Part shown: positions 1 to 64,000 of the stretch, one piece after another
Layout: every line of letters starts with the position of its first letter
How positions within the stretch are numbered: the stretch's first letter is position 1
Source of the DNA: Deltaproteobacteria bacterium
Lineage (GTDB): Bacteria > CG2-30-53-67
Assembly (NCBI GenBank): GCA_013151235.1
Contig: JAADIO010000005.1
Span: 1 to 64,000, forward strand
Reading direction: 5' to 3'
DNA: 64,000 nt
The notes under the pieces: generated by a model
Databases searched by the model: none
What the model was told of the DNA's origin: nothing
Seen by the model: only the letters and a program-made list of their open reading frames with translations
Translations under genes and position numbers: made by a program

Positions 1-42
1 GAAAGACGGAAATGACACAATCATGGAAAGAGGTGCAACATC

Positions 43-1128
43 ATGAAATATTCATACCTTCATTTCGGGATCATGCTACTGGCATTCTGGATCATCTCGA
101 TCTCTTTCTCAAAGAGTACCAACGCCGTTCCGGACAGTGATCGTTTCCAGAGAGCAACCTTTGCGGGGGGCTGCTTCTGGTGCATGGAAAAACCTTTTGA
201 GGAATTGGAAGGGATCCTGTCCGTCACGTCCGGTTATACAGGCGGGTTCAGCAAACATCCAACGTACGAAACCTATGATACCGGAGGCCACCTGGAAGCT
301 GTACAAATCGTCTATGATCAAACGAAGATTTCCTACGAGAAACTTCTGGATGTCTTTTGGCGGCAGGTCGACCCGACCGATCCGGACGGTCAGTTCGTGG
401 ACAGGGGAAAGCAATATTCCACGGCCATCTTTTTTCATAACGAAAAGCAGAGAAAATCGGCGGAAGAATCGAGAAACAACCTGGGAAAAAAGAACCTCTA
501 TGAGAAACCGGTTGTAACACCCATTCTCCCGGCCGGCGCCTTTTATCCAGCTGAAGAGTATCATCAGGATTACTACAAGAAGAATCCGATCCGGTACAGA
601 TATTATCGATACAACTCAGGCAGAGACTCATTCCTGGAAAAGATCTGGGGACGAAAAAGGAAAGGAACAAATCGATCCATGACCGACTTAAAGAAGAAAC
701 TCACCCCCATGCAATACCGGGTCACCCAGCAGGACCGTACCGAACCGCCCTTTGTCAATGCCTATTGGGATAACAAAAAGGCGGGGATTTATGTGGATAT
801 CGTATCCGGCGAACCTCTCTTCAGCTCTCTGAACAAATATGATTCCGGTACAGGCTGGCCCAGTTTCACAAGGCCCCTCGTACCGGAGAACATCGTCGAG
901 CGCAACGACACCAAGCTGTTCCGGCTCCGCACGGAGGTCCGGAGCAGACATGCCGATTCACACCTCGGCCATCTCTTCAAGGACGGTCCACAACCGGCTG
1001 GCCTTCGTTACTGCATCAACTCAGCGGCACTTCGATTCATCCGGGTGGAAGAGCTGGAGAAAGAGGGCTACGGGAAATTCATGAAACTGTTCCAGCCGTT
1101 TTCGCACGGAATAGGGCCCACGGAATAG
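43..1128 (+). CDS. msrAB: Exported bifunctional methionine sulfoxide reductase MsrA-MsrB
   Basis: Repairs oxidised methionine: the MsrA half reduces the S-sulfoxide and the MsrB half the R-sulfoxide. Residues 1-28 form a hydrophobic signal peptide, so the enzyme probably acts in the periplasm. MsrA spans about 35-200 with the GCFWC motif (Cys44, Cys47). MsrB spans about 215-345 with the GTGWPSF motif, the [11 protein letters not shown] segment and the catalytic Cys324 in RYCINS. The paired CxxC zinc motifs found in some MsrB proteins are absent. The start at 43 follows a GAGGTG ribosome site. The C-terminal tail SHGIGPTE and the stop codon lie inside a tandem ACGGAATAG repeat, so the 3' end may have been altered. 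The MsrAB call is secure; the location is inferred from the leader. Confidence 0.95.
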
Positions 1129-1172
1129 CAGACGGAATAGAGACGGAATAGGACCCGGAAGAGACGGAATAG
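1106..1172. repeat. Five copies of a 9-bp ACGGAATAG unit at the msrAB 3' end
   Basis: ACGGAATAG occurs at 1106, 1120, 1132, 1143 and 1164. The first two copies are inside msrAB and the second provides its TAG stop. The longer block GGAATAGGGCC occurs at both 1108 and 1166. Confidence 0.8.
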
Positions 1173-1264
1173 GGCCAGGTCTTTAATCTTGATATTCCCA
1201 TTCGATGGGTCGAATAGAATATTGAAGGAACGATGAAGTAAATTCAAAATTAAAGACCTGGCCC
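1172..1264. repeat. Palindromic REP/MITE-like element with 16-bp perfect inverted ends
   Basis: The left arm GGGCCAGGTCTTTAAT (1172-1187) is the exact reverse complement of the right arm (1249-1264), and pairing continues imperfectly inward for about five more bases. The arm motif AATTAAAGACCTG-CCC recurs in truncated form near 1792 and 2014. Similar ends are often seen in REP-type elements mobilised by Y1 (RAYT) transposases; that link is inference, and no transposase is present. Confidence 0.6.
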
Positions 1265-2013
1265 TCAGGACCTGCTGAGGACCTGCTGTATAAAACAGGC
1301 TGGGTTGCGGTGGGGGTTGGTGGCCCATCATAAGCGCAGGTTTCCTTTGTGCTTGTGTTCCTGGTTGCACAAATATACCATGGCTCCTGACTTAATCAAA
1401 GAGGTTTGGGCAACAGCCCGTCAAGGCCCTTTGCTGCTCCTACGTAGAACTTCGTCTCATCTCCATCGATATCAGCAGATCCGGAAACCCCGCTGATCCT
1501 GTGAAAAAGAATGTAATCTCATTTGTCAGCATGAAAGATTTGCCCCCGAAGGATCCCTCTTTTTTGTTTTTATTCGTATTTATTTCTTTTTTTCTTTTTT
1601 CTGTTTCCGTTTTTCTTTTTGGGTCAGCTTACTCTTTTTTTGTTCTTCCCGTTTGCCTTTATCTTTTTTCCCCTTGTCGCCCATGTCAACTCCTCCTTAC
1701 TCAAAAATGGTTCTTTTTGTTTTTCTGCTTTCAGTAACCTCATGGAAAGTGTGAAACCACAAAAGCAAATAGAGATAATGCATTTGTCAAGATTAAAGAC
1801 CCCCATGGGACCACTGTGATCTCAAACAGTTACCATGGTCCGACCCCGGACCCACAATCCCACAATAGTTGCTGACACTGGCTTTGCGCTATGTCGATGG
1901 GCTTCAGAAGGTAACGTTTCCATTGCCCCCTGCCATCCAAGCTACATGGCTCCGGCTTTTACCATGACGGGACTTGCACCCGTTAGTGTATGCTGCCCTT
2001 CGCTGGGTACGCA
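1265..2013. other. Non-coding, repeat-rich gap with likely mobile-element debris
   Basis: Apart from the small lysine-rich ORF at 1580-1684, no convincing gene is seen here. An 11-bp tandem duplication (AGGACCTGCTG) lies at 1267-1288. A truncated GATTAAAGACCCCC motif at about 1792 repeats the end of the 1172-1264 element. The 1835-2013 stretch has an open frame without a ribosome site or recognisable domain. Base use differs from the GC-rich neighbours, especially the T-rich 1550-1720 segment. Confidence 0.5.
1580..1684 (-). CDS. 34-residue lysine-rich basic microprotein
   Basis: Short ORF on the minus strand: ATG at 1684-1682, TAA at 1582-1580. A strong Shine-Dalgarno (AAGGAGGAG) sits five bases before the ATG. 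The product starts MGDKGKKDKGKREEQKK, ends QKKEKKK, and has about half its residues as Lys or Arg. It has no hydrophobic segment and is predicted to be disordered and strongly cationic. I recall similar MGxKGxKDKGKREQQKK-type hypothetical proteins in environmental bacteria, but no function is known to me. A nucleic-acid-binding role is conceivable from charge alone. It lies in an otherwise non-coding repeat region. The T-rich plus strand is simply the complement of AAA/AAG codons. Confidence 0.6.
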   Translation of the reverse strand: MGDKGKKDKGKREEQKKSKLTQKEKRKQKKEKKK

Positions 2014-2063
2014 AGATTAAAGACCTGACCCCCAATCTTTCACATGACCCCCAATCTTTCACA
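2014..2063. repeat. REP-like end motif plus two perfect 19-bp tandem copies
   Basis: GATTAAAGACCTGACCCCC (2014 onward) matches the arm of the 1172-1264 palindrome. It runs into two exact copies of a 19-bp unit beginning TGACCCCCAATC (2026-2044 and 2045-2063). The repeat ends 11 bp before the korB stop codon on the other strand. Confidence 0.7.
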
Positions 2064-2074
2064 AAGAAATGAGA

Positions 2075-2923
2075 TCAGGCGTATCGGGAAAGGATTTGCC
2101 CCACGATCCCGGGGTCCGGCTTCCGGCCCACGAGGGGGCCGTCCTGAAGGACGGAGAGCCGGGCGGCATAGTCGGGACGGTCGTTTTTGTAGAGAACACC
2201 GACGGGGATCTTCTCCCCCCATTCCATGGCGGTCTTCATGGCGGACTCCCAGTCGGTGGGATCGTACTCTTCCAGTAGCTCGTAACAGCGTTTCTTGTAC
2301 CATCCGAAGGTGTTCACCTTGTTGAAGGAGACACAGGGCTGGAGGATGTCGATGAGGGAAAAACCCTTGTGGGCGATCCCGAGGCGGATCATCTCCGTCA
2401 TGTGATCGGGCATGCCGGAGAAACTGCGGGCCACAAAACCGCCGTGGAGAACCACCGCCGTCGCCAAGGGGTGGAAAGGCTCTTGGCACACCCCCTCGGG
2501 CTGGGCCTTGGTGACGAAGCCCTCGTCGGATGTGGGACTTGCCTGTCCCTTGGTGAGGCCGTAGATCTGGTTGTCATGGACGATCAGGGTGAGGTCAAGG
2601 TTCCGCCGGAGGGCGGCAAGAAAGTGGTTCCCCCCCTCACCGTAGGTACAACCGTCGCCGCTCTCGACGATCACCTTCAACTCCGGATTGGCGAGCTTCG
2701 CTCCGGTGGCAACGGGAATCGCGCGGCCGTGGAGGCCGTTGAAGAAGTTAACATTGAGGTAGTGAGGCGCCTTGGCTGCCTGCCCGATCCCGGAAACGAA
2801 GAGGACTTCATGCGGAGCGATCCCCGCCCCGGCCATGGCGGATTTGACTGCATCAAGGATCGGGAAGTTGCCGCACCCCGGGCACCAGGCCGTTTCATAT
2901 TCACCGTAGTCGCCGATTTCCAC
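2075..2923 (-). CDS. korB: 2-oxoacid:ferredoxin oxidoreductase, TPP-binding beta subunit
   Basis: Catalytic half of a ferredoxin-dependent 2-oxoacid oxidoreductase: thiamine pyrophosphate attacks the 2-oxoacid, CO2 is released, an acyl-CoA forms and ferredoxin is reduced. Visible are the N-terminal Cys pair (Cys14, Cys17 in WCPGCGN) for the Fe-S cluster, the TPP/Mg motif GDG (89-91) followed by C-x2-G-x-GG-x-H, and the downstream NQIYGLTKGQ segment typical of 2-oxoglutarate/2-oxoacid enzymes. The 282-residue length is normal. The start is GTG with GGGAG six bases upstream, 15 bp after the korA stop, so the two are co-transcribed. The exact substrate (2-oxoglutarate or another 2-oxoacid) cannot be fixed from sequence; a KorAB type is most likely. 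Confidence 0.9.
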   Translation of the reverse strand: MEIGDYGEYETAWCPGCGNFPILDAVKSAMAGAGIAPHEVLFVSGIGQAAKAPHYLNVNFFNGLHGRAIPVATGAKLANPELKVIVESGDGCTYGEGGNHFLAALRRNLDLTLIVHDNQIYGLTKGQASPTSDEGFVTKAQPEGVCQEPFHPLATAVVLHGGFVARSFSGMPDHMTEMIRLGIAHKGFSLIDILQPCVSFNKVNTFGWYKKRCYELLEEYDPTDWESAMKTAMEWGEKIPVGVLYKNDRPDYAARLSVLQDGPLVGRKPDPGIVGQILSRYA

Positions 2924-2938
2924 CTCACGCTCCCTTCG

Positions 2939-4624
2939 TCACACCCTTTTCAGTACCTGCAGGAGATACTCCGGCGTGATCGGCAGTCCGTCATACCGCA
3001 GGATCTCCCGCTTGATCTCAAACCCTGTCTCACGATGCAGGAGTCGTCCGAACTGACCGGTGGCGTTCCCTTCTACGGAGACCACCTCTTGCGCTCCCTC
3101 TAACTTACCGAGAAACTGTCCCGGATCCAATGGCCGGAGTTGTGAAAAATGAAGAACGGCGGCATCCCTTCCTTCCTCCCGCAAACGCTCCGCCGCCTCG
3201 CATACGGCCCCCTTCGCGGAACCCCAGCAGACCAGCAGGAGATCCGGTGAATCGTTCCCCTCGTAGTACGGCGGGATCACCTCCCGGAGCAGTCCCTTCA
3301 TCTTCCGCAGCCTTTTTCCCACCATCCGCTTCCGGATCGAGAGGTCCTCCGTGATATGTCCGGCCTCGTCATGCTCGTCGCTGTCGGCCACAACAAGGTG
3401 GCTCGACCGCCCCGGCAGGAGACGAGGCGAAATCCCATTGGAAGTCATTGCGAAACGTTTATAGGGAAGTTCCAACCCGCCGGGGTCGGCACCCGGTTCA
3501 ACCCCGTCAAGCCCCGTGACATCGATGGGATCAACGGCCCGGTACGAGTCGGCCAGGAACTGATCGGTCAGGATGAAAACCGGCCCTTGGTATTTCTCCG
3601 CCGTTCCGAAGGCCCGCCGGGTCAGGTGGAAACACTCCTCCAAGTCCCCGGGGGCGAAGACGGCCCGGGGGAATTCACCATGTCCCGCATAGAGAATCAT
3701 CTCCAGGTCTCCCTGCTCCGTCCGGGTAGGAAGTCCCGTGGCCGGGCCGGGACGCTGGGCCACAACAATCACGACGGGTGTCTCCGTCATCCCGGCAAGG
3801 CTCACCCCCTCCGTCATGAGGGCGAATCCCCCGCCGGAAGTGGCCGTCATACTCGGCACCCCTGCGAAGGAGGCGCCGATCGCCATGTTGACGGCGGCGA
3901 TCTCATCCTCGGCCTGTTCGACGACAATCCCCGTTTCCGTTGCCGTGGCAATCAGGGTCATGGGGATCGAAGTGGCGGGGGTCATGGGATAGTAGGCGCA
4001 GAAGCGAAGGCCCGCCGAGACCGCGCCGTAAGCAATCGCCTCGTTGCCGTTCAGCATCCACCGGTTATGAATTCCCGCCACTGCCGGAAGTTCGAGGTGG
4101 TTCATCCCCTCTCCTTCAGCCCACCGGTAGGCGAGGTCGAGGACCTGCCGGTTCCGCTCCTTTATCTCCTCCGGTTTCTTTTTTGCGAAGAGTTCACCAA
4201 GAAGACCGCAAATCAATTCCCGGTCGAGACCGAGGAGGCACCCGGCAACTCCGAGCAAAGCGATGTTGAAAAAACGGGGCTCCGCCAGTTCCCTGAACGG
4301 AACCCGTATGCAACTGTCGCAGATCAGCTCCACCGATTCGTCGACGATGGTCACCCCCTTCACGGTCAGGCGCTTTCCATGAAGGCGGACGGCCTCTTCA
4401 TTCATGGCAATAAGAAGATCGACGGGCAACGCAGGCGCCCGGACTCTGCCCGGACCAACCCGGACGGCAAAGGTATTGTGCCCACCCCGAACCCGCGACT
4501 GGTAGGCCTGCGTCACAACAATCCGGTACCCGCTTCGCACGAGGGACCGGGCAAGCAACTGACCGAGCGTCACCAATCCCTGGCCCGCCTCACCCCCGAT
4601 AAGTATGTTGCAGGATTCCACCAT
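2939..4624 (-). CDS. korA: 2-oxoacid:ferredoxin oxidoreductase, fused gamma-alpha subunit
   Basis: Partner of korB. Residues 1-180 form the gamma domain (NILIGGEAGQG start, CoA-side domain). Residues about 195-560 form the alpha pyrimidine-binding domain, beginning NGNEAIAYGAVSAGLRF and containing YPMTPATSIP and the TSGGGFALM loop. The gamma-alpha fusion of about 560 residues is the common bacterial KorA arrangement. I chose the ATG at 4624 (MVESCNILIGGEAG) because the Rossmann start follows at once; an in-frame ATG at 4690 would add 22 residues that look non-native. The ferritin-like and rubrerythrin genes upstream on the same strand suggest a low-potential, oxygen-sensitive metabolism. Confidence 0.9.
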   Translation of the reverse strand: MVESCNILIGGEAGQGLVTLGQLLARSLVRSGYRIVVTQAYQSRVRGGHNTFAVRVGPGRVRAPALPVDLLIAMNEEAVRLHGKRLTVKGVTIVDESVELICDSCIRVPFRELAEPRFFNIALLGVAGCLLGLDRELICGLLGELFAKKKPEEIKERNRQVLDLAYRWAEGEGMNHLELPAVAGIHNRWMLNGNEAIAYGAVSAGLRFCAYYPMTPATSIPMTLIATATETGIVVEQAEDEIAAVNMAIGASFAGVPSMTATSGGGFALMTEGVSLAGMTETPVVIVVAQRPGPATGLPTRTEQGDLEMILYAGHGEFPRAVFAPGDLEECFHLTRRAFGTAEKYQGPVFILTDQFLADSYRAVDPIDVTGLDGVEPGADPGGLELPYKRFAMTSNGISPRLLPGRSSHLVVADSDEHDEAGHITEDLSIRKRMVGKRLRKMKGLLREVIPPYYEGNDSPDLLLVCWGSAKGAVCEAAERLREEGRDAAVLHFSQLRPLDPGQFLGKLEGAQEVVSVEGNATGQFGRLLHRETGFEIKREILRYDGLPITPEYLLQVLKRV

Positions 4625-4697
4625 CCGGACCCACCGTAAAGAAAAAAGCGTCCCGCCTCCGCGCAAACCGGAAAAGACGGAACGCACCATTCAAATC

Positions 4698-4776
4698 ACA
4701 GACGAACTTTTATTGTACATCGCAGCAAACTCAAAACCTGACAAACACCGCTGACAGGCTTTTTGCAAAGCGATCA
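4698..4776 (-). repeat. Partial copy of the stop-codon-adjacent dispersed repeat
   Basis: It contains CTCAAAACCTGACAAAC and the terminus TTTTTGCAAAGCGATCA, matching the right half of the larger copies near 31.1, 35.2 and 36.6 kb. The last bases supply the TGA stop of the ferritin-like gene. Confidence 0.65.
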
Positions 4777-5211
4777 CGCATAAGGATAAATCCCGCTCTT
4801 AATCTTCCCGAGGTTCTCGAGGAGGCGGTTATGCTTCTCTTCATCCTCCATGAGATAGTCGAGCAGGTATTCCTGAACGAGCATCTTCTTCCCCTGAATG
4901 GCCGCAAGACTCTCCTTGACCAGGCCGACCATCCGTTTTTCGATCTGAAGGTGGTTCTCCACCATCTCGGAGATTGCGTTCAGCTCGTCGATGTTCAACG
5001 ACAACGACGCCTTCTCAAAGCTGTCTGCGATGAACTGCTGCACCCTGTAGTGCATCTTGGAATCGTTCTGGATGATCTCCATTACCGTCCGGATGATGGG
5101 ATTGTCCGTTTTCTCCATGATCGCACCGGTATTTGCCACGGAGGCATCCTCAATCTTCTGCCAGGTTTTCATGTTCTTCACGATCTTTTCCTGCAACTCT
5201 TTGGTCTTCAT
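4774..5211 (-). CDS. Ferritin-like helical protein of unknown function
   Basis: 145 residues, entirely alpha-helical in character, with D/E-K-x-H elements (NDSKMHYRV near 50 and DEEKHNRLL near 128) like those on ferritin-like four-helix bundles that bind iron. I recognise the general fold type but not a named family. The start has a strong AAAGGAGT site seven bases upstream. The gene lies 85 bp downstream of rubrerythrin on the same strand, so a role in iron handling or oxidative-stress protection is a reasonable inference. Its TGA stop lies within a dispersed repeat. Confidence 0.75.
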   Translation of the reverse strand: MKTKELQEKIVKNMKTWQKIEDASVANTGAIMEKTDNPIIRTVMEIIQNDSKMHYRVQQFIADSFEKASLSLNIDELNAISEMVENHLQIEKRMVGLVKESLAAIQGKKMLVQEYLLDYLMEDEEKHNRLLENLGKIKSGIYPYA

Positions 5212-5296
5212 TCGCGACTCCTTTATCTTTAAACAGCTTCGAATCCGTCTGATTGGAAAGAAATGCTTCTATCAAGGGTCTAAAACGCTCTGACGG

Positions 5297-5869
5297 CTAC
5301 CAGTTTTCACCGAGAACTTCAAAGTGAGCTTGGGGATGATCACAGGCGGGACACTTGCCGGGAGCCTCTTCCCCTTCATGAAGATAGCCGCAGTTGCGGC
5401 AGCGCCAGACCACTTTTTTCTTCTTCCTGAAAACCTCACCCGCCTCGATATTGGCAAGAAGATCACGGTAGCGTTTCTCATGTTGTCTCTCCGCAACAGA
5501 GATCGCCTCGAAGGCGAGGGCGGCCGCTTCAAACCCCTCCTCCCGTGCAACCTTTGCAAAAGAGGGATACATCTCGGTCCACTCCCCATGTTCCCCGTCG
5601 GCTGCGGCCTTCAGGTTCTCCGCCGTCGTGCCGATCCTCCCGGCCGGGAAAGACGCCTGCACCTCGACCTCTCCCCCTTCGAGGAACTTGAAAAACCGCT
5701 TGGCATGCTCCCGTTCCTGGTTTGCCGTCTCATCGAAGATATCCGCAATCTGCACAAAACCTTCCTTCTTTGCCTGCCCGGCAAAATAGGTATAACGGTT
5801 CCGTGCCTGCGACTCACCGGCAAAGGCAGTGAGGAGATTCTTTTCCGTCTGCGTTCCCTTCAAACTCAT
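5297..5869 (-). CDS. rbr: Rubrerythrin
   Basis: Non-haem di-iron peroxidase that reduces hydrogen peroxide in the cytoplasm of anaerobes. The di-iron four-helix domain occupies about 1-140, with glutamate/histidine ligands in AGESQARNRY, NQEREHAKR and AERQHEKRY. The C-terminal rubredoxin domain (about 150-190) has C-x2-C pairs in RCRNCGY and KCPACDH. The start at 5869 is chosen for the AAAGGAGGAG ribosome site seven bases upstream; an in-frame ATG at 5899 lacks one. At 190 residues it is the classical rubrerythrin length. An imperfect palindrome 72 bp upstream may be its operator. Confidence 0.95.
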   Translation of the reverse strand: MSLKGTQTEKNLLTAFAGESQARNRYTYFAGQAKKEGFVQIADIFDETANQEREHAKRFFKFLEGGEVEVQASFPAGRIGTTAENLKAAADGEHGEWTEMYPSFAKVAREEGFEAAALAFEAISVAERQHEKRYRDLLANIEAGEVFRKKKKVVWRCRNCGYLHEGEEAPGKCPACDHPQAHFEVLGENW

Positions 5870-5940
5870 CCAACTCCTCCTTTCGCTCTCACACTCCACA
5901 TTTAATGCATAACATCAACAACAGACTGTATCTGATTGTT

Positions 5941-5958
5941 TATGAAAACATTTTAATA
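5941..5958. promoter_or_regulatory. Imperfect palindrome upstream of rubrerythrin, candidate operator
   Basis: TATGAAAACATTTTAATA reads TAT-n-AAAA-nn-TTTT-n-ATA on both strands, with mismatches only at two symmetric positions and the centre. Such AT-rich palindromes are typical of PerR/Fur-family operators, and rubrerythrin genes are classical PerR targets. The regulator assignment is inference. Confidence 0.4.
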
Positions 5959-6014
5959 ATCCAGGACGGGACAAGACCGCCTGTTGCATCCTACGCAACA
6001 CAACGACCATGATG

Positions 6015-6054
6015 AAAAAAGTACCAGCGCCGCGGGGAGCTGTCAAGCGGCGCT
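6015..6054 (-). terminator. Rho-independent terminator after hgcAB
   Basis: Perfect 8-bp stem AGCGCCGC/GCGGCGCT (6026-6033 with 6047-6054) and a 13-base loop. On the minus strand a run of six T follows five bases after the stem. It lies 35 bp downstream of the hgcB stop. Confidence 0.75.
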
Positions 6055-6088
6055 TCGATCTTTCTTCCGGCTAGGGGAACGGTTTCCA

Positions 6089-6391
6089 TCAACAACAGCC
6101 GTTTCCATTCCCCTCCCCGTCACACCCGCAGCTCGGCTCCCCCCCGAAGAGGAGGCTGTTGATAATGGCCGAGGCGCAGCCGACGCCGGGGTTGACCAGG
6201 ATGGCTCCGAATTCACAGTTCTTCACGCAGGCGCCGCACTCCATGCAAAGGTCCCGGTCGGTGATCACGGCCCGTTTTTCCTTCATCTCAAAGACGCAGT
6301 GGGGACAGACCTCGACGCACCGGCCGCACCCTTTGCACTTTTCCGGATCGTATTTGAGCGTTGCGACATCCTTGAGATATTTCATGGTCAT
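6089..6391 (-). CDS. hgcB: HgcB, ferredoxin partner of mercury methyltransferase HgcA
   Basis: A 100-residue two-[4Fe-4S] ferredoxin. It is thought to reduce the HgcA corrinoid and handle Hg(II) during methylmercury formation. Cluster motifs are C19-x2-C22-x2-C25-x3-C29 and C49-x2-C52-x2-C55-x3-C59. Beyond the ferredoxin fold it has the HgcB hallmarks: a conserved single cysteine (Cys72) and a vicinal Cys99-Cys100 pair at the very C-terminus, preceded by a Gly/Cys-rich tail. The ATG at 6391 overlaps the hgcA TGA (ATGA), indicating translational coupling; a longer in-frame ORF exists but would run inside hgcA. Gene order and partner make the assignment firm. Confidence 0.96.
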   Translation of the reverse strand: MTMKYLKDVATLKYDPEKCKGCGRCVEVCPHCVFEMKEKRAVITDRDLCMECGACVKNCEFGAILVNPGVGCASAIINSLLFGGEPSCGCDGEGNGNGCC

Positions 6392-7512
6392 CCCCATGTC
6401 CGCACCTTGTAGATGATCAGGAACAGAGCGGAAAGAACAAGCGCCGTAAAATAGAGCGGAAGGGCCCGCTTCAGTTCCTTCTCCACGCCGGACATGCCGG
6501 TGTAGGGGGTCGATCCGGTAAAGTTCAGGGCAAGATAGGAACTCGCTGCAGGAAAGAGAATCAACGCCACAAGGGAAAGCAGGACACTCCGTAACGGGAC
6601 GCCCCCGGCCAGAAAGGTCGCGCAGGTCGAGAGGAGCCCGGCGATCCACCCCTTGATCCCGAAGGAGGGGGTCGGAAGATAAGGAAGCAAAATCGGCATA
6701 AATACCGTCCCGGCGAGGACCGAGACCAGCCCCAGGATCACGAATGAAAGACCGCCGTCCCATGCCGGCCGGAAGAGAATCCCTTCCCGTTGCAGTCCGA
6801 ACAGGAGAAAGACCCCCACGAGGAAATATGGAAATTTTTTCATGGCCGGGTTCAGCTCCATCGGGGTCAGCACCAGCCGGTCCCACATCGAGAAGCGAAC
6901 CTTCCGCATCTCCCGCGTCGCCCGGTAACCCGCATCGATGAATGTGGGGATATCCTTTGCCGCCACGGGGCCGAAGAGAACCCGGAAGCCGGTCTCCTTC
7001 TTTACAACGTGGGCAGCGACACCGACGGCACCCAACTGGGGGACGATCACACGCCGGTGCTCAACCACCCGATCGAGCCCGACGGCACGGATCCTCCGGA
7101 TCAGTTCCTCCGTCCCGAAGGTCCCCTTCCCCGCCGCACACCAGACATTGATTCCCTTCGTGTCGAGAACCACGATCCAGGCATCCCGCCCCTTCAAGGC
7201 ACGGCGAAGATGATCGAAACTCAATTTGTAATTGGCGCTGACGAAGACATCGGAGGTCTTGTCCGGGCTCCCGACAGCGTAGAGACCGGGCTCCACCCGG
7301 TACTGCATGCGGAAGGCGCTGATTCTCGATCTGAATGCGCCCCAACGGTCCGCCCGGGACCAGCCGGTCCCGACATGCTGCACAGCCGGGGAAGGAACAC
7401 GAAGATCGCCCATCCGGACAAACCTGTCCGTCGTGGGGCCCTTTTCACCGCAACAGGGGGAAGGAGTGATCGTTTGCGAAGTACAGCAGGATTTTTCCGA
7501 TTGTTCGCTCAT
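6388..7512 (-). CDS. hgcA: HgcA, corrinoid-dependent mercury methyltransferase
   Basis: Membrane corrinoid protein that transfers a methyl group to Hg(II). The N-terminal cytosolic corrinoid-binding domain (about 55-215) carries the diagnostic cap-helix motif NVWCAAGKG at 122-130, with Cys125 the expected lower-axial cobalt ligand. The C-terminal half has about five membrane segments (near 228-240, 254-278, 284-304, 306-326, 351-368). The 374-residue length is slightly above some family members because of a Cys-rich N-terminal extension with two CC pairs. The start follows CAGGA six bases upstream, with a plausible sigma-70 promoter just ahead and three phased repeats further up. HgcA requires HgcB, encoded next. 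The family assignment is secure; actual methylation activity is not shown by sequence. Confidence 0.97.
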   Translation of the reverse strand: MSEQSEKSCCTSQTITPSPCCGEKGPTTDRFVRMGDLRVPSPAVQHVGTGWSRADRWGAFRSRISAFRMQYRVEPGLYAVGSPDKTSDVFVSANYKLSFDHLRRALKGRDAWIVVLDTKGINVWCAAGKGTFGTEELIRRIRAVGLDRVVEHRRVIVPQLGAVGVAAHVVKKETGFRVLFGPVAAKDIPTFIDAGYRATREMRKVRFSMWDRLVLTPMELNPAMKKFPYFLVGVFLLFGLQREGILFRPAWDGGLSFVILGLVSVLAGTVFMPILLPYLPTPSFGIKGWIAGLLSTCATFLAGGVPLRSVLLSLVALILFPAASSYLALNFTGSTPYTGMSGVEKELKRALPLYFTALVLSALFLIIYKVRTWG

Positions 7513-7523
7513 GATTGATCCTG

Positions 7524-7552
7524 AGAATAAACAGCAGAGCCGAAAAAGTCAA
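7524..7552 (-). promoter_or_regulatory. Sigma-70 promoter for hgcAB
   Basis: TTGACT-17 bp-TATTCT on the minus strand, with the -10 box only 11 bp before the hgcA ATG. The transcript leader would therefore be very short. Confidence 0.5.
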
Positions 7553-7576
7553 GTTGATCAAATCATCCAACCGGTC

Positions 7577-7639
7577 AAGATGGGGAAAAGATTTCCCTTA
7601 TTGTGTAAAAGTTTTCCATTATTGGGTGAAAGTTTTCCT
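7577..7639. promoter_or_regulatory. Three direct repeats at 21-bp spacing upstream of hgcA
   Basis: Two 21-bp units (7598-7618 and 7619-7639) differ at only three positions. A degenerate third copy (7577-7597) precedes them. The cores AAAAGATTTCC, AAAAGTTTTCC and GAAAGTTTTCC fall exactly 21 bp apart, which is two helical turns, so a bound regulator would line up on one DNA face. The first core is itself close to a palindrome (GGGAAAAGATTTCCC). Confidence 0.55.
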
Positions 7640-7692
7640 ATTTCTTTTGCAAAGCTGCCACATCCAAATCATTAGCATAATCTTTCAACCGA

Positions 7693-7721
7693 TTGTTATG
7701 TTACACGATTCACCATAAAAT
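7693..7721 (+). promoter_or_regulatory. Sigma-70 promoter for the PEP-CTERM gene
   Basis: TTGTTA-17 bp-TAAAAT on the plus strand, about 125 bp upstream of the start at 7847, in an AT-rich stretch. The implied leader of about 120 nt contains no riboswitch I recognise. Confidence 0.55.
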
Positions 7722-7846
7722 ATCCTATACATGCTCATCCGGCATATATATTGCTTATCACTTTCATGCAGTATCGCTTTATAACGTTTTCATGATTCAC
7801 ACAAAATGGTCTCTGAAATTCTCGGAAATCGGAAAGGAATTTTACC

Positions 7847-8809
7847 ATGTCGAAAACCAGTTCTTCAACCCCCACCCGCGTCCGGAGTTGGGCCGTCCAG
7901 CTTGGCGCTCTCGTCTTCTTACTCTTTTCCGTCACCACACCGGCGGCGGCTTCACCCGTCTATGCGGAAGCACGGCTAGATGGCGTTGTCCGGCAGGACG
8001 GCACCGCTGGCATGCAGCAAACCCCCTTCGATGTCGGCGGCGTCAATGCGACCACGGCGCAGGTCAACGAGGCCCTCCCCGAGTCTCAGGCAACCGGCAC
8101 GATGGGTATCGCTGCCCGCCACGTTGCCATAAGCACCGGCGCTACCTCCAGCCACACGAGCCACACCTGGTACGATGCGTGGAACCAACCCTATAATGTG
8201 ATCGACAGCCAGGCCACAGGCATGACGAGCCTTACAGCTCAGTTCTCGAGCACCTACCAGATCGGCTCGGCAACGCTCGCCGCCGGCACACCGGTGACCG
8301 TGGACCTCCTGTGGAATCTGCTAGGCTCAGTGTCACAGAGCTACGGCTACGCGGGAATCCATGTCGACACCTCCGGCAAGACCGGGGCATTAGGGGGAGG
8401 GAGTCCCAACCTTTATTCCTTTAACCACCTCCAGGATTGGGCGGTGGGACAAACGCATGACGGAACAAACCGGATTTTCGGCGACCCCGCCGGCGGGTCG
8501 GCGACGATCGACGCTTCGTTTACCGGCAGCGAGTCCCTGAAGGTCGGCGACATCTTCACCATTGGTGCCAACTTCGATGAGTTGCTGTACAGTTCCATCC
8601 ACAGTGAGATTATCCCTCCGAGTACCACTTGGCGCACCTATACCGATGGTTGGGGAACGGCAAACCTCACGGCCGATCTCAACCTCTCGTCGGCCGACAA
8701 CGTCGTCTTCACTCCCCTCGCCGTCCCCGAGCCCGCCTCCCTCCTCCTGATCGGAACCGGTCTGATCGGGCTGGCCGGATTGAGACAAAGGAACAGCCGC
8801 ACTGAATGA
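7847..8809 (+). CDS. PEP-CTERM exported protein
   Basis: Secreted protein of 320 residues. Residues 1-38 form a signal peptide ending near AAASP. The mature part is Thr/Ser/Gly-rich, beta-type and without a domain I recognise. The C-terminus has the full PEP-CTERM sorting signal: VPEPAS, a hydrophobic LLLIGTGLIGLAGL helix and a basic RQRNSR end. Such signals are cut by exosortase (EpsH/XrtA types), usually for export to the cell surface or exopolysaccharide matrix. No exosortase gene lies in the window, so it must be elsewhere. The start has an AAAGGAA site. Lower codon bias than the neighbours would fit a fast-evolving surface protein. Confidence 0.85.
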   Translation: MSKTSSSTPTRVRSWAVQLGALVFLLFSVTTPAAASPVYAEARLDGVVRQDGTAGMQQTPFDVGGVNATTAQVNEALPESQATGTMGIAARHVAISTGATSSHTSHTWYDAWNQPYNVIDSQATGMTSLTAQFSSTYQIGSATLAAGTPVTVDLLWNLLGSVSQSYGYAGIHVDTSGKTGALGGGSPNLYSFNHLQDWAVGQTHDGTNRIFGDPAGGSATIDASFTGSESLKVGDIFTIGANFDELLYSSIHSEIIPPSTTWRTYTDGWGTANLTADLNLSSADNVVFTPLAVPEPASLLLIGTGLIGLAGLRQRNSRTE

Positions 8810-8845
8810 CCCGAGTGGAAGCACGAAAGGTCGAGGAGTTGGGAC

Positions 8846-8894
8846 GATGCCGCCCCGGGTAAACCGGGACGCTACAGGGTTTTTACCCGGCATC
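8846..8894 (+). terminator. Long hairpin downstream of the PEP-CTERM gene
   Basis: The inner stem GGGTAAA/TTTACCC extends into an outer GATGCC/GGCATC pairing across a 5-base left bulge, with an 18-19-base loop. There is no clean T-run after it, so it may be a Rho-aided terminator or an mRNA-stabilising structure. Confidence 0.5.
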
Positions 8895-8901
8895 GGTTTT
8901 C

Positions 8902-9086
8902 TTCATGGCCTTCATGTGCTTCATGGTAAATTGCTTTTCCGGTTTTGCTTTTCCTTTGCGCCCTTTGCGTCCTCTGCGAGATGCCGCTTGCCGCTTTTGC
9001 CTTTGGTATTGTTTTGTCCCTCTGTGCCTTTGCCCCTCTGCCCCTTGCCTTTGTCTCCGTGTTCTCTGTGTACTCCGTGGTGATAT
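8902..9086. repeat. Cluster of low-complexity intergenic repeats
   Basis: Three motif types follow one another: CTTCATGG-type octamers (about 8902-8930), TTTGCGCCCTTTGCGTCC with CTCTGCGAG (8953-8980), and CTCCGTG/CTCTGTG/CTCCGTGG (about 9055-9082). The second type recurs at 32912-33068. No gene is supported between 8810 and 9190. Confidence 0.6.
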
Positions 9087-9123
9087 GCTTTTTGATTTCT
9101 CCGCGGTCAGGCGTTCCTGCGAC

Positions 9124-9151
9124 TTGACACCCTCCCTGAAGATGGTAGACT
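9124..9151 (+). promoter_or_regulatory. Sigma-70 promoter for the selenoprotein glutaredoxin gene
   Basis: Consensus TTGACA at 9124-9129, a 16-bp spacer, and TAGACT at 9146-9151, with the ATG about 40 bp downstream. Confidence 0.6.
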
Positions 9152-9190
9152 TTAAATCATCCGTAGAAACCGTTGAGAAAGAAGTTCGAA

Positions 9191-9427
9191 ATGAGACTTG
9201 AACTCTTCCAGTTTCCGACCTGACCTTACTGCATGAAGGTCCGTCGGGCCATCCGCAGACTTGAGGTCGATATGGAGTACAGGAACATCCTCTGGCCGCC
9301 GAACATCCGGCGCCTTATCCGGGAGGGGGGACGCTATCAGATCCCCTGCCTCTTCATCGACGGGAAGGCGATGTACGAATCGGACGATATCATAGGTTTC
9401 CTGCGGGAACATTTCCCCGCCCGCTGA
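9191..9427 (+). CDS. Glutaredoxin-like selenoprotein (UPYC active site, UGA read as Sec)
   Basis: Small thiol-redox protein of 78 residues. From the ATG at 9191 the frame encodes MRLELFQFPT, then an in-frame TGA (9221-9223), then PYCMKVRRAIRRLEV and on to the stop. The TGA falls exactly at the first active-site cysteine of the glutaredoxin C-P-Y-C motif, giving U11-P-Y-C14. Both sides fit one glutaredoxin fold: first beta strand LELFQF before the UGA, then helix 1, the cis-proline segment YQIPCLFIDG, and the ESDDIIGFLREHF helix seen in Grx/GST-N proteins. A SECIS-like hairpin follows the UGA and a good promoter precedes the gene. The shorter ORF from 9233 would lack the active site. Reading UGA as Sec needs selA/B/C/D elsewhere in the genome. 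Confidence 0.85.
9229..9258 (+). promoter_or_regulatory. Bacterial SECIS-like hairpin after the UGA codon
   Basis: CTGC (9229-9232) pairs with GCAG (9255-9258), and ATG (9233-9235) pairs with CAT (9250-9252) across a 2-base bulge. The apical part holds GGTC at 9238-9241, 15-18 nt after the UGA, the position and loop composition expected for SelB binding. An inner GGTCC/GGGCC alternative pairing is possible. Confidence 0.6.
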
Positions 9428-9467
9428 ATTCCCGTCACCGGGAACGCTGATGAAAGGAAAGAAGACA

Positions 9468-10376
9468 ATGATCTTTGTTGCCGGGGGAACAGGCTTCGTC
9501 GGGCGCCGTCTCCTGAGAGGGTTGAAAGAGGAAGGACGGTCCATCCGGTGCCTCGTCCGGAACCGGGAAAAGGCGGAGTGGGTCGCAGGTCTCGGTTTCG
9601 AGGCCGCGGAAGGGGATATCTCCGATCCCGGATCCTTGAAGGGAGCGCTGGAGAGCATCGATACGGTGGTCCACCTCGTCGGAATCATCGAGGAAAAAGG
9701 CGGCGCCACCTTTGAGTCGGTCCACGTGAAGGGAACGGGACACCTCGTCAACGAAGCGGTTGCAGCCGGGGTGAAACACTTCTTCTACCAGTCGGCCCTC
9801 GGGGCGGATCCCGCCTCTCCCTTCGGCTACCTGAAAACAAAAGCCAAGGCGGAGGAGATCGTCACCTCTTCCGGAATCGATTATACGATCTTCCGCCCTT
9901 CCCTGATCGTAGGGGAGGGGGACGGCTTCACCGAACGGATGAAGCAGATCGTCTCCCTCGGCCCGGTCGTCCCCGTGCCGGGTGACGGGACGGCCCGCTT
10001 CCAGCCCTTTTCCGTAGACGACTGGTACCGTGCATTCCAAAAGGTGCTTGACGGCAAGGTGGAACGGAACCGAACCTACGAGATGGGGGGAGCCGAGCAG
10101 TTGACCTATAACGAGATCCTCCGGGAGATCCTGCTCGTCCTCCATCTGGACAAACTGATCGTTCATCTGCCGATGGGGCTTACACGGTTGATGCTTCCTT
10201 TCATGGGGCCGGCAAGATCGGTCGCCTCCCTCCTCGGGAAGGAGATCCCCGAGGTTACGGCCGACCTCCTCGCCCTTCTCAGCCGGGACAATATCTGTGC
10301 CATCGATTCCCTGGAGAAAGATTTCGGGATCGAACCGATCCCCTTCGCGGAGGCACTCCGATCCTTCCTGAAGTAA
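9468..10376 (+). CDS. NAD(P)-binding atypical SDR, NmrA/NDUFA9-like
   Basis: Predicted NAD(P)-dependent epimerase/dehydratase-type protein of 302 residues. The Rossmann nucleotide motif GGTGFVGRRLL sits at the N-terminus, followed by CLVRN, the GD(I) acidic turn and DTVVHLVG, as in complex I NDUFA9-like and plant isoflavone-reductase-like SDRs. Sequence alone does not give a substrate; quinone- or lipid-related roles are known in relatives. The ATG at 9468 has GGAAAG about eight bases ahead; another ATG lies at 9450. It is 40 bp from the selenoprotein gene and probably co-transcribed with it. Confidence 0.8.
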   Translation: MIFVAGGTGFVGRRLLRGLKEEGRSIRCLVRNREKAEWVAGLGFEAAEGDISDPGSLKGALESIDTVVHLVGIIEEKGGATFESVHVKGTGHLVNEAVAAGVKHFFYQSALGADPASPFGYLKTKAKAEEIVTSSGIDYTIFRPSLIVGEGDGFTERMKQIVSLGPVVPVPGDGTARFQPFSVDDWYRAFQKVLDGKVERNRTYEMGGAEQLTYNEILREILLVLHLDKLIVHLPMGLTRLMLPFMGPARSVASLLGKEIPEVTADLLALLSRDNICAIDSLEKDFGIEPIPFAEALRSFLK

Positions 10377-10412
10377 TCCCCTCTTCGGAGAGAGACGGCA
10401 ATTTCCATGGTT

Positions 10413-11459
10413 TCAATCTTCGGTCAACCGGAACCAGGCAGCCAGGATCCCCATGTACCAGGCAAAACTCAGAAGGGCCGTGACCGCATCAAAGAAAGCG
10501 AAATCGGTCAGTGGACGGAAGAAGCGGTCGTGAAAACAAAGGCAGGGGTTACGATCTCCACCGAACACGGGCCCCAGCAGGAGATCTATGAAGAAGAAGA
10601 GCTGCCAGGCATTACGGCGTATGTAACGCCCCAGCCGGAACCAGACACGGATGCTCCCCGTGAAACCGAGATCCTCCCTGAACATCCGCCGCAGGACCCG
10701 GAAATAGGGGGTCAACAAGAGCCGCCCCATCCCGCTTTGCACGGAATAGACATTCCGGGCACGCTCAAAGAAAATGAGAGTCCCCGTACTGTAAAGCCCC
10801 ATGATGATCCCCATCAGTATGTAACGCCGATGGAAGCCTTCCACTTCAAACCGCCGGGCGGAGGTTGCAAGCACTCCGGGCAGGGTGATCCAGGCCCCCT
10901 CTTCCCGGATCCGTTCCGCCATCTCCTGGTCTTCGAGGAACGGGAAGGTCTCATCGAACCCACCGAGGCGTTCAAAATATCCCTTCGACAGCAGGAAGCC
11001 CTGGTCGCCGCTGGTGGTATTGGTTCTATTGAGACGGCTCTTGGCTTCGAGGAACCGGTAGGCCAGGGAGTTCCGGCCGTCGGACCGCTGAAAACGGAGG
11101 GGGAAATGGCCCGCCACGCCGTCACCGCCCAATCGCGAGATCTCCTCCCGTAACCGGTCGAGTGCGTTTGCAAGAAGGCGCGGGTCTTCCAGCCCGGAGT
11201 CTGCGTGGAGAAAGAGGAGGAATTCTCCCCGTGCGGCCCGGGCTCCGGCGTTCATCTGCCGTCCCCTCCCCCGCTCCGTCCGTACGACAACGGCATGAAA
11301 TGATTCTGCGATCCGGCATGAATCGTCATGAGACCCTCCGTCGGCGATGATAATTTCCAGAGAGAGCCCTTGTTGATTCCGGAGAGAAGTGAGCAGGTCA
11401 GGCAGATGTTCCGCCTCATCCAGGACAGGAATGATCAGAGAAAGATAAGGTACAGACAT
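10413..11459 (-). CDS. Family 2 glycosyltransferase (TIGR04283-like)
   Basis: GT-A fold transferase of 348 residues. The start SLIIPVLDEAEHLPDLL, the ADGGSHDDS nucleotide-sugar motif and the RGRGRQMNAGA segment match the TIGR04283 group, some of which lie in arsenosugar or carotenoid/hopanoid-like loci. The metal-site region is FLHADS. Unlike the short family members it has a C-terminal extension of about 120 residues with hydrophobic stretches (near 275-290 and 320-340), suggesting membrane attachment. It starts 5 bp after the flavoprotein stop, so the two form an operon with the histone gene. Donor and acceptor are unknown. Confidence 0.8.
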   Translation of the reverse strand: MSVPYLSLIIPVLDEAEHLPDLLTSLRNQQGLSLEIIIADGGSHDDSCRIAESFHAVVVRTERGRGRQMNAGARAARGEFLLFLHADSGLEDPRLLANALDRLREEISRLGGDGVAGHFPLRFQRSDGRNSLAYRFLEAKSRLNRTNTTSGDQGFLLSKGYFERLGGFDETFPFLEDQEMAERIREEGAWITLPGVLATSARRFEVEGFHRRYILMGIIMGLYSTGTLIFFERARNVYSVQSGMGRLLLTPYFRVLRRMFREDLGFTGSIRVWFRLGRYIRRNAWQLFFFIDLLLGPVFGGDRNPCLCFHDRFFRPLTDFAFFDAVTALLSFAWYMGILAAWFRLTED

Positions 11460-11464
11460 TTTGT

Positions 11465-12667
11465 TCAGGAACGGTCCTGCTTCAGACGATCAAACTCACT
11501 GAAGGATCTTGAGACACAATCCTCGATGGCCACACCGCTGAAATAGTTTCCCGTCAGATAGAGTGACGTCTCCCGGAGTTTCTCATCGATCCGCCGGACC
11601 CACTCTTTGTGCCCGACACGAAGGGCGGGGAGGAGATTCTCCTTCTCCACGACATCGACCAGTTGATTCTCCGTAAGCCCGAGCAGTTCACAGGCACGCC
11701 GGACCTTTCCTTCCCGGTCGAGCCGGCCCGGCTTGAAGTGGAAGGTGAAGCCGCGGTATCGATGATGGGGAACCGTATCCCGGGAGACGATGGAATAGAA
11801 ACTGTCTTCGGCCGCCACGGCCCCTGCGAAGGGAGGTAGGGAAAGATCCTTCTTCTCGACAACAACCCCAAGCGATTCGATCCGTACCGTCTTGATACAA
11901 TGCAATTCACCGGCAAGATCGGGCAAGGTTTCATCCAGCAGTGAGGCCGCCGTCGAAGCGGGAACGGCCAATGCCACGGAGGGAGACCGAACTTCCCTCC
12001 CCTCCCTCAGGAGAACCCGGAAGTCCCGGCCCTCCTTCCGCAGAACGGAAACACCTTCTCCGAAACGGACCTCCAACCCCTTCTGAGAGGTGGCGGCACC
12101 GGCAAGACTCTGAAGACCCCGGCGAAAGGTGAAGCTCTTCAAGACATCCTTGCGACGGGAACGCTTTTTGAACAGCATGTCGGCCGGGAAATCGCCCGTT
12201 TCCTGGGAAAGAACGGAGTTGAAAAGGTGAGAAAAGAGGGTTTTGAAATTTTTTCTCCCGACGATGGGACCGTAGTAGGAGGCGACGCTTTGCCCTTCCT
12301 TCCTGAGCCGGAAAAGGCGGGGAACGGAGAGCAGCAGTTCCGAAAAATTGATGCACGAGGGAATCGATTTCAAGCGATCCTCCCGGATCATTTTAAAGGG
12401 GACCTTCGCCCGTGGCTGCAGTTGATCCTGAATCCCGCACCCCTCGATCATGGAGAGTAGATTCCCGTAGGAATTGTAACAGGTATGAGCGCCCAGCTCG
12501 AGCCAAAACCCCTCGCCGGAGCCATCATGGGTGTGGGAATGAAAAGCCCCGCCCGGACGGTCTTCCCTCTCGAGGATGACCGTCTTCATCCCCGCCCGGG
12601 CACAGCGGTATCCCAGGCTCATGCCGCTGATGCCCGCGCCGATAATGATGATGTCGCAGGTTTCCAA
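11465..12667 (-). CDS. FAD-dependent amine oxidase/protoporphyrinogen oxidase-like protein
   Basis: Flavoprotein of 400 residues with the N-terminal dinucleotide-binding motif IIIGAGISGMSLG and a second conserved segment LEREDRPGG, followed by a FAD/substrate domain; the C-terminal ALRVGHKEW and LYLTGNYFSGVAIEDCV segments are typical of this superfamily. It resembles HemG/HemY-type protoporphyrinogen oxidases and phytoene-desaturase relatives. The specific reaction is not settled by sequence. It lies between a histone-fold gene (12-bp gap) and a glycosyltransferase (5-bp gap), with no haem gene nearby. Confidence 0.75.
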   Translation of the reverse strand: METCDIIIIGAGISGMSLGYRCARAGMKTVILEREDRPGGAFHSHTHDGSGEGFWLELGAHTCYNSYGNLLSMIEGCGIQDQLQPRAKVPFKMIREDRLKSIPSCINFSELLLSVPRLFRLRKEGQSVASYYGPIVGRKNFKTLFSHLFNSVLSQETGDFPADMLFKKRSRRKDVLKSFTFRRGLQSLAGAATSQKGLEVRFGEGVSVLRKEGRDFRVLLREGREVRSPSVALAVPASTAASLLDETLPDLAGELHCIKTVRIESLGVVVEKKDLSLPPFAGAVAAEDSFYSIVSRDTVPHHRYRGFTFHFKPGRLDREGKVRRACELLGLTENQLVDVVEKENLLPALRVGHKEWVRRIDEKLRETSLYLTGNYFSGVAIEDCVSRSFSEFDRLKQDRS

Positions 12668-12679
12668 TCCCGTCCCCTT

Positions 12680-12874
12680 TCAGGATTGGAAGTCGCGGTC
12701 CATGACGGTCTTTCTGCGGTCGGACCGGGCTTTCTCAATCGCCTGATCGCACATCTTCCGGATCAGATCGGAAAGGGCCGACGCAACATTTCCCGCCGTG
12801 TTCATCCCCGAAGCGGACCGGATATAATTCTTCACCTTCGAAACAACGACGAGCACCTCGTTCTCACTGCTCAT
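12680..12874 (-). CDS. Bacterial histone-fold protein
   Basis: A 64-residue protein that matches a minimal single histone fold. Helix 1 is about 8-21 (VLVVVSKVKNYIRS), helix 2 about 25-52 (a long amphipathic helix through IRKMCDQAIEKAR), and the loop RRKTV is followed by a short helix MDRDF. RxTV-x-x-x-D is the signature of the loop 2/helix 3 junction in archaeal histones. Small bacterial histones such as the Bdellovibrio protein share the VLVV-SKVK opening and truncated helix 3. Expected role: dimeric DNA-binding chromatin protein in the cytoplasm. The start has a very strong AAAGGAGGAAG site, fitting high expression. It leads an operon with two enzymes of unrelated type, which is odd for a chromatin protein. 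The assignment is pattern-based. Confidence 0.75.
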   Translation of the reverse strand: MSSENEVLVVVSKVKNYIRSASGMNTAGNVASALSDLIRKMCDQAIEKARSDRRKTVMDRDFQS

Positions 12875-13067
12875 ATTCTTCCTCCTTTCAACGGAATACT
12901 GCTTTCAAAAAATCCCACCCTGCGGATTAATAGCAGATGAACCGGCAAATAACAAGGAAAATGATTCCCTTCGCCCTCGATGTTTTTGGTAGTCAATGCC
13001 GGGGAAACATGCTAAATTTATTTACAATTTGGACAATTCTCAACAGATCGACACCGAGAGAAGAACC

Positions 13068-14168
13068 ATGAAGCGATATCCACGGTGTATATATCTCCTT
13101 ATCCTCTACCTTTCTTTCTCTTGGCCCCTGTCCGGGTGCAAACAAAAAACGGCGGAGGAAGCCCCCTCCCCGGTGGAAGTGGAACTCCTTCGGGTCCACC
13201 CGCAGGATATTTCAGAACACTTTGCGGTCGGCGGCCTGCTGAAGGCAGGAGAAACCTCCATCATCACTGCGGAAATCAACGGGGCAATCCGGAAAGAATT
13301 TTACCGGGCGGGGGACCGGGTGGAAAAAGGCGATGTTCTCCTTGAATTCGATCCGGAGCCCTTTTCGCTGAACCTGGACGCCGCCGATGCAAACCTGGAA
13401 AAGGCCGAGGTCCGTTTTTCCAACCGCCGAAAGGAATACAACAGGCGACGTCAACTCCTGAAAGAGGGTTTCATCTCCACGGAGGAGGTGGACCAGGCGG
13501 AGCGGCTGTTTCAATCCGCAAAGGCCGACCTGGACGCGGCAAAGGCAAACCGGCAGCAGGCGGCAAGAGAAATGAGAAAGACCGAGGTCCGCTCTCCCCT
13601 CCCCGGAATCGTCGTTTCCCGTTATCGGGAGGTCGGGGAGCAGGTTCCGCCGGGAACTCCTCTTTTCAAGGTGGACGATATCCGACATCTCCGCATCATC
13701 GCCGGCGTTTCCGAAGAGCAGGTTTTGCAGATCAAAGAGAAACAACCCGTTACGGTGCGGATCGATCCTTTCGGCAAAAAAATCTTTTCAGGACGGGTGA
13801 CACGAATCTCCGTCCCTGCCTCTGAACAAGGAGGAACCTTTCCCGTGGAGGTCGATCTCGCGAACCCTCAGGGACTCCTGAAACCGGGCATGGTTGCACA
13901 GGTCCTCTTCCCCGGAAGAATGCACCGGGGGGTTTTCCTGATTCCCCGGAACGCCGTTGTGAAGGAACTGGGGCGCAGTCGGGTCTGGCGGGTTCACAAC
14001 GGCAGGGCCGCCGGTATCCCTGTTACACTCGGCGCCGACTTCGGTTTTGAAGTGGCCGTCACAAAAGGCCTTGCCCCCGGAGATCAGGTCGTCGTGATCG
14101 GGCAGGACAAATTGACGGAGGGTACGGCCGTTACCATCCGGAAGATCGACGAGGAGACGGACCGATGA
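13068..14168 (+). CDS. RND efflux periplasmic adaptor (membrane fusion) lipoprotein
   Basis: Periplasmic adaptor that links an RND pump to an outer-membrane channel. The N-terminal lipobox LSGC places the lipidated cysteine at residue 24. A biotinyl/lipoyl-like hairpin follows (about 70-100 and 185-215), then a coiled-coil helical pair (about 105-175), then beta-barrel and membrane-proximal domains ending DQVVVIGQDKLTEGT. I chose the ATG at 13068 (MKRYPRC) because it begins the signal peptide; an upstream ATG at 12996 would add 24 non-hydrophobic residues. The stop overlaps the pump start by 4 bp (ATGA). Confidence 0.9.
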   Translation: MKRYPRCIYLLILYLSFSWPLSGCKQKTAEEAPSPVEVELLRVHPQDISEHFAVGGLLKAGETSIITAEINGAIRKEFYRAGDRVEKGDVLLEFDPEPFSLNLDAADANLEKAEVRFSNRRKEYNRRRQLLKEGFISTEEVDQAERLFQSAKADLDAAKANRQQAAREMRKTEVRSPLPGIVVSRYREVGEQVPPGTPLFKVDDIRHLRIIAGVSEEQVLQIKEKQPVTVRIDPFGKKIFSGRVTRISVPASEQGGTFPVEVDLANPQGLLKPGMVAQVLFPGRMHRGVFLIPRNAVVKELGRSRVWRVHNGRAAGIPVTLGADFGFEVAVTKGLAPGDQVVVIGQDKLTEGTAVTIRKIDEETDR

Positions 14169-17100
14169 CGGTGGGGGCCTTTTCGGTCAAGAACCCTGTT
14201 TTCGTCAATCTCGTTCTCCTGTTGTTTGTGGTCCTCGGGATCACCTCTTTTCGAAGCATGCCCAGGGAAGTCTTTCCCTCGGTTCCCCTCGACATGGTGA
14301 CGGTCACAACCGTCTATCCCGGCGTCTCGCCCGAAGAGATTGAAAAGATCATCACCATCCCGGAAGAGAACGCACTCCAGGGGGTGGATGGAATCAATGA
14401 GATCGATTCCCAGTCACGAGAGGGAATGAGCCTCATTCTGGCAAAGGTGGATCAGGACCGGGATCTGAAGAAGGTCTCCCAGGACATGGAAAGCGCCCTG
14501 AACCGGATGGACCCGCTGCCGGATGACGCCAAAAGCCCGGTGGTGCAAGAGATCGAGACCCGCTACCCCGTGATCAACATCTCGGTCTACGGGAACACTT
14601 CAGAGGATGTACGCCGGGAAATATCAGACGAGTTGGAAGACAGGATACTGGAGATTCCGGGGGTAGGTGAAGTTCTGAAATCCGGATACCGCGACCGGGA
14701 AATCTGGGTCGAAGTCGATCCTCATCGTCTCGACGCCTATCATCTGCCGATTTCCGAAGTCGTCCTGGCACTGAAACGACGGAATCTAAATCTTCCTGCC
14801 GGCATTCTCAAGGGGATCCGGCAAGAGTTTCTCATTCGAACAGTGGGGGAATTCCGATCGACAAAAGAGATCCTTGATACGGTGATCCGGAAAGGAACCG
14901 ACGGCGGCATGGTCCGGATCCGGGACGTGGCGGATGTGAAGAATACCTTTGAAGAGGCCTCCCGGTTTGGACGTTCCAACGGCGCCAGAGCCATTACGCT
15001 GATCGTCACAAAACAGGCCCGGGGCGATACCATCAAGATTGCCGATGCCGTCAAAAAGCTGAAAAGCGACCTGGAATCCCATCTCCCGGCAGGCGCCCAT
15101 CTCTCCCTCTCCCAGGACAATTCCCAGTGGATCCGAAACCGGCTCCATACCCTCTACGTGAACGGATCGATCGGATTCATCCTGGTCTGCACCATCCTCT
15201 TCCTGACATTGAACTGGCGGATCGCACTCTTTACGGCACTGGGAATCCCCTTCTCCTTCCTGGGAGCCTTCACCTTCATGAAATTCTTCGGCATGACCAT
15301 CAACATGCTGACCCTCTTCTCCCTCATCGTCGTATTGGGGATCGTCGTCGACGATGCAATCATCATTGCGGAGAATGTCTTCCGTCACCTGGCCATGGGC
15401 AAGAGTCCGAGCCGTGCCGCCATTGAGGGAACCAACGAAGTCGTGACCCCCGTCTTTGCCGCTGTGAGTACCACCATTGCCGCCTTTCTTCCGATGTTGA
15501 TGATGACGGGAATCCTGGGAAAATTCATGCGGGTCATCCCGATCGTAGTGAACTTTGCTCTCATCGCCTCCCTGGTCGAGGCTCTTCTGACCCTCCCCTC
15601 CCATCTGGCCGATTTCGCCCCCTCCACTTCACGGACACGCCCCCTTTTCGGTTCGGGGAAGCGCTTCCGGAGTTACAAACGGCGCTTTGCTCGGGCTCTG
15701 GGCTGGCTGCTGCGCCGAAGATACAAGGTCCTTCTCTCTCTCTTGCTGGTCACCATCGTGACCGGTCTGATTGCCCGGTATGAGATTCCCTTTGTTCTTT
15801 TCGACACCAACGATATCCCCTCCTTCATCGTACAGATCGAAACGCCGGAAGGCTCTCCGCTCATCCGGACCGAGGCGGTCATCGCCAGAATCGAAAAGCG
15901 GCTGCTCCGGTTTCCGAAGAACGAGATCACCACCCTCTCCTCTCTGGTGGGAAGTCACTTCGATCCCTCTTCCGGACGGACGCAGACCGGCACGCAGCTC
16001 GGACAGGTCATGGTGGAACTGCCTCAGTTTAATGCCGAGAACCGGGTCAACGGTTATCAAGTCCTGGAGAAAGCCCGCCGTGCCCTCCGGGGAATCAGCG
16101 GCATAAAGAAAATGGAATTCGTGAAGATCCAGGCCGGCCCCCCGGTGGGAAAGGCGGTAGAGGTCCGGATCCGGGGAAAAGAACTTCCCGTTCTGCGCCG
16201 TCTCTCCGGCAAGATCCAGGCATACCTGAAAACACTCCCCGGCACCCGGGATATCCAGGATGATCTCGAAGGGGGAAAGAAGGAATTAATCGTCCGGGTC
16301 GATGAGAAAAAAGCAGCCCTCTTCGGCATCCACGTGGAAGATGTCGCCCTGGCGTTGAAAAGCTATTACGGTGGGATCAAGACGAGCGAGATCCATCGCA
16401 AGAAAGACCAGATCGATGTCATTGTCCGGATGGCCCCGAAATTCCGGAGCGATTATACTCTCATCAAAACCCTGAAGGTCGCCAACGCATCGGGAGAGTT
16501 GATCCCGCTTTCGATGGTTACGAAACGCTCCCTTCAGGAGGGTTCGGGCGTGATTCGCAGAAAGGACCAGCGCCGGACCATCACCGTCACCGCCGATGTC
16601 GATACCGGCATCACCACCTCTTCGGCCGTCAAAAAGAAGATTGAAAAACAGTTCGGCACCCTTGCCGGAACCTATCCCGGTTACAGCTTCGCCTTCGCAG
16701 GGGAACAGAAAGAACAGATGGAATCGGTGCAGTCACTCATCGACGCCTTTCTCATATCGATCATCACGATCTACATCATTTTGGGAACCCTCTTCCGCTC
16801 CTTCATCCAGCCCTTCGTGGTCATGATCGCCGTCCCTTTCGCCTTTATCGGCGTGATCATCGGACACCTCGTAATGGGGATCTCCTTCGGTCTTCTGTCA
16901 ATGATCGGGATGGTCGCCATGGTGGGGATCGTCGTCAACGACTCCCTCGTCCTGCTCGACTTCATCAACAAGAGCCGTTCCGCCGGCATGAGCCGATGGC
17001 GCTCCATCATCACCGCAACGGAGACACGGTTCCGGCCCATCATCCTCACATCGCTGACCACCATCGCCGGGGTTTCCACCCTCGCCTTTCAACGGACGGG

Positions 17101-17287
17101 CCAGGCGGCATTCCTCGCTCCCATGGCCCTCTCAATCTTCTGGGGCCTAACTTTTTCTACGATCCTGACCCTCGTCATCGTCCCCTGTTTTTTCGCCGTT
17201 GTGGAGGATGTGCAGATCTGGATCCGGAAAAAACTCGGGATAACAGTGGACTGGGCGGCGCGTGAGAAGGAACGGGCGAAGTTGTAG
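14165..17287 (+). CDS. RND-family efflux transporter, inner-membrane pump
   Basis: Proton-driven AcrB/MdtB-type exporter of 1040 residues, with two repeats of six membrane helices and large periplasmic loops. Visible are the N-terminal SVKNPVFVNLVLLLFVVLG helix, the YPGVSPEEIEK segment, and the TM4 proton-relay motif GIVVDDAIIIAEN with its paired aspartates. The second half has the matching GMVAMVGIVVNDSLVLLDF. It is coupled to the adaptor gene by an ATGA overlap. No TolC-type outer-membrane gene is nearby, so it must use one encoded elsewhere. Substrate is not predictable; hydrophobic compounds are the rule for the family. Confidence 0.93.
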   Translation: MTVGAFSVKNPVFVNLVLLLFVVLGITSFRSMPREVFPSVPLDMVTVTTVYPGVSPEEIEKIITIPEENALQGVDGINEIDSQSREGMSLILAKVDQDRDLKKVSQDMESALNRMDPLPDDAKSPVVQEIETRYPVINISVYGNTSEDVRREISDELEDRILEIPGVGEVLKSGYRDREIWVEVDPHRLDAYHLPISEVVLALKRRNLNLPAGILKGIRQEFLIRTVGEFRSTKEILDTVIRKGTDGGMVRIRDVADVKNTFEEASRFGRSNGARAITLIVTKQARGDTIKIADAVKKLKSDLESHLPAGAHLSLSQDNSQWIRNRLHTLYVNGSIGFILVCTILFLTLNWRIALFTALGIPFSFLGAFTFMKFFGMTINMLTLFSLIVVLGIVVDDAIIIAENVFRHLAMGKSPSRAAIEGTNEVVTPVFAAVSTTIAAFLPMLMMTGILGKFMRVIPIVVNFALIASLVEALLTLPSHLADFAPSTSRTRPLFGSGKRFRSYKRRFARALGWLLRRRYKVLLSLLLVTIVTGLIARYEIPFVLFDTNDIPSFIVQIETPEGSPLIRTEAVIARIEKRLLRFPKNEITTLSSLVGSHFDPSSGRTQTGTQLGQVMVELPQFNAENRVNGYQVLEKARRALRGISGIKKMEFVKIQAGPPVGKAVEVRIRGKELPVLRRLSGKIQAYLKTLPGTRDIQDDLEGGKKELIVRVDEKKAALFGIHVEDVALALKSYYGGIKTSEIHRKKDQIDVIVRMAPKFRSDYTLIKTLKVANASGELIPLSMVTKRSLQEGSGVIRRKDQRRTITVTADVDTGITTSSAVKKKIEKQFGTLAGTYPGYSFAFAGEQKEQMESVQSLIDAFLISIITIYIILGTLFRSFIQPFVVMIAVPFAFIGVIIGHLVMGISFGLLSMIGMVAMVGIVVNDSLVLLDFINKSRSAGMSRWRSIITATETRFRPIILTSLTTIAGVSTLAFQRTGQAAFLAPMALSIFWGLTFSTILTLVIVPCFFAVVEDVQIWIRKKLGITVDWAAREKERAKL

Positions 17288-17317
17288 ATTAAGATAACGA
17301 AAGGAGAGTAGAAAAGA

Positions 17318-18799
17318 ATGAAGGACCTGCAAGATCTGAAAATCCTGATCCGCTCTCACTACCCGATCATCTGTATCGAAACAGTGGAAGAAGAACGGGC
17401 TGAAAATGTGGTCGCCCGGGTGGCCGAGGAACTCTATCTCCCCCTTTTCACCTGGAGTGCAACCCACGGTCTGAAACGGACGGGCGAGAAACAACCGGCC
17501 TACCAGACCCGGAATCCCATCGATGCCCTGAACTTCATCGAGGCTTCCAGCCTCGACGGGATCTATCTCTTCAAGGATCTCCATCACAATCTGACGGACC
17601 CCCTGATTACCCGCAAACTCCGGGATCTCTGCGAGGGATTCCGTACACGGGAACGCTCCATGATCCTTACGGCGCCTTCCTTCACCTTCCCGCCGGAACT
17701 CTCCCGTGAAATTGCACGGTACGATCTTGCCCTGCCGGGAAGAGAGGAACTCAAAAAACTGGTTCGGGAAGTCATCCGGAAGATCACCGCCCAGGAAAAA
17801 ATCACCGTCCACATCGAGGGGAAAGACGGCAGCACGCTGATCAACAACCTGACCGGACTGACACTTACAGAAGCCGAACGGGTCCTTTACCGTGTCATTC
17901 TGAGGGACGGAAAACTCGATGCCGAGGATCTACCGGCACTCCTCTCTGCAAAAAAAGAAAAGGTGGAACAGTCGGGTGTTCTGGAATTTTATCCCAAGGA
18001 ACCCTCTCTCAGTGACGTGGGGGGAATGAAAAACCTCAAACACTGGCTGGCCATCCGCAAGGGGGCCTTCGGCGAAAAGGCGACACAATTCGGCCTCACA
18101 CCGCCCAAAGGGATCCTTCTCCTCGGTGTTCAGGGGTGCGGAAAAAGCCTGATGGCCAAGGCGGTGGCCCGGGAGTGGCAGCTTCCCCTTCTAAAGCTCG
18201 ATGCGGCACGACTTTACAACAAATACATTGGGGAAACGGAGAAGAACCTGCAAAAGGCAATCCGGCTTGCCGAATCCATGGCGCCCACCGTACTCTGGAT
18301 TGATGAAATCGAAAAAGCCCTGTCCGGCTCCGGCACGAGTGACGGAGACGGCGGAGTCTCGACCCGGATCCTGGGAACGCTCCTTTCCTGGCTCCAGGAG
18401 AAAACAGCATCCGTTTTCGTTGTCGCCACTTCCAACGACATTACGAAGCTTCCGCCCGAACTCCTTCGCAAAGGCCGGCTCGATGAGATCTTCTTCGTCG
18501 ATCTGCCCAATACAGAGGAGCGGGAGGCCATTCTCCGTGTTCATTTAGAAAAGAAAGCCCGTGATCCTGCGGATTTTGATCTTCCGGCGCTGGTTGAGGC
18601 ATCGAAGGGGTTCAGCGGTGCGGAGATCGAGCAGGCGATTATTTCCGCGCTCTATGCCGCCTTTTCCGGCCGAGGGGTACTCACCACGCAGGAGATCCTG
18701 AAGGAAATAAAAAGCACCTATCCCCTCTCGGTCGTCATGAAAGAAAAGATTGAAGCTTTGCGGGAATGGGCACAGGGACGAACGGTCCCGGCAAATTAA
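17318..18799 (+). CDS. Ycf46-like AAA ATPase
   Basis: 493-residue ATPase: a degenerate N-terminal half (1-230) and one AAA domain (about 240-470). It shows Walker A GVQGCGKS, Walker B VLWIDEIEK and the second-region-of-homology segment NDITKLPPELLRKGRLDEIFFVD with the arginine finger region, then the FSGAEIEQAI sensor-2 helix. The N-terminal IRSHYPIICIETVEEER is typical of the Ycf46 group, found in cyanobacteria, plastids and many other bacteria and linked to inorganic-carbon or photosynthesis regulation in cyanobacteria. The function here is unknown. A strong AAAGGAGAG site precedes the start, and it may be co-transcribed with the pump 30 bp upstream. Confidence 0.87.
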   Translation: MKDLQDLKILIRSHYPIICIETVEEERAENVVARVAEELYLPLFTWSATHGLKRTGEKQPAYQTRNPIDALNFIEASSLDGIYLFKDLHHNLTDPLITRKLRDLCEGFRTRERSMILTAPSFTFPPELSREIARYDLALPGREELKKLVREVIRKITAQEKITVHIEGKDGSTLINNLTGLTLTEAERVLYRVILRDGKLDAEDLPALLSAKKEKVEQSGVLEFYPKEPSLSDVGGMKNLKHWLAIRKGAFGEKATQFGLTPPKGILLLGVQGCGKSLMAKAVAREWQLPLLKLDAARLYNKYIGETEKNLQKAIRLAESMAPTVLWIDEIEKALSGSGTSDGDGGVSTRILGTLLSWLQEKTASVFVVATSNDITKLPPELLRKGRLDEIFFVDLPNTEEREAILRVHLEKKARDPADFDLPALVEASKGFSGAEIEQAIISALYAAFSGRGVLTTQEILKEIKSTYPLSVVMKEKIEALREWAQGRTVPAN

Positions 18800-18868
18800 A
18801 GAATAGCTGTAACGACTCAGGCCGCCGTATTCACGGACAGGGTTACGAAGGAAGACCATCCGGACGGA

Positions 18869-20890
18869 TCAGGCGGTCGCCCGTTTCCGATCCAGCAGTT
18901 GAATCCCCTCGATGATATATTCACTCTCCGCTTTCCGCTTCTCGGCATTCTCAAAAAGCGTGGAGACCATTTCGGAAACCTGCTGCACCATATCGGAAAC
19001 CCGTTTAAATTCTTCGGACTGGCTGACCGTAGCCTGTGCGACTTCCTCCGTAATCTGACGAATGCTCTCGTTGGCCTCGGCCACCACCTTGCTGCCCCGG
19101 TTCTGCTCCTCAATACTCCGGGTCATCATCTGAATCATCTCGTTGACCCGATCCAACGCCTGCGAAACGTTTTCCGTACTTTTGACCTGCTCACGGGTGG
19201 CATGTTCAATCTGCCGGGTCATCCCGAGGGAGGTCACGGCACTCTCCAGGATCTTGTTCAGGGCGGCCCCGGACTTCCGGGAAAGCTTCACCCCGGTTTC
19301 CACCTGTTGAGGGATGGATTGAATCTTGGCGGTCGTTTCCCGGACCTCCTCCTGCAAGTCGAGGATCATCTCCTCAATCTCCCTGGATGAAGCCTTGGTC
19401 TTGTCGGAAAGGGCCCGAATCTCACTACTTACCACCCCGAACCCTTTTCCATGTTCCCCGGCCTGGTTGGAGATAATTGCAGCATTCAGCGCCAAGACAT
19501 TTGTCTTTTCGTTGATGCTGTTGATCACCTCCAGGACCTCACTGATTTTTTCCGTCTTCCGGCCGAATCGTTCCATGATATGGACCGATTCCAGGACAAT
19601 GTCCCGGATCTCACCGATACCGGAAATCGATTTCCGGACGAGGGAGACTCCTTCTTCCGCTTCCCCTTTCGCCTGTTCGGAAAGAACATTCGACTCCTTC
19701 GCATGAGACTCCACTTCCCGGATCGACATCCCCAGTTCCGTTGTGGAAGCAACGGTCTTCTCCGCTGCTTCCCGAAGGCCGCTCACTCCACCGGCCACCT
19801 CGTTTAAGGCACTGGACATTTCGTGAACGGAAGAAGCGGTTTCCGTCACGGCACCGGAGAGCCCCTCGGCATTGGCTGCGACTTGAAGCATATTGTTCCG
19901 GATCTCCTCGGCCCGGGCCGAAAGATCACCGACAATCTTTGCAAAGGCCTCTTTCTGGTTCAGGAGCCCCTCAAAATTCCGTTCCAGTTCCTGATCCAAC
20001 CGGTTGATCCCGTCAAAGAGAGAGATGTTTGTCAGGGCCGTCGATCCCTGATCCGCCAGAATCTGCAGCGGAGAAAGTTTTTCATCCCGGATCGGTCTCC
20101 GACCGACCTTGTTGTCCACGGCAATCAACCCGATCGGCTTCCCCCGTTCCCGGAGTGGGATACAGACAAAAGAACGGGAGCGAAGTTCCGGGATCCGGTC
20201 ATAGGGAGGTTGAAGACGCCAGTCTTTCGACATGACCGTGATATCCTCCACACGGATGGTTTCATTCTTCACAATTGTTCCGGCCAGAGCTCCTCCGACT
20301 TTGTCCAACGGAATCTTCAGGGTACGCCATCCCTCCCCCTTCTGTCCCCGTGTCGCACGGCAGAGAAGGTTTTTCCGTTCGTCATCCAGAAGGAAGAGGT
20401 TGATCCGGTCAAATTCCAGGACGGAATGGGCCCCTTCGGAGATCAGTTCCAGAACCTGATCCCTGTCTCGGGACTGCTGAATATCGGCGCCGATCTGATA
20501 GAGATTGGTCATGGCGGCACTGAGATGATGGAAACGGCTCTCAAACTTTTCTTTCTGCTCCTCGATCCGGTCGTGGGCCCTTTTCAATTGCTCCGCCTTC
20601 GCCTCGTCCCGGTCAAAGGCCGCGCCAACCAGATACCCCGTCACCCCCATCACCATGGAGGTCCCGAGGGTCATATAGACAAAAAGTGCAATCTGATGGA
20701 CGGAACCGGAAAGCTCCGAAACAAAATACGGGATCAGGGCAAGATGAGGGGGACGGAAGAAAAAAGCGGAAATGATCAGCCATCCCAGCGGAGCACCAAA
20801 CCCCATCAGAACTCCATTAATCGGATAGGAGACCCTTTTCAGAGGAGACCAGATGGAAAAGAGGTCGTAGATATCCTTTTTTTCTTTCAT
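18869..20890 (-). CDS. Membrane chemoreceptor-like protein with GAF domain
   Basis: A 673-residue signalling protein. Two or three membrane helices lie near 30-110, a coiled-coil linker follows, then a GAF domain (about 145-300), then a long methyl-accepting helical hairpin (about 330-640). The hairpin tip reads INEKTNVLALNAAIISNQAGE-type, in place of the usual NLLALNAAIEAARAGE, so the CheA/CheW contact site is partly changed. No periplasmic sensor domain is evident; sensing is probably by the GAF domain. The start at 20890 follows GAGAGGG; an upstream ATG at 20923 is less likely. A TATAAT box (20960-20965, minus strand) lies about 70 bp upstream. No che genes are nearby. Confidence 0.85.
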   Translation of the reverse strand: MKEKKDIYDLFSIWSPLKRVSYPINGVLMGFGAPLGWLIISAFFFRPPHLALIPYFVSELSGSVHQIALFVYMTLGTSMVMGVTGYLVGAAFDRDEAKAEQLKRAHDRIEEQKEKFESRFHHLSAAMTNLYQIGADIQQSRDRDQVLELISEGAHSVLEFDRINLFLLDDERKNLLCRATRGQKGEGWRTLKIPLDKVGGALAGTIVKNETIRVEDITVMSKDWRLQPPYDRIPELRSRSFVCIPLRERGKPIGLIAVDNKVGRRPIRDEKLSPLQILADQGSTALTNISLFDGINRLDQELERNFEGLLNQKEAFAKIVGDLSARAEEIRNNMLQVAANAEGLSGAVTETASSVHEMSSALNEVAGGVSGLREAAEKTVASTTELGMSIREVESHAKESNVLSEQAKGEAEEGVSLVRKSISGIGEIRDIVLESVHIMERFGRKTEKISEVLEVINSINEKTNVLALNAAIISNQAGEHGKGFGVVSSEIRALSDKTKASSREIEEMILDLQEEVRETTAKIQSIPQQVETGVKLSRKSGAALNKILESAVTSLGMTRQIEHATREQVKSTENVSQALDRVNEMIQMMTRSIEEQNRGSKVVAEANESIRQITEEVAQATVSQSEEFKRVSDMVQQVSEMVSTLFENAEKRKAESEYIIEGIQLLDRKRATA

Positions 20891-21028
20891 AAAAGAATCC
20901 CTCTCATGAACAAGAAACTGCATGCAGTAAAATCATTGCCGGAAATGTTCTCTGTAATTATTATAGTGCAGGTTCCCGGATTGGGAAACATTTTTTTCGC
21001 AATTCCGGAAAAGCGGCGGAAAGCGGAA

Positions 21029-21331
21029 TCACACCTGACCAGGGGCCAGCAGAATCCCGTGAAAGGTCTTCTTCGTTTGATGGATTTTCCGGAGACGTTC
21101 CCGGTAATGAGGTTTCAGATCATAACGGATCTTTGCCAGGACATCCACCTCGTTCGTTGTATAGGCTACCCCCTCCACCTTCGAGGCCAGCGTGGGATCG
21201 GAGATTAAAAAAATCTCCGTCTCCAAGAGGTCACTGTAAATTTTCACGGCAAGACGGGAGCAGCTAAACTGTTCCGTCGTCATCGACAGAAGTTTCTGCA
21301 GCTGGTCGGGATCGGGCTCATAAGTTTTCAT
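21029..21331 (-). CDS. Small conserved-looking protein of unknown function
   Basis: 100 residues, soluble, mixed helix and strand, with no motif I recognise. The start ATG has AAGGA eight bases upstream and lies inside the lptE 3' end (14-bp overlap), so translation is probably coupled to lptE. The overlap and normal codon use support a real gene. It could be a regulator or accessory protein of the LPS-assembly/leuS operon, but nothing in the sequence shows this. Confidence 0.65.
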   Translation of the reverse strand: MKTYEPDPDQLQKLLSMTTEQFSCSRLAVKIYSDLLETEIFLISDPTLASKVEGVAYTTNEVDVLAKIRYDLKPHYRERLRKIHQTKKTFHGILLAPGQV

Positions 21332-21857
21332 TGCTCAGTCCTTCATTCACCTGATCCAGCAGATGACGGACCACATCTTCGGCAAAGTCGACGGCCCCGG
21401 ACTTGAGTGCCTTGGCCTCCGCCTGTTCGTTCTGCTCCAGGATGCTTGAGGCAAAGTATTCCTCACGAAGTTGAGCGGAAGGATGCCGGAAGAGAATTTT
21501 CCCCTCCCGGTTTTTCAGCGTGAGTTGAACGATCACGGAAAGGCGGTATTCACTGACGGTACTGGCAGCCGTTCGGGAAACGGACCCGTTGGAATATCCG
21601 ACGATCCGTCCCTCCAGGATCTTGTCCGCACGGGGTTTTTCGACGACCAACACTCCGGCCCGGTTGAATTCGCGGATCACGGCACGGGTGATCACGGTCT
21701 GAATGTTCGGTTCGGAAGATTCATTCACGAAGATCGGAACGGCCACCGTACCGAATGCCGTGGGGGAAAGCGGACCGGCACCGGGATGATAGCCACAATT
21801 TGAAAAAACCGTAACGCACAACAATATCAAAGCAATTCGCATCGAATGTAAAGACAT
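21318..21857 (-). CDS. lptE: LPS-assembly lipoprotein LptE
   Basis: Outer-membrane lipoprotein that plugs and supports LptD during lipopolysaccharide delivery to the cell surface. Signal peptide 1-20 and the lipidation cysteine in FSNCGYHPG (Cys21) are visible, followed by the typical LptE opening (CGYHP, then VAVPIFVNESSEPNIQ, and RAVIREF). The 179-residue length is normal. It lies 33 bp downstream of leuS; a leuS-lptE order is very common in Gram-negatives and supports the call. Confidence 0.9.
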   Translation of the reverse strand: MSLHSMRIALILLCVTVFSNCGYHPGAGPLSPTAFGTVAVPIFVNESSEPNIQTVITRAVIREFNRAGVLVVEKPRADKILEGRIVGYSNGSVSRTAASTVSEYRLSVIVQLTLKNREGKILFRHPSAQLREEYFASSILEQNEQAEAKALKSGAVDFAEDVVRHLLDQVNEGLSNENL

Positions 21858-21890
21858 GGCTATCTCACAGACACGGAAGGAATGGTTTTT

Positions 21891-24371
21891 TCAGATGACA
21901 ATATTCACCAGCTTCCCCGGCACCACGATCACCTTCCGGATCTCCTTCCCCCCCGTCAATTCACGAATTCTGGGATCGCTCAGAGCGGCCTCTTGCAGGA
22001 CCTCCCGGGGAGAATCGGCCGGAACCCGGATCCGGCTTCTCAGCTTCCCCCGGATCTGAACAACCACGGTGATCTCCTCTTCTTTTGCAATCGTCTCATC
22101 GAAGTCCGGCCAACGGGCAACTCCAATCCCCCCGGCGTGCCCTAAGACCTCCCACATCTCTTCGGCGATATGGGGCGCAAAAGGAGAGAGAAGCAGCGTC
22201 AGAGACTCCAGCGATTCCCGCAAAACGGGGAGCATCGTATCCTCGATCTTTTCTTCCCGCAGGGGGTTCAAGAAATTCACAAATTCCATGATCGAGGCAA
22301 TCGCCGTATTAAAATGGAAGCGACCGTCCAGATCATGAGTCACCTTCCGAATCGTCTGATGGGTTTTGCGCCGAAGGATCGTCCAGGATTCCGGGAGAGA
22401 ATCCGGAATTGCACACTCCCGGCCGAGGTTGGAAAGTCGATCGGCAAAGTGTCCCACCAGCCGCCAGACGCGATGCAGAAAACGGTTGGCCCCTTCCACT
22501 CCCTGGTCGCTCCATTCGAGGTCTTTCTCCGGCGGTGCGGCAAAAAGGATAAAGAGCCGGGCCGTGTCGGCGCCGTACTTTCCAATCAGGAAGTCCGGAT
22601 CGACCACGTTCCCCTTCGACTTGCTCATCTTGGCGCCGTCCTTGATCACCATCCCCTGCGTCAGCAGGTTGATAAAAGGCTCATCCGCGGAGACGAGCCC
22701 GAGATCCCGCAACACTTTGACGAAGAAGCGGGAATAGAGGAGGTGCATCACGGCATGCTCGATCCCCCCGATGTACTGATCCACCGGCATCCAGTAACCG
22801 GCTTCCTCTTTATCGAAAGGAGCCCCCTCCCGCCGGCGTGAGGCATAACGGAGAAAATACCAGGAGGATTCCACAAAGGTATCCAGGGTATCGGTCTCCC
22901 GCCGGGCCGGTTGTCCGCATCGCGGGCAGGAGGCCCGGACGAAGCGATCATGGGAAACAAGAGGGGATCCCCCTTCCCCCGTCAATTTCACATCCTCGGG
23001 GAGGAGAACGGGAAGTTCCGCATCCGGAACCGGGACCTCGCCGCAGGCGTCACAATAGAGGATGGGAATCGGTGCTCCCCAGTAGCGCTGCCGTGAGATT
23101 CCCCAGTCCCGGAGACGGTAGTTGACCGTTCGGTCTCCGATCCCGAGCCGTTTCACTTCTTCGGCAATCCGCTCCTTCGCCTCTTCACTGGGAAGACCGG
23201 AAAATTTGCCGGAATCAACCAGCACCCCGGGCGCCGTATAGGCCTCGGTCATTTCTTCCACCGTCAGCGTCGTATCGGGAGGCTGAATGACCACCTTCAT
23301 GGAGATCTGATATTGCCGGGCAAACTCGAAGTCCCGCTGATCATGGGTCGGAACGGCCATAACCACGCCCGTGCCGTAATCCATGAGAACGAAATTCGCC
23401 AGGTAGATCGGGATCTTCTCACCCGTCATCGGGTGGATCGCGTAGGAGCCGGTAAAGACCCCTTCTTTCTCCAGGTCCTCCGAAGTCCTTTCCATACGGT
23501 CGACCTTTTTCATCCGCTCCACAAAGTCCTCAACGACCGCCTTCTGTTCCGGCATCACCAGGGAGGAAACCCTGGGGTGTTCCGGGGCCATACTCATGAA
23601 GGTCACACCAAAGAGGGTGTCGGGACGGGTCGTGAAAATACGGAGAGGTTCATCGGATCCCTCCACGCCGAATTCCACCTCTACGCCGTAGCTCTTGCCA
23701 ATCCAGTTCTTCTGCATCGTAAGGACCCGTTCCGGCCATCCCGGCAGATTGTCGCACCCTTCAAGCAATTCATCGGCATAGTCGGTGATCCGGAAAAACC
23801 ATTGAGGGAGTTTCTTCTGCACAACCTCTGAATCACAACGCCAGCAGCAATCATTCTCTACCTGTTCGTTGGCCAGCACGGTTTGACAGGATTCACACCA
23901 ATTGACGGAAGACTCCTTTCTGTAGACCAGTCCCTTTTCCCTCATCTTCAGAAAGAACCATTGTTCCCACCGGTAATAGTCGGGATCACAGGTGGCCACC
24001 TCCCGGCCCCAGTCATAGGAAAGACCGATCCGTTTCAGTTCGTTGCGCATATAGTCGATATTTTCATAGGTCCAACGGGCGGGATGAACCCCATGCTTGA
24101 TCGCCGCATTCTCCGCCGGCATGCCGAAGGCATCCCACCCCATGGGATGCAGGACGTTGTATCCCCGGAGCCTCCGGAAACGGGCAATAACATCCCCGAT
24201 GGAATAGTTCCGGACATGTCCCATATGAACCCTGCCGGAAGGGTAAGGAAACATCTCCAGGACATAACATTTCTCTTTTTCCGGGTCGGGATCAGCCCGG
24301 AAGCACCCTTCTTTCTCCCAGGTCCTCTGCCATTTTTTTTCCACTTCCGACGGTTGATAATCGAGTTTCAC
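21891..24371 (-). CDS. leuS: Leucyl-tRNA synthetase
   Basis: Class I aminoacyl-tRNA synthetase that charges tRNA-Leu, 826 residues. The HIGH-type motif is HMGH in [15 protein letters not shown] (near 50), and the KMSKS loop is [14 protein letters not shown] (near 575). The CP1 editing domain lies in between, with a typical T-rich [10 protein letters not shown]. The start is GTG at 24371 with GAGGAG seven bases upstream. A divergent gene starts at 24571; the 199-bp gap includes a 16-bp perfect inverted repeat (CCCCTGC-GT-GCAGGGG, 24477-24492) that could be a shared operator. Confidence 0.97.
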
Positions 24372-24570
24372 CGTAACTCCTCGTTTCCCGCGTATTGATT
24401 TACAGATAATCCCGTTGCAAGCCTTTGTAAAGATTTCTTAACATAGCCTCCTGACTTTTTCAAGGGAAAAGCCCTTCCCCTGCGTGCAGGGGATGTGCTA
24501 TGCTGAAAAGATAAAGGTTATCATAAGGTCTTACTCTCCAACAAAGAAATTTCCCCGCTGAGGTGTTGCA

Positions 24571-25605
24571 ATGAAAGCCATGATCCTGGCTGCCGGGATG
24601 GGAGAACGTCTCCGACCGCTGACGAATGAGATCCCGAAACCGTTGGTCCCCGTCCTGAACCGTCCCCTCATTGAGTACAACCTTTCCCTATTGCAACGGC
24701 ACGGCATCCGGGAGGTCGCCGTCAACCTCCACTATTTAGGGAAAATGATCCGTGACCACCTCGGGGACGGAAGCCGCTTCGGGTTAAAGATCCATTATTC
24801 CGAGGAACCGGATCTTCTCGGGACCGGAGGAGCCATCAAGAAGCTTCGTTCTTTTTTCGGGACCAAGCCATTCTTGGTAATCAACGCGGATATCCTCATC
24901 GACATCGACCTGAAGGACCTGGTCCTCTTTCATCGCTCACGGAAAGCCTTCGCCACGATGATCCTCCGACCCAATCCGGATGCCGTCCGGTATGGAACCA
25001 TCGAAACCGACAACACCGGCCGAATCCGGGAATTCTTGGGCAAGGTAAGGACTTCCGAGACCGGCCTGACTCCCTGGATGTTCACGGGGGTCCATCTCTT
25101 TCATCCTTCTGTTTTAGACACGATGCCGGAGAAAGAACGTTTTTGTATCAATCGGGATGTCTACGCCCACTGGATCCGAAGCAACAAAGCCTGTTACGGA
25201 TACGTCTACAAGGGATACTGGGAGGACCTGGGCACGATGGAAGACTACCTCCGGGCCAACCTGGCGATGGTACGACGTACAGGAGTATCGGAGATTGTCC
25301 GGTCGGAGGTACAGGCCGAGGAAGGAGTGATCCTGAATCCTCCCTGCCTGATCGGCGCGGGAACCATGATCGGGAAAGACGCCGTCGTCGGTCCGGATGT
25401 GGTCATCGGAAAGGATTGCCGGATCGGAGAAGGAGCGAAGATCACGGAATCGATCCTCTGGGATGGAGCGGCTCTCCCGGCCGGGGCAAAGATACACCAC
25501 AAGATCATTACACGTTTTCAGCAGGTTACCCTGCAAACCGATGAAGAAGCCAGCCCCCCGGATGATCCGGCGGTCAAAGCCCCCGCCATACACAAATCTC
25601 CATAA
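24571..25605 (+). CDS. Sugar-nucleotide pyrophosphorylase (mannose-1-phosphate guanylyltransferase-like)
   Basis: Makes an NDP-sugar from NTP and a sugar 1-phosphate. The nucleotidyltransferase domain (about 1-230) starts with LAAGMGERLRPLTNEIPKPLVPV, the pyrophosphorylase signature. A C-terminal left-handed beta helix (about 250-315) shows hexapeptide repeats such as IGAGTMIGKDAVVGPDVVIG. Closest in character to ManC/GMPP and glucose-1-phosphate transferases. Donor base and sugar cannot be fixed. The ATG has a GAGGTG site. It is monocistronic, divergent from leuS and convergent with the YkgJ-family gene 9 bp away. Confidence 0.87.
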   Translation: MKAMILAAGMGERLRPLTNEIPKPLVPVLNRPLIEYNLSLLQRHGIREVAVNLHYLGKMIRDHLGDGSRFGLKIHYSEEPDLLGTGGAIKKLRSFFGTKPFLVINADILIDIDLKDLVLFHRSRKAFATMILRPNPDAVRYGTIETDNTGRIREFLGKVRTSETGLTPWMFTGVHLFHPSVLDTMPEKERFCINRDVYAHWIRSNKACYGYVYKGYWEDLGTMEDYLRANLAMVRRTGVSEIVRSEVQAEEGVILNPPCLIGAGTMIGKDAVVGPDVVIGKDCRIGEGAKITESILWDGAALPAGAKIHHKIITRFQQVTLQTDEEASPPDDPAVKAPAIHKSP

Positions 25606-25614
25606 CGGAAGGCC

Positions 25615-26385
25615 CTATCCCTCCGGCTCAGGTGCATCATTTCCGAAAAGCCTTTCCCGGAGCCAGCGAAGACCGAACTGCAGGAGAGCGACATCATCTT
25701 CCCGCATCTTTTCCACCTCTTCCGGATCGACTTTGAATTTCTCCAGGAAAGAGCTGTCAAAGACAAAACGCCGGAAGCTGTCAATATCGTAACTGACCAT
25801 ATAGAAGAGTTGCAAAGAACGGTCCGTCGCCTGGGCGAGACCCAACGCTTTTTTGCGGAGAAGGATCTCCATCCACTCCCGGTTCATCCGGTCATAGAGC
25901 TCCGCCTCCTGATCTTCCCGCCAACTATTGACGGTCCATTTCGTATCTTCTTCAAATCCCCGGCAATGATCCTCCCGGATAAAAAAGTAAAAGTCTTCCT
26001 GATCCTTCACGGGGGCCCGTTTCATGGCGGCAAAACCGATGGGATAATAACGGCAGGTCGCGGGACGGTCGGTGTAAAGGGTGCAGCCGTCCGGAGAGAC
26101 GAAGGGACAGCTATGGATCTCATCTTCGTTCATCTTCAGAATCACAACCGGCAGGTCGGTCTTCTCCAGCTCCTGGGGAAAGGTGTAACGTTCCAGGAAC
26201 GCCTCCGAAGAAATTCCAAGCCGGTTCTTCATCCGGACGATGTCGTAGGGAGTGAGATAGATCCGGATCTCGCTACAGCATTTATTGAAGCAGGAGATCC
26301 CTTTGTGACAAAGGAATTGAAATGAGCTTTCACCGCTCAGTTTCAGGGGCTGAATGACTTTGTCTGAGGGAACCTTGTTTTTCAT
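25615..26385 (-). CDS. YkgJ-family cysteine cluster protein
   Basis: 256-residue cytoplasmic protein with a cysteine cluster typical of UPF0153/YkgJ (Zn or Fe-S binding): Cys26, Cys32, Cys36, Cys37 in CHKGISCFNKCC, followed by HSCPFVSPDGCTLYTDRPATCRYYP. The start at 26385 has AAGGAAGA; the larger frame upstream begins with non-conserved sequence. Biochemical role unknown; some relatives are suggested to bind metal clusters. It ends the long fab-rnc-cvpA gene string. A second member of the family lies at 59731-60162. Confidence 0.8.
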   Translation of the reverse strand: MKNKVPSDKVIQPLKLSGESSFQFLCHKGISCFNKCCSEIRIYLTPYDIVRMKNRLGISSEAFLERYTFPQELEKTDLPVVILKMNEDEIHSCPFVSPDGCTLYTDRPATCRYYPIGFAAMKRAPVKDQEDFYFFIREDHCRGFEEDTKWTVNSWREDQEAELYDRMNREWMEILLRKKALGLAQATDRSLQLFYMVSYDIDSFRRFVFDSSFLEKFKVDPEEVEKMREDDVALLQFGLRWLRERLFGNDAPEPEG

Positions 26386-26479
26386 AGAATCTTCCTTTTT
26401 GAATGGATGAAGCCGTGTTCCGGACAACTCCCGGGAATCCCGGAAAAGCGGACAATCCCAGGGAAACAGGCAAAAAGAA

Positions 26480-26773
26480 CTATTTTCCCACAGGCGGGAG
26501 AAAATCAGGGTTGATCTTATAAACCTTCCGAAAAGATTCCCGAGCCGCGGGGTAATCTCCCATCTCCTGCTCAAAATAGCCGAGATAATAGTAGAGGGCG
26601 GCATTGTCCGGTTCCTGCGGCGCCATCGACTTCAAAGCGGCCACGGCGCCGGCCCGGTCACCGCGGTAATACTGCCGGAGGACCTGCTGAAGACCGGACG
26701 CGTCGGCATGGAGGCTTACCTGTATCGCCGGCAGAATCAAGAGTATAGCCAGGCACAGAAGTATTTTTTTCAT
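26480..26773 (-). CDS. Exported small TPR protein
   Basis: 97 residues: an N-terminal signal peptide (1-24, MKKILLCLAILLILPA) and about two tetratricopeptide repeats (ALYYYLGYFEQEMGDYPAARESF and flanks). It probably sits in the periplasm as a protein-interaction scaffold. The start has GGGAGGTG. It is 33 bp downstream of cvpA. Specific role not predictable. Confidence 0.75.
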   Translation of the reverse strand: MKKILLCLAILLILPAIQVSLHADASGLQQVLRQYYRGDRAGAVAALKSMAPQEPDNAALYYYLGYFEQEMGDYPAARESFRKVYKINPDFLPPVGK

Positions 26774-26806
26774 CGTAACACCTCCCGGAAGTTCAAATCT
26801 CTTCGT

Positions 26807-27376
26807 TTATTTTCCTTCCAGCCCTTCTTTCTGCTTACGGAGAAGAGCGGCGATCCCTTCCTCTTTCCAGTGCTTCTCCAGACGGTCTTTCGTCTTGAAA
26901 AATTGTTTTTTCAACTCCCCGGGTGAAACCTCCGCAATCACCCCAACGGTAGAGAGAATATACGGAGTCAGCCTCGATTCCTGCAACACCCGGCTGCCCG
27001 GCATGAAACTCCCCATCAGAATAATGATCACGGAAACCAGGAGACTCCCCTTGAGAAAACCGAAGAGACCGCCGATCAGATGATTCATCCATCCGAGCAT
27101 CGCCTTCCTGGTCCACCGCTCCACATAGGTTCCCATGAGCCGTATGACGATCGAGGACCCGAGGAAGACGGCAACATACCCGAGGATCCTGGCCGCCGAA
27201 TCATGATGAATATAGCGCATCAGGAACTCCGCAAGGTAGCCGTAGGTCTGGTTGGCGATCACGAAACCGAGGATCAGGGAACCGAGTGAAAAGACCTCCT
27301 TCACGACCCCCCGGAAGAGACTCATAACGAAGGTCGCCCCGACAATGACGATAATGATTGTATCAAGGAGATTCAT
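26807..27376 (-). CDS. cvpA: CvpA-family membrane protein
   Basis: 189 residues with about four membrane segments (near 5-22, 29-50, 62-82, 100-120), starting NLLDTIIIVIVGATFVMSLFRGVVKEVFSL, the family signature. CvpA proteins are linked to colicin V production, biofilm formation and envelope stress; the mechanism is unknown. Its ATG overlaps the stop of the M20 peptidase gene (ATGA). Confidence 0.85.
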   Translation of the reverse strand: MNLLDTIIIVIVGATFVMSLFRGVVKEVFSLGSLILGFVIANQTYGYLAEFLMRYIHHDSAARILGYVAVFLGSSIVIRLMGTYVERWTRKAMLGWMNHLIGGLFGFLKGSLLVSVIIILMGSFMPGSRVLQESRLTPYILSTVGVIAEVSPGELKKQFFKTKDRLEKHWKEEGIAALLRKQKEGLEGK

Positions 27377-28560
27377 GACAGGGTTGTTCCTTCCCGAACA
27401 TGCCGGAACTCCCGGACCATCTTCTCACGGACTTCCGGATCCCGCAGAATCATAAGCCCGGTGAGCGCCAGGGCACAGGCCGCCTTTTTCATGACCGTCT
27501 CGGCCGCTTCACTCCTCGCCGCTTCCGCAAAACCTGCGGTATGAGGCATCGACTCAAAATCACAGATCAAAAGTTCCGGATGAATGGCCGGCACCCTGCG
27601 GCTGAGATTGCCGATATCCGAAGAACCGATATAACGCAGTTCATCCTGATCGTCAATGGGGATCCCGAACGCTTCTATCTTCTCCTGAAAGACCGCAGCC
27701 ATCGTCCGGTTCGGCATCATTCCCTCGTAAACGGGCCCCGTGTTTTCAATCTCGAACGTACAGCCTGTCGCCCGCGCCGCCCCTTCGATACACCCCTTCA
27801 CACATTCTACAAGCTTTTCCATGACCGGCCTTTCCAGTGCCCGAACGGCAATCCGTGCCTCGGTAAAAGCGGGGATGATATTCGGGGCGTCCCCTCCCCG
27901 GGTAATGATGCCGTGAATCCGGCCGTCATCGGGAACCTGCTGCCGAAGCGCATTGATCCCGGAAAAAGCAAGGATCATCGCATCAAGGGCATTGATGCCG
28001 AGTTCCGGAGCAGCCGCTGCATGACTGCTCTTCCCGTAAAAGGCGATGCGGAGCTCCGTCATGGCCAGGGTCCGTTTTACCACAGCATTTCGCACCGACG
28101 GATGGAACATAAGCGCCGCATCGATCCCGTCGAAACACCCCTTCTCTATCAGGCGGATCTTCCCGCCGTGCATTTCCTCGGCCGGGGTTCCTACCACCTG
28201 GACAGCACCGGCACACGCAGGGAAAACCGATACCAGTGCGGCACCGGCCCCGACACCGGCCGCAGCAATCAGGTTATGACCGCAGGCATGCCCGAGGTTC
28301 GGCAGGGCATCGTACTCGGCAAGGAAGGCGATCGTCGGACCCGGATCGGAACTTCGGGAGGCCCGGAAGGCCGTTGAGACCCCGCCGATGCCCGGCTCCA
28401 CCTCAAACCCCTGTTGCTGCAGGAAGTCCGTGAGAAGTGCTGCGGCTTCCCATTCTTCATAACCTAATTCCGGCCGGTCGTGGATCGTACGGCTGATCCG
28501 AACCAGTTCCGGAAAAAGCGACTCAACCGTCTCAACAACTTTCTTCTCGAGAGAATCCAT
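27373..28560 (-). CDS. M20-family amidohydrolase/peptidase
   Basis: 395-residue cytosolic metallohydrolase of the M20D group (amidohydrolases cleaving N-acyl amino acids or p-aminobenzoyl-glutamate-type amides). Metal ligands are visible in HACGHNLIAAAG (near 94) and GTPAEEMHGGK (near 130), and a further His in MLMFHPSVRN-type sequence. The central dimerisation domain is about 175-290. The substrate is not predictable. It lies between rnc and cvpA, an odd place for a peptidase; the 9-bp gap from rnc suggests co-transcription. Confidence 0.85.
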   Translation of the reverse strand: MDSLEKKVVETVESLFPELVRISRTIHDRPELGYEEWEAAALLTDFLQQQGFEVEPGIGGVSTAFRASRSSDPGPTIAFLAEYDALPNLGHACGHNLIAAAGVGAGAALVSVFPACAGAVQVVGTPAEEMHGGKIRLIEKGCFDGIDAALMFHPSVRNAVVKRTLAMTELRIAFYGKSSHAAAAPELGINALDAMILAFSGINALRQQVPDDGRIHGIITRGGDAPNIIPAFTEARIAVRALERPVMEKLVECVKGCIEGAARATGCTFEIENTGPVYEGMMPNRTMAAVFQEKIEAFGIPIDDQDELRYIGSSDIGNLSRRVPAIHPELLICDFESMPHTAGFAEAARSEAAETVMKKAACALALTGLMILRDPEVREKMVREFRHVREGTTLS

Positions 28561-28569
28561 CCCGCGACC

Positions 28570-29331
28570 CTACCTTCTGACCGGCCGATGCTTTTTTTGC
28601 AACAAAGAATCACCGGTCCCGCTCCCCTTTTTCCCCTTCAAATGCTCCAGCGCCTGACGAGCCGCCTGCTGCTGTGCTTCCTTTTTGCTCTTGCCGCTCC
28701 CTTGACCGAGAACTTCCCCCTTGACGGAAAGTTCCATGACAAAGATCCGGTCATGGTCGGGACCGGTCGCCCGGCAGAGGGTATATTCCGGCAATACACC
28801 GAACCGTTCCTGACAGGCCTCCTGAAAGGTCGTCTTGTAATCAAAGGGATGTTTCTGTTCCACAACCTTCGGGATCAAGGTCTCAAAATGTTTCAGGATC
28901 ACATCATAGGTCGCCCGGAATCCCTGATCCAGATAGATCCCGGCAATGACCGCTTCCAGGGCATCGGAGAGCAGAGAATCCTTCTCCCGGCCGCCGGTCT
29001 GCTCTTCCCCTTTGCCCAGGAAGAGAAAATCTCCGATCCCGATCTTCCGGGCGACCCCGGCCAGCGTGGTCTCATTGACCAGATTGGCCCGCGCCTTGGA
29101 AAGGGCACCTTCGTCCAGGTCCGGGTAGGCCCGATAGAGATAAATACTGATAATCAACCCCAGGACGGAGTCTCCCAGAAACTCCTGCCGTTCATTATCT
29201 TCCGGATGCAGGCCGGGGTTTTCATTACTGTGGGACTTGTGTGTCAGGGCCGTAATCAGGTAGGGAAGGTGGCGGAAAGAAACCCCAAGGTTTTTTTCCA
29301 ACCGGGATAATCCATTCAACTCTGGGTTCAT
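28570..29331 (-). CDS. rnc: Ribonuclease III
   Basis: Cleaves double-stranded RNA in rRNA processing and mRNA turnover. The nuclease domain has the signature ERQEFLGDSVLG (47-58), catalytic acid Asp54 and the second-site segment DALEAVIAG with Glu126. The C-terminal dsRNA-binding domain (about 160-235) ends in KSKKEAQQQAARQALEHL. The 253-residue length is normal. No strong Shine-Dalgarno is seen before the ATG at 29331, but a 10-bp hairpin sits directly upstream, like the self-cleaved leader of E. coli rnc. Gene order fabF-rnc is common. Confidence 0.96.
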   Translation of the reverse strand: MNPELNGLSRLEKNLGVSFRHLPYLITALTHKSHSNENPGLHPEDNERQEFLGDSVLGLIISIYLYRAYPDLDEGALSKARANLVNETTLAGVARKIGIGDFLFLGKGEEQTGGREKDSLLSDALEAVIAGIYLDQGFRATYDVILKHFETLIPKVVEQKHPFDYKTTFQEACQERFGVLPEYTLCRATGPDHDRIFVMELSVKGEVLGQGSGKSKKEAQQQAARQALEHLKGKKGSGTGDSLLQKKHRPVRR

Positions 29332-29349
29332 AGTGGACTCGAATAACCT

Positions 29350-29375
29350 GTGACGGTCCTCCGGCGGACCGTCAC
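29350..29375 (-). promoter_or_regulatory. Perfect 10-bp hairpin between fabF and rnc
   Basis: GTGACGGTCC (29350-29359) pairs with GGACCGTCAC (29366-29375) around a 6-base loop. It starts at the base after the fabF stop and ends 18 bp before the rnc start, with no T-run. It may be a processing or autoregulatory RNase III site, or a weak terminator. Confidence 0.55.
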
Positions 29376-30611
29376 TCAGTCAACAGAACGGAACACCAGC
29401 GCACCGTTCGTTCCCCCAAACCCCATGGAGTTACTCAGGACGGTTCGCACCCGGGTACGACGCGCTTCGTTGGGTACGTAATCAAGATCGCATTCAGGAT
29501 CGGGGACCTCATAGTTAACCGTGGGAGGCAGGATCCCCTCTTTGATCGCCATGGCCGAGAAGACCGCTTCAATCCCACCGGCGGCACCAAGGAGATGGCC
29601 GGTCATCGATTTCGTCGAACTGACGGCAACCTTCCGGGCGTGATCACCGAAGACCTTCTTGATCGCCATGGTCTCAAACTGATCATTAAACTTCGTGGAT
29701 GTCCCATGGGCATTAATATAGTCGATCTCTTCCGGTGCGATTCCAGCGTCCTTGAGGGCCATGGTCATGCAACGGGCCGCCCCTTCCCCGTCGGGAGCGG
29801 GAGAGGTAATATGATACGCATCACCGCTCAAACCGTACCCTGCTACTTCCGCATAAATCGCGGCCCCCCGTTTTTTCGCCGACTCCATCTCTTCGAGGAC
29901 CACCACACCTGCTCCTTCCGCAATCACGAAGCCGTCCCGTTCCGCATCAAAGGGCCGGCTTGCCCGTTCCGGCTCATCATTCCGTGTGGAAAGGGCCTTC
30001 ATCGCGGAGAACCCTCCCACGGCGAGAGAACAGATCGTCGATTCCGTCCCGCCGGCGATCATGGCATCCGCCGCCCCGCGCTGGATCAACCGGAAGGCAT
30101 CCCCAATGGAGTGCGTCCCGGTGGCACAAGCCGTGACCGGCGCCGAATTGGGGCCCCGGGCACCAAAACGGATGGCCACCTGTCCTGAAGCGAGATTGAT
30201 AATCACCATGGGGATAAAGAAGGGGGTCACCCGACGCGGGCCGCGCTCCAGGAGGACCTTGTGATACTTCTCGATCGCGGGAAGCCCGCCGATCCCGGCG
30301 CCGACGATCACGCCGACTCGGTCGGCATTGCCCTCATCAATGACCAGGCCGGAATTTTCCATCGCCATCTGGCCGGCCGCAAGGGCATAATGGATGAAGG
30401 TATCCATTTTCTTCTGTTCTTTTTTCTCAATATAGCGATCGATTTCGAATCCCTTGACCTCGCCTGCAATCTGAGAAGGATATCCTTCCGGGTCAAACCG
30501 GGTAATCCGGTCGATCCCGGAACGGCCGTGAATCAACCCGTCCCAGGTCGTGGCAAGATCATTCCCCAGAGGGGTCACAACCCCCATCCCTGTGATCACA
30601 ACTTTACGCAT
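29376..30611 (-). CDS. fabF: 3-oxoacyl-ACP synthase II (FabF)
   Basis: Condenses malonyl-ACP with a growing acyl-ACP during fatty-acid elongation. From the ATG at 30611 the protein has 411 residues, with the Cys162 ([11 protein letters not shown]), His301 ([12 protein letters not shown]) and His338 ([10 protein letters not shown]) catalytic triad of KAS II. The frame also opens at 30626; 30611 ([10 protein letters not shown]) matches the family start. It follows acpP in the standard fabD-fabG-acpP-fabF order, with a terminator-like hairpin in the intervening gap. Confidence 0.96.
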
Positions 30612-30624
30612 CGTTTCCATCCGC

Positions 30625-30663
30625 AAAAAAAGGGGGCCGCCCTCCCAAGGATCGGTTCCCCCT
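30625..30663 (-). terminator. Terminator/attenuator between acpP and fabF
   Basis: On the minus strand AGGGGG pairs with CCCCCT (30658-30663 with 30631-30636) around a 21-base loop, and seven T follow. It sits 22 bp after the acpP stop and should reduce read-through into fabF. Confidence 0.6.
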
Positions 30664-30684
30664 CATACATTTCTCCGCAAGGAA

Positions 30685-30909
30685 TCAGGAGTGTGCCTTG
30701 ATATAATCCACTGCGTGCTGCACAGTCGTAATTTTCTCCGCCTCTTCATCGGGAATCTCGATCCCGAACTCTTCCTCGAGGGCCATGACCAGTTCGACCG
30801 TATCGAGAGAATCGGCGCCCAGGTCATCGACAAAGGACGCTTCCGGCTTTACGTTTGCTGCATCGACATCCAACTGCTCCGCAATAATCTTCTTGACCTT
30901 TTCTTCCAT
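30685..30909 (-). CDS. acpP: Acyl carrier protein
   Basis: 74-residue acidic four-helix carrier that holds growing acyl chains on 4'-phosphopantetheine. The attachment Ser34 lies in [13 protein letters not shown]. The start has a strong TTAGGAGGC site. It is encoded between fabG and fabF. High expression relative to fabF is suggested by the terminator-like hairpin behind it. Confidence 0.97.
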
Positions 30910-31024
30910 TGTTTTCTTGCCTCCTAAATAAAAAATAAAACCCTCTACATTTCTGATAATACACCAATCACCGGATGATTATGCCTAGTCCGTACCATTT
31001 ATCTTTTCCCTCTTTATTCTTTAT

Positions 31025-31192
31025 GAGCACACGGACCTTTTTGCAAAGCCGTCACATTCAACCCATCCGCTTCCACGGCACAGCAGAAAGTTCCGGATGC
31101 AAGGCGCGAAGGTTTTGAGAAGTGAGGCGTACTGTTCCGTACGCCGCAACGCACTCAAAACCTGATAAACGCAGCAGATGGCGAAGCCGTCA
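31025..31192 (-). repeat. Dispersed stop-adjacent repeat, copy A
   Basis: The body includes TCCGGATGCAAGGCGCGAAG, an IR AGGTTTTGA/TCAAAACCT (31110-31118 with 31155-31163) and an inner hairpin GGCGTAC/GTACGCC (31126-31145). It ends GCGAAGCCGTCA, whose TCA is the fabG stop (TGA). A second copy of the terminal CGGAC-TTTTTGCAAAGCCGTCA is at 31031-31054 in direct orientation. Confidence 0.75.
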
Positions 31193-31930
31193 CATGTACA
31201 TGCCGCCATTGACATGAATCACCTGCCCCGTAATATAGGCCGCCTCATCGGAAGCCAGAAACCGTACGGCGGAGGCGACATCCTCGGGGGACCCTAACTT
31301 GCCCATCGGGATCTGTGCGTAGAGATTCTCCTTCACATCCCCCGCCAGAGACTGCGTCATGGCCGTATCGATAAAGCCGGGCGCAACCGCGTTACAGGTA
31401 ATTCCCCGGGAAGCGAGTTCGCGGGCCACGGTTTTTGTCAGGCCGATCACCCCCGCCTTGGAGGCCACGTAGTTGGCCTGTCCCGCATTCCCCATTGCTC
31501 CCACGATCGAGGCAATGTTGATGATCCGTCCGCTTCTCTGCTTCATCATCGGCCGGGCCACCGCCTTCGAACAGAGGAAGGAGCCTTTCAGATTAATGCT
31601 CAACACCAGGTCCCAGTCTTCTTCCTTCATCCGCATGAGAAGACCGTCTCTCGTGATCCCCGCATTGTTGACAAGAATGTCGATCTTTCCGAATTCGTCA
31701 ATCCCCTTTCTGATCATCTCCGAGACCTCTTCGGCGTCGGCGACGTTTGCCTGCAGGGCAATCGCCTTACGACCGACGGCACGGATCTCCTCCGCCGTTT
31801 TCTCCGCCATCTCCAGGTTCACATCAGAGATAATACAGTCGGCGCCGTCCCGGCTCAAGGCCTGAGCAATCGATTTACCGATCCCCTGGGCCGAGCCGGT
31901 AACCAGTGCAACTTTTCCTTGCAGTGACAT
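31190..31930 (-). CDS. fabG: 3-oxoacyl-ACP reductase (FabG)
   Basis: NADPH-dependent reduction of 3-oxoacyl-ACP in fatty-acid elongation. Classical short-chain dehydrogenase of 246 residues: cofactor motif TGSAQGIG (11-18), NNAG (88-91), and catalytic Asn114, Ser141, Tyr154, Lys158. The start has GGGAGGT and overlaps the fabD stop by 1 bp, so the two are coupled. Its TGA stop lies in the end of a dispersed repeat. Confidence 0.97.
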   Translation of the reverse strand: MSLQGKVALVTGSAQGIGKSIAQALSRDGADCIISDVNLEMAEKTAEEIRAVGRKAIALQANVADAEEVSEMIRKGIDEFGKIDILVNNAGITRDGLLMRMKEEDWDLVLSINLKGSFLCSKAVARPMMKQRSGRIINIASIVGAMGNAGQANYVASKAGVIGLTKTVARELASRGITCNAVAPGFIDTAMTQSLAGDVKENLYAQIPMGKLGSPEDVASAVRFLASDEAAYITGQVIHVNGGMYM

Positions 31931-32874
31931 CAGACCTCCCTACCGGCCGGGATCTCTTTCAGAAGATTTTTCAGCCCCTCGGCATCGGCCGGATTAAAGA
32001 CCCGCACGTTGCGATCAATTCTTCGGATCAGGTTGGACAGAACCTTTCCCGGCCCCACTTCGACAAAGATCTCGATCCCGCGAGCGAGCATGGCCCGGAT
32101 GCTCTCCTCCCACCGCAGTGTCGACGTCAACTGTCGTACCAGGCCTTCTCTCACGGCCTCTGCAATACGGACTTCCTCAGCGGCAACATTGTTCATCAGC
32201 GGAACCGCCAGGTCCTCCATCGGCGTAACATCCAGGGCCTCCTGTAACTTTTTTGAGACCGGCTCCATCAGGGGCGAATGCGAAGGAACACTCACAGGCA
32301 GGACCAATGCACGCTTCGCTCCAGCCTCCTTCGCACGGTCGGAGGCAACCTGCACCGCTTCCCGCTCCCCGGAGATCACGATCTGCCCGGGGCAGTTCAG
32401 GTTGGCCGGGACAACCAAGCCATCGACATCTTCACAGATCTTCTGCAACAGTGCAAGTTCCATCCCGAGGATCGCCGCCATGGCCCCCTCTCCTTCGGGC
32501 ACGGCCTCCTGCATGAAAATTCCCCGTTTACGCACCAGGGAAACGGCATCAGCCAGGTCAAATCCCCCGGCCGCCGTGACAGCGCTGTATTCACCGAGGC
32601 TGTGCCCGGCCACGAAGGCCGGTTTCCATCCCGTTTCGGAATCAAGAACCCGGTACACCGCCATGCTCGTCGTCAGCAGCGCCGCCTGGGTCAGCTCCGT
32701 CCGGTTTAATTCCTTCGCCGGACCCTCCGTACAGAGACGGAGCAGATCAAGTTGAATGGTATCGGAGGCCTCTTCAAAGACACGGCGTGCCGCAATAAAA
32801 TTTTGGACCAGATCGGCTCCCATCCCGACCGACTGAGAACCCTGACCCGGAAAGACAAAAGCTGTATTTTCCAC
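31930..32874 (-). CDS. fabD: Malonyl-CoA:ACP transacylase (FabD)
   Basis: Loads malonate onto ACP. 314 residues; nucleophile Ser92 in GHSLGEYSA, Arg117 region VRKRG and His199 in PVSVPSHSPLM. The start is GTG (32874) with GGAGA seven bases upstream. It leads the fabD-fabG pair. A repeat-containing 214-bp gap separates it from etfA. Confidence 0.96.
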   Translation of the reverse strand: MENTAFVFPGQGSQSVGMGADLVQNFIAARRVFEEASDTIQLDLLRLCTEGPAKELNRTELTQAALLTTSMAVYRVLDSETGWKPAFVAGHSLGEYSAVTAAGGFDLADAVSLVRKRGIFMQEAVPEGEGAMAAILGMELALLQKICEDVDGLVVPANLNCPGQIVISGEREAVQVASDRAKEAGAKRALVLPVSVPSHSPLMEPVSKKLQEALDVTPMEDLAVPLMNNVAAEEVRIAEAVREGLVRQLTSTLRWEESIRAMLARGIEIFVEVGPGKVLSNLIRRIDRNVRVFNPADAEGLKNLLKEIPAGREV

Positions 32875-32911
32875 TGAGAAATCTCCAACCCGGCAGAGCC
32901 GGAGCCAAACA

Positions 32912-33068
32912 ACTTTTCACCGCAGAGGCGCAGAGGGCGCGAAGAAGAGCCTTTCCAGCAGGACACACCTCGCAATCTTCACTGCCTCTCTGCAGTGCAA
33001 TCAATTTGCCTTGTGTTTTAACTAACGTCCGGTTTTACTCTGCGTCCTTTGCGTTTCTGCGGTAAAAT
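32912..33068. repeat. Intergenic element with inverted CCGCAGA-type ends
   Basis: The left end TTTTCACCGCAGAGGCGCAG (from 32913) and the right end CTCTGCGTCCTTTGCGTTTC running to TGCGGTAAAATTTTT (33038-33071) are imperfect inverted copies. The same motif class occurs at 8953-8980. It separates etfA and fabD and has no coding content. Confidence 0.6.
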
Positions 33069-33088
33069 TTTTATTTTCTGCAATCCGA

Positions 33089-34276
33089 TTATTTCCGGAA
33101 GGCCTTGGTCATCATCGGAACGATCTCGAAAAGGTCCCCCACGATCCCGTAGGTCGCCGCTTTAAAGATCGGAGCCTCGGGATCCTTGTTGATCGCAACA
33201 ATCACATCGGAAGATTGCATCCCCGCCAGATGCTGCACCGCACCGGAGATCCCGCAGGCAATATAGAGCTTGGGACAGACGGTCTTCCCGGTCTGGCCGA
33301 CCTGGTGAGAGTAGGCGATCCACTCCGCATCGACGACCGCTCTGGAGGCCCCGACGGCACCGCCTAAAACCCTGGCCAAGTCCTCGATGACGGAAAAATT
33401 CTCTTTACTCCCCACGCCTCGCCCCCCGCTGACGATGATGTCGGCCTCGGTAATGTTGACGGTATCTTCGATCTCTTCAACGGTCTGAATCACCTCCCGA
33501 TGAAGATCCGCTACGGTCCCGTTCATCATCACGGGAATCACCTCACCTTTACGGCCGGCTTCTTCCGGCGCCTGTTTGAAGACCTTGTGCCGGACCGTAG
33601 CCATCTGGGGCCGGTGATTGGGACAGAGGATCGTCGCCAGGATATTGCCGCCGAAGGCGGGGCGGGTCTGAAGAAGTTCCCGTTTCCCCGGATCGACATC
33701 CAGACCGGTGCAATCGGCGGTCAACCCCGTTCCGATCCGTGCCGCCACCCGGGGAATAAAGGAACGGCCGATGGCCGTCGCACCCGTGAGCACGATTTCC
33801 GGTTTCTCCTTTTCGATCAGGTCCGCCAGAACCGACGCATAGGCATCGCCGTTGAAGTCGGCCAACATGGGGTCATCGGCGAGATAGACCCGGTCGGCGC
33901 CGTGGGCGATCAACCATTCCGACTGTTGTGAGATCTCGTGACCGAGGAGAACGGCGCTCAGATGAGTATCGAGACGATCGGCCAGTTTTCGCCCTTCATT
34001 AAGCAGTTCCAGGACCACCGTAGAGATCTTTCCCTTCCGCTGCTCTGCAAAGACCCAGATCCCCCGGTAGGCCGAAAGATCCATCGAAGAGGCGGCGGAC
34101 TGTTCCTCTTCCATCGTAAGGGCGACAAACTCACAGACCTCAACGCAGGCGCCGCAGAGGGTACACTCCTCGCTGATCACCGCGGTGCCGTCAATGATCT
34201 CGATGGCGCCGAACGGACACTGATCGGCACAGATGCCGCAACCCGTACATTTTTCCTTGCAGACGATAATCGCCAT
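33089..34276 (-). CDS. etfA: Electron transfer flavoprotein alpha subunit with N-terminal ferredoxin domain
   Basis: 395 residues. The N-terminal 60 residues form a two-[4Fe-4S] ferredoxin (C-x2-C-x2-C-x3-C in CTGCGICADQC, and CTLCGACVEVC). The ETF-alpha body follows, with the FAD-binding C-terminus SGGRGVGSKENF and GASRAVVDAEW, and YIACGISGAVQHLAGM. ETF alpha with a ferredoxin extension is the arrangement in bifurcating enzymes such as caffeyl-CoA reductase (CarE) and lactate dehydrogenase (LctC). The order acyl-CoA dehydrogenase-etfB-etfA matches carCDE. Predicted role: transfer or bifurcation of electrons between NADH, acyl-CoA substrate and ferredoxin. This reaction is inferred, not shown. 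Confidence 0.92.
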   Translation of the reverse strand: MAIIVCKEKCTGCGICADQCPFGAIEIIDGTAVISEECTLCGACVEVCEFVALTMEEEQSAASSMDLSAYRGIWVFAEQRKGKISTVVLELLNEGRKLADRLDTHLSAVLLGHEISQQSEWLIAHGADRVYLADDPMLADFNGDAYASVLADLIEKEKPEIVLTGATAIGRSFIPRVAARIGTGLTADCTGLDVDPGKRELLQTRPAFGGNILATILCPNHRPQMATVRHKVFKQAPEEAGRKGEVIPVMMNGTVADLHREVIQTVEEIEDTVNITEADIIVSGGRGVGSKENFSVIEDLARVLGGAVGASRAVVDAEWIAYSHQVGQTGKTVCPKLYIACGISGAVQHLAGMQSSDVIVAINKDPEAPIFKAATYGIVGDLFEIVPMMTKAFRK

Positions 34277-34286
34277 TCCCTGTTTC

Positions 34287-35072
34287 CTACACGATATTCA
34301 GCCGCTCAATCTCAGAGACCAGCCGCGCAACCTGCGCCTCCGGTTCCCCTTCGAGAATCTCTCCCTGACGGCGAAACTCCGGCATAAAGATCTTTGAAAC
34401 CTTGGTGGGAGACCCCGAAAGGCCGAGACGAGCCGGATTGGCGCCGATCTCTTCGGCGCTCCAGACCGGAATCTCTATTTTTTTTGCCTTCATCTTTCCT
34501 TTCAGTGAAGGAAGGCGGGGTTCATTGATCTCCTTGACCACGGTAATCACGGCAGGGAGTCGGGTCTGCAAAAGGTCATACCCATCATCCATGAGCCGTT
34601 CCAGCCGCATGGTCCCCTCTGCGACTTCTTCGATCTTCCGCACATAGGCGGCAAATCCCCAGTGGAGATTCTCGGCGATCCCCGGCCCAACCTGGGCGGT
34701 GTCGCCATCAATGGCCTGTTTGCCGCAAAGGACAAGATCGGGTTCACCCATCTTTCGGATCGCCATGGCCAGCGTATAGGCGGTCGCAAGGGTATCGGAA
34801 CCGGCGAAGGCACGGTCCGAAACGAGAACGGCCTCATCGGCCCCCAGAGAGATCCCTTCCCGCAGAGCGGCCTCCGCCTGGGGCGGCCCCATGGTCAGGA
34901 GTGTCACCTCCCCGCCGAACCGTTCCCTGAGCCGGAGCGCCTCTTCAAGGGCGTACATATCAAAGGGGTTCACAATGCTCGGCACCCCCTCACGGACGAG
35001 GGTGTTCGTCTCCGGATCGATCCGGACATCGGCCACATCAGGCACCTGTTTAATACAAACAACGATTCTCAT
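34287..35072 (-). CDS. etfB: Electron transfer flavoprotein beta subunit
   Basis: 261 residues, partner of the ferredoxin-extended etfA 10 bp downstream. Shows the ETF-beta opening MRIVVCIKQVPDV, the signature LCGKQAIDGDTAQVGP (near 115) and the VVKEINEPRLPSLKGKMKAKK segment. Proteins of this kind hold either AMP or a second, bifurcating FAD; which applies cannot be settled by eye. ATG with a modest GAAGAG site. Confidence 0.93.
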   Translation of the reverse strand: MRIVVCIKQVPDVADVRIDPETNTLVREGVPSIVNPFDMYALEEALRLRERFGGEVTLLTMGPPQAEAALREGISLGADEAVLVSDRAFAGSDTLATAYTLAMAIRKMGEPDLVLCGKQAIDGDTAQVGPGIAENLHWGFAAYVRKIEEVAEGTMRLERLMDDGYDLLQTRLPAVITVVKEINEPRLPSLKGKMKAKKIEIPVWSAEEIGANPARLGLSGSPTKVSKIFMPEFRRQGEILEGEPEAQVARLVSEIERLNIV

Positions 35073-35122
35073 CTTGAACTCTTCATTTTCATTCGATCAA
35101 CCGGAACTTCGTCCGAAATCTG

Positions 35123-35249
35123 TGACGGCAATGTAAAAAATCCGGATGCAAGGCGCGAAGGTTTTGTGGAGTGAGGCATACTTTTTCGTACGTTCCAACG
35201 AACACAAAACCTGATAAACGTAGCAGACGGTTTTTTTACATTGCCGTCA
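35123..35249 (-). repeat. Dispersed stop-adjacent repeat, copy B with 18-bp perfect inverted ends
   Basis: TGACGGCAATGTAAAAAA (35123-35140) is exactly complementary to 35232-35249. Inside, AGGTTTTGTG (35159-35168) pairs with CACAAAACCT (35203-35212). The body shares TCCGGATGCAAGGCGCGAAG with copies A and C. It ends one base before the stop of the acyl-CoA dehydrogenase. Confidence 0.8.
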
Positions 35250-35250
35250 C

Positions 35251-36426
35251 TCACCCGACGGGGACCGCTTCTTTCTTCCCCGTATATTCCTTCACCAGTT
35301 CCAGGCCGATCACGTTACGCTGAATCTGGTTGGTCCCTTCGTAGATCTGAAGGATCTTGGCATCCCGCATCATCTTTTCCACCGGATACTCCCGCATGTA
35401 GCCGTACCCCCCCATGACCTGAACGGCATCCGTGGTCACGCGCATGGCCGTATCGGTAGCAAAGAGCTTCACCATCGCCGCTTCCTTGGAAAAGTTTTTC
35501 GGATTGCTGTCCATGAACTTACAGGTAGAATAAAGAAGCGACCGGGCCGCTTCGGTCTGGGTCGTCATATCGGCCAGCATATGCTGGATCGCCTGCTGGG
35601 CCACAATCGGCTTGCCGAACTGGACCCGGGTCTTGGCATAAACGACCGCCTCGTCGATCGCCCCCTGAGCCAGTCCCACTCCCTGGGCGGCAATGCCGGG
35701 ACGGGACTTGTCGAGGGTCTTCATGGCGACAATGAACCCCATCCCCTCCCGGGAAAGAAGATTCTTCGCCGGGACCCGGCAATCCTCAAAGATCAGCTCC
35801 CGAGTAGCGGAGGCCCGAATCCCCATCTTTTTTTCTTTCTTTCCGAACTTGAACCCCTCCATCCCCTTTTCAAGGATGAAGGCCGAGGCACCCCGGGCCC
35901 CGCGGGACCGGTCGGTCATGGCAATCACCGTATAGATATCCGCCTCCCCGCCGTTCGTAATCCACTGCTTGGTGCCATTCAGGATATAAGAATCTCCGTC
36001 TTTCACGGCCGTCGTCTGAATCCCGCCGGCATCGGACCCGGCGTTCGGCTCGGTCAGCCCGAAAGCCGCCAGGCTCTTACCCGACGCAATCCGGGGGAGA
36101 TAGGCTTCTTTCTGTTCTTCGTTTCCATAGAGGAGGATCGGATAGCAGCCGAGACCGCTCGCTGCAAAAGAGACCGAAACGGCAATACAGGCCCGGGAGA
36201 GCTGTTCGATGGCAATACAGTTTTCCAGTATCCCGCCTCCCATACCGCCGTATTCTTCAGGGATGTAGAGGCCGAACAGATCGGAATCAGCCAGGACATT
36301 TACGATTTCCCAGGGGAATTCCTCTTTTTCATCAAGTTTCGCCCGGACGGGGATCACCTTCTCTCGGGCGATCTGCGCGGCCAGGTCCCGGATCATCAAC
36401 TGTTCTTCCGTCAAAAAATAGTCCAT
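35251..36426 (-). CDS. Acyl-CoA dehydrogenase
   Basis: 391-residue flavoenzyme that oxidises acyl-CoA to enoyl-CoA or, in bifurcating complexes, reduces enoyl-CoA. Shows the ACAD signature GLTEPNAGSDAGGIQTTA (near 130) and TKQWITNGGEAD, and the C-terminal QVMGGYGYMREYPVEKMMRDAKILQIYEGTNQIQR with the catalytic Glu region. ATG at 36426 with GGGGAG upstream (a GTG one codon earlier is less likely). It forms a unit with etfB and the ferredoxin-etfA downstream, a carCDE-like order. It lies between fabH and fabD genes, which is unusual. Confidence 0.93.
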   Translation of the reverse strand: MDYFLTEEQLMIRDLAAQIAREKVIPVRAKLDEKEEFPWEIVNVLADSDLFGLYIPEEYGGMGGGILENCIAIEQLSRACIAVSVSFAASGLGCYPILLYGNEEQKEAYLPRIASGKSLAAFGLTEPNAGSDAGGIQTTAVKDGDSYILNGTKQWITNGGEADIYTVIAMTDRSRGARGASAFILEKGMEGFKFGKKEKKMGIRASATRELIFEDCRVPAKNLLSREGMGFIVAMKTLDKSRPGIAAQGVGLAQGAIDEAVVYAKTRVQFGKPIVAQQAIQHMLADMTTQTEAARSLLYSTCKFMDSNPKNFSKEAAMVKLFATDTAMRVTTDAVQVMGGYGYMREYPVEKMMRDAKILQIYEGTNQIQRNVIGLELVKEYTGKKEAVPVG

Positions 36427-36502
36427 CACTGTCTCCCCTGATCAACACCCGTTTTTTTGTGGCTGTTAGTAACATATTTTCATGTGTACAGTCAAACTTT
36501 TT

Positions 36503-36665
36503 ACGCAGCAGGCGGACTTTTTACGAGACCATCAAAGGTCCGGCAAAGGAAAAAGCTCCGAATGCAAGGCGCGAAGGTTTCGAGGAGTGAGGCATACTCG
36601 TTTGTACGTCACAGCAATCTCAGAACCCGACAAACGCAGCAGACGGACTTTTCTACAAAGCCGGC
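36503..36665 (-). repeat. Dispersed stop-adjacent repeat, copy C
   Basis: Body at 36551-36665 shares GAATGCAAGGCGCGAAGGTT and GCAGCAGACGGACTTTT with copies A and B. A second terminal copy (ACGCAGCAGGCGGACTTTTT then ACGAGACCATCA) lies at 36503-36534 in direct orientation. It abuts the fabH stop. Confidence 0.7.
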
Positions 36666-37645
36666 TACCATCGAACCATGGCGGAAGCCCAGGTCAGCCC
36701 CCCGCCGAAGGCCTCGAAGAGAATATGGTCCCCCTCATGCATCCGGCCCGCTGCGACGGCTTCATCAAGAGCGATTGGGATAGATGCCGCGGACGTATTC
36801 CCATAACGGTCGAGGTTTACCACGACCTTCTCCATCGGGAGCCCTAATCGTTTGGCCGTGGCGGAGATGATCCTGATATTAGCCTGATGGGGGACAAGAA
36901 GATCGACATCCCCACAGGTAAGCCCGTTCGCCTCCACTGCCTCCAGTACCGCCTCTTCAAGGGTTTTTACGGCCACCTTGAAAAGCTCGCTCCCCCGCAT
37001 CATCAGGTACTCGGCCTCGGTCTGGATCAGCTCCTCGGTAATCGGGTTTCTGGATCCCTTCTTCGCCACCATGAGCATGTCGGCATAAGTCCCGTCGGCA
37101 TGGAGATGGGTCGAGAGGATCCCTGATTCCCCCTCTTCCCCTTGCAGAAGAACCGCCCCGGCGCCGTCTCCGAAGAGAACACAGGTTGTCCGGTCCCGCC
37201 AGTCAAGAATCTTGGAGAACTTCTCGGCACCGATGACAAGTGCCCGTTTCACCGAACCGGCCCGGATAAACTGGTCGGCAATACCGAGACCGTAGATAAA
37301 ACCGGAACAGGCGGCGGAGATATCGAAGGCCGCGACTCCGCTGATCCCTAAACGGTGCTGAACAATACAGGCGGAGGAGGGAAAGGACATATCGGGTGTG
37401 GCCGTTGCCAGAATGATCAGGTCGATCGACGAAGGCGCAATCCCGGTCTTTTCCACCACGGACCGGGCGGCATGAGCGGCCATATCCGAGGTCGTCTCCT
37501 CTGTGGCGGCAATCCGTCGCTCCCGGATCCCCGTCCGGGTTCGGATCCATTCATCAGTCGTATCCACCCGTTTTTCCAGGTCGGCATTTGTCAGAACACG
37601 ATCGGGGAGATAACGCCCGGTTCCGATGATACGGCTTCTCAGCAT
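36665..37645 (-). CDS. fabH: 3-oxoacyl-ACP synthase III (FabH)
   Basis: Starts fatty-acid synthesis by condensing acetyl-CoA with malonyl-ACP. From the ATG at 37645 (AGGA five bases upstream) the protein is 326 residues, with Cys113 (ISAACSGFIYG), His253 (LVPHQANIRI) and Asn283 (RYGNTSAAS), the KAS III triad. A GTG one codon earlier is possible. It follows plsX, the usual plsX-fabH order. Confidence 0.96.
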   Translation of the reverse strand: MLRSRIIGTGRYLPDRVLTNADLEKRVDTTDEWIRTRTGIRERRIAATEETTSDMAAHAARSVVEKTGIAPSSIDLIILATATPDMSFPSSACIVQHRLGISGVAAFDISAACSGFIYGLGIADQFIRAGSVKRALVIGAEKFSKILDWRDRTTCVLFGDGAGAVLLQGEEGESGILSTHLHADGTYADMLMVAKKGSRNPITEELIQTEAEYLMMRGSELFKVAVKTLEEAVLEAVEANGLTCGDVDLLVPHQANIRIISATAKRLGLPMEKVVVNLDRYGNTSAASIPIALDEAVAAGRMHEGDHILFEAFGGGLTWASAMVRW

Positions 37646-37672
37646 CACGTTCCTAAGTGGTTTACAAGGGGC

Positions 37673-38710
37673 TTATTGAAAGATCACAGCGCCGGAGGAT
37701 CGCATCTCCCGAATGACGCCGTCAAACTGCTGCATGCCGCCGGCGATCTTCTCCGGGATCCCGTGCCTCACACACTCGCCGGCACCCCGAATGCCATTCA
37801 TGAGGGCCTTGACAGACGATCCGCCGTGGCTGATTATGACATTTCCGTTGATCCCGAGCAAAGGCGCCCCCCCGTACTCCGAATAGTCGAAACGTTTCCT
37901 GAAACGGGCAAAGGCCGGAGCAAGCAACGAATAGCCGATCTTCCGCCAACCGCTCGCTTCAATTTCGTCCCGCAGAACGATCCCCATGGCGGATGCAACC
38001 CCCTCGCTGATCTTCAGAGCGATATTCCCGACAAAGCCGTCACAGACAATCACGTCCACGTTCCCGTTATAGACATCCCGTCCTTCCACATTCCCGATGA
38101 AGTGGATCGGTAACGATTTTAACGTCTTCAGCACCTCCCGGGTCAGTTCCGTCCCCTTCATTTCCTCGGAACCTATGTTCAAAAGACCTACCGACGGGTT
38201 CTCCTTGCCGAGGATATGCCGGGCGTAGAGTTCGCCCATAATCGCAAACTGAATCAGATGGTAAGGCCGGGAATCGACATTGGCGCCGACATCAAGAATC
38301 AGAGAGACCCCCTTCACGTTCGGCAGCACGGTAGCGATCGCCGGCCGGTCCACACCGGGGACCGTGCGCAGGACGAACTGTGAGGTTGCCATAACGGCGC
38401 CGGTGTTGCCTGCACTCAAAAGAGCATCGGCGGCACCTTCCTTGACCAAATTCACGGCAAGACGGATCGATGAATTCTTTTTTTTACGGAGGGCTTCAAC
38501 GGGAGACTCGTCCATCCGGACAACTTGTTCCGCATGATGGATGGTGATGCCCAGACCGGAGATGCGGTACTGTTCCAACTCCTCTCCGATCTTGGCCTCA
38601 TCACCCACCAGGATGATCTCGTGTCCGAACTTCCCGGCGGCAAGAACAGCGCCCTCTACCACCCGTTGCGGAGCATAATCTCCGCCCATGGCATCGACGG
38701 CAATTTTCAA
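37673..38710 (-). CDS. plsX: Phosphate acyltransferase PlsX
   Basis: Makes acyl-phosphate from acyl-ACP for phospholipid synthesis. 345 residues beginning KIAVDAMGGDYAP, the family signature, with the middle region ADALLSAGNTGAVMATSQF. Start is TTG at 38710 with GGGGAA upstream. It is part of the rpmF-plsX-fabH string. A TATAAT sequence (38725-38730, minus strand) lies just ahead and might be an extra promoter. Confidence 0.95.
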   Translation of the reverse strand: MKIAVDAMGGDYAPQRVVEGAVLAAGKFGHEIILVGDEAKIGEELEQYRISGLGITIHHAEQVVRMDESPVEALRKKKNSSIRLAVNLVKEGAADALLSAGNTGAVMATSQFVLRTVPGVDRPAIATVLPNVKGVSLILDVGANVDSRPYHLIQFAIMGELYARHILGKENPSVGLLNIGSEEMKGTELTREVLKTLKSLPIHFIGNVEGRDVYNGNVDVIVCDGFVGNIALKISEGVASAMGIVLRDEIEASGWRKIGYSLLAPAFARFRKRFDYSEYGGAPLLGINGNVIISHGGSSVKALMNGIRGAGECVRHGIPEKIAGGMQQFDGVIREMRSSGAVIFQ

Positions 38711-38741
38711 TGGTTCCCCAGAATATTATAAAACGTGAAGG

Positions 38742-38770
38742 CACAGACGGACTTCTTGCAAAACCGCAAG
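38742..38770 (-). repeat. Fragment of the dispersed repeat after rpmF
   Basis: CACAGACGGACTTCTTGCAA and a following AACCGC match the repeat terminus. It lies 2 bp after the rpmF stop. Confidence 0.55.
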
Positions 38771-38772
38771 TG

Positions 38773-38955
38773 TTATACCTCTTCGACAGCGATGACCTCT
38801 CGTCCCTTGTAGTGTCCGCAATTCGGGCAGACATAATGGGGCAGTTTCGGCTCCCGGCATTTCGGGCAGAGCGACAGGGATGCCGTTTTTGCCTTGATAT
38901 GAGTCCTTCGCTGGTCACGACGCATCTTCGATTTTCTTCGTGTCGGTACGGCCAT
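38773..38955 (-). CDS. rpmF: Ribosomal protein L32
   Basis: 60-residue large-subunit protein. Begins MAVPTRRKSKMRRDQRRTH and carries four zinc-ligand cysteines, Cys30-x2-Cys33 and Cys43-x2-Cys46 (CPKC, CPNC). The start at 38955 has GGAGAGG upstream. Order DUF177-rpmF-plsX-fabH is typical of many bacteria. Confidence 0.97.
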   Translation of the reverse strand: MAVPTRRKSKMRRDQRRTHIKAKTASLSLCPKCREPKLPHYVCPNCGHYKGREVIAVEEV

Positions 38956-38960
38956 AATCT

Positions 38961-39491
38961 TTACCTCTCCTGATCCTTGTTGAGCAGTTCTTTTAATATT
39001 GCCAGACGGGGGTCCGTAACCGCCGGCGCACAACCGCACTCGCGGCGATTCCGGTTTTCACCGCATTGCGGGCAGATCCCGCGACAAGCCTCCCGGCACA
39101 GGGGCTGAGCAGGAAGAATCTCCGCCACCTGCCCCATGAGCAACTCATCGATATCGATCTCTCCGCCGCTGTAGTACAGGACATCCATCTCGTCGGCAAC
39201 AAGCTCCACCTCGCCCCGCTGCCGCACTTCGGAGGCCGGACGATATTCCACATCAAAGGCCGCATCTTCCGTAAAACCGAAGGGGGCAAGACAGCGGCCG
39301 CATTGCAGGGTCAGCTTCGTCCGGATCTTCCCCGAAACGTTCACCGATTCTTCCACCCGGCTGAAAACGAGATGGGCGCGAATCTTCTCTTCAAAATGCA
39401 GATCCGGATCATTGGCAAAGAGCCGGTTCCCGTCCTCTTCCACCTCAACCCGTAATCCCTCCGAAGAGATCTCTCCAATGCAAACCTTCAT
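38961..39491 (-). CDS. DUF177/YceD-family protein
   Basis: 176 residues from the ATG at 39491 (GGGAAAG upstream). Has the LQCGRCLAPF motif (near 60) and a C-terminal Cys-rich tail with CREACRGICPQCG-type spacing, as in YceD homologues. In plants and bacteria YceD has been linked to 23S rRNA accumulation; the role here is presumed to be related to ribosome assembly with rpmF, 5 bp downstream. First gene of the lipid-synthesis operon, with a near-consensus promoter. Confidence 0.85.
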   Translation of the reverse strand: MKVCIGEISSEGLRVEVEEDGNRLFANDPDLHFEEKIRAHLVFSRVEESVNVSGKIRTKLTLQCGRCLAPFGFTEDAAFDVEYRPASEVRQRGEVELVADEMDVLYYSGGEIDIDELLMGQVAEILPAQPLCREACRGICPQCGENRNRRECGCAPAVTDPRLAILKELLNKDQER

Positions 39492-39613
39492 GTGGATCTT
39501 TCCCTTGGACATCAGGGAATATTCATGAAAACAGGGCCTTCGGAAGACGGACCGCCGCCCTCAATAATGTCGTGGCGCATCCCGAAAGACCCTGTCCACT
39601 GCTAAAGTTATTT

Positions 39614-39642
39614 AATATACTGAGTCACCGGAGGAATGTCAA
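39614..39642 (-). promoter_or_regulatory. Near-consensus sigma-70 promoter for the DUF177-rpmF-plsX-fabH operon
   Basis: TTGACA, 17-bp spacer, TATATT on the minus strand, about 120 bp upstream of the DUF177 start. Confidence 0.75.
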
Positions 39643-39739
39643 GGGGAAATTTCTCCCGAAAACCACGCCTAACCTCATGTAATCACAAAGAAATCATCAA
39701 TTTAAGATAAGGATACGGACTCCTTGAGAATGCAGGAAT

Positions 39740-40414
39740 CTATGTGGCGTCGGTATGACGAATGATCTTCCCTTCCACCATGTAGACGACCATCTCCGCT
39801 ATATTGGTGGCATGATCGGCGATCCGCTCAAGGTACTTGGCAACGAATATGGTATTCGTCGCCCTTGTAATACTCGCCGGATCTTCAATCATATAAGTCA
39901 GCAGCTCGCGAAGAATCTGCTTGTTCAACTCATCAATTGCGTCATCCCCGCCGCAGACGGCATAAGCGAGGCGGGTATCGTGATGCACGAACGCATCAAG
40001 GGCATCTTTCAACATACGCTGCGCCATCTCGGCCATCCGGGGAATATCGATATAGGGCTTCAACCGGGACTCCCGGTTCAGCTCCAGAGTCCGTTCGGCG
40101 ATATTAACCGCCTCATCGGCAATCCGCTCGATATCGGTGCTGATCTTCAGAGCCGTGGTCAGGAACCGGAGATCCCGTGCCGCCGGCTGCCGGAGTGCCA
40201 GGATCCGGATCGCCAGCTCGTCGATCTCCACCTCCAGACGATCACAGTCCGGGTCCCGGTCGATCACCTCCCCCGCAAGGCCCGAGTCCCTTTTCCGCAA
40301 CGCCCGGATCGAATCCCGGATCATTTCCTCAGCAAGCCCTCCCATGTAGAGCAGCTTTTCCTTGAGCTGCGACAGATCCTGGTTGAACTGCTGGGAGGTG
40401 TGCTGGATATCCAT
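39740..40414 (-). CDS. phoU: Phosphate transport regulator PhoU
   Basis: 224-residue, all-helical protein of two three-helix bundles that couples the Pst transporter to PhoR and represses the Pho response when phosphate is plentiful. Shows the two E/D-x-x-A-D/N-x-A-x-x-V-type metal/interaction segments (ERIADEAVNIAER and ERIADHATNIAEMVVYM). The start has GAGGAG. It ends the pstSCAB-phoU gene string, a standard order. Confidence 0.96.
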   Translation of the reverse strand: MDIQHTSQQFNQDLSQLKEKLLYMGGLAEEMIRDSIRALRKRDSGLAGEVIDRDPDCDRLEVEIDELAIRILALRQPAARDLRFLTTALKISTDIERIADEAVNIAERTLELNRESRLKPYIDIPRMAEMAQRMLKDALDAFVHHDTRLAYAVCGGDDAIDELNKQILRELLTYMIEDPASITRATNTIFVAKYLERIADHATNIAEMVVYMVEGKIIRHTDAT

Positions 40415-40455
40415 GTAAACTCCTCTGAATTTTCAAGTTTCTCAAGAACGGTTCC

Positions 40456-41226
40456 CTACCCGAAACGGCCCGTGATATAGTCCTCCGTCCTCTTCTCCCC
40501 CGGCCGGGTGAAGATCACATCCGTTTCACCGAATTCTACCAGTTCTCCCATGTAAAAGAAACCGGTATAATCAGAGACGCGGGCCGCCTGCTGCATGTTA
40601 TGGGTCACAATCACGATTGTGTAGTTGACCTTCAGCTCGTCGATCAGCTCTTCGATCCGGATCGTCGCCACCGGATCGAGCGCGGAACAGGGCTCATCCA
40701 TCAGAATCACCTCCGGTTCCGTGGCCACCGCCCGGGCGATGCAAAGACGCTGCTGCTGCCCCCCGGAGAGCGCCGTCGCTGATTTCCCGAGCTGGTCTTT
40801 GACCTCCTCCCAGAGGGCCGACTGTTTCAGCGCCCGTTCCACCCGGCCATCGAGTTCTCCCCGGTTTCCGATCCCCTTCAGCTTCAGGCCGTAGGCGACG
40901 TTGTCATAGATCTTCATCGGAAAGGGGGTGGGCCGCTGAAAGACCATCCCCACCTTCATCCGAAGTTCGATGGGATCTACGGACGGGTCGAGGACATTGA
41001 CCCCGTCGATGAGGACCTCCCCCGTGGCCCGGTGTCCCCGGTAGAGTTCGAACATCCGGTTGTAGGTCCGGATGTGGGTCGACTTCCCGCACCCGGAGGG
41101 ACCGATGAAGGCGGTCACCCGGTTTTCGGCGATGTCGAGGGTGTTCCCCCTGAGTACGTGGTGATCCCCGTAGTAGAAATGAAGATCCCTCACGGAGATC
41201 TTGATCCTGTCATTCTTCGCGGACAA
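40456..41226 (-). CDS. pstB: Phosphate ABC transporter ATPase PstB
   Basis: 256-residue ATPase of the high-affinity phosphate importer. Walker [10 protein letters not shown], signature LSGGQQQRL and Walker [13 protein letters not shown] are visible. I chose the TTG at 41226: it has a GGAGG site seven bases ahead and begins 1 bp after pstA. A TTG at 41244 would put the ribosome site inside the coding frame. Confidence 0.96.
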
Positions 41227-41227
41227 A

Positions 41228-42073
41228 TTACTTCCTCCTGCCAAGGATGAACCGTGCGCTTACCGTAAAAAGAAGCACGCCGAAAGTGATGAGAAGCGCA
41301 CCGCCCCATGCCATGGTCTGCCAGTCCTCGTACGGCGACATGGCATAGTTGAAAATCGTCACCGTGAGGTTCGCCATCGGTTCATTTAACGAATGGCTCC
41401 AGTACGGACTGTTCAGCGCCGTGAAGAGCAGCGGCGCCGTCTCGCCGGAGACCCGCGCCACGGCGAGCATCACGCCGGTGATGATCCCGGACCCGGCGCC
41501 CCGCAGGACTACATCGAAGGTCATCTTCCAGTAGGGAGCGCCCAGGGCCAGGGCCGCCTCCCGCAGATCATCCGGGACGAGCTTGAGCATCTCTTCGGTC
41601 GTCCGGGTCACCACGGGAAGCATGATGATCGCGAGCGCAAGGGCCCCGGAATAACCGGAAAAGGACCCCGTCCGGACGACCACAAGGGTGTAGACGAAGA
41701 TACCGATCACAATGGAGGGTGCACTCATCAAGATATCGGAACAGAAACGAACGGAGACCCCGAAGAGGTTCGTCCGCCCGAACTCCGCCAAGTAGATCCC
41801 GGCGAAAATGCCGACGGTAACACCGATCACCGTGGCCAGGGCCGTGATCATAAGCGTCCCGACAATGGCGTTGGCCAGTCCGCCGCCCGGGATCCCCGGC
41901 GGCGAGGGGAGTTCGGTGAAGAAGGACCCGTTGATGGCCGGAAGGCCGCGAAGCAGGATCACCGTCAGGATCCACACGAGGGCGACGAGCCCCGTCAGCC
42001 CCGCGAAGGCTGAAAAAAGAAATACCGCTCGATTGACCCACCGGCGCACACGGAGGGCATGTCGCAGACTCAT
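41228..42073 (-). CDS. pstA: Phosphate ABC transporter permease PstA
   Basis: 281-residue inner-membrane permease with about six helices and the EAA-type cytoplasmic loop ([30 protein letters not shown]). The start at 42073 (GGAGGGGAG upstream) overlaps the pstC stop by 4 bp (ATGA), so the two are coupled. A longer frame to 42109 would overlap further. Confidence 0.95.
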
Positions 42074-43110
42074 CGGCTCCCCTCCTTCCCGGTGATCCGC
42101 TTCAGCCAAAGCTGGGATGCCGCCAGAACCAGGAAAGTTATGAGGAAGAGGATCAGCCCTAATTCCACGAGGGAACTGAGATAGACCGGCCCCGATGCCT
42201 CGGTGAACTCGTTGGCCAGCGTGGAGGCAATGGTATTCCCTGCGGAGAAGAGTGACAGCGAAAGGGTATGGCTGTTTCCGATCACAAAGGTCACCGCCAT
42301 GGTCTCACCCAGCGCCCGGCCTAACCCCAAGAAGAGCGCCCCGACAAGCCCCCGCATCCCGTAGGGGATGACGATATCCCGGGTCACCTCCCAGGTGGTA
42401 CTCCCCATGCCGTAGGCCGACTCCTTCAAAAGATCGGGGACCATGAGAAATATGTCACGCGCAACCGAGGTCAGAAAGGGAAGGATCATCAAGGCCAGGA
42501 TGATGGCGGCGGTGAGCATCCCGATCCCCATCGGCGGACCTTTGAAAAAGGGGAGGAAACCCGCATGTCTCCCCAACCATGGCTCAACATGATCGGCCAT
42601 GATCGGGACGAAGATGAAGAGCCCCCACATCCCGTAGATAATGCTCGGAATCGCAGCAAGGAGTTCCACGGCAGTACCTATGACCTTCTGCAGAAAGGGG
42701 GGCGCCATCTCTACGAGAAAGAGGGCGATGCCGAGACTTAAGGGGAGAGCGATCATCATGGCAAGGAGAGTGGAAACCACGGTCCCGAAGATCGGCACAA
42801 GCGCCCCGAAATCCTGGGTCACCGGATTCCACGCATCGGAAACCAGAAAGTGCCAGCCGAACTTCTCCAGGGAAAGACGGGAGTTTTGCCAGAGTTCAAA
42901 GAGAATCCCGGCCATGAGAAGGAGAATCAGGGCGGCGAAGAAGGCCGTGAGAAAACGGAAGAGGGGATCGAGCCTCCCCGCCCGGACGGCCGGGATGGAT
43001 CCACGATCGACGGATGCGATAGAAGGTTCCGCAGAGAAGACCTCCCGCCGGGAGAGCCGATCACCCCAGGCTTCTACTTCTTTTTCTGCTCTCCGATCCA
43101 GACCGGCCAT
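42070..43110 (-). CDS. pstC: Phosphate ABC transporter permease PstC
   Basis: 346-residue permease; the first 55 residues are hydrophilic, then about six membrane helices and the EAA-like loop (KESAYGMGSTTWEVTRDIVIP). It is longer than E. coli PstC by an N-terminal cytosolic extension of about 20-25 residues. Ribosome site AAGGG, eight bases upstream. Separated from pstS by a 223-bp gap with a stable hairpin. Confidence 0.95.
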   Translation of the reverse strand: MAGLDRRAEKEVEAWGDRLSRREVFSAEPSIASVDRGSIPAVRAGRLDPLFRFLTAFFAALILLLMAGILFELWQNSRLSLEKFGWHFLVSDAWNPVTQDFGALVPIFGTVVSTLLAMMIALPLSLGIALFLVEMAPPFLQKVIGTAVELLAAIPSIIYGMWGLFIFVPIMADHVEPWLGRHAGFLPFFKGPPMGIGMLTAAIILALMILPFLTSVARDIFLMVPDLLKESAYGMGSTTWEVTRDIVIPYGMRGLVGALFLGLGRALGETMAVTFVIGNSHTLSLSLFSAGNTIASTLANEFTEASGPVYLSSLVELGLILFLITFLVLAASQLWLKRITGKEGSR

Positions 43111-43259
43111 AAGCGACCCTTCACTCCCTCACCTGAAATCTCTCTCCTGTGAGATCATCTGATGAAGAGTAAAAAATATCAGCAACGGGTTGTAGAGGGG
43201 ACATCTTAAGAAATGGCCCGCACCACTCGTTGAAATTCATATTATGCACTACTTACAAT

Positions 43260-43284
43260 CCCCTCTTTCCCCCTTCAAGAGGGG
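43260..43284. promoter_or_regulatory. Hairpin in the pstS-pstC gap
   Basis: CCCCTCTT pairs with AAGAGGGG around a 9-base loop. A second G/C-rich complementary stretch follows (43289-43310). It lies about 150 bp before pstC and 50 bp after pstS, so it may stabilise or terminate the pstS transcript. Similar CCCCTCTT-rich repeats are widespread in bacteria. Confidence 0.5.
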
Positions 43285-43333
43285 AAAACCCCGGAAGGGA
43301 GGGGGGATTTCCGTACGGCAAAGGGGGCTGCAA

Positions 43334-44395
43334 CTACGGCCAGACACTCTCCCCCCCTGCGCGCAGGCGTTCGCCCCAGCTCTCCTCCATGAGGGATACG
43401 ACATTGTCCGGCATCGGGACATAGTAGAGTCCAAGCGCTGCATTCCTCCCCTTCCGGTAACACCAGTCGAAGAATTTCAGGAGCGCAACCGCTTTCTCTT
43501 TGTCCCGCTGTTCCCTGTGAAGCAGGATGAAGGAGGCGCCGGTAATCGGCCAGCTATCCATCCCCGGCTGGTCGGTCAGGACGAGATAGTACCCTTTCGC
43601 ACCCGCCCAGTCGGCGTTCGCGGCCGCGGCCCGGAAGCTCTTCCCGGTCGGCTCCACGAAACGACCGGCCCTGTTTTCAAGCGCAACGTGAGTCATCCGG
43701 TTCTGCAGGGCATAAGCATATTCCACGTAACCGATGGCGCCCGGGATTCTTTTTACGTACGCGGCCACCCCTTCATTGCCTTTACCGCCGATCCCGGCGG
43801 GCCACTGGAGCGCCTTGCCGAAGCCGATCCGCGCATGCCATTCCGGCGCCGTCTTATCAAGGTAGTTGGAAAAGATCCAGGTCGTGCCCGATCCGTCCGA
43901 ACGGTGAACCACGGTAATTCCCCTTGCCGGGAGATCAAGACCCGGGTTGATCTTCTTCAGGGCGGCATCGTTCCACTGCGTGATCTTTCCGAGGAAGATA
44001 TCGGCCAGAAGTCCGGGGGTCAGTTTCAGGGCGCCCGGGACGACACCGTCGAGATGCACGACAGGGACCACCCCGCCGACCACCATCGGGAACTGGATCA
44101 ATCCGGATGACTCGAGTTCCTCCGACTTCAGGGGGGCATCCGATGCGCCGAAATCTACGGAATTCGCCTTGATCTGGCGGATCCCGCCGCCGGAACCGAT
44201 CGACTGGTAATTAATCCGGACGCCGGTCTCTTTATGATAGAGGTAAGCCCATTTCGCATAGATGGGATAGGGAAAACTCGCCCCGGCGCCGTTTATGGTC
44301 TTTGTGCCTGCTGTAACGATTGTCGGCTGACAGAGCAAGACAACCATCAGCACAAGGACGATCACCCGCAACATTCTCATCAGAGTCTTTTGCAT
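43334..44395 (-). CDS. pstS: Periplasmic phosphate-binding protein PstS
   Basis: 353-residue exported phosphate receptor. Signal peptide (1-30) with hydrophobic LRVIVLVLMVVLLCQPTIV, then the mature start with AGASFPYPIYAKW, the IGSGGGIRQI phosphate loop, VDFGASDAPL and RSDGSGTTWIF. The start at 44395 has GAGGAG eight bases upstream; a frame from 44431 would lack it. Highly expressed PstS is expected to need separation from pstC by a hairpin. Confidence 0.95.
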   Translation of the reverse strand: MQKTLMRMLRVIVLVLMVVLLCQPTIVTAGTKTINGAGASFPYPIYAKWAYLYHKETGVRINYQSIGSGGGIRQIKANSVDFGASDAPLKSEELESSGLIQFPMVVGGVVPVVHLDGVVPGALKLTPGLLADIFLGKITQWNDAALKKINPGLDLPARGITVVHRSDGSGTTWIFSNYLDKTAPEWHARIGFGKALQWPAGIGGKGNEGVAAYVKRIPGAIGYVEYAYALQNRMTHVALENRAGRFVEPTGKSFRAAAANADWAGAKGYYLVLTDQPGMDSWPITGASFILLHREQRDKEKAVALLKFFDWCYRKGRNAALGLYYVPMPDNVVSLMEESWGERLRAGGESVWP

Positions 44396-44447
44396 CTTTT
44401 TTCTCCTCACAGTTTGCATTTTATTTCTCAATTGTTAGAGTTTTGTT

Positions 44448-44475
44448 AGCAGACGAACTTTTTGTAAAGCCGTCA
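44448..44475 (-). repeat. Fragment of the dispersed repeat after the porin gene
   Basis: AGCAGACGAACTTTTTGTAA then AGCCGTCA; the last three bases are the TGA stop of the porin gene (minus strand), as at fabG. Confidence 0.6.
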
Positions 44476-45738
44476 GTATTCGAGCTGATACACCACCTGC
44501 ACCCGCCTCTCATTCCCAAGGCGGGTCCCCGGCACAGGGACCTTCCCGCGTCCCGCGGCATCCTTTCCGTACTCCGTCGTTTCATAGGTCAGAAGGACCA
44601 TATTCCCTCTGTAAATATCGAAGGAAAGACCGGCATCGGTCAGGTCGTATCCACCCTTCGTGGAGATCACACCATCGCGGTCGGGATCCAAACGGTCGTA
44701 CCGGCCGAAGAGGGCAAGGCGCCGGTCGAAGACGGGAAGTTTTACCCGCCCGAAAATAGAATACCCGGCCGCATCGAGGCTTTGGTTATTTCTACCCACA
44801 AGGTCCCCGGCGGCGTTTCCCCTTGTCGTAAAATACTGGGCCGTCACGATCCCCAGTGGATGCTCGTAGCTGACCATCCCGAGACTGACCCGGTAATCGG
44901 GAACGTCCCCGCCCGTGGGCGCAACGTTCCCTTTACCATAAACCCCGAACCAGCTCAACTGCAGGCCGGGGAGTACCGAAGGGAGGGGCCGGAGCGTGAC
45001 CCGCCCTTCCAGGACCTTGTTGTTGTTCTTCTCACCGGCATGATAACCGCCACCGTCATAGAGACCGACATGCCAGCTCCCGAAACGGCCGTCATAATGG
45101 CGGTTGCCGGTTTTGGCCCCGGCATCCTCCAGTTTCCCGCCGAAATTCCCCCGGATGCCGACACCGAGATCGGCGGAATTGAATATCCCCGCCCGCTCGA
45201 CGGCCATGGTCCCCTGTGCCCGGTAGGGATTCACATGCTCCTCGAAATCGAGCCAGGGGATGTGTCCCAGGCCGAGTTCCGCCTTCATGTTCGTCAGCAT
45301 CCCGAATCCCCGGGGCTTCAGTTCGGCATAGAGATATTTCAGCCTGGTTTTCCAGTCGCCGTTGCTCTCCTGATGAATGTCCGTCGTCATCCGTGCACCG
45401 AGCCATGGAAGGATTTTTTTCTTGACCGTAAAGTACCCGCGAGTCAGGGTGAACTTGTTGAAGCTGTCCGACTTGTTACCGGCCGCAGCCGCCCGCCCCG
45501 CAGAGTAATCGAAATAGCCAAGCATTCCCACGGAAACGCCCTTGAGACCGGAAGGAAGTTTCACCGCCGCCTCCTTTTCCTCCTCTTTCAACTCCCTTTT
45601 GAGTCCTTTTGCTTCTTCGGAGGTGATCACCCCCTTCTTCTTCAGAAGGTCGAGCAGCTTTCCATCGGAATCGGCTCGGACAGGCAGGACTGCCGCAAGC
45701 AGAAAGATTGTGGAAATCAACAGGATGGTCTTTCTCAT
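44473..45738 (-). CDS. Phosphate-selective porin (OprP/OprO-like)
   Basis: 421-residue outer-membrane beta-barrel for phosphate entry. Signal peptide (1-22), a Lys/Glu-rich coiled segment (about 25-60), then alternating barrel strands with many aromatic girdle residues, ending in the terminal RVQVVYQLEY with C-terminal aromatic residue, the BAM signal. The OprP/OprO-like domain pattern (YAELKPRGF, GRVKLPV) is recognisable. Ribosome site AAAGGAG, six bases upstream. Located upstream of pstS on the same strand and preceded by Pho-box-like repeats, it should be induced by phosphate limitation. Confidence 0.87.
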   Translation of the reverse strand: MRKTILLISTIFLLAAVLPVRADSDGKLLDLLKKKGVITSEEAKGLKRELKEEEKEAAVKLPSGLKGVSVGMLGYFDYSAGRAAAAGNKSDSFNKFTLTRGYFTVKKKILPWLGARMTTDIHQESNGDWKTRLKYLYAELKPRGFGMLTNMKAELGLGHIPWLDFEEHVNPYRAQGTMAVERAGIFNSADLGVGIRGNFGGKLEDAGAKTGNRHYDGRFGSWHVGLYDGGGYHAGEKNNNKVLEGRVTLRPLPSVLPGLQLSWFGVYGKGNVAPTGGDVPDYRVSLGMVSYEHPLGIVTAQYFTTRGNAAGDLVGRNNQSLDAAGYSIFGRVKLPVFDRRLALFGRYDRLDPDRDGVISTKGGYDLTDAGLSFDIYRGNMVLLTYETTEYGKDAAGRGKVPVPGTRLGNERRVQVVYQLEY

Positions 45739-45788
45739 TTTTTTCTCCTTTCATCTCATTATTGTTTGCCATCCATAAACATGGCCGG

Positions 45789-45846
45789 AAGATAGCCGCC
45801 CGATATTAGGATTTGATTAAGAAAGGATTTGAAAAGGGTTAAAAAG
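45789..45846 (-). promoter_or_regulatory. Candidate Pho box and -10 element upstream of the porin gene
   Basis: Consecutive 11-bp units: ATATTAGGATT, TGATTAAGAAA, GGATTTGAAAA and GGGTTAAAAAG (45803-45846 on the plus strand). On the minus strand the cores read TTTTTAACCC, TTTTCAAATCC and TTTCTTAATCA, like YTTAAYY-type PhoB/PhoP repeats. TATCTT at 45789-45794 (minus strand) is a possible -10. Location in front of a phosphate porin supports it. Confidence 0.5.
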
Positions 45847-45893
45847 GAGAAAGGATATAAATTAAGAGTAAAAGAAAAAACGGGGAAAGAGGA

Positions 45894-47658
45894 TCAGGCA
45901 AGGGGGAGGGAAATTGTGAAGGCACTCCCACGGCCGGGGGTACTCTCGACCGTAACCTCCCCGCCGTGGGCCAGGGCGATATGCTTGACGATGGCAAGCC
46001 CCAGCCCGGTGCCGCCCGGCTCCCGGCTCCGGTCCCGCTCGACACGGTAGAACCGTTCGAAGATCCGTGGGAGATCTTCCCGCGGGATCCCGGGACCTTC
46101 ATCGGTGACACAAAGACGGAGATGATCCCCTTCCATCCCCGCTTCAACCCGTACTTTCTTCCCCTCCGGGCTGAACTTGACGGCATTCTCCACAAGATTC
46201 CGAAGCGCCTGTTCCAGCAGGCGGCCGTTGATCCGCGCTGAGAGTTCAGGGGGCACCTCATGTTCCAGGATGACCCCCTTTTCCTGTGCGGTCTTGCCGC
46301 ATGATGCAAGCACCCGCTCCGCAAGGGGTGCAATATCCGTCTCCCCGAGCTTGACCCCCCCCCGCTCCGCCCCCTGTTCGATACGTGACAGCGCCAGCAG
46401 ATCCTCGATCATGGCAAGAAGCCGGTGACTCTGCCGATGAATCACATCGAGGAACCGTCCCGCATCCTCCGGACGGTCGAGTGCCCCCTCCCGCAGAGTC
46501 TCGACGTACCCGGTGATGGAGGTGAGCGGCGTGCGAAGCTCGTGGGAAACGTTGTCGAAAAAGTCCCGCCGGACCTGCTCCAGCCGCTTAATCCGGGTGA
46601 TATCGTTCAGGACGAAGCACACCATTCTTTGCACCGGAGGAGTCCCGCAGAATCGTGCCGTGCGCCTGGAGAAACTGTTCCCCTCCTGCAAAGATCACCA
46701 GTTCCTCCTCCACCGGTCCTCCGCAAGCAATGACCTTGCCGACGAATTCCTGCAGATCGAGGTCCCGGCTGACCTCGGCCAGCGCCTTCCCCCTCGCGAT
46801 TTCGGCATGTACGCCGAAGAGAGAGGCCGCGGCACGGTTCATGGAAAGGACCCGCCGTTCCATGTCGATGGCAATCACCCCTTCCACCATCGCCGAAAGG
46901 AGGGCCTCCTGTTCGTTCCGCTGACGGACGATTGTATCGATCCGTTCCGAAAGCTGTGCAGCCATACTGTTCATGGCCACGGCGAGACTCCCTATGTGCC
47001 CGGAATCCGGGACCGGAAGACGGTAGTCGAGTTTTCCTCTGGCAAACTGCTCGGCCCCTTCACGCATCGTCATCAGGGGACGGCTGAGACGGCGATGGAT
47101 CACGAGGCCCACCCCCGCGGAAAAGAGGGCGATCAGGACAATCCCGACGAATATCCGGTACTTCATGGAGGCGGCGAGATCCTCAAGGGTCGTGACGGGA
47201 ACGGACGTCCGGACAATCCCGACAATCCGTCCCCCTTTACGCACCGCTTCAGCCCGGTACATCATCCGCTTCCGAAGGGTCCGGCTGAACCGGACCGATT
47301 CCCCCGAACCGCGGTCGAACGCTGCCACGACCTCGGGACGCCCGGCATGGTTTTCCATCTTCGCAGGATTTTCATCGGAATCCCCCGCAACGGTTCCATC
47401 CGGAAGTATAATCGTGATCCGCGTATCGGTCTTCCTGCCGAGTTCTTTACAGGTCCGGTCCACGGCAACGGGATCCTCCCCCCACCTCCCCTGCATGAGC
47501 ACCTCGGTGAAACCGGCCCGGGCGGCGAGTTCCCCGGCCGTGCGGTCGAACAGAAAATCCTTCAGGGTGAACATGGCATACCACCCGAAGGCCCCCAGTG
47601 CAAGGACCAGGATCAGCAGATAGGCCGGATAAAGATGTCGGATCAGCCGCTTTTCCAT
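45894..47658 (-). pseudogene. phoR: Phosphate sensor histidine kinase PhoR, broken by a frameshift
   Basis: Two overlapping frames together make a complete PhoR of about 580-590 residues. The N-terminal frame (47658-46588) has membrane helix 1 (10-30), a periplasmic sensor region, helix 2 (about 170-190), HAMP and PAS, ending just after LQAHGTILRDSSGAKNG. The C-terminal frame (46691-45894) begins with VCFVLNDITRIKRLEQV and has the HisKA box FFDNVSHELRTPLTSI, N-box and G-boxes (DEGPGI, GTGLGL). The homology passes from one frame to the other near 46620, so one base is extra (or two are missing). It could be a real mutation, a programmed shift or a sequence error. phoB lies directly upstream, overlapping by 1 bp. 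Confidence 0.85.
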
Positions 47659-48350
47659 TATTCCACCGCCTTCAGACGATACCCTACTCCCCGGACGGTT
47701 TCGATCTCCTTCCCGACCGGGCCGAGCTTCTTCCGCAAACCGACAATCTGGACATCAACGGATCGGTCGGTGACCGGATAGTCTTCTCCCCGCACGGCAT
47801 CAACAATCTGGTAGCGGCTGTAAACCCAGCCGGGCCGCTTCGCCAAGAGATAAAGAATCCGGAACTCCGTCAGGGTCAGGTCAACCCTGCCTCCGTTGAC
47901 ACGAACCTCGTGCCGTCCCGGATCAATGGTCAACGCCCGGATCGCAAGGATCCGGCCCTCCGGAGAAGACTCAGACGGGACGCGGCGCAGTACCGCCCCG
48001 ATTCGGGACAGGAGCACCTTCGGGCTGAACGGCTTGGTCACATAATCATCAGCGCCAAGGTCAAGACCGTGTATGATCTCCTCTTCATTCCCCTTCGCCG
48101 TCAACATTACGATCGGGATAGAGGCGGTCTCAGGATCGGCCCGGAGGAGCCGGCAGACCTCCCGGCCGTCGAGGCCGGGAAGCATGAGGTCGAGGACAAC
48201 GAGGTCCGGACGGACCTCCCCGGCCCTGACGATCACCTCATCCCCCCGGTCAAGGGAGTCGACCCTGAAGCCCGCCCGTTCCAGGTGATAGCGGACCAGA
48301 TCACGGATGTCTTTTTCATCATCGACAACGAGAATCCTGCGCGGCTCCAT
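47658..48350 (-). CDS. phoB: Phosphate regulon response regulator PhoB
   Basis: 230-residue OmpR-family regulator. The receiver domain (1-120) has Asp10, Asp11 and the phospho-acceptor Asp54, with TAKG at the Lys site. The winged-helix DNA-binding domain (130-228) ends in DVQIVGLRKKLG and RGVGYRLKA. The start at 48350 has GGGAG; the frame extends upstream into truA (32-bp overlap), where the extra residues are non-native. Coupled to truA and phoR. It should bind Pho boxes such as that upstream of the porin. Confidence 0.95.
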   Translation of the reverse strand: MEPRRILVVDDEKDIRDLVRYHLERAGFRVDSLDRGDEVIVRAGEVRPDLVVLDLMLPGLDGREVCRLLRADPETASIPIVMLTAKGNEEEIIHGLDLGADDYVTKPFSPKVLLSRIGAVLRRVPSESSPEGRILAIRALTIDPGRHEVRVNGGRVDLTLTEFRILYLLAKRPGWVYSRYQIVDAVRGEDYPVTDRSVDVQIVGLRKKLGPVGKEIETVRGVGYRLKAVE

Positions 48351-49122
48351 CCTCTCCCTTTCCGCGCCTGCGCCGCAGGCCTTCGCCGTATTCCACCGAT
48401 TGCAGGAAAAGACCTCCGGGAGGCGCCGTCGGCCCGGCCTTCCTCCTGTCCCGCGCATCGAGGATCTCCTTCACTTTCTCCGGCGGGATCTTCCCCCGCC
48501 CCACTTCCACCAGGGTCCCTACGATATTCCTCACCATGTGCTGCAGGAAGGCATCGGCGGAGATGAAGAGCCGTATCCAATCATCTTCCCGGACGACATC
48601 CAGCCGATGTATCTCACGCACGGGGTGTTTCGCACAACAGTCGGAAGCCCGGAACGAAGAGAAATCGTGCCTCCCCACGAGACACCTGCCGGCCGTTTCC
48701 ATCGCCGCCGTATCCAGGGGCCGGTTAATCAGCCAGCAACGATTACGCTCGAAGACGGACGGAAAGGAACGGTTCAGGATCACGTATCGGTATGTCTTGC
48801 CGACGGCGCTGAATCGTGCATGAAACTCCAACGGGACCTCTTCGACCTCACGAACCACGATATCATCGGGGAGGAGGGCATTCAAGCCTTTTCGGAACTT
48901 GCCGCATGAGATGGGGCAGTCGGCATGGAAGTGTGCGACCTGCCCCTCGGCATGAACCCCGGCGTCGGTCCGTCCCGAAGCAATCACCTTCGGACGAACG
49001 CCTGTGAGACGTTCGAGGACGCACTCCACAACTTCCTGGATCGTGAACCCGTTCGGCTGAACCTGCCAGCCGTGGTAGGCTGTCCCCTCATATTCGAGAG
49101 TCAATTTCAGGTTACGTGGCAT
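48319..49122 (-). CDS. truA: tRNA pseudouridine synthase A
   Basis: Modifies U38-40 of the anticodon arm. 267 residues from the ATG at 49122 (MPRNLKLTLEYEGTAYHGWQ, the family start). Catalytic Asp lies in ASGRTDAGVHAEGQ (near 54-60). Residues RFSAVGKTYRYVI and FLQHMVRNIVGTLVEVG are typical. The frame extends to 49197, but the family start is preferred. Its 3' end overlaps phoB by 32 bp, so it is probably co-transcribed. Confidence 0.95.
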   Translation of the reverse strand: MPRNLKLTLEYEGTAYHGWQVQPNGFTIQEVVECVLERLTGVRPKVIASGRTDAGVHAEGQVAHFHADCPISCGKFRKGLNALLPDDIVVREVEEVPLEFHARFSAVGKTYRYVILNRSFPSVFERNRCWLINRPLDTAAMETAGRCLVGRHDFSSFRASDCCAKHPVREIHRLDVVREDDWIRLFISADAFLQHMVRNIVGTLVEVGRGKIPPEKVKEILDARDRRKAGPTAPPGGLFLQSVEYGEGLRRRRGKGEDGAAQDSRCR

Positions 49123-49225
49123 GGCACAAGCTTCCATAATCGAGGGGTAATAAAGATCAAAACATATTGGAGATTCACACAGGAAAGAATCAAACAACGT
49201 TCACTGAAAAAGATCCGGGATCTTT

Positions 49226-50968
49226 CTACTCCGGTTCAGCGGAATAGGCATACTCCGAGGAGTTGACATAGCGATTGATCCCGCGGAAAAGCCCCTGCGC
49301 TACCTGTTCCCGGTAGGAACCTCTCCGCAGGCGTTTCTCTTCGGTGGGATTGCTGATGAAGGAAATCTCACTCAAAACACTCGGCATGTGCGCCCCGACG
49401 AGGACCACGAATGGAGCGCCCTTGACACCCAGGTTCTTCACCCCCCGGTAATCCCGGCTGAGGTCGGTCACGAGAGCCCCCTGCAGGGTCTCTGCCAGGC
49501 GGCTCGACTCCTGGGTCTTGTTGTTGAGCAGAAGATCATTCAGGATCTTCTCCAGATCACTCATTCGGTTTGATGCATAGAAATTTTCCCGAGCGGCGAT
49601 CCTCTTGGCGCGCTTCGACGCGGCCAGATCGAGAAACCAGGTCTCAACGCCGCTGATGGATCGATTCCGGGCCGCATTGACATGAATCGATATAAAGAGG
49701 TCCGCCTTTGCCCTGTTGGCGATGGCCGTCCGTTCTTTCAAGGGAATATAGACATCCCGATCCCGGGTCATGACCACCTGCAGACCGAGCTTCTTCTCAA
49801 GCAGTTTCTTCAGACGCAGCCCGACATCAAGCGTGATATCCTTTTCCTTCAGACCGTCCCTGCTGATACAGCCGGGATCCTTCCCGCCGTGCCCCGGATC
49901 GATAATTACCTTGGCGATCTTCATCCCGAACTGTTCGGACAGCGAGGGAGAGCCTTCCACCGGATTGTGTGTTTCCTTCTTGAATTTGCTCAATCGTGTC
50001 AGAACGGAACCCTCGGCCGCGATATCGAGAACAACACGATCGGGAGAGGTCAGAGAGAAGACGGACACCTTTCGGGGGGTTGTAAAATCAAGGACGACAC
50101 GAGCCGTTTTCGAATTGTATTGGCCCACGCGTATTCCCTTGAGATTTTTGTCCTCCACGGCAATCGGATTCTTGTTCAGACCAGGGGCCAGGCGTGTATT
50201 GCGCAGACTCAGATAAACCCTTTCCGGCCCGGTAAGATGGTGTTGCACAAAATCAGCAGGGCCATCAAGGTCGAGGACCACCCGAACATAGTCTTTGCCG
50301 ATCCGGTGACGGACCCCGACAAGATGAACCGGCCCCCTATGCGGGGAAGGCGGTTTGACCGCCACCTTCGATTTGCCGGCCGGAGAAACCGGAGCGGAAA
50401 GACCGGAGCCCTTTCGGGGGAATCCGGCCGGCCGGGGCAGTTCTGCAAGACGGGCCTTCGCCTTCGACACCATGTCTCCCTTCGGGAACCAGGCCGGAAT
50501 CTTGGCATAGGCCCGATAGGCCCGTGTCGGGTCTTTCTTGATCTTCCGGTAGATCTCCCCTACAAAATACTGGGCATCATCGGCATAACGGCTCTTCGGA
50601 TAGTTCTCCGCAAGACGCCGGAAGATCCGCAGGGCCCGGTCCGAATCCCGGATGGCACGGGAACGTCTTCGCAGCTTCAACGTCACCACCCCGGCGTTGT
50701 AGAGGGCATCATCGGCACGACGGGAATCGGGATACCGGTCGGCCACGGATTCAAATTCCCGGATGACACGTTCCCACTGGTCCCGATACCTGATCTTTTT
50801 CCGGGAGTGAACCAGATGCCGGTAATCGCGTCGCGCTTTTCGGAAGGAATTCTCGGCGGCGCTTTTTGCAAGAACCCCGGCGGGATGGAGAGAGAGTAAA
50901 AAAAGGAAGAGGATACAAAAACAAAGATGTCTGCGCGATTTTTTGAAGAATCTGTTCATAATCGACAT
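49226..50968 (-). CDS. N-acetylmuramoyl-L-alanine amidase with TPR and AMIN domains
   Basis: 580-residue exported cell-wall hydrolase that cuts the amide between N-acetylmuramic acid and the stem peptide. Signal peptide (1-34), TPR-like helices (about 40-175), an AMIN domain (about 214-316) for septal targeting, then the Amidase_3 domain (about 350-575) with Zn ligands His360 (IIDPGHGGKDPG), Glu375 and His in FISIHVNAA, and the ISFISNPTEEKRL motif. The N-terminal TPR region is unlike E. coli AmiC. The start ATG at 50968 (or 50959) follows a near-consensus promoter. Confidence 0.93.
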   Translation of the reverse strand: MSIMNRFFKKSRRHLCFCILFLFLLSLHPAGVLAKSAAENSFRKARRDYRHLVHSRKKIRYRDQWERVIREFESVADRYPDSRRADDALYNAGVVTLKLRRRSRAIRDSDRALRIFRRLAENYPKSRYADDAQYFVGEIYRKIKKDPTRAYRAYAKIPAWFPKGDMVSKAKARLAELPRPAGFPRKGSGLSAPVSPAGKSKVAVKPPSPHRGPVHLVGVRHRIGKDYVRVVLDLDGPADFVQHHLTGPERVYLSLRNTRLAPGLNKNPIAVEDKNLKGIRVGQYNSKTARVVLDFTTPRKVSVFSLTSPDRVVLDIAAEGSVLTRLSKFKKETHNPVEGSPSLSEQFGMKIAKVIIDPGHGGKDPGCISRDGLKEKDITLDVGLRLKKLLEKKLGLQVVMTRDRDVYIPLKERTAIANRAKADLFISIHVNAARNRSISGVETWFLDLAASKRAKRIAARENFYASNRMSDLEKILNDLLLNNKTQESSRLAETLQGALVTDLSRDYRGVKNLGVKGAPFVVLVGAHMPSVLSEISFISNPTEEKRLRRGSYREQVAQGLFRGINRYVNSSEYAYSAEPE

Positions 50969-50992
50969 CTTATCAGATGATAGTTAAACTGA

Positions 50993-51021
50993 ATTTTAAA
51001 GGAAAAATAACTAAATGTCAA
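50993..51021 (-). promoter_or_regulatory. Near-consensus sigma-70 promoter for the amidase gene
   Basis: TTGACA, 17-bp spacer, TAAAAT on the minus strand, ending about 25 bp upstream of the start at 50968. Confidence 0.75.
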
Positions 51022-51077
51022 GTTTTAATCAGGTTTTTTGTTGACGGGAAGGGGACGCCGGTGGAGAAACCGGAGAA

Positions 51078-51461
51078 TCAGGGCTGATCCATAATCGTTG
51101 CGATCACCCGTTTCAGCTCCTGAATCTTGACCGGTTTATTGATATATTCGTGGGCGCCCAGCTGCATCGACTTAAGATAGGTTTCGACATCGCCGAAGGC
51201 CGTCACCATGATCACCCGTATCCCGGGATTGACCTTCTGGATTTCATCTAAAAGCTGCATTCCGTCCATCTCGGGCATCTTGATATCGGTGATCATGAGA
51301 TCGAACTTCTTGTTTACCGAGAGGGAGAGTGCTTCCCTCCCGTCTCCGGCTGTTTCCACATAGAACCCCTCCTGCTGAAGGATCTCCGACAAGCCGTCAC
51401 GGACATGCACTTCATCATCCACAAGCAGGATCGATTTTTTCGTTTCGTGGGCAGGCTGCAT
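51078..51461 (-). CDS. Single-domain response regulator (CheY-like receiver)
   Basis: 127-residue receiver domain alone, without output domain. Phospho-acceptor Asp59 (MITDIKMPEMDG), with acidic pair Asp15-Asp16, Thr in MVTAFGD and Lys in YINKPVK. The start used is the ATG at 51461; a GTG at 51509 is possible but lacks a ribosome site. It may act in a phosphorelay with one of the histidine kinases nearby (52548-53453 or the partial kinase at 61240). Role is unknown. Confidence 0.87.
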   Translation of the reverse strand: MQPAHETKKSILLVDDEVHVRDGLSEILQQEGFYVETAGDGREALSLSVNKKFDLMITDIKMPEMDGMQLLDEIQKVNPGIRVIMVTAFGDVETYLKSMQLGAHEYINKPVKIQELKRVIATIMDQP

Positions 51462-51579
51462 GGTGTTTGGGACTTTCACCTGTAATGGATAATACTTGTT
51501 TTCTATCACAGAAGGCGGAGATCGTCAAGACAAACGAAATATCCGTGTCGTCACAGAGTGTACCTTCATTATGCTGCTG

Positions 51580-51588
51580 TGCTATAAT
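51580..51588 (+). promoter_or_regulatory. Extended -10 promoter immediately before the radical SAM gene
   Basis: TGC-TATAAT with the TATAAT box ending 7 bp before the ATG. Transcription would begin at or next to the start codon, so the mRNA may be leaderless. No -35 match is visible, as is common for extended -10 promoters. Confidence 0.45.
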
Positions 51589-51595
51589 GCCGATC

Positions 51596-52603
51596 ATGAA
51601 AGAAGCGATGCTCTATCGGAAGCTGGACCATTCCGTTGTCTTGTGTGATCTTTGCGGACACCGTTGCAGGATCAAGCCGGGCAAACGCGGAATCTGCGCT
51701 GTGCGGGAGAACCGGGATGGAATGCTCACGTCCATGGTCTACCGGAAGCTCATTGCGCGTTCCGTCGATCCGATCGAAAAGAAACCGCTCTTTCATTTCC
51801 TCCCCGGTTCCCTTTCCTATTCCATCGCCACGGTGGGATGCAATTTTCATTGCCGTCATTGCCAGAACGCGGAGATCGCCCAGATGCCTCACGATCGGAA
51901 CAGAATCTTCGGGGAGGAGATTCCCCCACAGGAGATCGTTCGCCAAGCCGGAGAGATGGGCTGTGCCACCATCGCCTACACCTATACGGAACCGACGATC
52001 TTCTTTGAAACCGCGTATGAAACGGCCCGTATGGCACGAAGACAGGGAATCCGGAATGTCTTCGTGAGCAACGGCTACATGACGGAAGAGGCCATCGATT
52101 TGATCGCTCCCTACCTGGACGCAGTCAACATCGACCTGAAAGGACGGGAGTCCTTCTACCGGAAAATCTGCGGCGCCCATTTCCAGCCGGTGGTTGACTC
52201 AATCCGCCGGATGTATGAACGGGGAATCTGGGTGGAGGTCACCACGCTGGTCATCCCCGGCCTGAACGACGGCGAAGACGAGTTGAGATACATCGCCGAT
52301 GTTATTGCCGCGATCGATCCCTCTATCCCCTGGCATCTCAGCGCCTTTCATCCGGCCTACCGATTAATGGATCGCCCCCCGACCTCAGCAGAGATCATCC
52401 GGAAAGCACGATCCATCGGCAGGAACCGGGGACTACAATATATCTTCGTAGGAAACCTTCCCGGAGAAGATGGGGAAGAAACACTGTGCCCCGGTTGCCG
52501 GAAGCAGGTGATCCGTCGTTCCGGCTACCGGATCCTTCAGAACAGCATCAAGAACGGGCTCTGTCCTGCCTGCGGGACAGGCATTGCCGGGGTCTGGAAG
52601 TAA
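51596..52603 (+). CDS. AmmeMemoRadiSam-system radical SAM enzyme
   Basis: 335-residue radical SAM protein of the PflA-like/AmrS group. The [4Fe-4S]/SAM motif is C82-x3-C86-x2-C89 (GCNFHCRHC). An N-terminal Cys cluster (CDLCGHRC, GICAV; 17-34) and C-terminal Cys pairs (CPGC, CPAC) are typical of the family, which usually works with AmmeMemoRadiSam A and B proteins, apparently absent here. The substrate is unknown. The ATG at 51596 (MKEAMLYRKL) matches the family start; there is no Shine-Dalgarno, fitting a leaderless mRNA. The 3' end overlaps the opposite kinase gene by 56 bp. Confidence 0.9.
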   Translation: MKEAMLYRKLDHSVVLCDLCGHRCRIKPGKRGICAVRENRDGMLTSMVYRKLIARSVDPIEKKPLFHFLPGSLSYSIATVGCNFHCRHCQNAEIAQMPHDRNRIFGEEIPPQEIVRQAGEMGCATIAYTYTEPTIFFETAYETARMARRQGIRNVFVSNGYMTEEAIDLIAPYLDAVNIDLKGRESFYRKICGAHFQPVVDSIRRMYERGIWVEVTTLVIPGLNDGEDELRYIADVIAAIDPSIPWHLSAFHPAYRLMDRPPTSAEIIRKARSIGRNRGLQYIFVGNLPGEDGEETLCPGCRKQVIRRSGYRILQNSIKNGLCPACGTGIAGVWK

Positions 52604-53453
52604 CGCCGGAGCAGGAGAGGGCGGGAAGACGAAAGACCATGGCACAACCACCGAGGCTCCCCGTTTCTACACTGATCTCCCCACCGTGAAGTTCAACAAT
52701 CTCCCGGGCGATGGGAAGGCCCAGTCCGGTCCCCTCCTTCGTGACGGAGGATAACTGATAAAACTTCTCAAAAACACGATCCCGGGCCTCTTCCGGAATG
52801 CCCGGCCCACTGTCCTCGATCGACACGATCACCCACGGTTTTTCTTCCCGGCATCCTAACCTATTGCACGGATCCGTTTTCACCTCGGCCCGAATCTTTC
52901 CCCCTTCCGGAGTAAACTTTACGGCATTGCCGATCAGGTTCGACAACACCTGTCCCAGCCGTTGTTTATCGGCCGAGACATAAGGAAGATCGGGAGCATA
53001 GCTTTTCAGAACCTCGATTTTTTTCCGCACCATTGCACCACTGAAAACGGTCAGAAAATAATCGACGACTTCGACAGGATCGACGTCCTCCTTCCGGAGC
53101 TGAACAGACCGGCGGTTCTCCATCTTACTCAGATCGAGATAATCATTGATCAGGGCATTCATCCGCTCCGATTCGTCGGCAATCACCCGGAGGAACTCGA
53201 CCTGGATCTCCTCCTTCTCTTCCCGATAGAGAAGGAGAAGGTCGGTATAGGCCTTAATCGCAGTCAGGGGCGTACGCAGTTCATGGGAGAGGGTATCAAA
53301 GAACTCCGTCCGGATCCGTACCTGTTCCCGAAGTTCCCTGATCTCCTCTTCAGGAGAGACCGAAACATCCTTACGGAACGCTTCCGCGGTCCGCTCTCCA
53401 TCGCGGGAACGGACCTCCCGGCCCGGATCGTTTTTCAGACCTGACCTGTACAT
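52548..53453 (-). CDS. Soluble sensor histidine kinase
   Basis: 301 residues with no membrane helix or recognised sensor domain: a short N-terminal region (1-45), HisKA (FFDTLSHELRTPLTAI, His57) and HATPase_c (about 160-275; N-box NLIGNAVKFTPEGG, SIEDSGPGI, GTGLGLPI). It probably receives its signal through a partner. The C-terminal tail (about 280-301) is Arg/Ser-rich and lies in the segment overlapping the convergent radical SAM gene, so its reading frame there may be accidental. Ribosome site AAGGG before the ATG. Confidence 0.87.
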   Translation of the reverse strand: MYRSGLKNDPGREVRSRDGERTAEAFRKDVSVSPEEEIRELREQVRIRTEFFDTLSHELRTPLTAIKAYTDLLLLYREEKEEIQVEFLRVIADESERMNALINDYLDLSKMENRRSVQLRKEDVDPVEVVDYFLTVFSGAMVRKKIEVLKSYAPDLPYVSADKQRLGQVLSNLIGNAVKFTPEGGKIRAEVKTDPCNRLGCREEKPWVIVSIEDSGPGIPEEARDRVFEKFYQLSSVTKEGTGLGLPIAREIVELHGGEISVETGSLGGCAMVFRLPALSCSGVTSRPRQCLSRRQDRARS

Positions 53454-53793
53454 ACAGGACCCTTTTACAAGCTATATGATTTCGTTTCAACGTCAGGAGA
53501 TTAAAACAGTTCCTTTCCCCTTTTCGGCAGAAAAGGACTCCAACTTGAGCCGGGAGAAACAATCACCCTGTAACCTCCTGTATTTCTACAGATTCTTTGT
53601 TACGCTTAAAAAGAAATTCGAAGAATGTCCACAGTCGGGACCGGTCCCGTTTTCTGAAAGTTTCCCGTCACTGGCCGGATCTCTCATCTTCTGATATACT
53701 TTTCCCAGAAATACAGAAACTTCCCCAAGACGATGCGGATGAACCCGTGTCGCGAAAGGGAAACATTTTCCGGAGGGAAAGGAGGTATCGGTT
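53454..53793. other. 340-bp divergent intergenic region
   Basis: No gene is supported here. It should contain the promoters for the kinase (minus) and the TusA-like gene (plus). A TATACT -10-like box lies at 53695-53700 on the plus strand with a poor -35. No RNA structure is evident. Confidence 0.5.
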
Positions 53794-54024
53794 ATGGTAA
53801 CAAAAATCTGTTCCGAACATACCCTCGACTGCAGGGAGATGGCATGCTCTGAGGTACTGGCAAAGCTGAAAGGCACGATGTCCGAGATGAAGCAGGGGGA
53901 GGTCGTGGAGGTATTCACCACCGATGTCTGTACCGAATATGATCTTCCGAACTGGGTACAGCGAAAGGGCAGCGAGCTGATTGCACAGGAACATGTGACG
54001 GTTTTTCACATTCGGAAGCAGTAA
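53794..54024 (+). CDS. TusA-like protein lacking the canonical CPxP motif
   Basis: 76-residue protein with the SirA/TusA fold pattern (beta-alpha-beta-alpha-beta). In the usual CPxP motif near the N-terminus the cysteine is kept but the prolines are replaced (MACSEVLAKLKGTM), so normal sulfur transfer may be altered. The C-terminal half (GEVVEVFTTDVCTEYDLPNWVQRKGSELIAQE) matches the family. A very strong AAAGGAGGT site precedes the start. Possible roles are sulfur relay to biosynthesis or redox enzymes. No obvious partner is nearby. Confidence 0.75.
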   Translation: MVTKICSEHTLDCREMACSEVLAKLKGTMSEMKQGEVVEVFTTDVCTEYDLPNWVQRKGSELIAQEHVTVFHIRKQ

Positions 54025-54067
54025 GGGACGAAAAAGGGGCCGGATTCAGCAACACCGGGAAGGGAGC

Positions 54068-56038
54068 TCAGGCCTGCCCCTTGCAAGAAACGCGTTCGTC
54101 ATCATGCCGGGAGGCGGGAGGTTCGATAAAACGAAGAATCTCTTCGGCTTTCCGGGTGAGGGGCATCCGGGCCAGACTTTTCAGAAAATACTTCCCATAG
54201 GCCTTGGTATGGATTCTTCTGTCAAGAATGGAGAGGACGCCCCGGTCATTTCCGCTTCGGATCAACCGGCCGAACCCCTGTTTCAGGGCAATCGCCGCCT
54301 CGGGAAGCTGGTAGTCGTAAAAGGGGTTTCCGCCTCCTTTTCGCACGGCTTCGATCCGGGCCGCCACGACAGGATCCTGGGGCGCGGCAAAGGGAAGTTT
54401 GTCGACAATCACACAGGAGAGGGCCTCTCCCCGGACATCGATTCCCTGCCAGAAAGAACGGGTGGCAAAGAGAACCGACGCCGTGTCCTCCCGAAAATCA
54501 TGAAGCAGTTCTTCACGTGAAGCCTCCCCCTGTTTGAGCAGCCGGTATTTCATTTTCCCTTGCAAAAGTTGATAAACGGCATCGAGGTTCCGGTTGCTGG
54601 TAAAGAGGACAAAGGCGCGCCCCCGCGTCCGTTCAAGAATTTTTTCAATCTCCCCGGCCGCCTCCCGGTCGAAATCACTCCCCCGCGGCTCACATTTCAT
54701 CTGCGGAAGATAAAGAAGAGCCTGAGAGGCATAATCAAAGGGGGACGGCAGTGCAAGCTCCACCGCGTCACTCAAACCAAGCCGCCTTTTTATGTAGTCG
54801 AAACTCCCGCCCGCCGTCAAGGTGGCCGATGTGAGAACCGCACAGTCGGCGGGAGAGAAGATTTTCTCCTGCAGCTCCTTTGAAACATCAATAGGTGAGG
54901 CATGGAGGAAGACCCCTTTACCCCGGATCTCGCACCAGTAAACCTGCTGATAGTCCCGGCCATCGAGAATAAACTTCAACTCCTCATGGATCTCTTCACT
55001 TCTCCTGCGGCAGGAGGCAAGCTCTTCCTGTTTCTCCACAAAGGGGCGAAGCTCTTTCTGCAGTCCATGCAGACCGTGCAGGAGATCTTCTCCCCGGCCG
55101 GACTGCTTTTCCGTCCGTTTCTCCGGGACCATACGGAATCGATCCCCGCCGCTGAGAAAGGTGGAAAAGAATTCTTTTGCCAGAGCTTCCACCTTTTCGC
55201 AGAGCGCCTCCACCTTTTTCTTTCCCCGTGCACGTCCCATCCGTTTCAATCCCTGCCGGATGTCGCGGATCAGTTCTTCCAGACGGTAGTTGCTGACCTG
55301 AAGACCTAAATGATGGGTCGCCACCTCCTCGATCAGGTGAGCTTCATCAAAGATGACGCCCTCATAATCGGGGATCACCTCCCCGGCCCCCTTTTCCCGG
55401 ATTTTTAGATCGGCAAAAAAGAGATGATGGTTGACAATCACAAGATCGGCCCGGGCGGCCTGCCGCCGCATCACCGTGATAAAGCAACGGTCCAGATCGG
55501 GACATTGCCCTCCCTGACAGGCCTCCCGCTGTGAATTGACCTGTTTCCAGAGGGACGAGGTCTCCTGCATCCCGGACAATTCAGCGACATCACCGGTCGT
55601 CGTCTTGTCCACCCAGGACTTCAGCGCTGCAAATCGTTCCCGGTCTCCGGGATCAATCAAAAGAGGAAACGCCTTGAATTGATGATAACGATTCCAGCAA
55701 AGATAATTACTGCGCCCTTTCATATAGGCGGCCAGAAAGGGCTTCCCAAGCAGATCCCGGAGGAGAGGAAGATCCTTGTAGAAAAGCTGCTCCTGCAATG
55801 CCTTGGTGCCGGTGGAGATCACCACCTTCCGGCCGGAAAGGACAGCCGGGACCAGATAGGCAAGGGTCTTCCCCGTCCCGGTCCCCGCTTCGACGAGGAC
55901 ATGCCGTCCCTGTCGGAATCCCTCCATCACCGTTTCACTCATCTTCAACTGCTGGGAGCGAAACTCATACCCCGGCAACTTTCGTGACAGAACCCCGCCG
56001 GGGCCGAAAATTCCATCAGGATGTATCTCTTCGTTCAT
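54068..56038 (-). CDS. dinG: DinG-family ATP-dependent DNA helicase
   Basis: 656-residue XPD-type helicase used in repair and resolving R-loops or replication blocks. Walker A GTGTGKT, Walker B/DEAH box FDEAHLIEE and the late motif QGFGRLIRSGNDRG are visible. Fe-S cluster cysteines are YLCWN and CQGGQCPDLDRC. The ATG at 56038 has GCAGGAGG upstream; a frame back to 56137 is less likely. The C-terminal tail is Cys-poor and ends in the intergenic gap. Confidence 0.93.
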   Translation of the reverse strand: MNEEIHPDGIFGPGGVLSRKLPGYEFRSQQLKMSETVMEGFRQGRHVLVEAGTGTGKTLAYLVPAVLSGRKVVISTGTKALQEQLFYKDLPLLRDLLGKPFLAAYMKGRSNYLCWNRYHQFKAFPLLIDPGDRERFAALKSWVDKTTTGDVAELSGMQETSSLWKQVNSQREACQGGQCPDLDRCFITVMRRQAARADLVIVNHHLFFADLKIREKGAGEVIPDYEGVIFDEAHLIEEVATHHLGLQVSNYRLEELIRDIRQGLKRMGRARGKKKVEALCEKVEALAKEFFSTFLSGGDRFRMVPEKRTEKQSGRGEDLLHGLHGLQKELRPFVEKQEELASCRRRSEEIHEELKFILDGRDYQQVYWCEIRGKGVFLHASPIDVSKELQEKIFSPADCAVLTSATLTAGGSFDYIKRRLGLSDAVELALPSPFDYASQALLYLPQMKCEPRGSDFDREAAGEIEKILERTRGRAFVLFTSNRNLDAVYQLLQGKMKYRLLKQGEASREELLHDFREDTASVLFATRSFWQGIDVRGEALSCVIVDKLPFAAPQDPVVAARIEAVRKGGGNPFYDYQLPEAAIALKQGFGRLIRSGNDRGVLSILDRRIHTKAYGKYFLKSLARMPLTRKAEEILRFIEPPASRHDDERVSCKGQA

Positions 56039-56208
56039 TTTTCCTCCTGCAAACAGGCGCATCATAACACAGGGAGAGGAGGCGCTGCAAGAATGGAGAA
56101 TCGCTTGATATTCCAGACGTGATTCGTTACAGTACACTGCAAAAAAAGGGAGAATGCCTTGGCCGGAACGGCAGGCAAGGAGAACCGTAAGAGCTGAAGG
56201 AGGAAAAG

Positions 56209-56772
56209 ATGAACGGAAAAATTGGAGGAACTCTTTTTACATTGATCCTTTGCCTTTTGCTGGTCGGGAACGGCTGTAGCAAAAAGGGCTCGGAATCCGC
56301 TTCGGACACTCCAAAAGCAGCGTCGGAACGGCACGCATCCACCCTACCGACAGTGGGAGACCTTGAACAAGGCACGAAAGATGTTCAAAGCCTGATCCGG
56401 CAGGGAAACAGCGACATGGATGCCCACCGCTACCTGGATGCGGTCAATGCCTATACCCGGACGCTGGAGATCATCCCGGAAGATGTCGATGTCCGAATCG
56501 ACATGGGAACTTGCTACCGAAAGATGGGAAAACCGGAAAAGGCGGTGCAGGCCTACCGCAAAGCCCTGAGCTATCAGCCGGACCACCCCAACGGACTGGC
56601 CAATCTCGGGGTGGTCCTGGCCTACGATCTTAAAGATCCGGCCGGTGCCGTAAAAGTCTGGGAGAAATTTCTCTCTCTTTATCCGAATCACCCCATGGCC
56701 GCCTCGATCCGGCAGGAGGTCCGAAGGATCCGAAGGATCCGCATAGGCAAAAACACGAAGAACAAATCGTGA
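56209..56772 (+). CDS. TPR-containing lipoprotein
   Basis: 187 residues: lipoprotein signal peptide with Cys23 (VGNGC), then a Ser/Ala-rich linker, then about three tetratricopeptide repeats (about 60-170), ending in a basic tail RRIRRIRIGK. Probably anchored in the outer or inner membrane as a scaffold. Excellent GAAGGAGGAAA site. Divergent from dinG and convergent with rmuC. Partner and role are unknown. Confidence 0.85.
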   Translation: MNGKIGGTLFTLILCLLLVGNGCSKKGSESASDTPKAASERHASTLPTVGDLEQGTKDVQSLIRQGNSDMDAHRYLDAVNAYTRTLEIIPEDVDVRIDMGTCYRKMGKPEKAVQAYRKALSYQPDHPNGLANLGVVLAYDLKDPAGAVKVWEKFLSLYPNHPMAASIRQEVRRIRRIRIGKNTKNKS

Positions 56773-56823
56773 GGAAACCGAATAAAAACCATTTAAAACC
56801 TCGTCAGAAGATGGGCGCTCCCC

Positions 56824-58161
56824 CTACCCCGCCTCTTCCGGCTCATCTTCAAGTTCGCCGAGCTGTTCCACCGTCTCCGCGGCCGGCAGCTCCTGCACGC
56901 GGTTGAGTTTCCGCCCGATATTCCGGGTCTTCCGTGCCGCCTCCTCGATCGTGTTGCTTGCCTCCTGCAATTTCTTCTGCGTCTTTTCGAGGATATAACC
57001 GAACTTGCCGAACTCCGTCTTCACGGCACCGAGAAGTACCCAAACCTCACTGGATCTTTTTTCGATCGCAAGGGTACGGAATCCCATCTGGAGACTGTTG
57101 ATCAGAGCCGACAAAGTCGTGGGACCGGTCACCGTGATCCGGTACTTCCGCTGGAGCGTATCAAAAAGACCGGGACGATTGAGTACCTCGGCATACAACC
57201 CCTCCGTGGGGAGAAACATGATTGCAAAATCGGTGGTATAGGGCGGATCAAGATATTTCTCCCGGATATCCCTGGCGCTCTTCTTGATCCGTATCTCCAA
57301 CTGTTTCGCCGCGTCCTCCACCCCGGCGGCATCGGCCCGCTCCCGAGCATCAAGGAGACGATCGTAATCCTCCCGCGGGAACTTCGCATCCAGAGGGAGC
57401 CAAACCTCATGGCCTGCGTCCTCCCCCTTTCCGGGAAGTTTGACGGCAAACTCCACCCGTTCCTTGCCTTTCTTCTTCGTGGCCACATTCCGTGCAAACT
57501 GATCCGGTGTCAGGAGTTCTTCGAGGATCGTCCCGAGTTGAATCTCTCCCCAGGTCCCCCGGGTCTTCACATGGGTCAGAACTCGTTTGAGATCCCCGAC
57601 ACCGGCGGCAAGGGTCTGCATCTCCCCCAGCCCCTGGTGAACCTTCTCCAGCCGTTCACTCACAAACTTAAAGGACTCCCCCAAACGTTTTTCGAGCGTC
57701 TCATGGAGTTTCTCATCCACCGTCGCCCGCATCTGTTCCAGCTTCAGACTGTTTTCTTCCTGCAGCCCCTGAAACTTCGTTTCCAGAGATTCCCGCAATC
57801 GTTCCAACTTCTGCTCACTGCTCTGTGTCAGATGAGCCAACTGGTTGGCAAAGGTATCGAGCTGGTTCTTCTGGAGTTGTGCAATCTCCGACATCCGGGT
57901 GAGGAGGGATTCGCCGGAGATACGAACGGAACGGCTCAATTCCTCCCGGCTTTGCTGTGCATGGATCCCCGTCTCTTCCCGGTTCCGGGAAATTTCCTCC
58001 TTGAAGGTCCGTTCAATCCGCTCCTGGTTCTTTTCCAGGTCGGCAAAGCGATGTTCCTGCAACGACCGTGCCCCGCGCCCCCGGAGGAAAACCAGGACCA
58101 GGATGACGCTATTCACCCCAACGAGCAGAAGGAGCAAAAGGAAAAAGAAATAATCAGGCAT
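56824..58161 (-). CDS. rmuC: DNA recombination protein RmuC
   Basis: 445 residues: N-terminal membrane helix (about 4-22), a long coiled coil (about 30-170), then the RmuC nuclease-like domain (about 190-400) with FEVTKKKGKERVEFAVKLPGKG-type region and the MFLPTEGLYAEVL motif. It is linked to limiting DNA inversions and is predicted to have a restriction-endonuclease-like fold. The start at 58161 has GGGGGTG upstream and overlaps the TPR gene stop by 8 bp. Confidence 0.93.
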   Translation of the reverse strand: MPDYFFFLLLLLLVGVNSVILVLVFLRGRGARSLQEHRFADLEKNQERIERTFKEEISRNREETGIHAQQSREELSRSVRISGESLLTRMSEIAQLQKNQLDTFANQLAHLTQSSEQKLERLRESLETKFQGLQEENSLKLEQMRATVDEKLHETLEKRLGESFKFVSERLEKVHQGLGEMQTLAAGVGDLKRVLTHVKTRGTWGEIQLGTILEELLTPDQFARNVATKKKGKERVEFAVKLPGKGEDAGHEVWLPLDAKFPREDYDRLLDARERADAAGVEDAAKQLEIRIKKSARDIREKYLDPPYTTDFAIMFLPTEGLYAEVLNRPGLFDTLQRKYRITVTGPTTLSALINSLQMGFRTLAIEKRSSEVWVLLGAVKTEFGKFGYILEKTQKKLQEASNTIEEAARKTRNIGRKLNRVQELPAAETVEQLGELEDEPEEAG

Positions 58162-59437
58162 TCGCACCCCCTGTAAGGAGGGCCTCAAGCCGTAACCTTG
58201 CCTCCTCCTGATCCTCGGGAATTTTCTCCTGCACCTGCTCCAGAATCTCCATCCCCTCCTGTTTCCACCCCTTCTTCAGATAGACCTCCCCGATTCGGAG
58301 GAGATAGGTCCACCGGTTTTCCGGGTCGAGATAGAGAGCGTTGTTCAACAGCCCCAAGGCGATCTCCGGATCGTGCCCCTCCGCCAGATGAAGATCGGCA
58401 AGCCGTTGCATATCCCGTGCATTGTTCCCGTATTCCACCGCCTCCGAAAAATGCTCAATCGCCTGTTTGCGGTCTCCGGCAGCCACAGCCCATTCTCCCA
58501 ACCGGCTGTGAATCTCGGGAAACTCGGGATCGACTTCCAGGACCGCCCGGTATCTCTCCAGGGAGCGTTCCATGTCGCCGGCCTTCAGGTGGATGTCGCC
58601 CATCATGAGAAAGGCGCCGATCTCATCAGGATGGGCCTCCAAGAGACGATCCAGAACGGAAAGGGCCTCTTCCCCCTGCTCCCTTTCGTGCAGGGCCGAC
58701 GCAAAAACATACCCCAGTTCCAGGTCTTTCGGGTCGGACTCCCAGGCCCGGCGGAGAGACGCAACAGCCCGTTCCGATTCCCCCAGAAAAAGGAGAGCCC
58801 GTCCCATTTCCTTGTGAAGGATCGGATGATCCGGATGTGCTTGCAGAGCCTTTTCATAGCAGGAAATTGCCTTCGAAAAATCTTCGAGATTGGTGTAGGC
58901 ATAGGCCAGGGCAAAATCCTCTCCCAGGGCACGGTAAGCCTCCGCCCGGTCCGGATCCAGAGTATGCACCAGGATCTCGAAATAATCCTTAGGATCCCCC
59001 TCGAAAACGGCCGCCTCATGATCGGAGGAACACTGCCCGCCCGGACAGTAGTTCTCATCCACGAAGAGGCGCTCCACCGACAAAGGAGGTGCGGAGTTCG
59101 GCGCCTCGCGGGAGAGCTTTTCTTCCACCCGTTCCCGGTCCGACTCCTCCTCGAAGAGGGAGAGCGCCAGATGATACCGTTCAACAGCTTCATCCGCCAT
59201 ACCGGAATCGTACAAGCGGTCCCCTTCCGCTTCATGACTTCGGGCCAGATGCGCCGTCACCTCGGCAAGTTTTCGTTCCACCTCCTCCAGAAGGGGGGCA
59301 TCTTTCTTCCCGATCTTTTTAAGAAGACGTCCAAGGAGGAGACGCGCATCACCCCATTGCCCGGCGGCAATATGCTCCTCCGCCCGGTTCAGATCTTTTT
59401 CGGGACTTCCACCAAAGATGGATCTCAGAAACGACAT
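58154..59437 (-). CDS. TPR-repeat protein
   Basis: 427-residue cytosolic protein with no signal peptide. About eight or nine tetratricopeptide repeats between 60 and 400 (for example DFSKAISCYEKALQAHPDHP, then SERAVASLRRAWESDPKD). A linker (about 115-150) contains a short Cys-bearing segment NYCPGGQC. It is probably a scaffold. Ribosome site AAAGGAGAG. Overlap with rmuC implies co-transcription; a role with RmuC is not established. Confidence 0.85.
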   Translation of the reverse strand: MSFLRSIFGGSPEKDLNRAEEHIAAGQWGDARLLLGRLLKKIGKKDAPLLEEVERKLAEVTAHLARSHEAEGDRLYDSGMADEAVERYHLALSLFEEESDRERVEEKLSREAPNSAPPLSVERLFVDENYCPGGQCSSDHEAAVFEGDPKDYFEILVHTLDPDRAEAYRALGEDFALAYAYTNLEDFSKAISCYEKALQAHPDHPILHKEMGRALLFLGESERAVASLRRAWESDPKDLELGYVFASALHEREQGEEALSVLDRLLEAHPDEIGAFLMMGDIHLKAGDMERSLERYRAVLEVDPEFPEIHSRLGEWAVAAGDRKQAIEHFSEAVEYGNNARDMQRLADLHLAEGHDPEIALGLLNNALYLDPENRWTYLLRIGEVYLKKGWKQEGMEILEQVQEKIPEDQEEARLRLEALLTGGANA

Positions 59438-59730
59438 TCAGATTCTCTCCTTTCCCCCGGCCACTACGGCAGGCATCATACAGTAAATCAGGTATATCAA
59501 GGAGGTTTTCGAAAGTCAATGGAGACCCGGAGACATTTCGGCACCTGCTTCGAAAACGGCCGTTACCGTAGTGCCCAACGAGTATGTCATCCGGAACATT
59601 CCGGTCCGCATCAACCCTGTACATTTCGATCGCACCCGGCAACACGGGAACCAAACCTACACCGGGCAGGACGAAGGCCCGGCCATAGCCCCTACTACTT
59701 CCAAGTCTCACAGCAGAGAACAGGAACGAT
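59438..59730. other. 293-bp gap without a supported gene
   Basis: Frames on both strands are open over much of the gap, but none has a start with a well-spaced ribosome site or recognisable domain. GGAGG at 59499-59503 is 14 bases before the ATG at 59519, too far for a normal start. It may hold the remains of a gene. Confidence 0.4.
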
Positions 59731-60162
59731 CTACCCTTTCCGGGGGCGGGCCAGGTGGGCTTCCAGTTCATCCGGGGTTTCGATCAGGACGTCGTAGTAT
59801 TCGCCGTAGCGTTCACAGTCGGGGGGCTGGTGGTCCCGGCAGATCTCGGAGCGTTCTTCATAGATCGTGCAGAGATTTTCCGGGGAGAGATAGATACATC
59901 TTCCCCTGGTCAGGACATGCCATCGGTGGTTCCGGATGAAGACGCTGACCGTATCAAAATGGAGCTGCCATTTCAGGACATCAATCTCCTCCCGGGTCCT
60001 TGGTCTTGTAATCATGACGGCAAGGTCACGGCAGCAGGTCGCCTCACATTCCAGGCAGACGTTTTTTTGTTCCGGATTTTTTTTTCTCCTGCGGGATTTG
60101 CTCCGGATATTTTTTGTTTTGCAAGAAGACATCGTTCGTTTTTCTCTGCACAAATGTCTCAT
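59731..60162 (-). CDS. Small YkgJ-family cysteine cluster protein
   Basis: 143 residues with the family motif C-x2-C-x4-CC (CLECEATCC, near 36-44) followed by RDLAVMITRPRTREEID and CIYLSPENLCTIYEERSEICRDH, the usual second Cys group. Likely binds zinc or an Fe-S cluster. The N-terminus is rich in Lys/Arg. Starts at 60162 or, less probably, 60132; neither has a good ribosome site. It begins 3 bp after the ChaN-like gene, so it is co-transcribed with it. Confidence 0.8.
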   Translation of the reverse strand: MRHLCREKRTMSSCKTKNIRSKSRRRKKNPEQKNVCLECEATCCRDLAVMITRPRTREEIDVLKWQLHFDTVSVFIRNHRWHVLTRGRCIYLSPENLCTIYEERSEICRDHQPPDCERYGEYYDVLIETPDELEAHLARPRKG

Positions 60163-60165
60163 GGG

Positions 60166-61101
60166 TTACTGAAAATATACATACCAGTAGAAATCGGCCA
60201 CCCGCAGGGGAAGGGGCGGTTCTTTCACTTTCATGAATTGAGATTTCGGTATCTGCTCGATCGCAAGGATTTTTGGCTGGACGGTAACATAGGAAACCGG
60301 CAGCCGGCGGAAGAGGCGCCGGGGAATCCCGAATCCGTAATCAACGTGGTTCTCCCCCGCCAGGATAATAAGGATCTTTGATCGGCCTTGCGCACTCTGC
60401 AGGTATGCCGCCGCCGTTTCCGCCATCGTCTCCTCCCAAAAGGCCTGGACAAGAAAAAAGCGGTCCAGCATGCCCCGCCCCTGCGGATGTCCCTTGAAAA
60501 CGGACGCGAGGTAACGTCTCTCATAAGGGTCGGACAAATCTATTTCAGGAAGGGAATCACGAAAAGTCTTCGGAAGATTTTCCAGTCCGTTTCGGGCGAT
60601 TTTCAGTACCGCCGATTTCGGAGCGTTAAGTCCCAGTATGGGAATTTTTTTCTGCTTCAGCACCTTGAGAACCGGACGGTAATAGTCAATCTTCTCCCCC
60701 CAGTAGGCTTTCCAGAGCTTCCGAAACTCCTTGTCCGATCGGTTATTCTCCCGGTACCACCGGTCAAGGGCCTTCTGCGCCGTATAAGGAAACATTTCCA
60801 TCCCGACGGAGACTCTCCCCGGAAAGCGTTCGGCCAATCCCCGGATGACCTCCGCCTGCATCCGGTGAACCCCCGGACTGTTATGAATTTCAGCAAGGTA
60901 GACAACCCGGGTACCACGGAGAAATTCGAAGAACTGCTCCGGATCAAGACGGTAACCGGTACGTACATGAACAATGGTATTCTCGCGGACCCCTCGGGAA
61001 GGATAAGGAAGATTTCGGTTTCCCTCCGGGAACCTGTGCAGGGCACACCCCACGAACGACCACAGCAGAATTCCGCAGAGCAAAACCTTTTTCAAAGACA
61101 A
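60166..61101 (-). CDS. ChaN-like lipoprotein (haem-binding family)
   Basis: 311-residue exported lipoprotein: signal peptide with lipobox FVGC (Cys19), then the ChaN/DUF399 domain. Typical segments are VVYLAEIHNSPGVHRMQAEVI (near 68), VSVGMEMFPYTAQKALDRW and LIILAGENHVDYGFGIP. Campylobacter ChaN binds haem for iron uptake; whether this protein does is inference. Start is TTG at 61101 with AAAGGAG nine bases upstream. Confidence 0.88.
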   Translation of the reverse strand: MSLKKVLLCGILLWSFVGCALHRFPEGNRNLPYPSRGVRENTIVHVRTGYRLDPEQFFEFLRGTRVVYLAEIHNSPGVHRMQAEVIRGLAERFPGRVSVGMEMFPYTAQKALDRWYRENNRSDKEFRKLWKAYWGEKIDYYRPVLKVLKQKKIPILGLNAPKSAVLKIARNGLENLPKTFRDSLPEIDLSDPYERRYLASVFKGHPQGRGMLDRFFLVQAFWEETMAETAAAYLQSAQGRSKILIILAGENHVDYGFGIPRRLFRRLPVSYVTVQPKILAIEQIPKSQFMKVKEPPLPLRVADFYWYVYFQ

Positions 61102-61239
61102 GGTCAGAGACTCCTTTCCGGGAGACCGTTTGCAGGGAAAGCCGAATTTTACGGAAACGTACCGAAAGGAAGGGCTCTTGTCAAGGTGAATGCATTATGT
61201 TACTCTTTTTCTCCGATCGCTCAATCTGATGGAGAGTTC

Positions 61240-64000
61240 ATGTCATCTTTGCACAGGGTCAGCCTCTTCCACGGTATTGGACAGCGGCTGCTGATCTGGT
61301 TCAGTCTCTTCTTCCTGATCCCCCTGGTAACGGTCGGTTATACCGGCTACCGGCAGAGTAAGGCCGCCATTCAGCATCAGGTCTTTGAGCACTTTGAATC
61401 ACTGCTGAATCTGCAACGAGATGCCCTCACGAACTACCTTCGCCAAAAAGAGATCCAGTTAAAAACAACGGTCACGGACAATGAGTTTCTGTTCATCGCC
61501 GCCGTGGTACTGCAGTCCACCACATTTTCCGACGAAAGCATACGGAATACCCGGGCCCGGCTGCAAAAGTACCTGAAAGAGAAGAACCACGAATTCGGGT
61601 CTAAGCTGCTTTGGATCACCGGCAAGGACGGCAGGGTCCTTGCTTCTTCCGATCCGGCCCTGATGGGGATGGACCGTAGTCAGGCCCCGGAGAGCGTTCA
61701 ATACAGAAACCATCCCGCACCGGTCTTCAGCACCTACATGGAAGGAAACCACCACCCGGAGATCGTCGTCTCCTCCCCTATCAAGAGTGGCAACGGAGGT
61801 TTTCTCGGTCTCTTCAATCTTGTGATTCCCATGGAAGCAATCAATCGTATCCTGAAGAACCGGACCGGTCTTGGCAGAACAGGAGAAACCTTTCTTGTCA
61901 ACAAAGCAGGATTCATTATTTCAAATTCCCGCTTTCAGAAGGAGGTCATCCTAAAAAAGAAGGTCAACCTGAAGGAGATGTACCAACGGGAAGGGTGGAT
62001 CCGCTCGCATGCCTATGTCCGCGACTACCGGGGGGCCCAAGTGATTCAGCATTTTCTTCCCTTTCCCCGCTTCGGATGGACCCTGGTGGCGGAGATGGAA
62101 ACCGCCGAGGCCTTCCGGGAAATTAATGTCCAACTACATCGGACCCTTCTCATCGGCTTGGGCCTTTTTTCCCTTCTGATCTTCGCCGCTTTACTTATTA
62201 CCCGGAACCTGACCCGCCCGATTCACGCCCTCGTCGATGCGGCGCGGCGTGTGGGGGGAGGGGATCTGAATTTCCAGGTTGCAGACACTTCCGATGACGA
62301 GCTGGCCGAGCTGGCCTATGAATTCAATCGGATGACGGATAACCTGAAAGCATCCAAGAAAAAGATGGAAGAATGGAATGCAAGCATCCAGGAGGAAGTT
62401 CATCACCGAACGCAGGAACTGATTAAGTCGGAAATGAAGTTTCACAAGCTGATCGAAAAGGCTAACGACGCCATCTTCATCTTTAATGCCGAGACCCGTC
62501 TGTGTACTCTGGCCAACCTCAAGGCGGAGACTCTGACGGGGTTCAGCCAGAAGGAACTCCGGGAAACAACCTACACGGACCTTTTTCTGGTCGAAGACCG
62601 GGAACGGGTCGAGGACAACTACACGGAAGCGCTGAAAGAGGGGGCATCGAACCTTTACAAAATCCCGTTGCGCAGAAAAGATGAACGATATGTCTTTGTC
62701 GACATCAGCAACAGTCTGTTCGATTTTCAGAACCAGAAATTCATCAACGCCATTTTCCATGATGTTACGGAACAGCGCAAGATCGACCGGGAGCGGGAGG
62801 TCGTCTTCGAGATCTCCGACACCATCGCCAAGTCTTCCGACCTGTCGCAGATTCTCAGCGGAGCACTGGAAAACATCCTCTACAACCTGGAGTTGGGAAT
62901 GGCGGCAATATTTCTTTACGAAGCGGAAACGGAAGAGCTTGTCCTTGCCCGTGCGGCAGGTTTTTCGGAAACTTTCCAAAAGGATTTTGCCCGTCTCTCT
63001 CTTCAGGCCCCGGACAGTATTGCCACCACGGCAGCCCGTGCCCGTTCAATCCAGATCATCGACCACCCTTACCGCGATGCTATGAGCCGATATGTCGGAT
63101 CCCGCACCAACCCGGACGATCTGCAATCCGACTTCTGTCTCCCCCTGATCGCAGAGGGAACCTTGACCGGCGTACTGGAGCTGGTAACCAACCGGAAGCG
63201 GGGATTTTCCGGTGAAGACCTGATCCTTCTGGAAGCCCTTGCCAATCAACTCGCCGCCGGGATCTTCCGCATCCGGCTCGAGGCAGGAAAACATCAGGAT
63301 GACCAGTTTCTGGCCGGGATTCTCACCGATTCCGTTGACGGAATCATCAGCATGGACGCCGAAGATCGAATTACCACCTGGAACAGCGGCGCCGAAAAGA
63401 TCTTCCATTTCAGCAAAGAGGAAGTCCTGGGAACCCCCTTCCCCGCCCTGTTCCGGGAGGCGGGTCAGGTCTATCCGGACCCGGTCCGCCAGGAACTCCG
63501 GGAGAAGGGATTTATCCGGGATTACGAGATTAACAATATCACCCGTGAGGGACGGGAGGTTACCCTCCATATTTCCTTGACGGCGATCCGGGATCAGCGC
63601 CGGCAGATGATCGGGAGTTCCGCCGTCATTCGGGATATCACCGAACAGAAACAGATCCAGGAACAGATTCAGCGTTCCGAAAAACTGTCCAGCATCGGCC
63701 AGCTTGCCGCCGGCATTGCTCATGAGATCGGCACTCCTCTGAACATTATCTCCGGCAATGCAGAATACCTGATGATGGACATGGACCCGGACAATCCCCT
63801 CACGGAAGAACTTTCGATCATTCTTCAGCAAACCGACCGGATCACGCAACTGATTCAACAGTTGATGGATTTTGCCCGAGACAATCGGCCCCGTTTCGAA
63901 CCGACCGATATTAATGCCCTGGTTCTCCAGACCCTGAACCTGACCCGGCATCAGATGGAAAAAAATGCCATCATCCTGCTGGAAGATCTGGACGAAGAAG
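61240..64000 (+). CDS. Multi-domain sensor histidine kinase (partial, cut by window end)
   Basis: No stop appears before the window end, so at least 920 residues are encoded. Helix 1 is about 14-35, an extracytoplasmic double-Cache-type domain about 36-300, helix 2 about 303-325, HAMP about 326-380, coiled coil, PAS (about 405-520), GAF (about 540-685), PAS (about 690-810), and the HisKA start (SIGQLAAGIAHEIGTPLNII, with His828). The ATP-binding domain would follow outside. ATG at 61240 with GGAGAG close by. It may signal through a NtrC-type or receiver partner. The Cache part suggests sensing of a small extracellular ligand. Confidence 0.9.
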   Translation, partial: MSSLHRVSLFHGIGQRLLIWFSLFFLIPLVTVGYTGYRQSKAAIQHQVFEHFESLLNLQRDALTNYLRQKEIQLKTTVTDNEFLFIAAVVLQSTTFSDESIRNTRARLQKYLKEKNHEFGSKLLWITGKDGRVLASSDPALMGMDRSQAPESVQYRNHPAPVFSTYMEGNHHPEIVVSSPIKSGNGGFLGLFNLVIPMEAINRILKNRTGLGRTGETFLVNKAGFIISNSRFQKEVILKKKVNLKEMYQREGWIRSHAYVRDYRGAQVIQHFLPFPRFGWTLVAEMETAEAFREINVQLHRTLLIGLGLFSLLIFAALLITRNLTRPIHALVDAARRVGGGDLNFQVADTSDDELAELAYEFNRMTDNLKASKKKMEEWNASIQEEVHHRTQELIKSEMKFHKLIEKANDAIFIFNAETRLCTLANLKAETLTGFSQKELRETTYTDLFLVEDRERVEDNYTEALKEGASNLYKIPLRRKDERYVFVDISNSLFDFQNQKFINAIFHDVTEQRKIDREREVVFEISDTIAKSSDLSQILSGALENILYNLELGMAAIFLYEAETEELVLARAAGFSETFQKDFARLSLQAPDSIATTAARARSIQIIDHPYRDAMSRYVGSRTNPDDLQSDFCLPLIAEGTLTGVLELVTNRKRGFSGEDLILLEALANQLAAGIFRIRLEAGKHQDDQFLAGILTDSVDGIISMDAEDRITTWNSGAEKIFHFSKEEVLGTPFPALFREAGQVYPDPVRQELREKGFIRDYEINNITREGREVTLHISLTAIRDQRRQMIGSSAVIRDITEQKQIQEQIQRSEKLSSIGQLAAGIAHEIGTPLNIISGNAEYLMMDMDPDNPLTEELSIILQQTDRITQLIQQLMDFARDNRPRFEPTDINALVLQTLNLTRHQMEKNAIILLEDLDEE

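Follow-up and report, generated by a model that had tools for sequence, protein, structure and literature searches.

A conserved in-frame TGA and a SECIS-like hairpin in a predicted selenocysteine glutaredoxin gene of the candidate phylum CG2-30-53-67

The window analyzed here is a 64,000-nucleotide stretch of DNA, and on its forward strand, at positions 9191-9427, lies a gene of 78 codons plus a stop, which begins with an ATG at 9191 and ends with a TGA at 9425-9427. Mechanical ORF calling on this locus returns only 9233-9427 (64 amino acids), as the first-pass annotation of the DNA had expected of standard gene callers. An in-frame TGA lies at codon 11 (9221-9223) and, when it is read through, 9191-9424 gives MRLELFQFPTUPYCMKVRRAIRRLEVDMEYRNILWPPNIRRLIREGGRYQIPCLFIDGKAMYESDDIIGFLREHFPAR. 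The TGA would thus encode selenocysteine (U11) as the first residue of a UPYC active site at 9221-9232. The same annotation had placed it at the position of the first active-site cysteine, with sequence typical of the fold on both sides and the second cysteine kept, and this description held: the resolving cysteine, C14 (9230-9232), is invariant in our alignment of the window protein with its homologues (A1).

The gene is preceded by a sigma70-type promoter, TTGACA-N16-TAGACT with an extended -10 (TGG), at 9124-9151. The TTGACA (9124-9129) had been noticed at first reading, and TTGACA-N16-TAnAnT is conserved in all six family genomes, where it begins 53-69 nt upstream of the initiation codon. 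The ribosome-binding site of the window gene looks weak beside those of its relatives. The region upstream of the promoter (8880-9115) is pyrimidine-rich and intergenic, with the degenerate repeats ctttgcgccctttgcgtcctctgcg and tgtgcctttgcccctctgcccctt. Downstream, a gene encoding an NAD(P)-binding SDR/epimerase-like protein (9450-10376, forward strand) begins 22 nt after the glutaredoxin gene. The two genes adjoin one another in 6/6 family genomes. However, they are convergent in the other five (L017, L018, L019, L040, and L041), and we therefore rejected the idea of a conserved glutaredoxin-SDR operon. The inversion of the SDR gene is confined to the window genome, even when compared with a genome of the same genus. 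That proximity has been kept through the inversion hints at a functional link between the two genes.

The full-length product matches two Pfam families above their cut-offs, GST_N_3 (9e-15) and Glutaredoxin (7.8e-14); for the latter (PF00462), the score is 52.1 bits against a gathering cut-off of 22.9, and GST_N_3 is the slightly better-scoring of the two. By sequence, the closest solved chains are those of cyanobacterial glutaredoxin A and glutaredoxin 3, while chain 7c10, which is annotated as a glutaredoxin, is a weak match only (E=0.018). An AlphaFold2 model made from the alignment (mean pLDDT 93.7) has its elements in the order E-H-E-H-E-E-H, so that the predicted fold is beta-alpha-beta-alpha-beta-beta-alpha, with residue 11 immediately preceding a helix at residues 12-24. 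When the model was compared with known folds, GST N-terminal domains and SspA were nearest, followed by glutaredoxin A. The protein contains a third cysteine, located after the presumed cis-proline (IPC). Based on the domain matches and the predicted fold, we therefore concluded that the window protein is a stand-alone, GST-N-type dithiol glutaredoxin.

The genome itself contains all four of selA, selB, selC, and selD, which the first-pass annotation had proposed to look for. The tRNA-Sec scores 73.3 bits, above the cut-off, and is also found by ARAGORN, with the anticodon UCA. It is present in each of the six family genomes, and SelA, SelB, and SelD exceed their cut-offs in all of the phylum's genomes (8/8). 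Judged by this gene content, the genome is one that decodes selenocysteine. An open frame past the UGA would also be expected if UGA were read as some other amino acid through a general recoding of stops. However, TGA ends six of the nine window genes that were checked, and is therefore an ordinary stop here; in addition, tRNA-Sec and SelB are present, and the position of codon 11 is occupied by the redox cysteine in homologues. We consider general recoding to be exceedingly improbable.

The gene was present in all six family genomes examined, which span three genera, and every copy has one TGA, at the same codon. Proteins from the other five genomes are 73-79% identical to the window copy, and third positions take most of the nucleotide change, both in the 10 codons 5′ and in the 64 codons 3′ of the TGA. 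Most changes in the ten codons upstream are synonymous and leave the peptide (MKLELxQFPT) conserved. TGA is one base away from both TGC and TGT, and the genome is a draft of 73 contigs, so we considered the possibility that the gene is a pseudogene or, as already raised in the first-pass annotation, that a cysteine codon had been turned into TGA by a sequencing error. Against this, the identical TGA recurs in six genomes from three genera, although the sequence around it differs at many synonymous sites. A TGA shared by six genomes, together with synonymous-biased change on both of its sides, therefore excludes both a sequencing error and a pseudogene, and we give this explanation next to no credence. 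Nor do homologues stop at the TGA, as they might have done if it were a true terminator; in the relatives, the reading frame continues past it. Outside the family, position 11 is a cysteine in all homologues aligned in A1 (from Atopobiaceae, Ezakiella, Betaproteobacteria, and others), which is what a comparison with Cys forms had been meant to reveal.

The same conservation bears upon a start at Met15 (9233), which would yield the 64-residue protein that mechanical ORF calling gives, with the upstream frame merely a leader. Such a product would be devoid of both strand beta1 and the catalytic residue. In contrast, the ten codons before the TGA form beta1 of the predicted fold, align with the Cys homologues, and are conserved at the protein level through mostly synonymous change. 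Since the frame is conserved before and after the TGA, a Met15 start is very unlikely.

The TGA is followed by a hairpin, GGUCC-GUC-GGGCC, with a stem of 5 bp (9238-9250, forward strand), which we regard as a putative SECIS core. The published rules for bSECIS elements specify a loop of 3-9 nt, a stem of 4-16 bp, a G in the first two loop positions, a spacing of 16-37 nt, and an MFE of ≤ -7.5 kcal/mol (PMC13188914). The glutaredoxin hairpin satisfies all of these, with its 3-nt loop (GUC, 9243-9245), whose start lies 19 nt past the UGA, its five base pairs, and a predicted energy of -12.8 kcal/mol. An apical GGTC, located 15-18 nt after the UGA, had been described previously; the GGTC is indeed at that distance (9238-9241), but it forms the 5′ arm of the stem and the apical loop is GUC. 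The geometry is the same in all six family genomes, and variation within the hairpin is confined to the loop. None of the four synonymous third positions in the stem varies (4/4 invariant), compared with 5/36 invariant in the rest of the gene (Fisher p=0.0014), although GC-rich preferred codons, or codon bias, may explain some of this conservation. When 44 nt were folded freely, the energy minimum corresponded to this hairpin for L036 and L041 only, with competing pairings in the other four of the six sequences. A lower stem, CUGC/GCAG, in the fold of the window sequence was dropped, as it is not kept in all relatives.

A comparable hairpin follows 197 of the 2142 TGAs in the window by chance (~9%), and the hairpin alone would therefore prove little and is supporting evidence only. 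The proof goes beyond it and lies in five other genomes, which conserve the TGA, the flanking protein, and the hairpin. Of the checks proposed in the first-pass annotation, all those open to computation gave a positive outcome. We are highly confident that 9191-9427 is a functional selenoprotein gene, in which selenocysteine would be inserted at UGA codon 11.

As we envisage it, the glutaredoxin gene would be transcribed from its own sigma70-type promoter, and the ribosome would meet the UGA at codon 11, where SelB with Sec-tRNA(Sec), bound to the GGUCC-GUC-GGGCC hairpin, would insert selenocysteine. This would yield a GST-N-type glutaredoxin of 78 residues, whose UPYC lies at the N-terminus of helix 1. 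Sec11 may attack disulfides of substrates or mixed disulfides with glutathione, after which Cys14 would resolve the Sec11 adduct. Glutathione would presumably recycle the glutaredoxin, both its role as donor and the substrates being postulated here. Genes of the GshA type (PF04107) and the GshB type (PF02955) are located close together on contig 55, and these domains are found in 8/8 genomes of the phylum. Glutathione is therefore a likely donor, and the genome can probably make it.

Selenocysteine glutaredoxins are already established in other bacteria. A Sec glutaredoxin (PF00462, UxxC) is classed as experimentally verified (PMC13188914, Table 1), and others are known from Geobacter sulfurreducens, Alkaliphilus, and Moorella (PMC1794560) or were reported in the Sargasso Sea (PMC1088965), while the structure of the C. 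oremlandii glutaredoxin (Grx1), with a U(C)PXC motif, has been solved (PMC7642778). The window gene is therefore a new member, from a new lineage. Like the known bacterial forms, it encodes a small thioredoxin-fold protein with UxxC, Sec being first (UPxC in C. oremlandii), followed by a bSECIS-like hairpin after the UGA, in a genome with Sec machinery. Set against published descriptions of the proteins of Geobacter, Alkaliphilus, and Moorella, the window protein differs in its lineage (the candidate phylum CG2-30-53-67), in its slightly higher GST_N_3 score, and in the third cysteine (IPC). Cys-form GST-N-type glutaredoxins of Atopobiaceae, Ezakiella, and Betaproteobacteria are 45-53% identical to it over their full length and share the CPxC...PCL...YES motifs, but have Cys in place of Sec and lack an in-frame TGA.

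In a survey of 386 genomes, a single further Sec glutaredoxin turned up, a distant one carried by two members of one genus (L142 and L143). This protein (QFETUPYCEKV...) likewise has UPYC, with its TGA at the matching position, and a hairpin-forming sequence downstream, but has VPV where the window protein has IPC. Its gene is located at 1501-1716, with AAGAAA-GGU-UCUUUCUU 3′ of the UGA. In a tree of the 78-residue proteins, it does not group with the window's; the tree is compatible with one origin of the Sec form or with several, and the two forms may have arisen independently or diverged long ago. It seems rather unlikely that the GST-N-type Sec form (IPC...YES) both evolved separately from the Sec glutaredoxins described earlier and serves as a dedicated redox partner of the SDR that adjoins it in 6/6 genomes.

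The first-pass annotation had noted that Sec-containing glutaredoxin-like proteins occur in some Deltaproteobacteria, a mention that does not fit this organism: its closest named relatives (L018 and L019) are CG2-30-53-67, and it belongs to that candidate phylum, not to the Deltaproteobacteria. CG2-30-53-67 has been treated as a candidate phylum whose sulfur metabolism involves Dsr (PMC11406059). Among the genomes sampled from this uncultured, sulfur-cycling phylum, the Sec-decoding trait is fixed, and ordinary ORF calling truncates a short active-site protein there. SelD and the glutaredoxin would be among its selenoproteins, probably joined by a PrdB-like protein.

SelD of CG2-30-53-67 (G000 contig 43:16238-17158, L077, and L074-L079) is itself a predicted selenoprotein, with an in-frame TGA in the six full-length copies, and the GUCC-N3-GGRC tip of the glutaredoxin hairpin also follows its UGA, with a spacing of 17 nt. 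The loop of the SelD hairpins with the common tip is mostly UUC, without a leading G. The four copies that were read have GAG-U-ACK, and the SelD hairpin is GUCC-UUC/GUC-GGAC. Scanning for TGA-N(11-17)-GTCC-NNN-GGRC gave 25 places, compared with 14 in a reversed control. Only three of the matches (glutaredoxin, SelD, and PrdB-like) are in plausible read-through genes; the others lack such a gene and look like chance. The occurrence of one tip in three unrelated genes suggests a common SelB recognition element, and GUCC-N3-GGRC, as a candidate SECIS signature specific to the lineage, could help to find the rest of the selenoproteome. The PrdB/GrdB-like gene (G000 contig 35:29683-29710, L105, minus strand) gives a 252-amino-acid read-through product, whose UPVC motif holds the in-frame TGA, and it has a GUCC-N3-GGAC hairpin. 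The protein matches TIGR04483 at 2.2e-31, below the equivalog cut-off, and its gene is likely the third selenoprotein gene of the genome.
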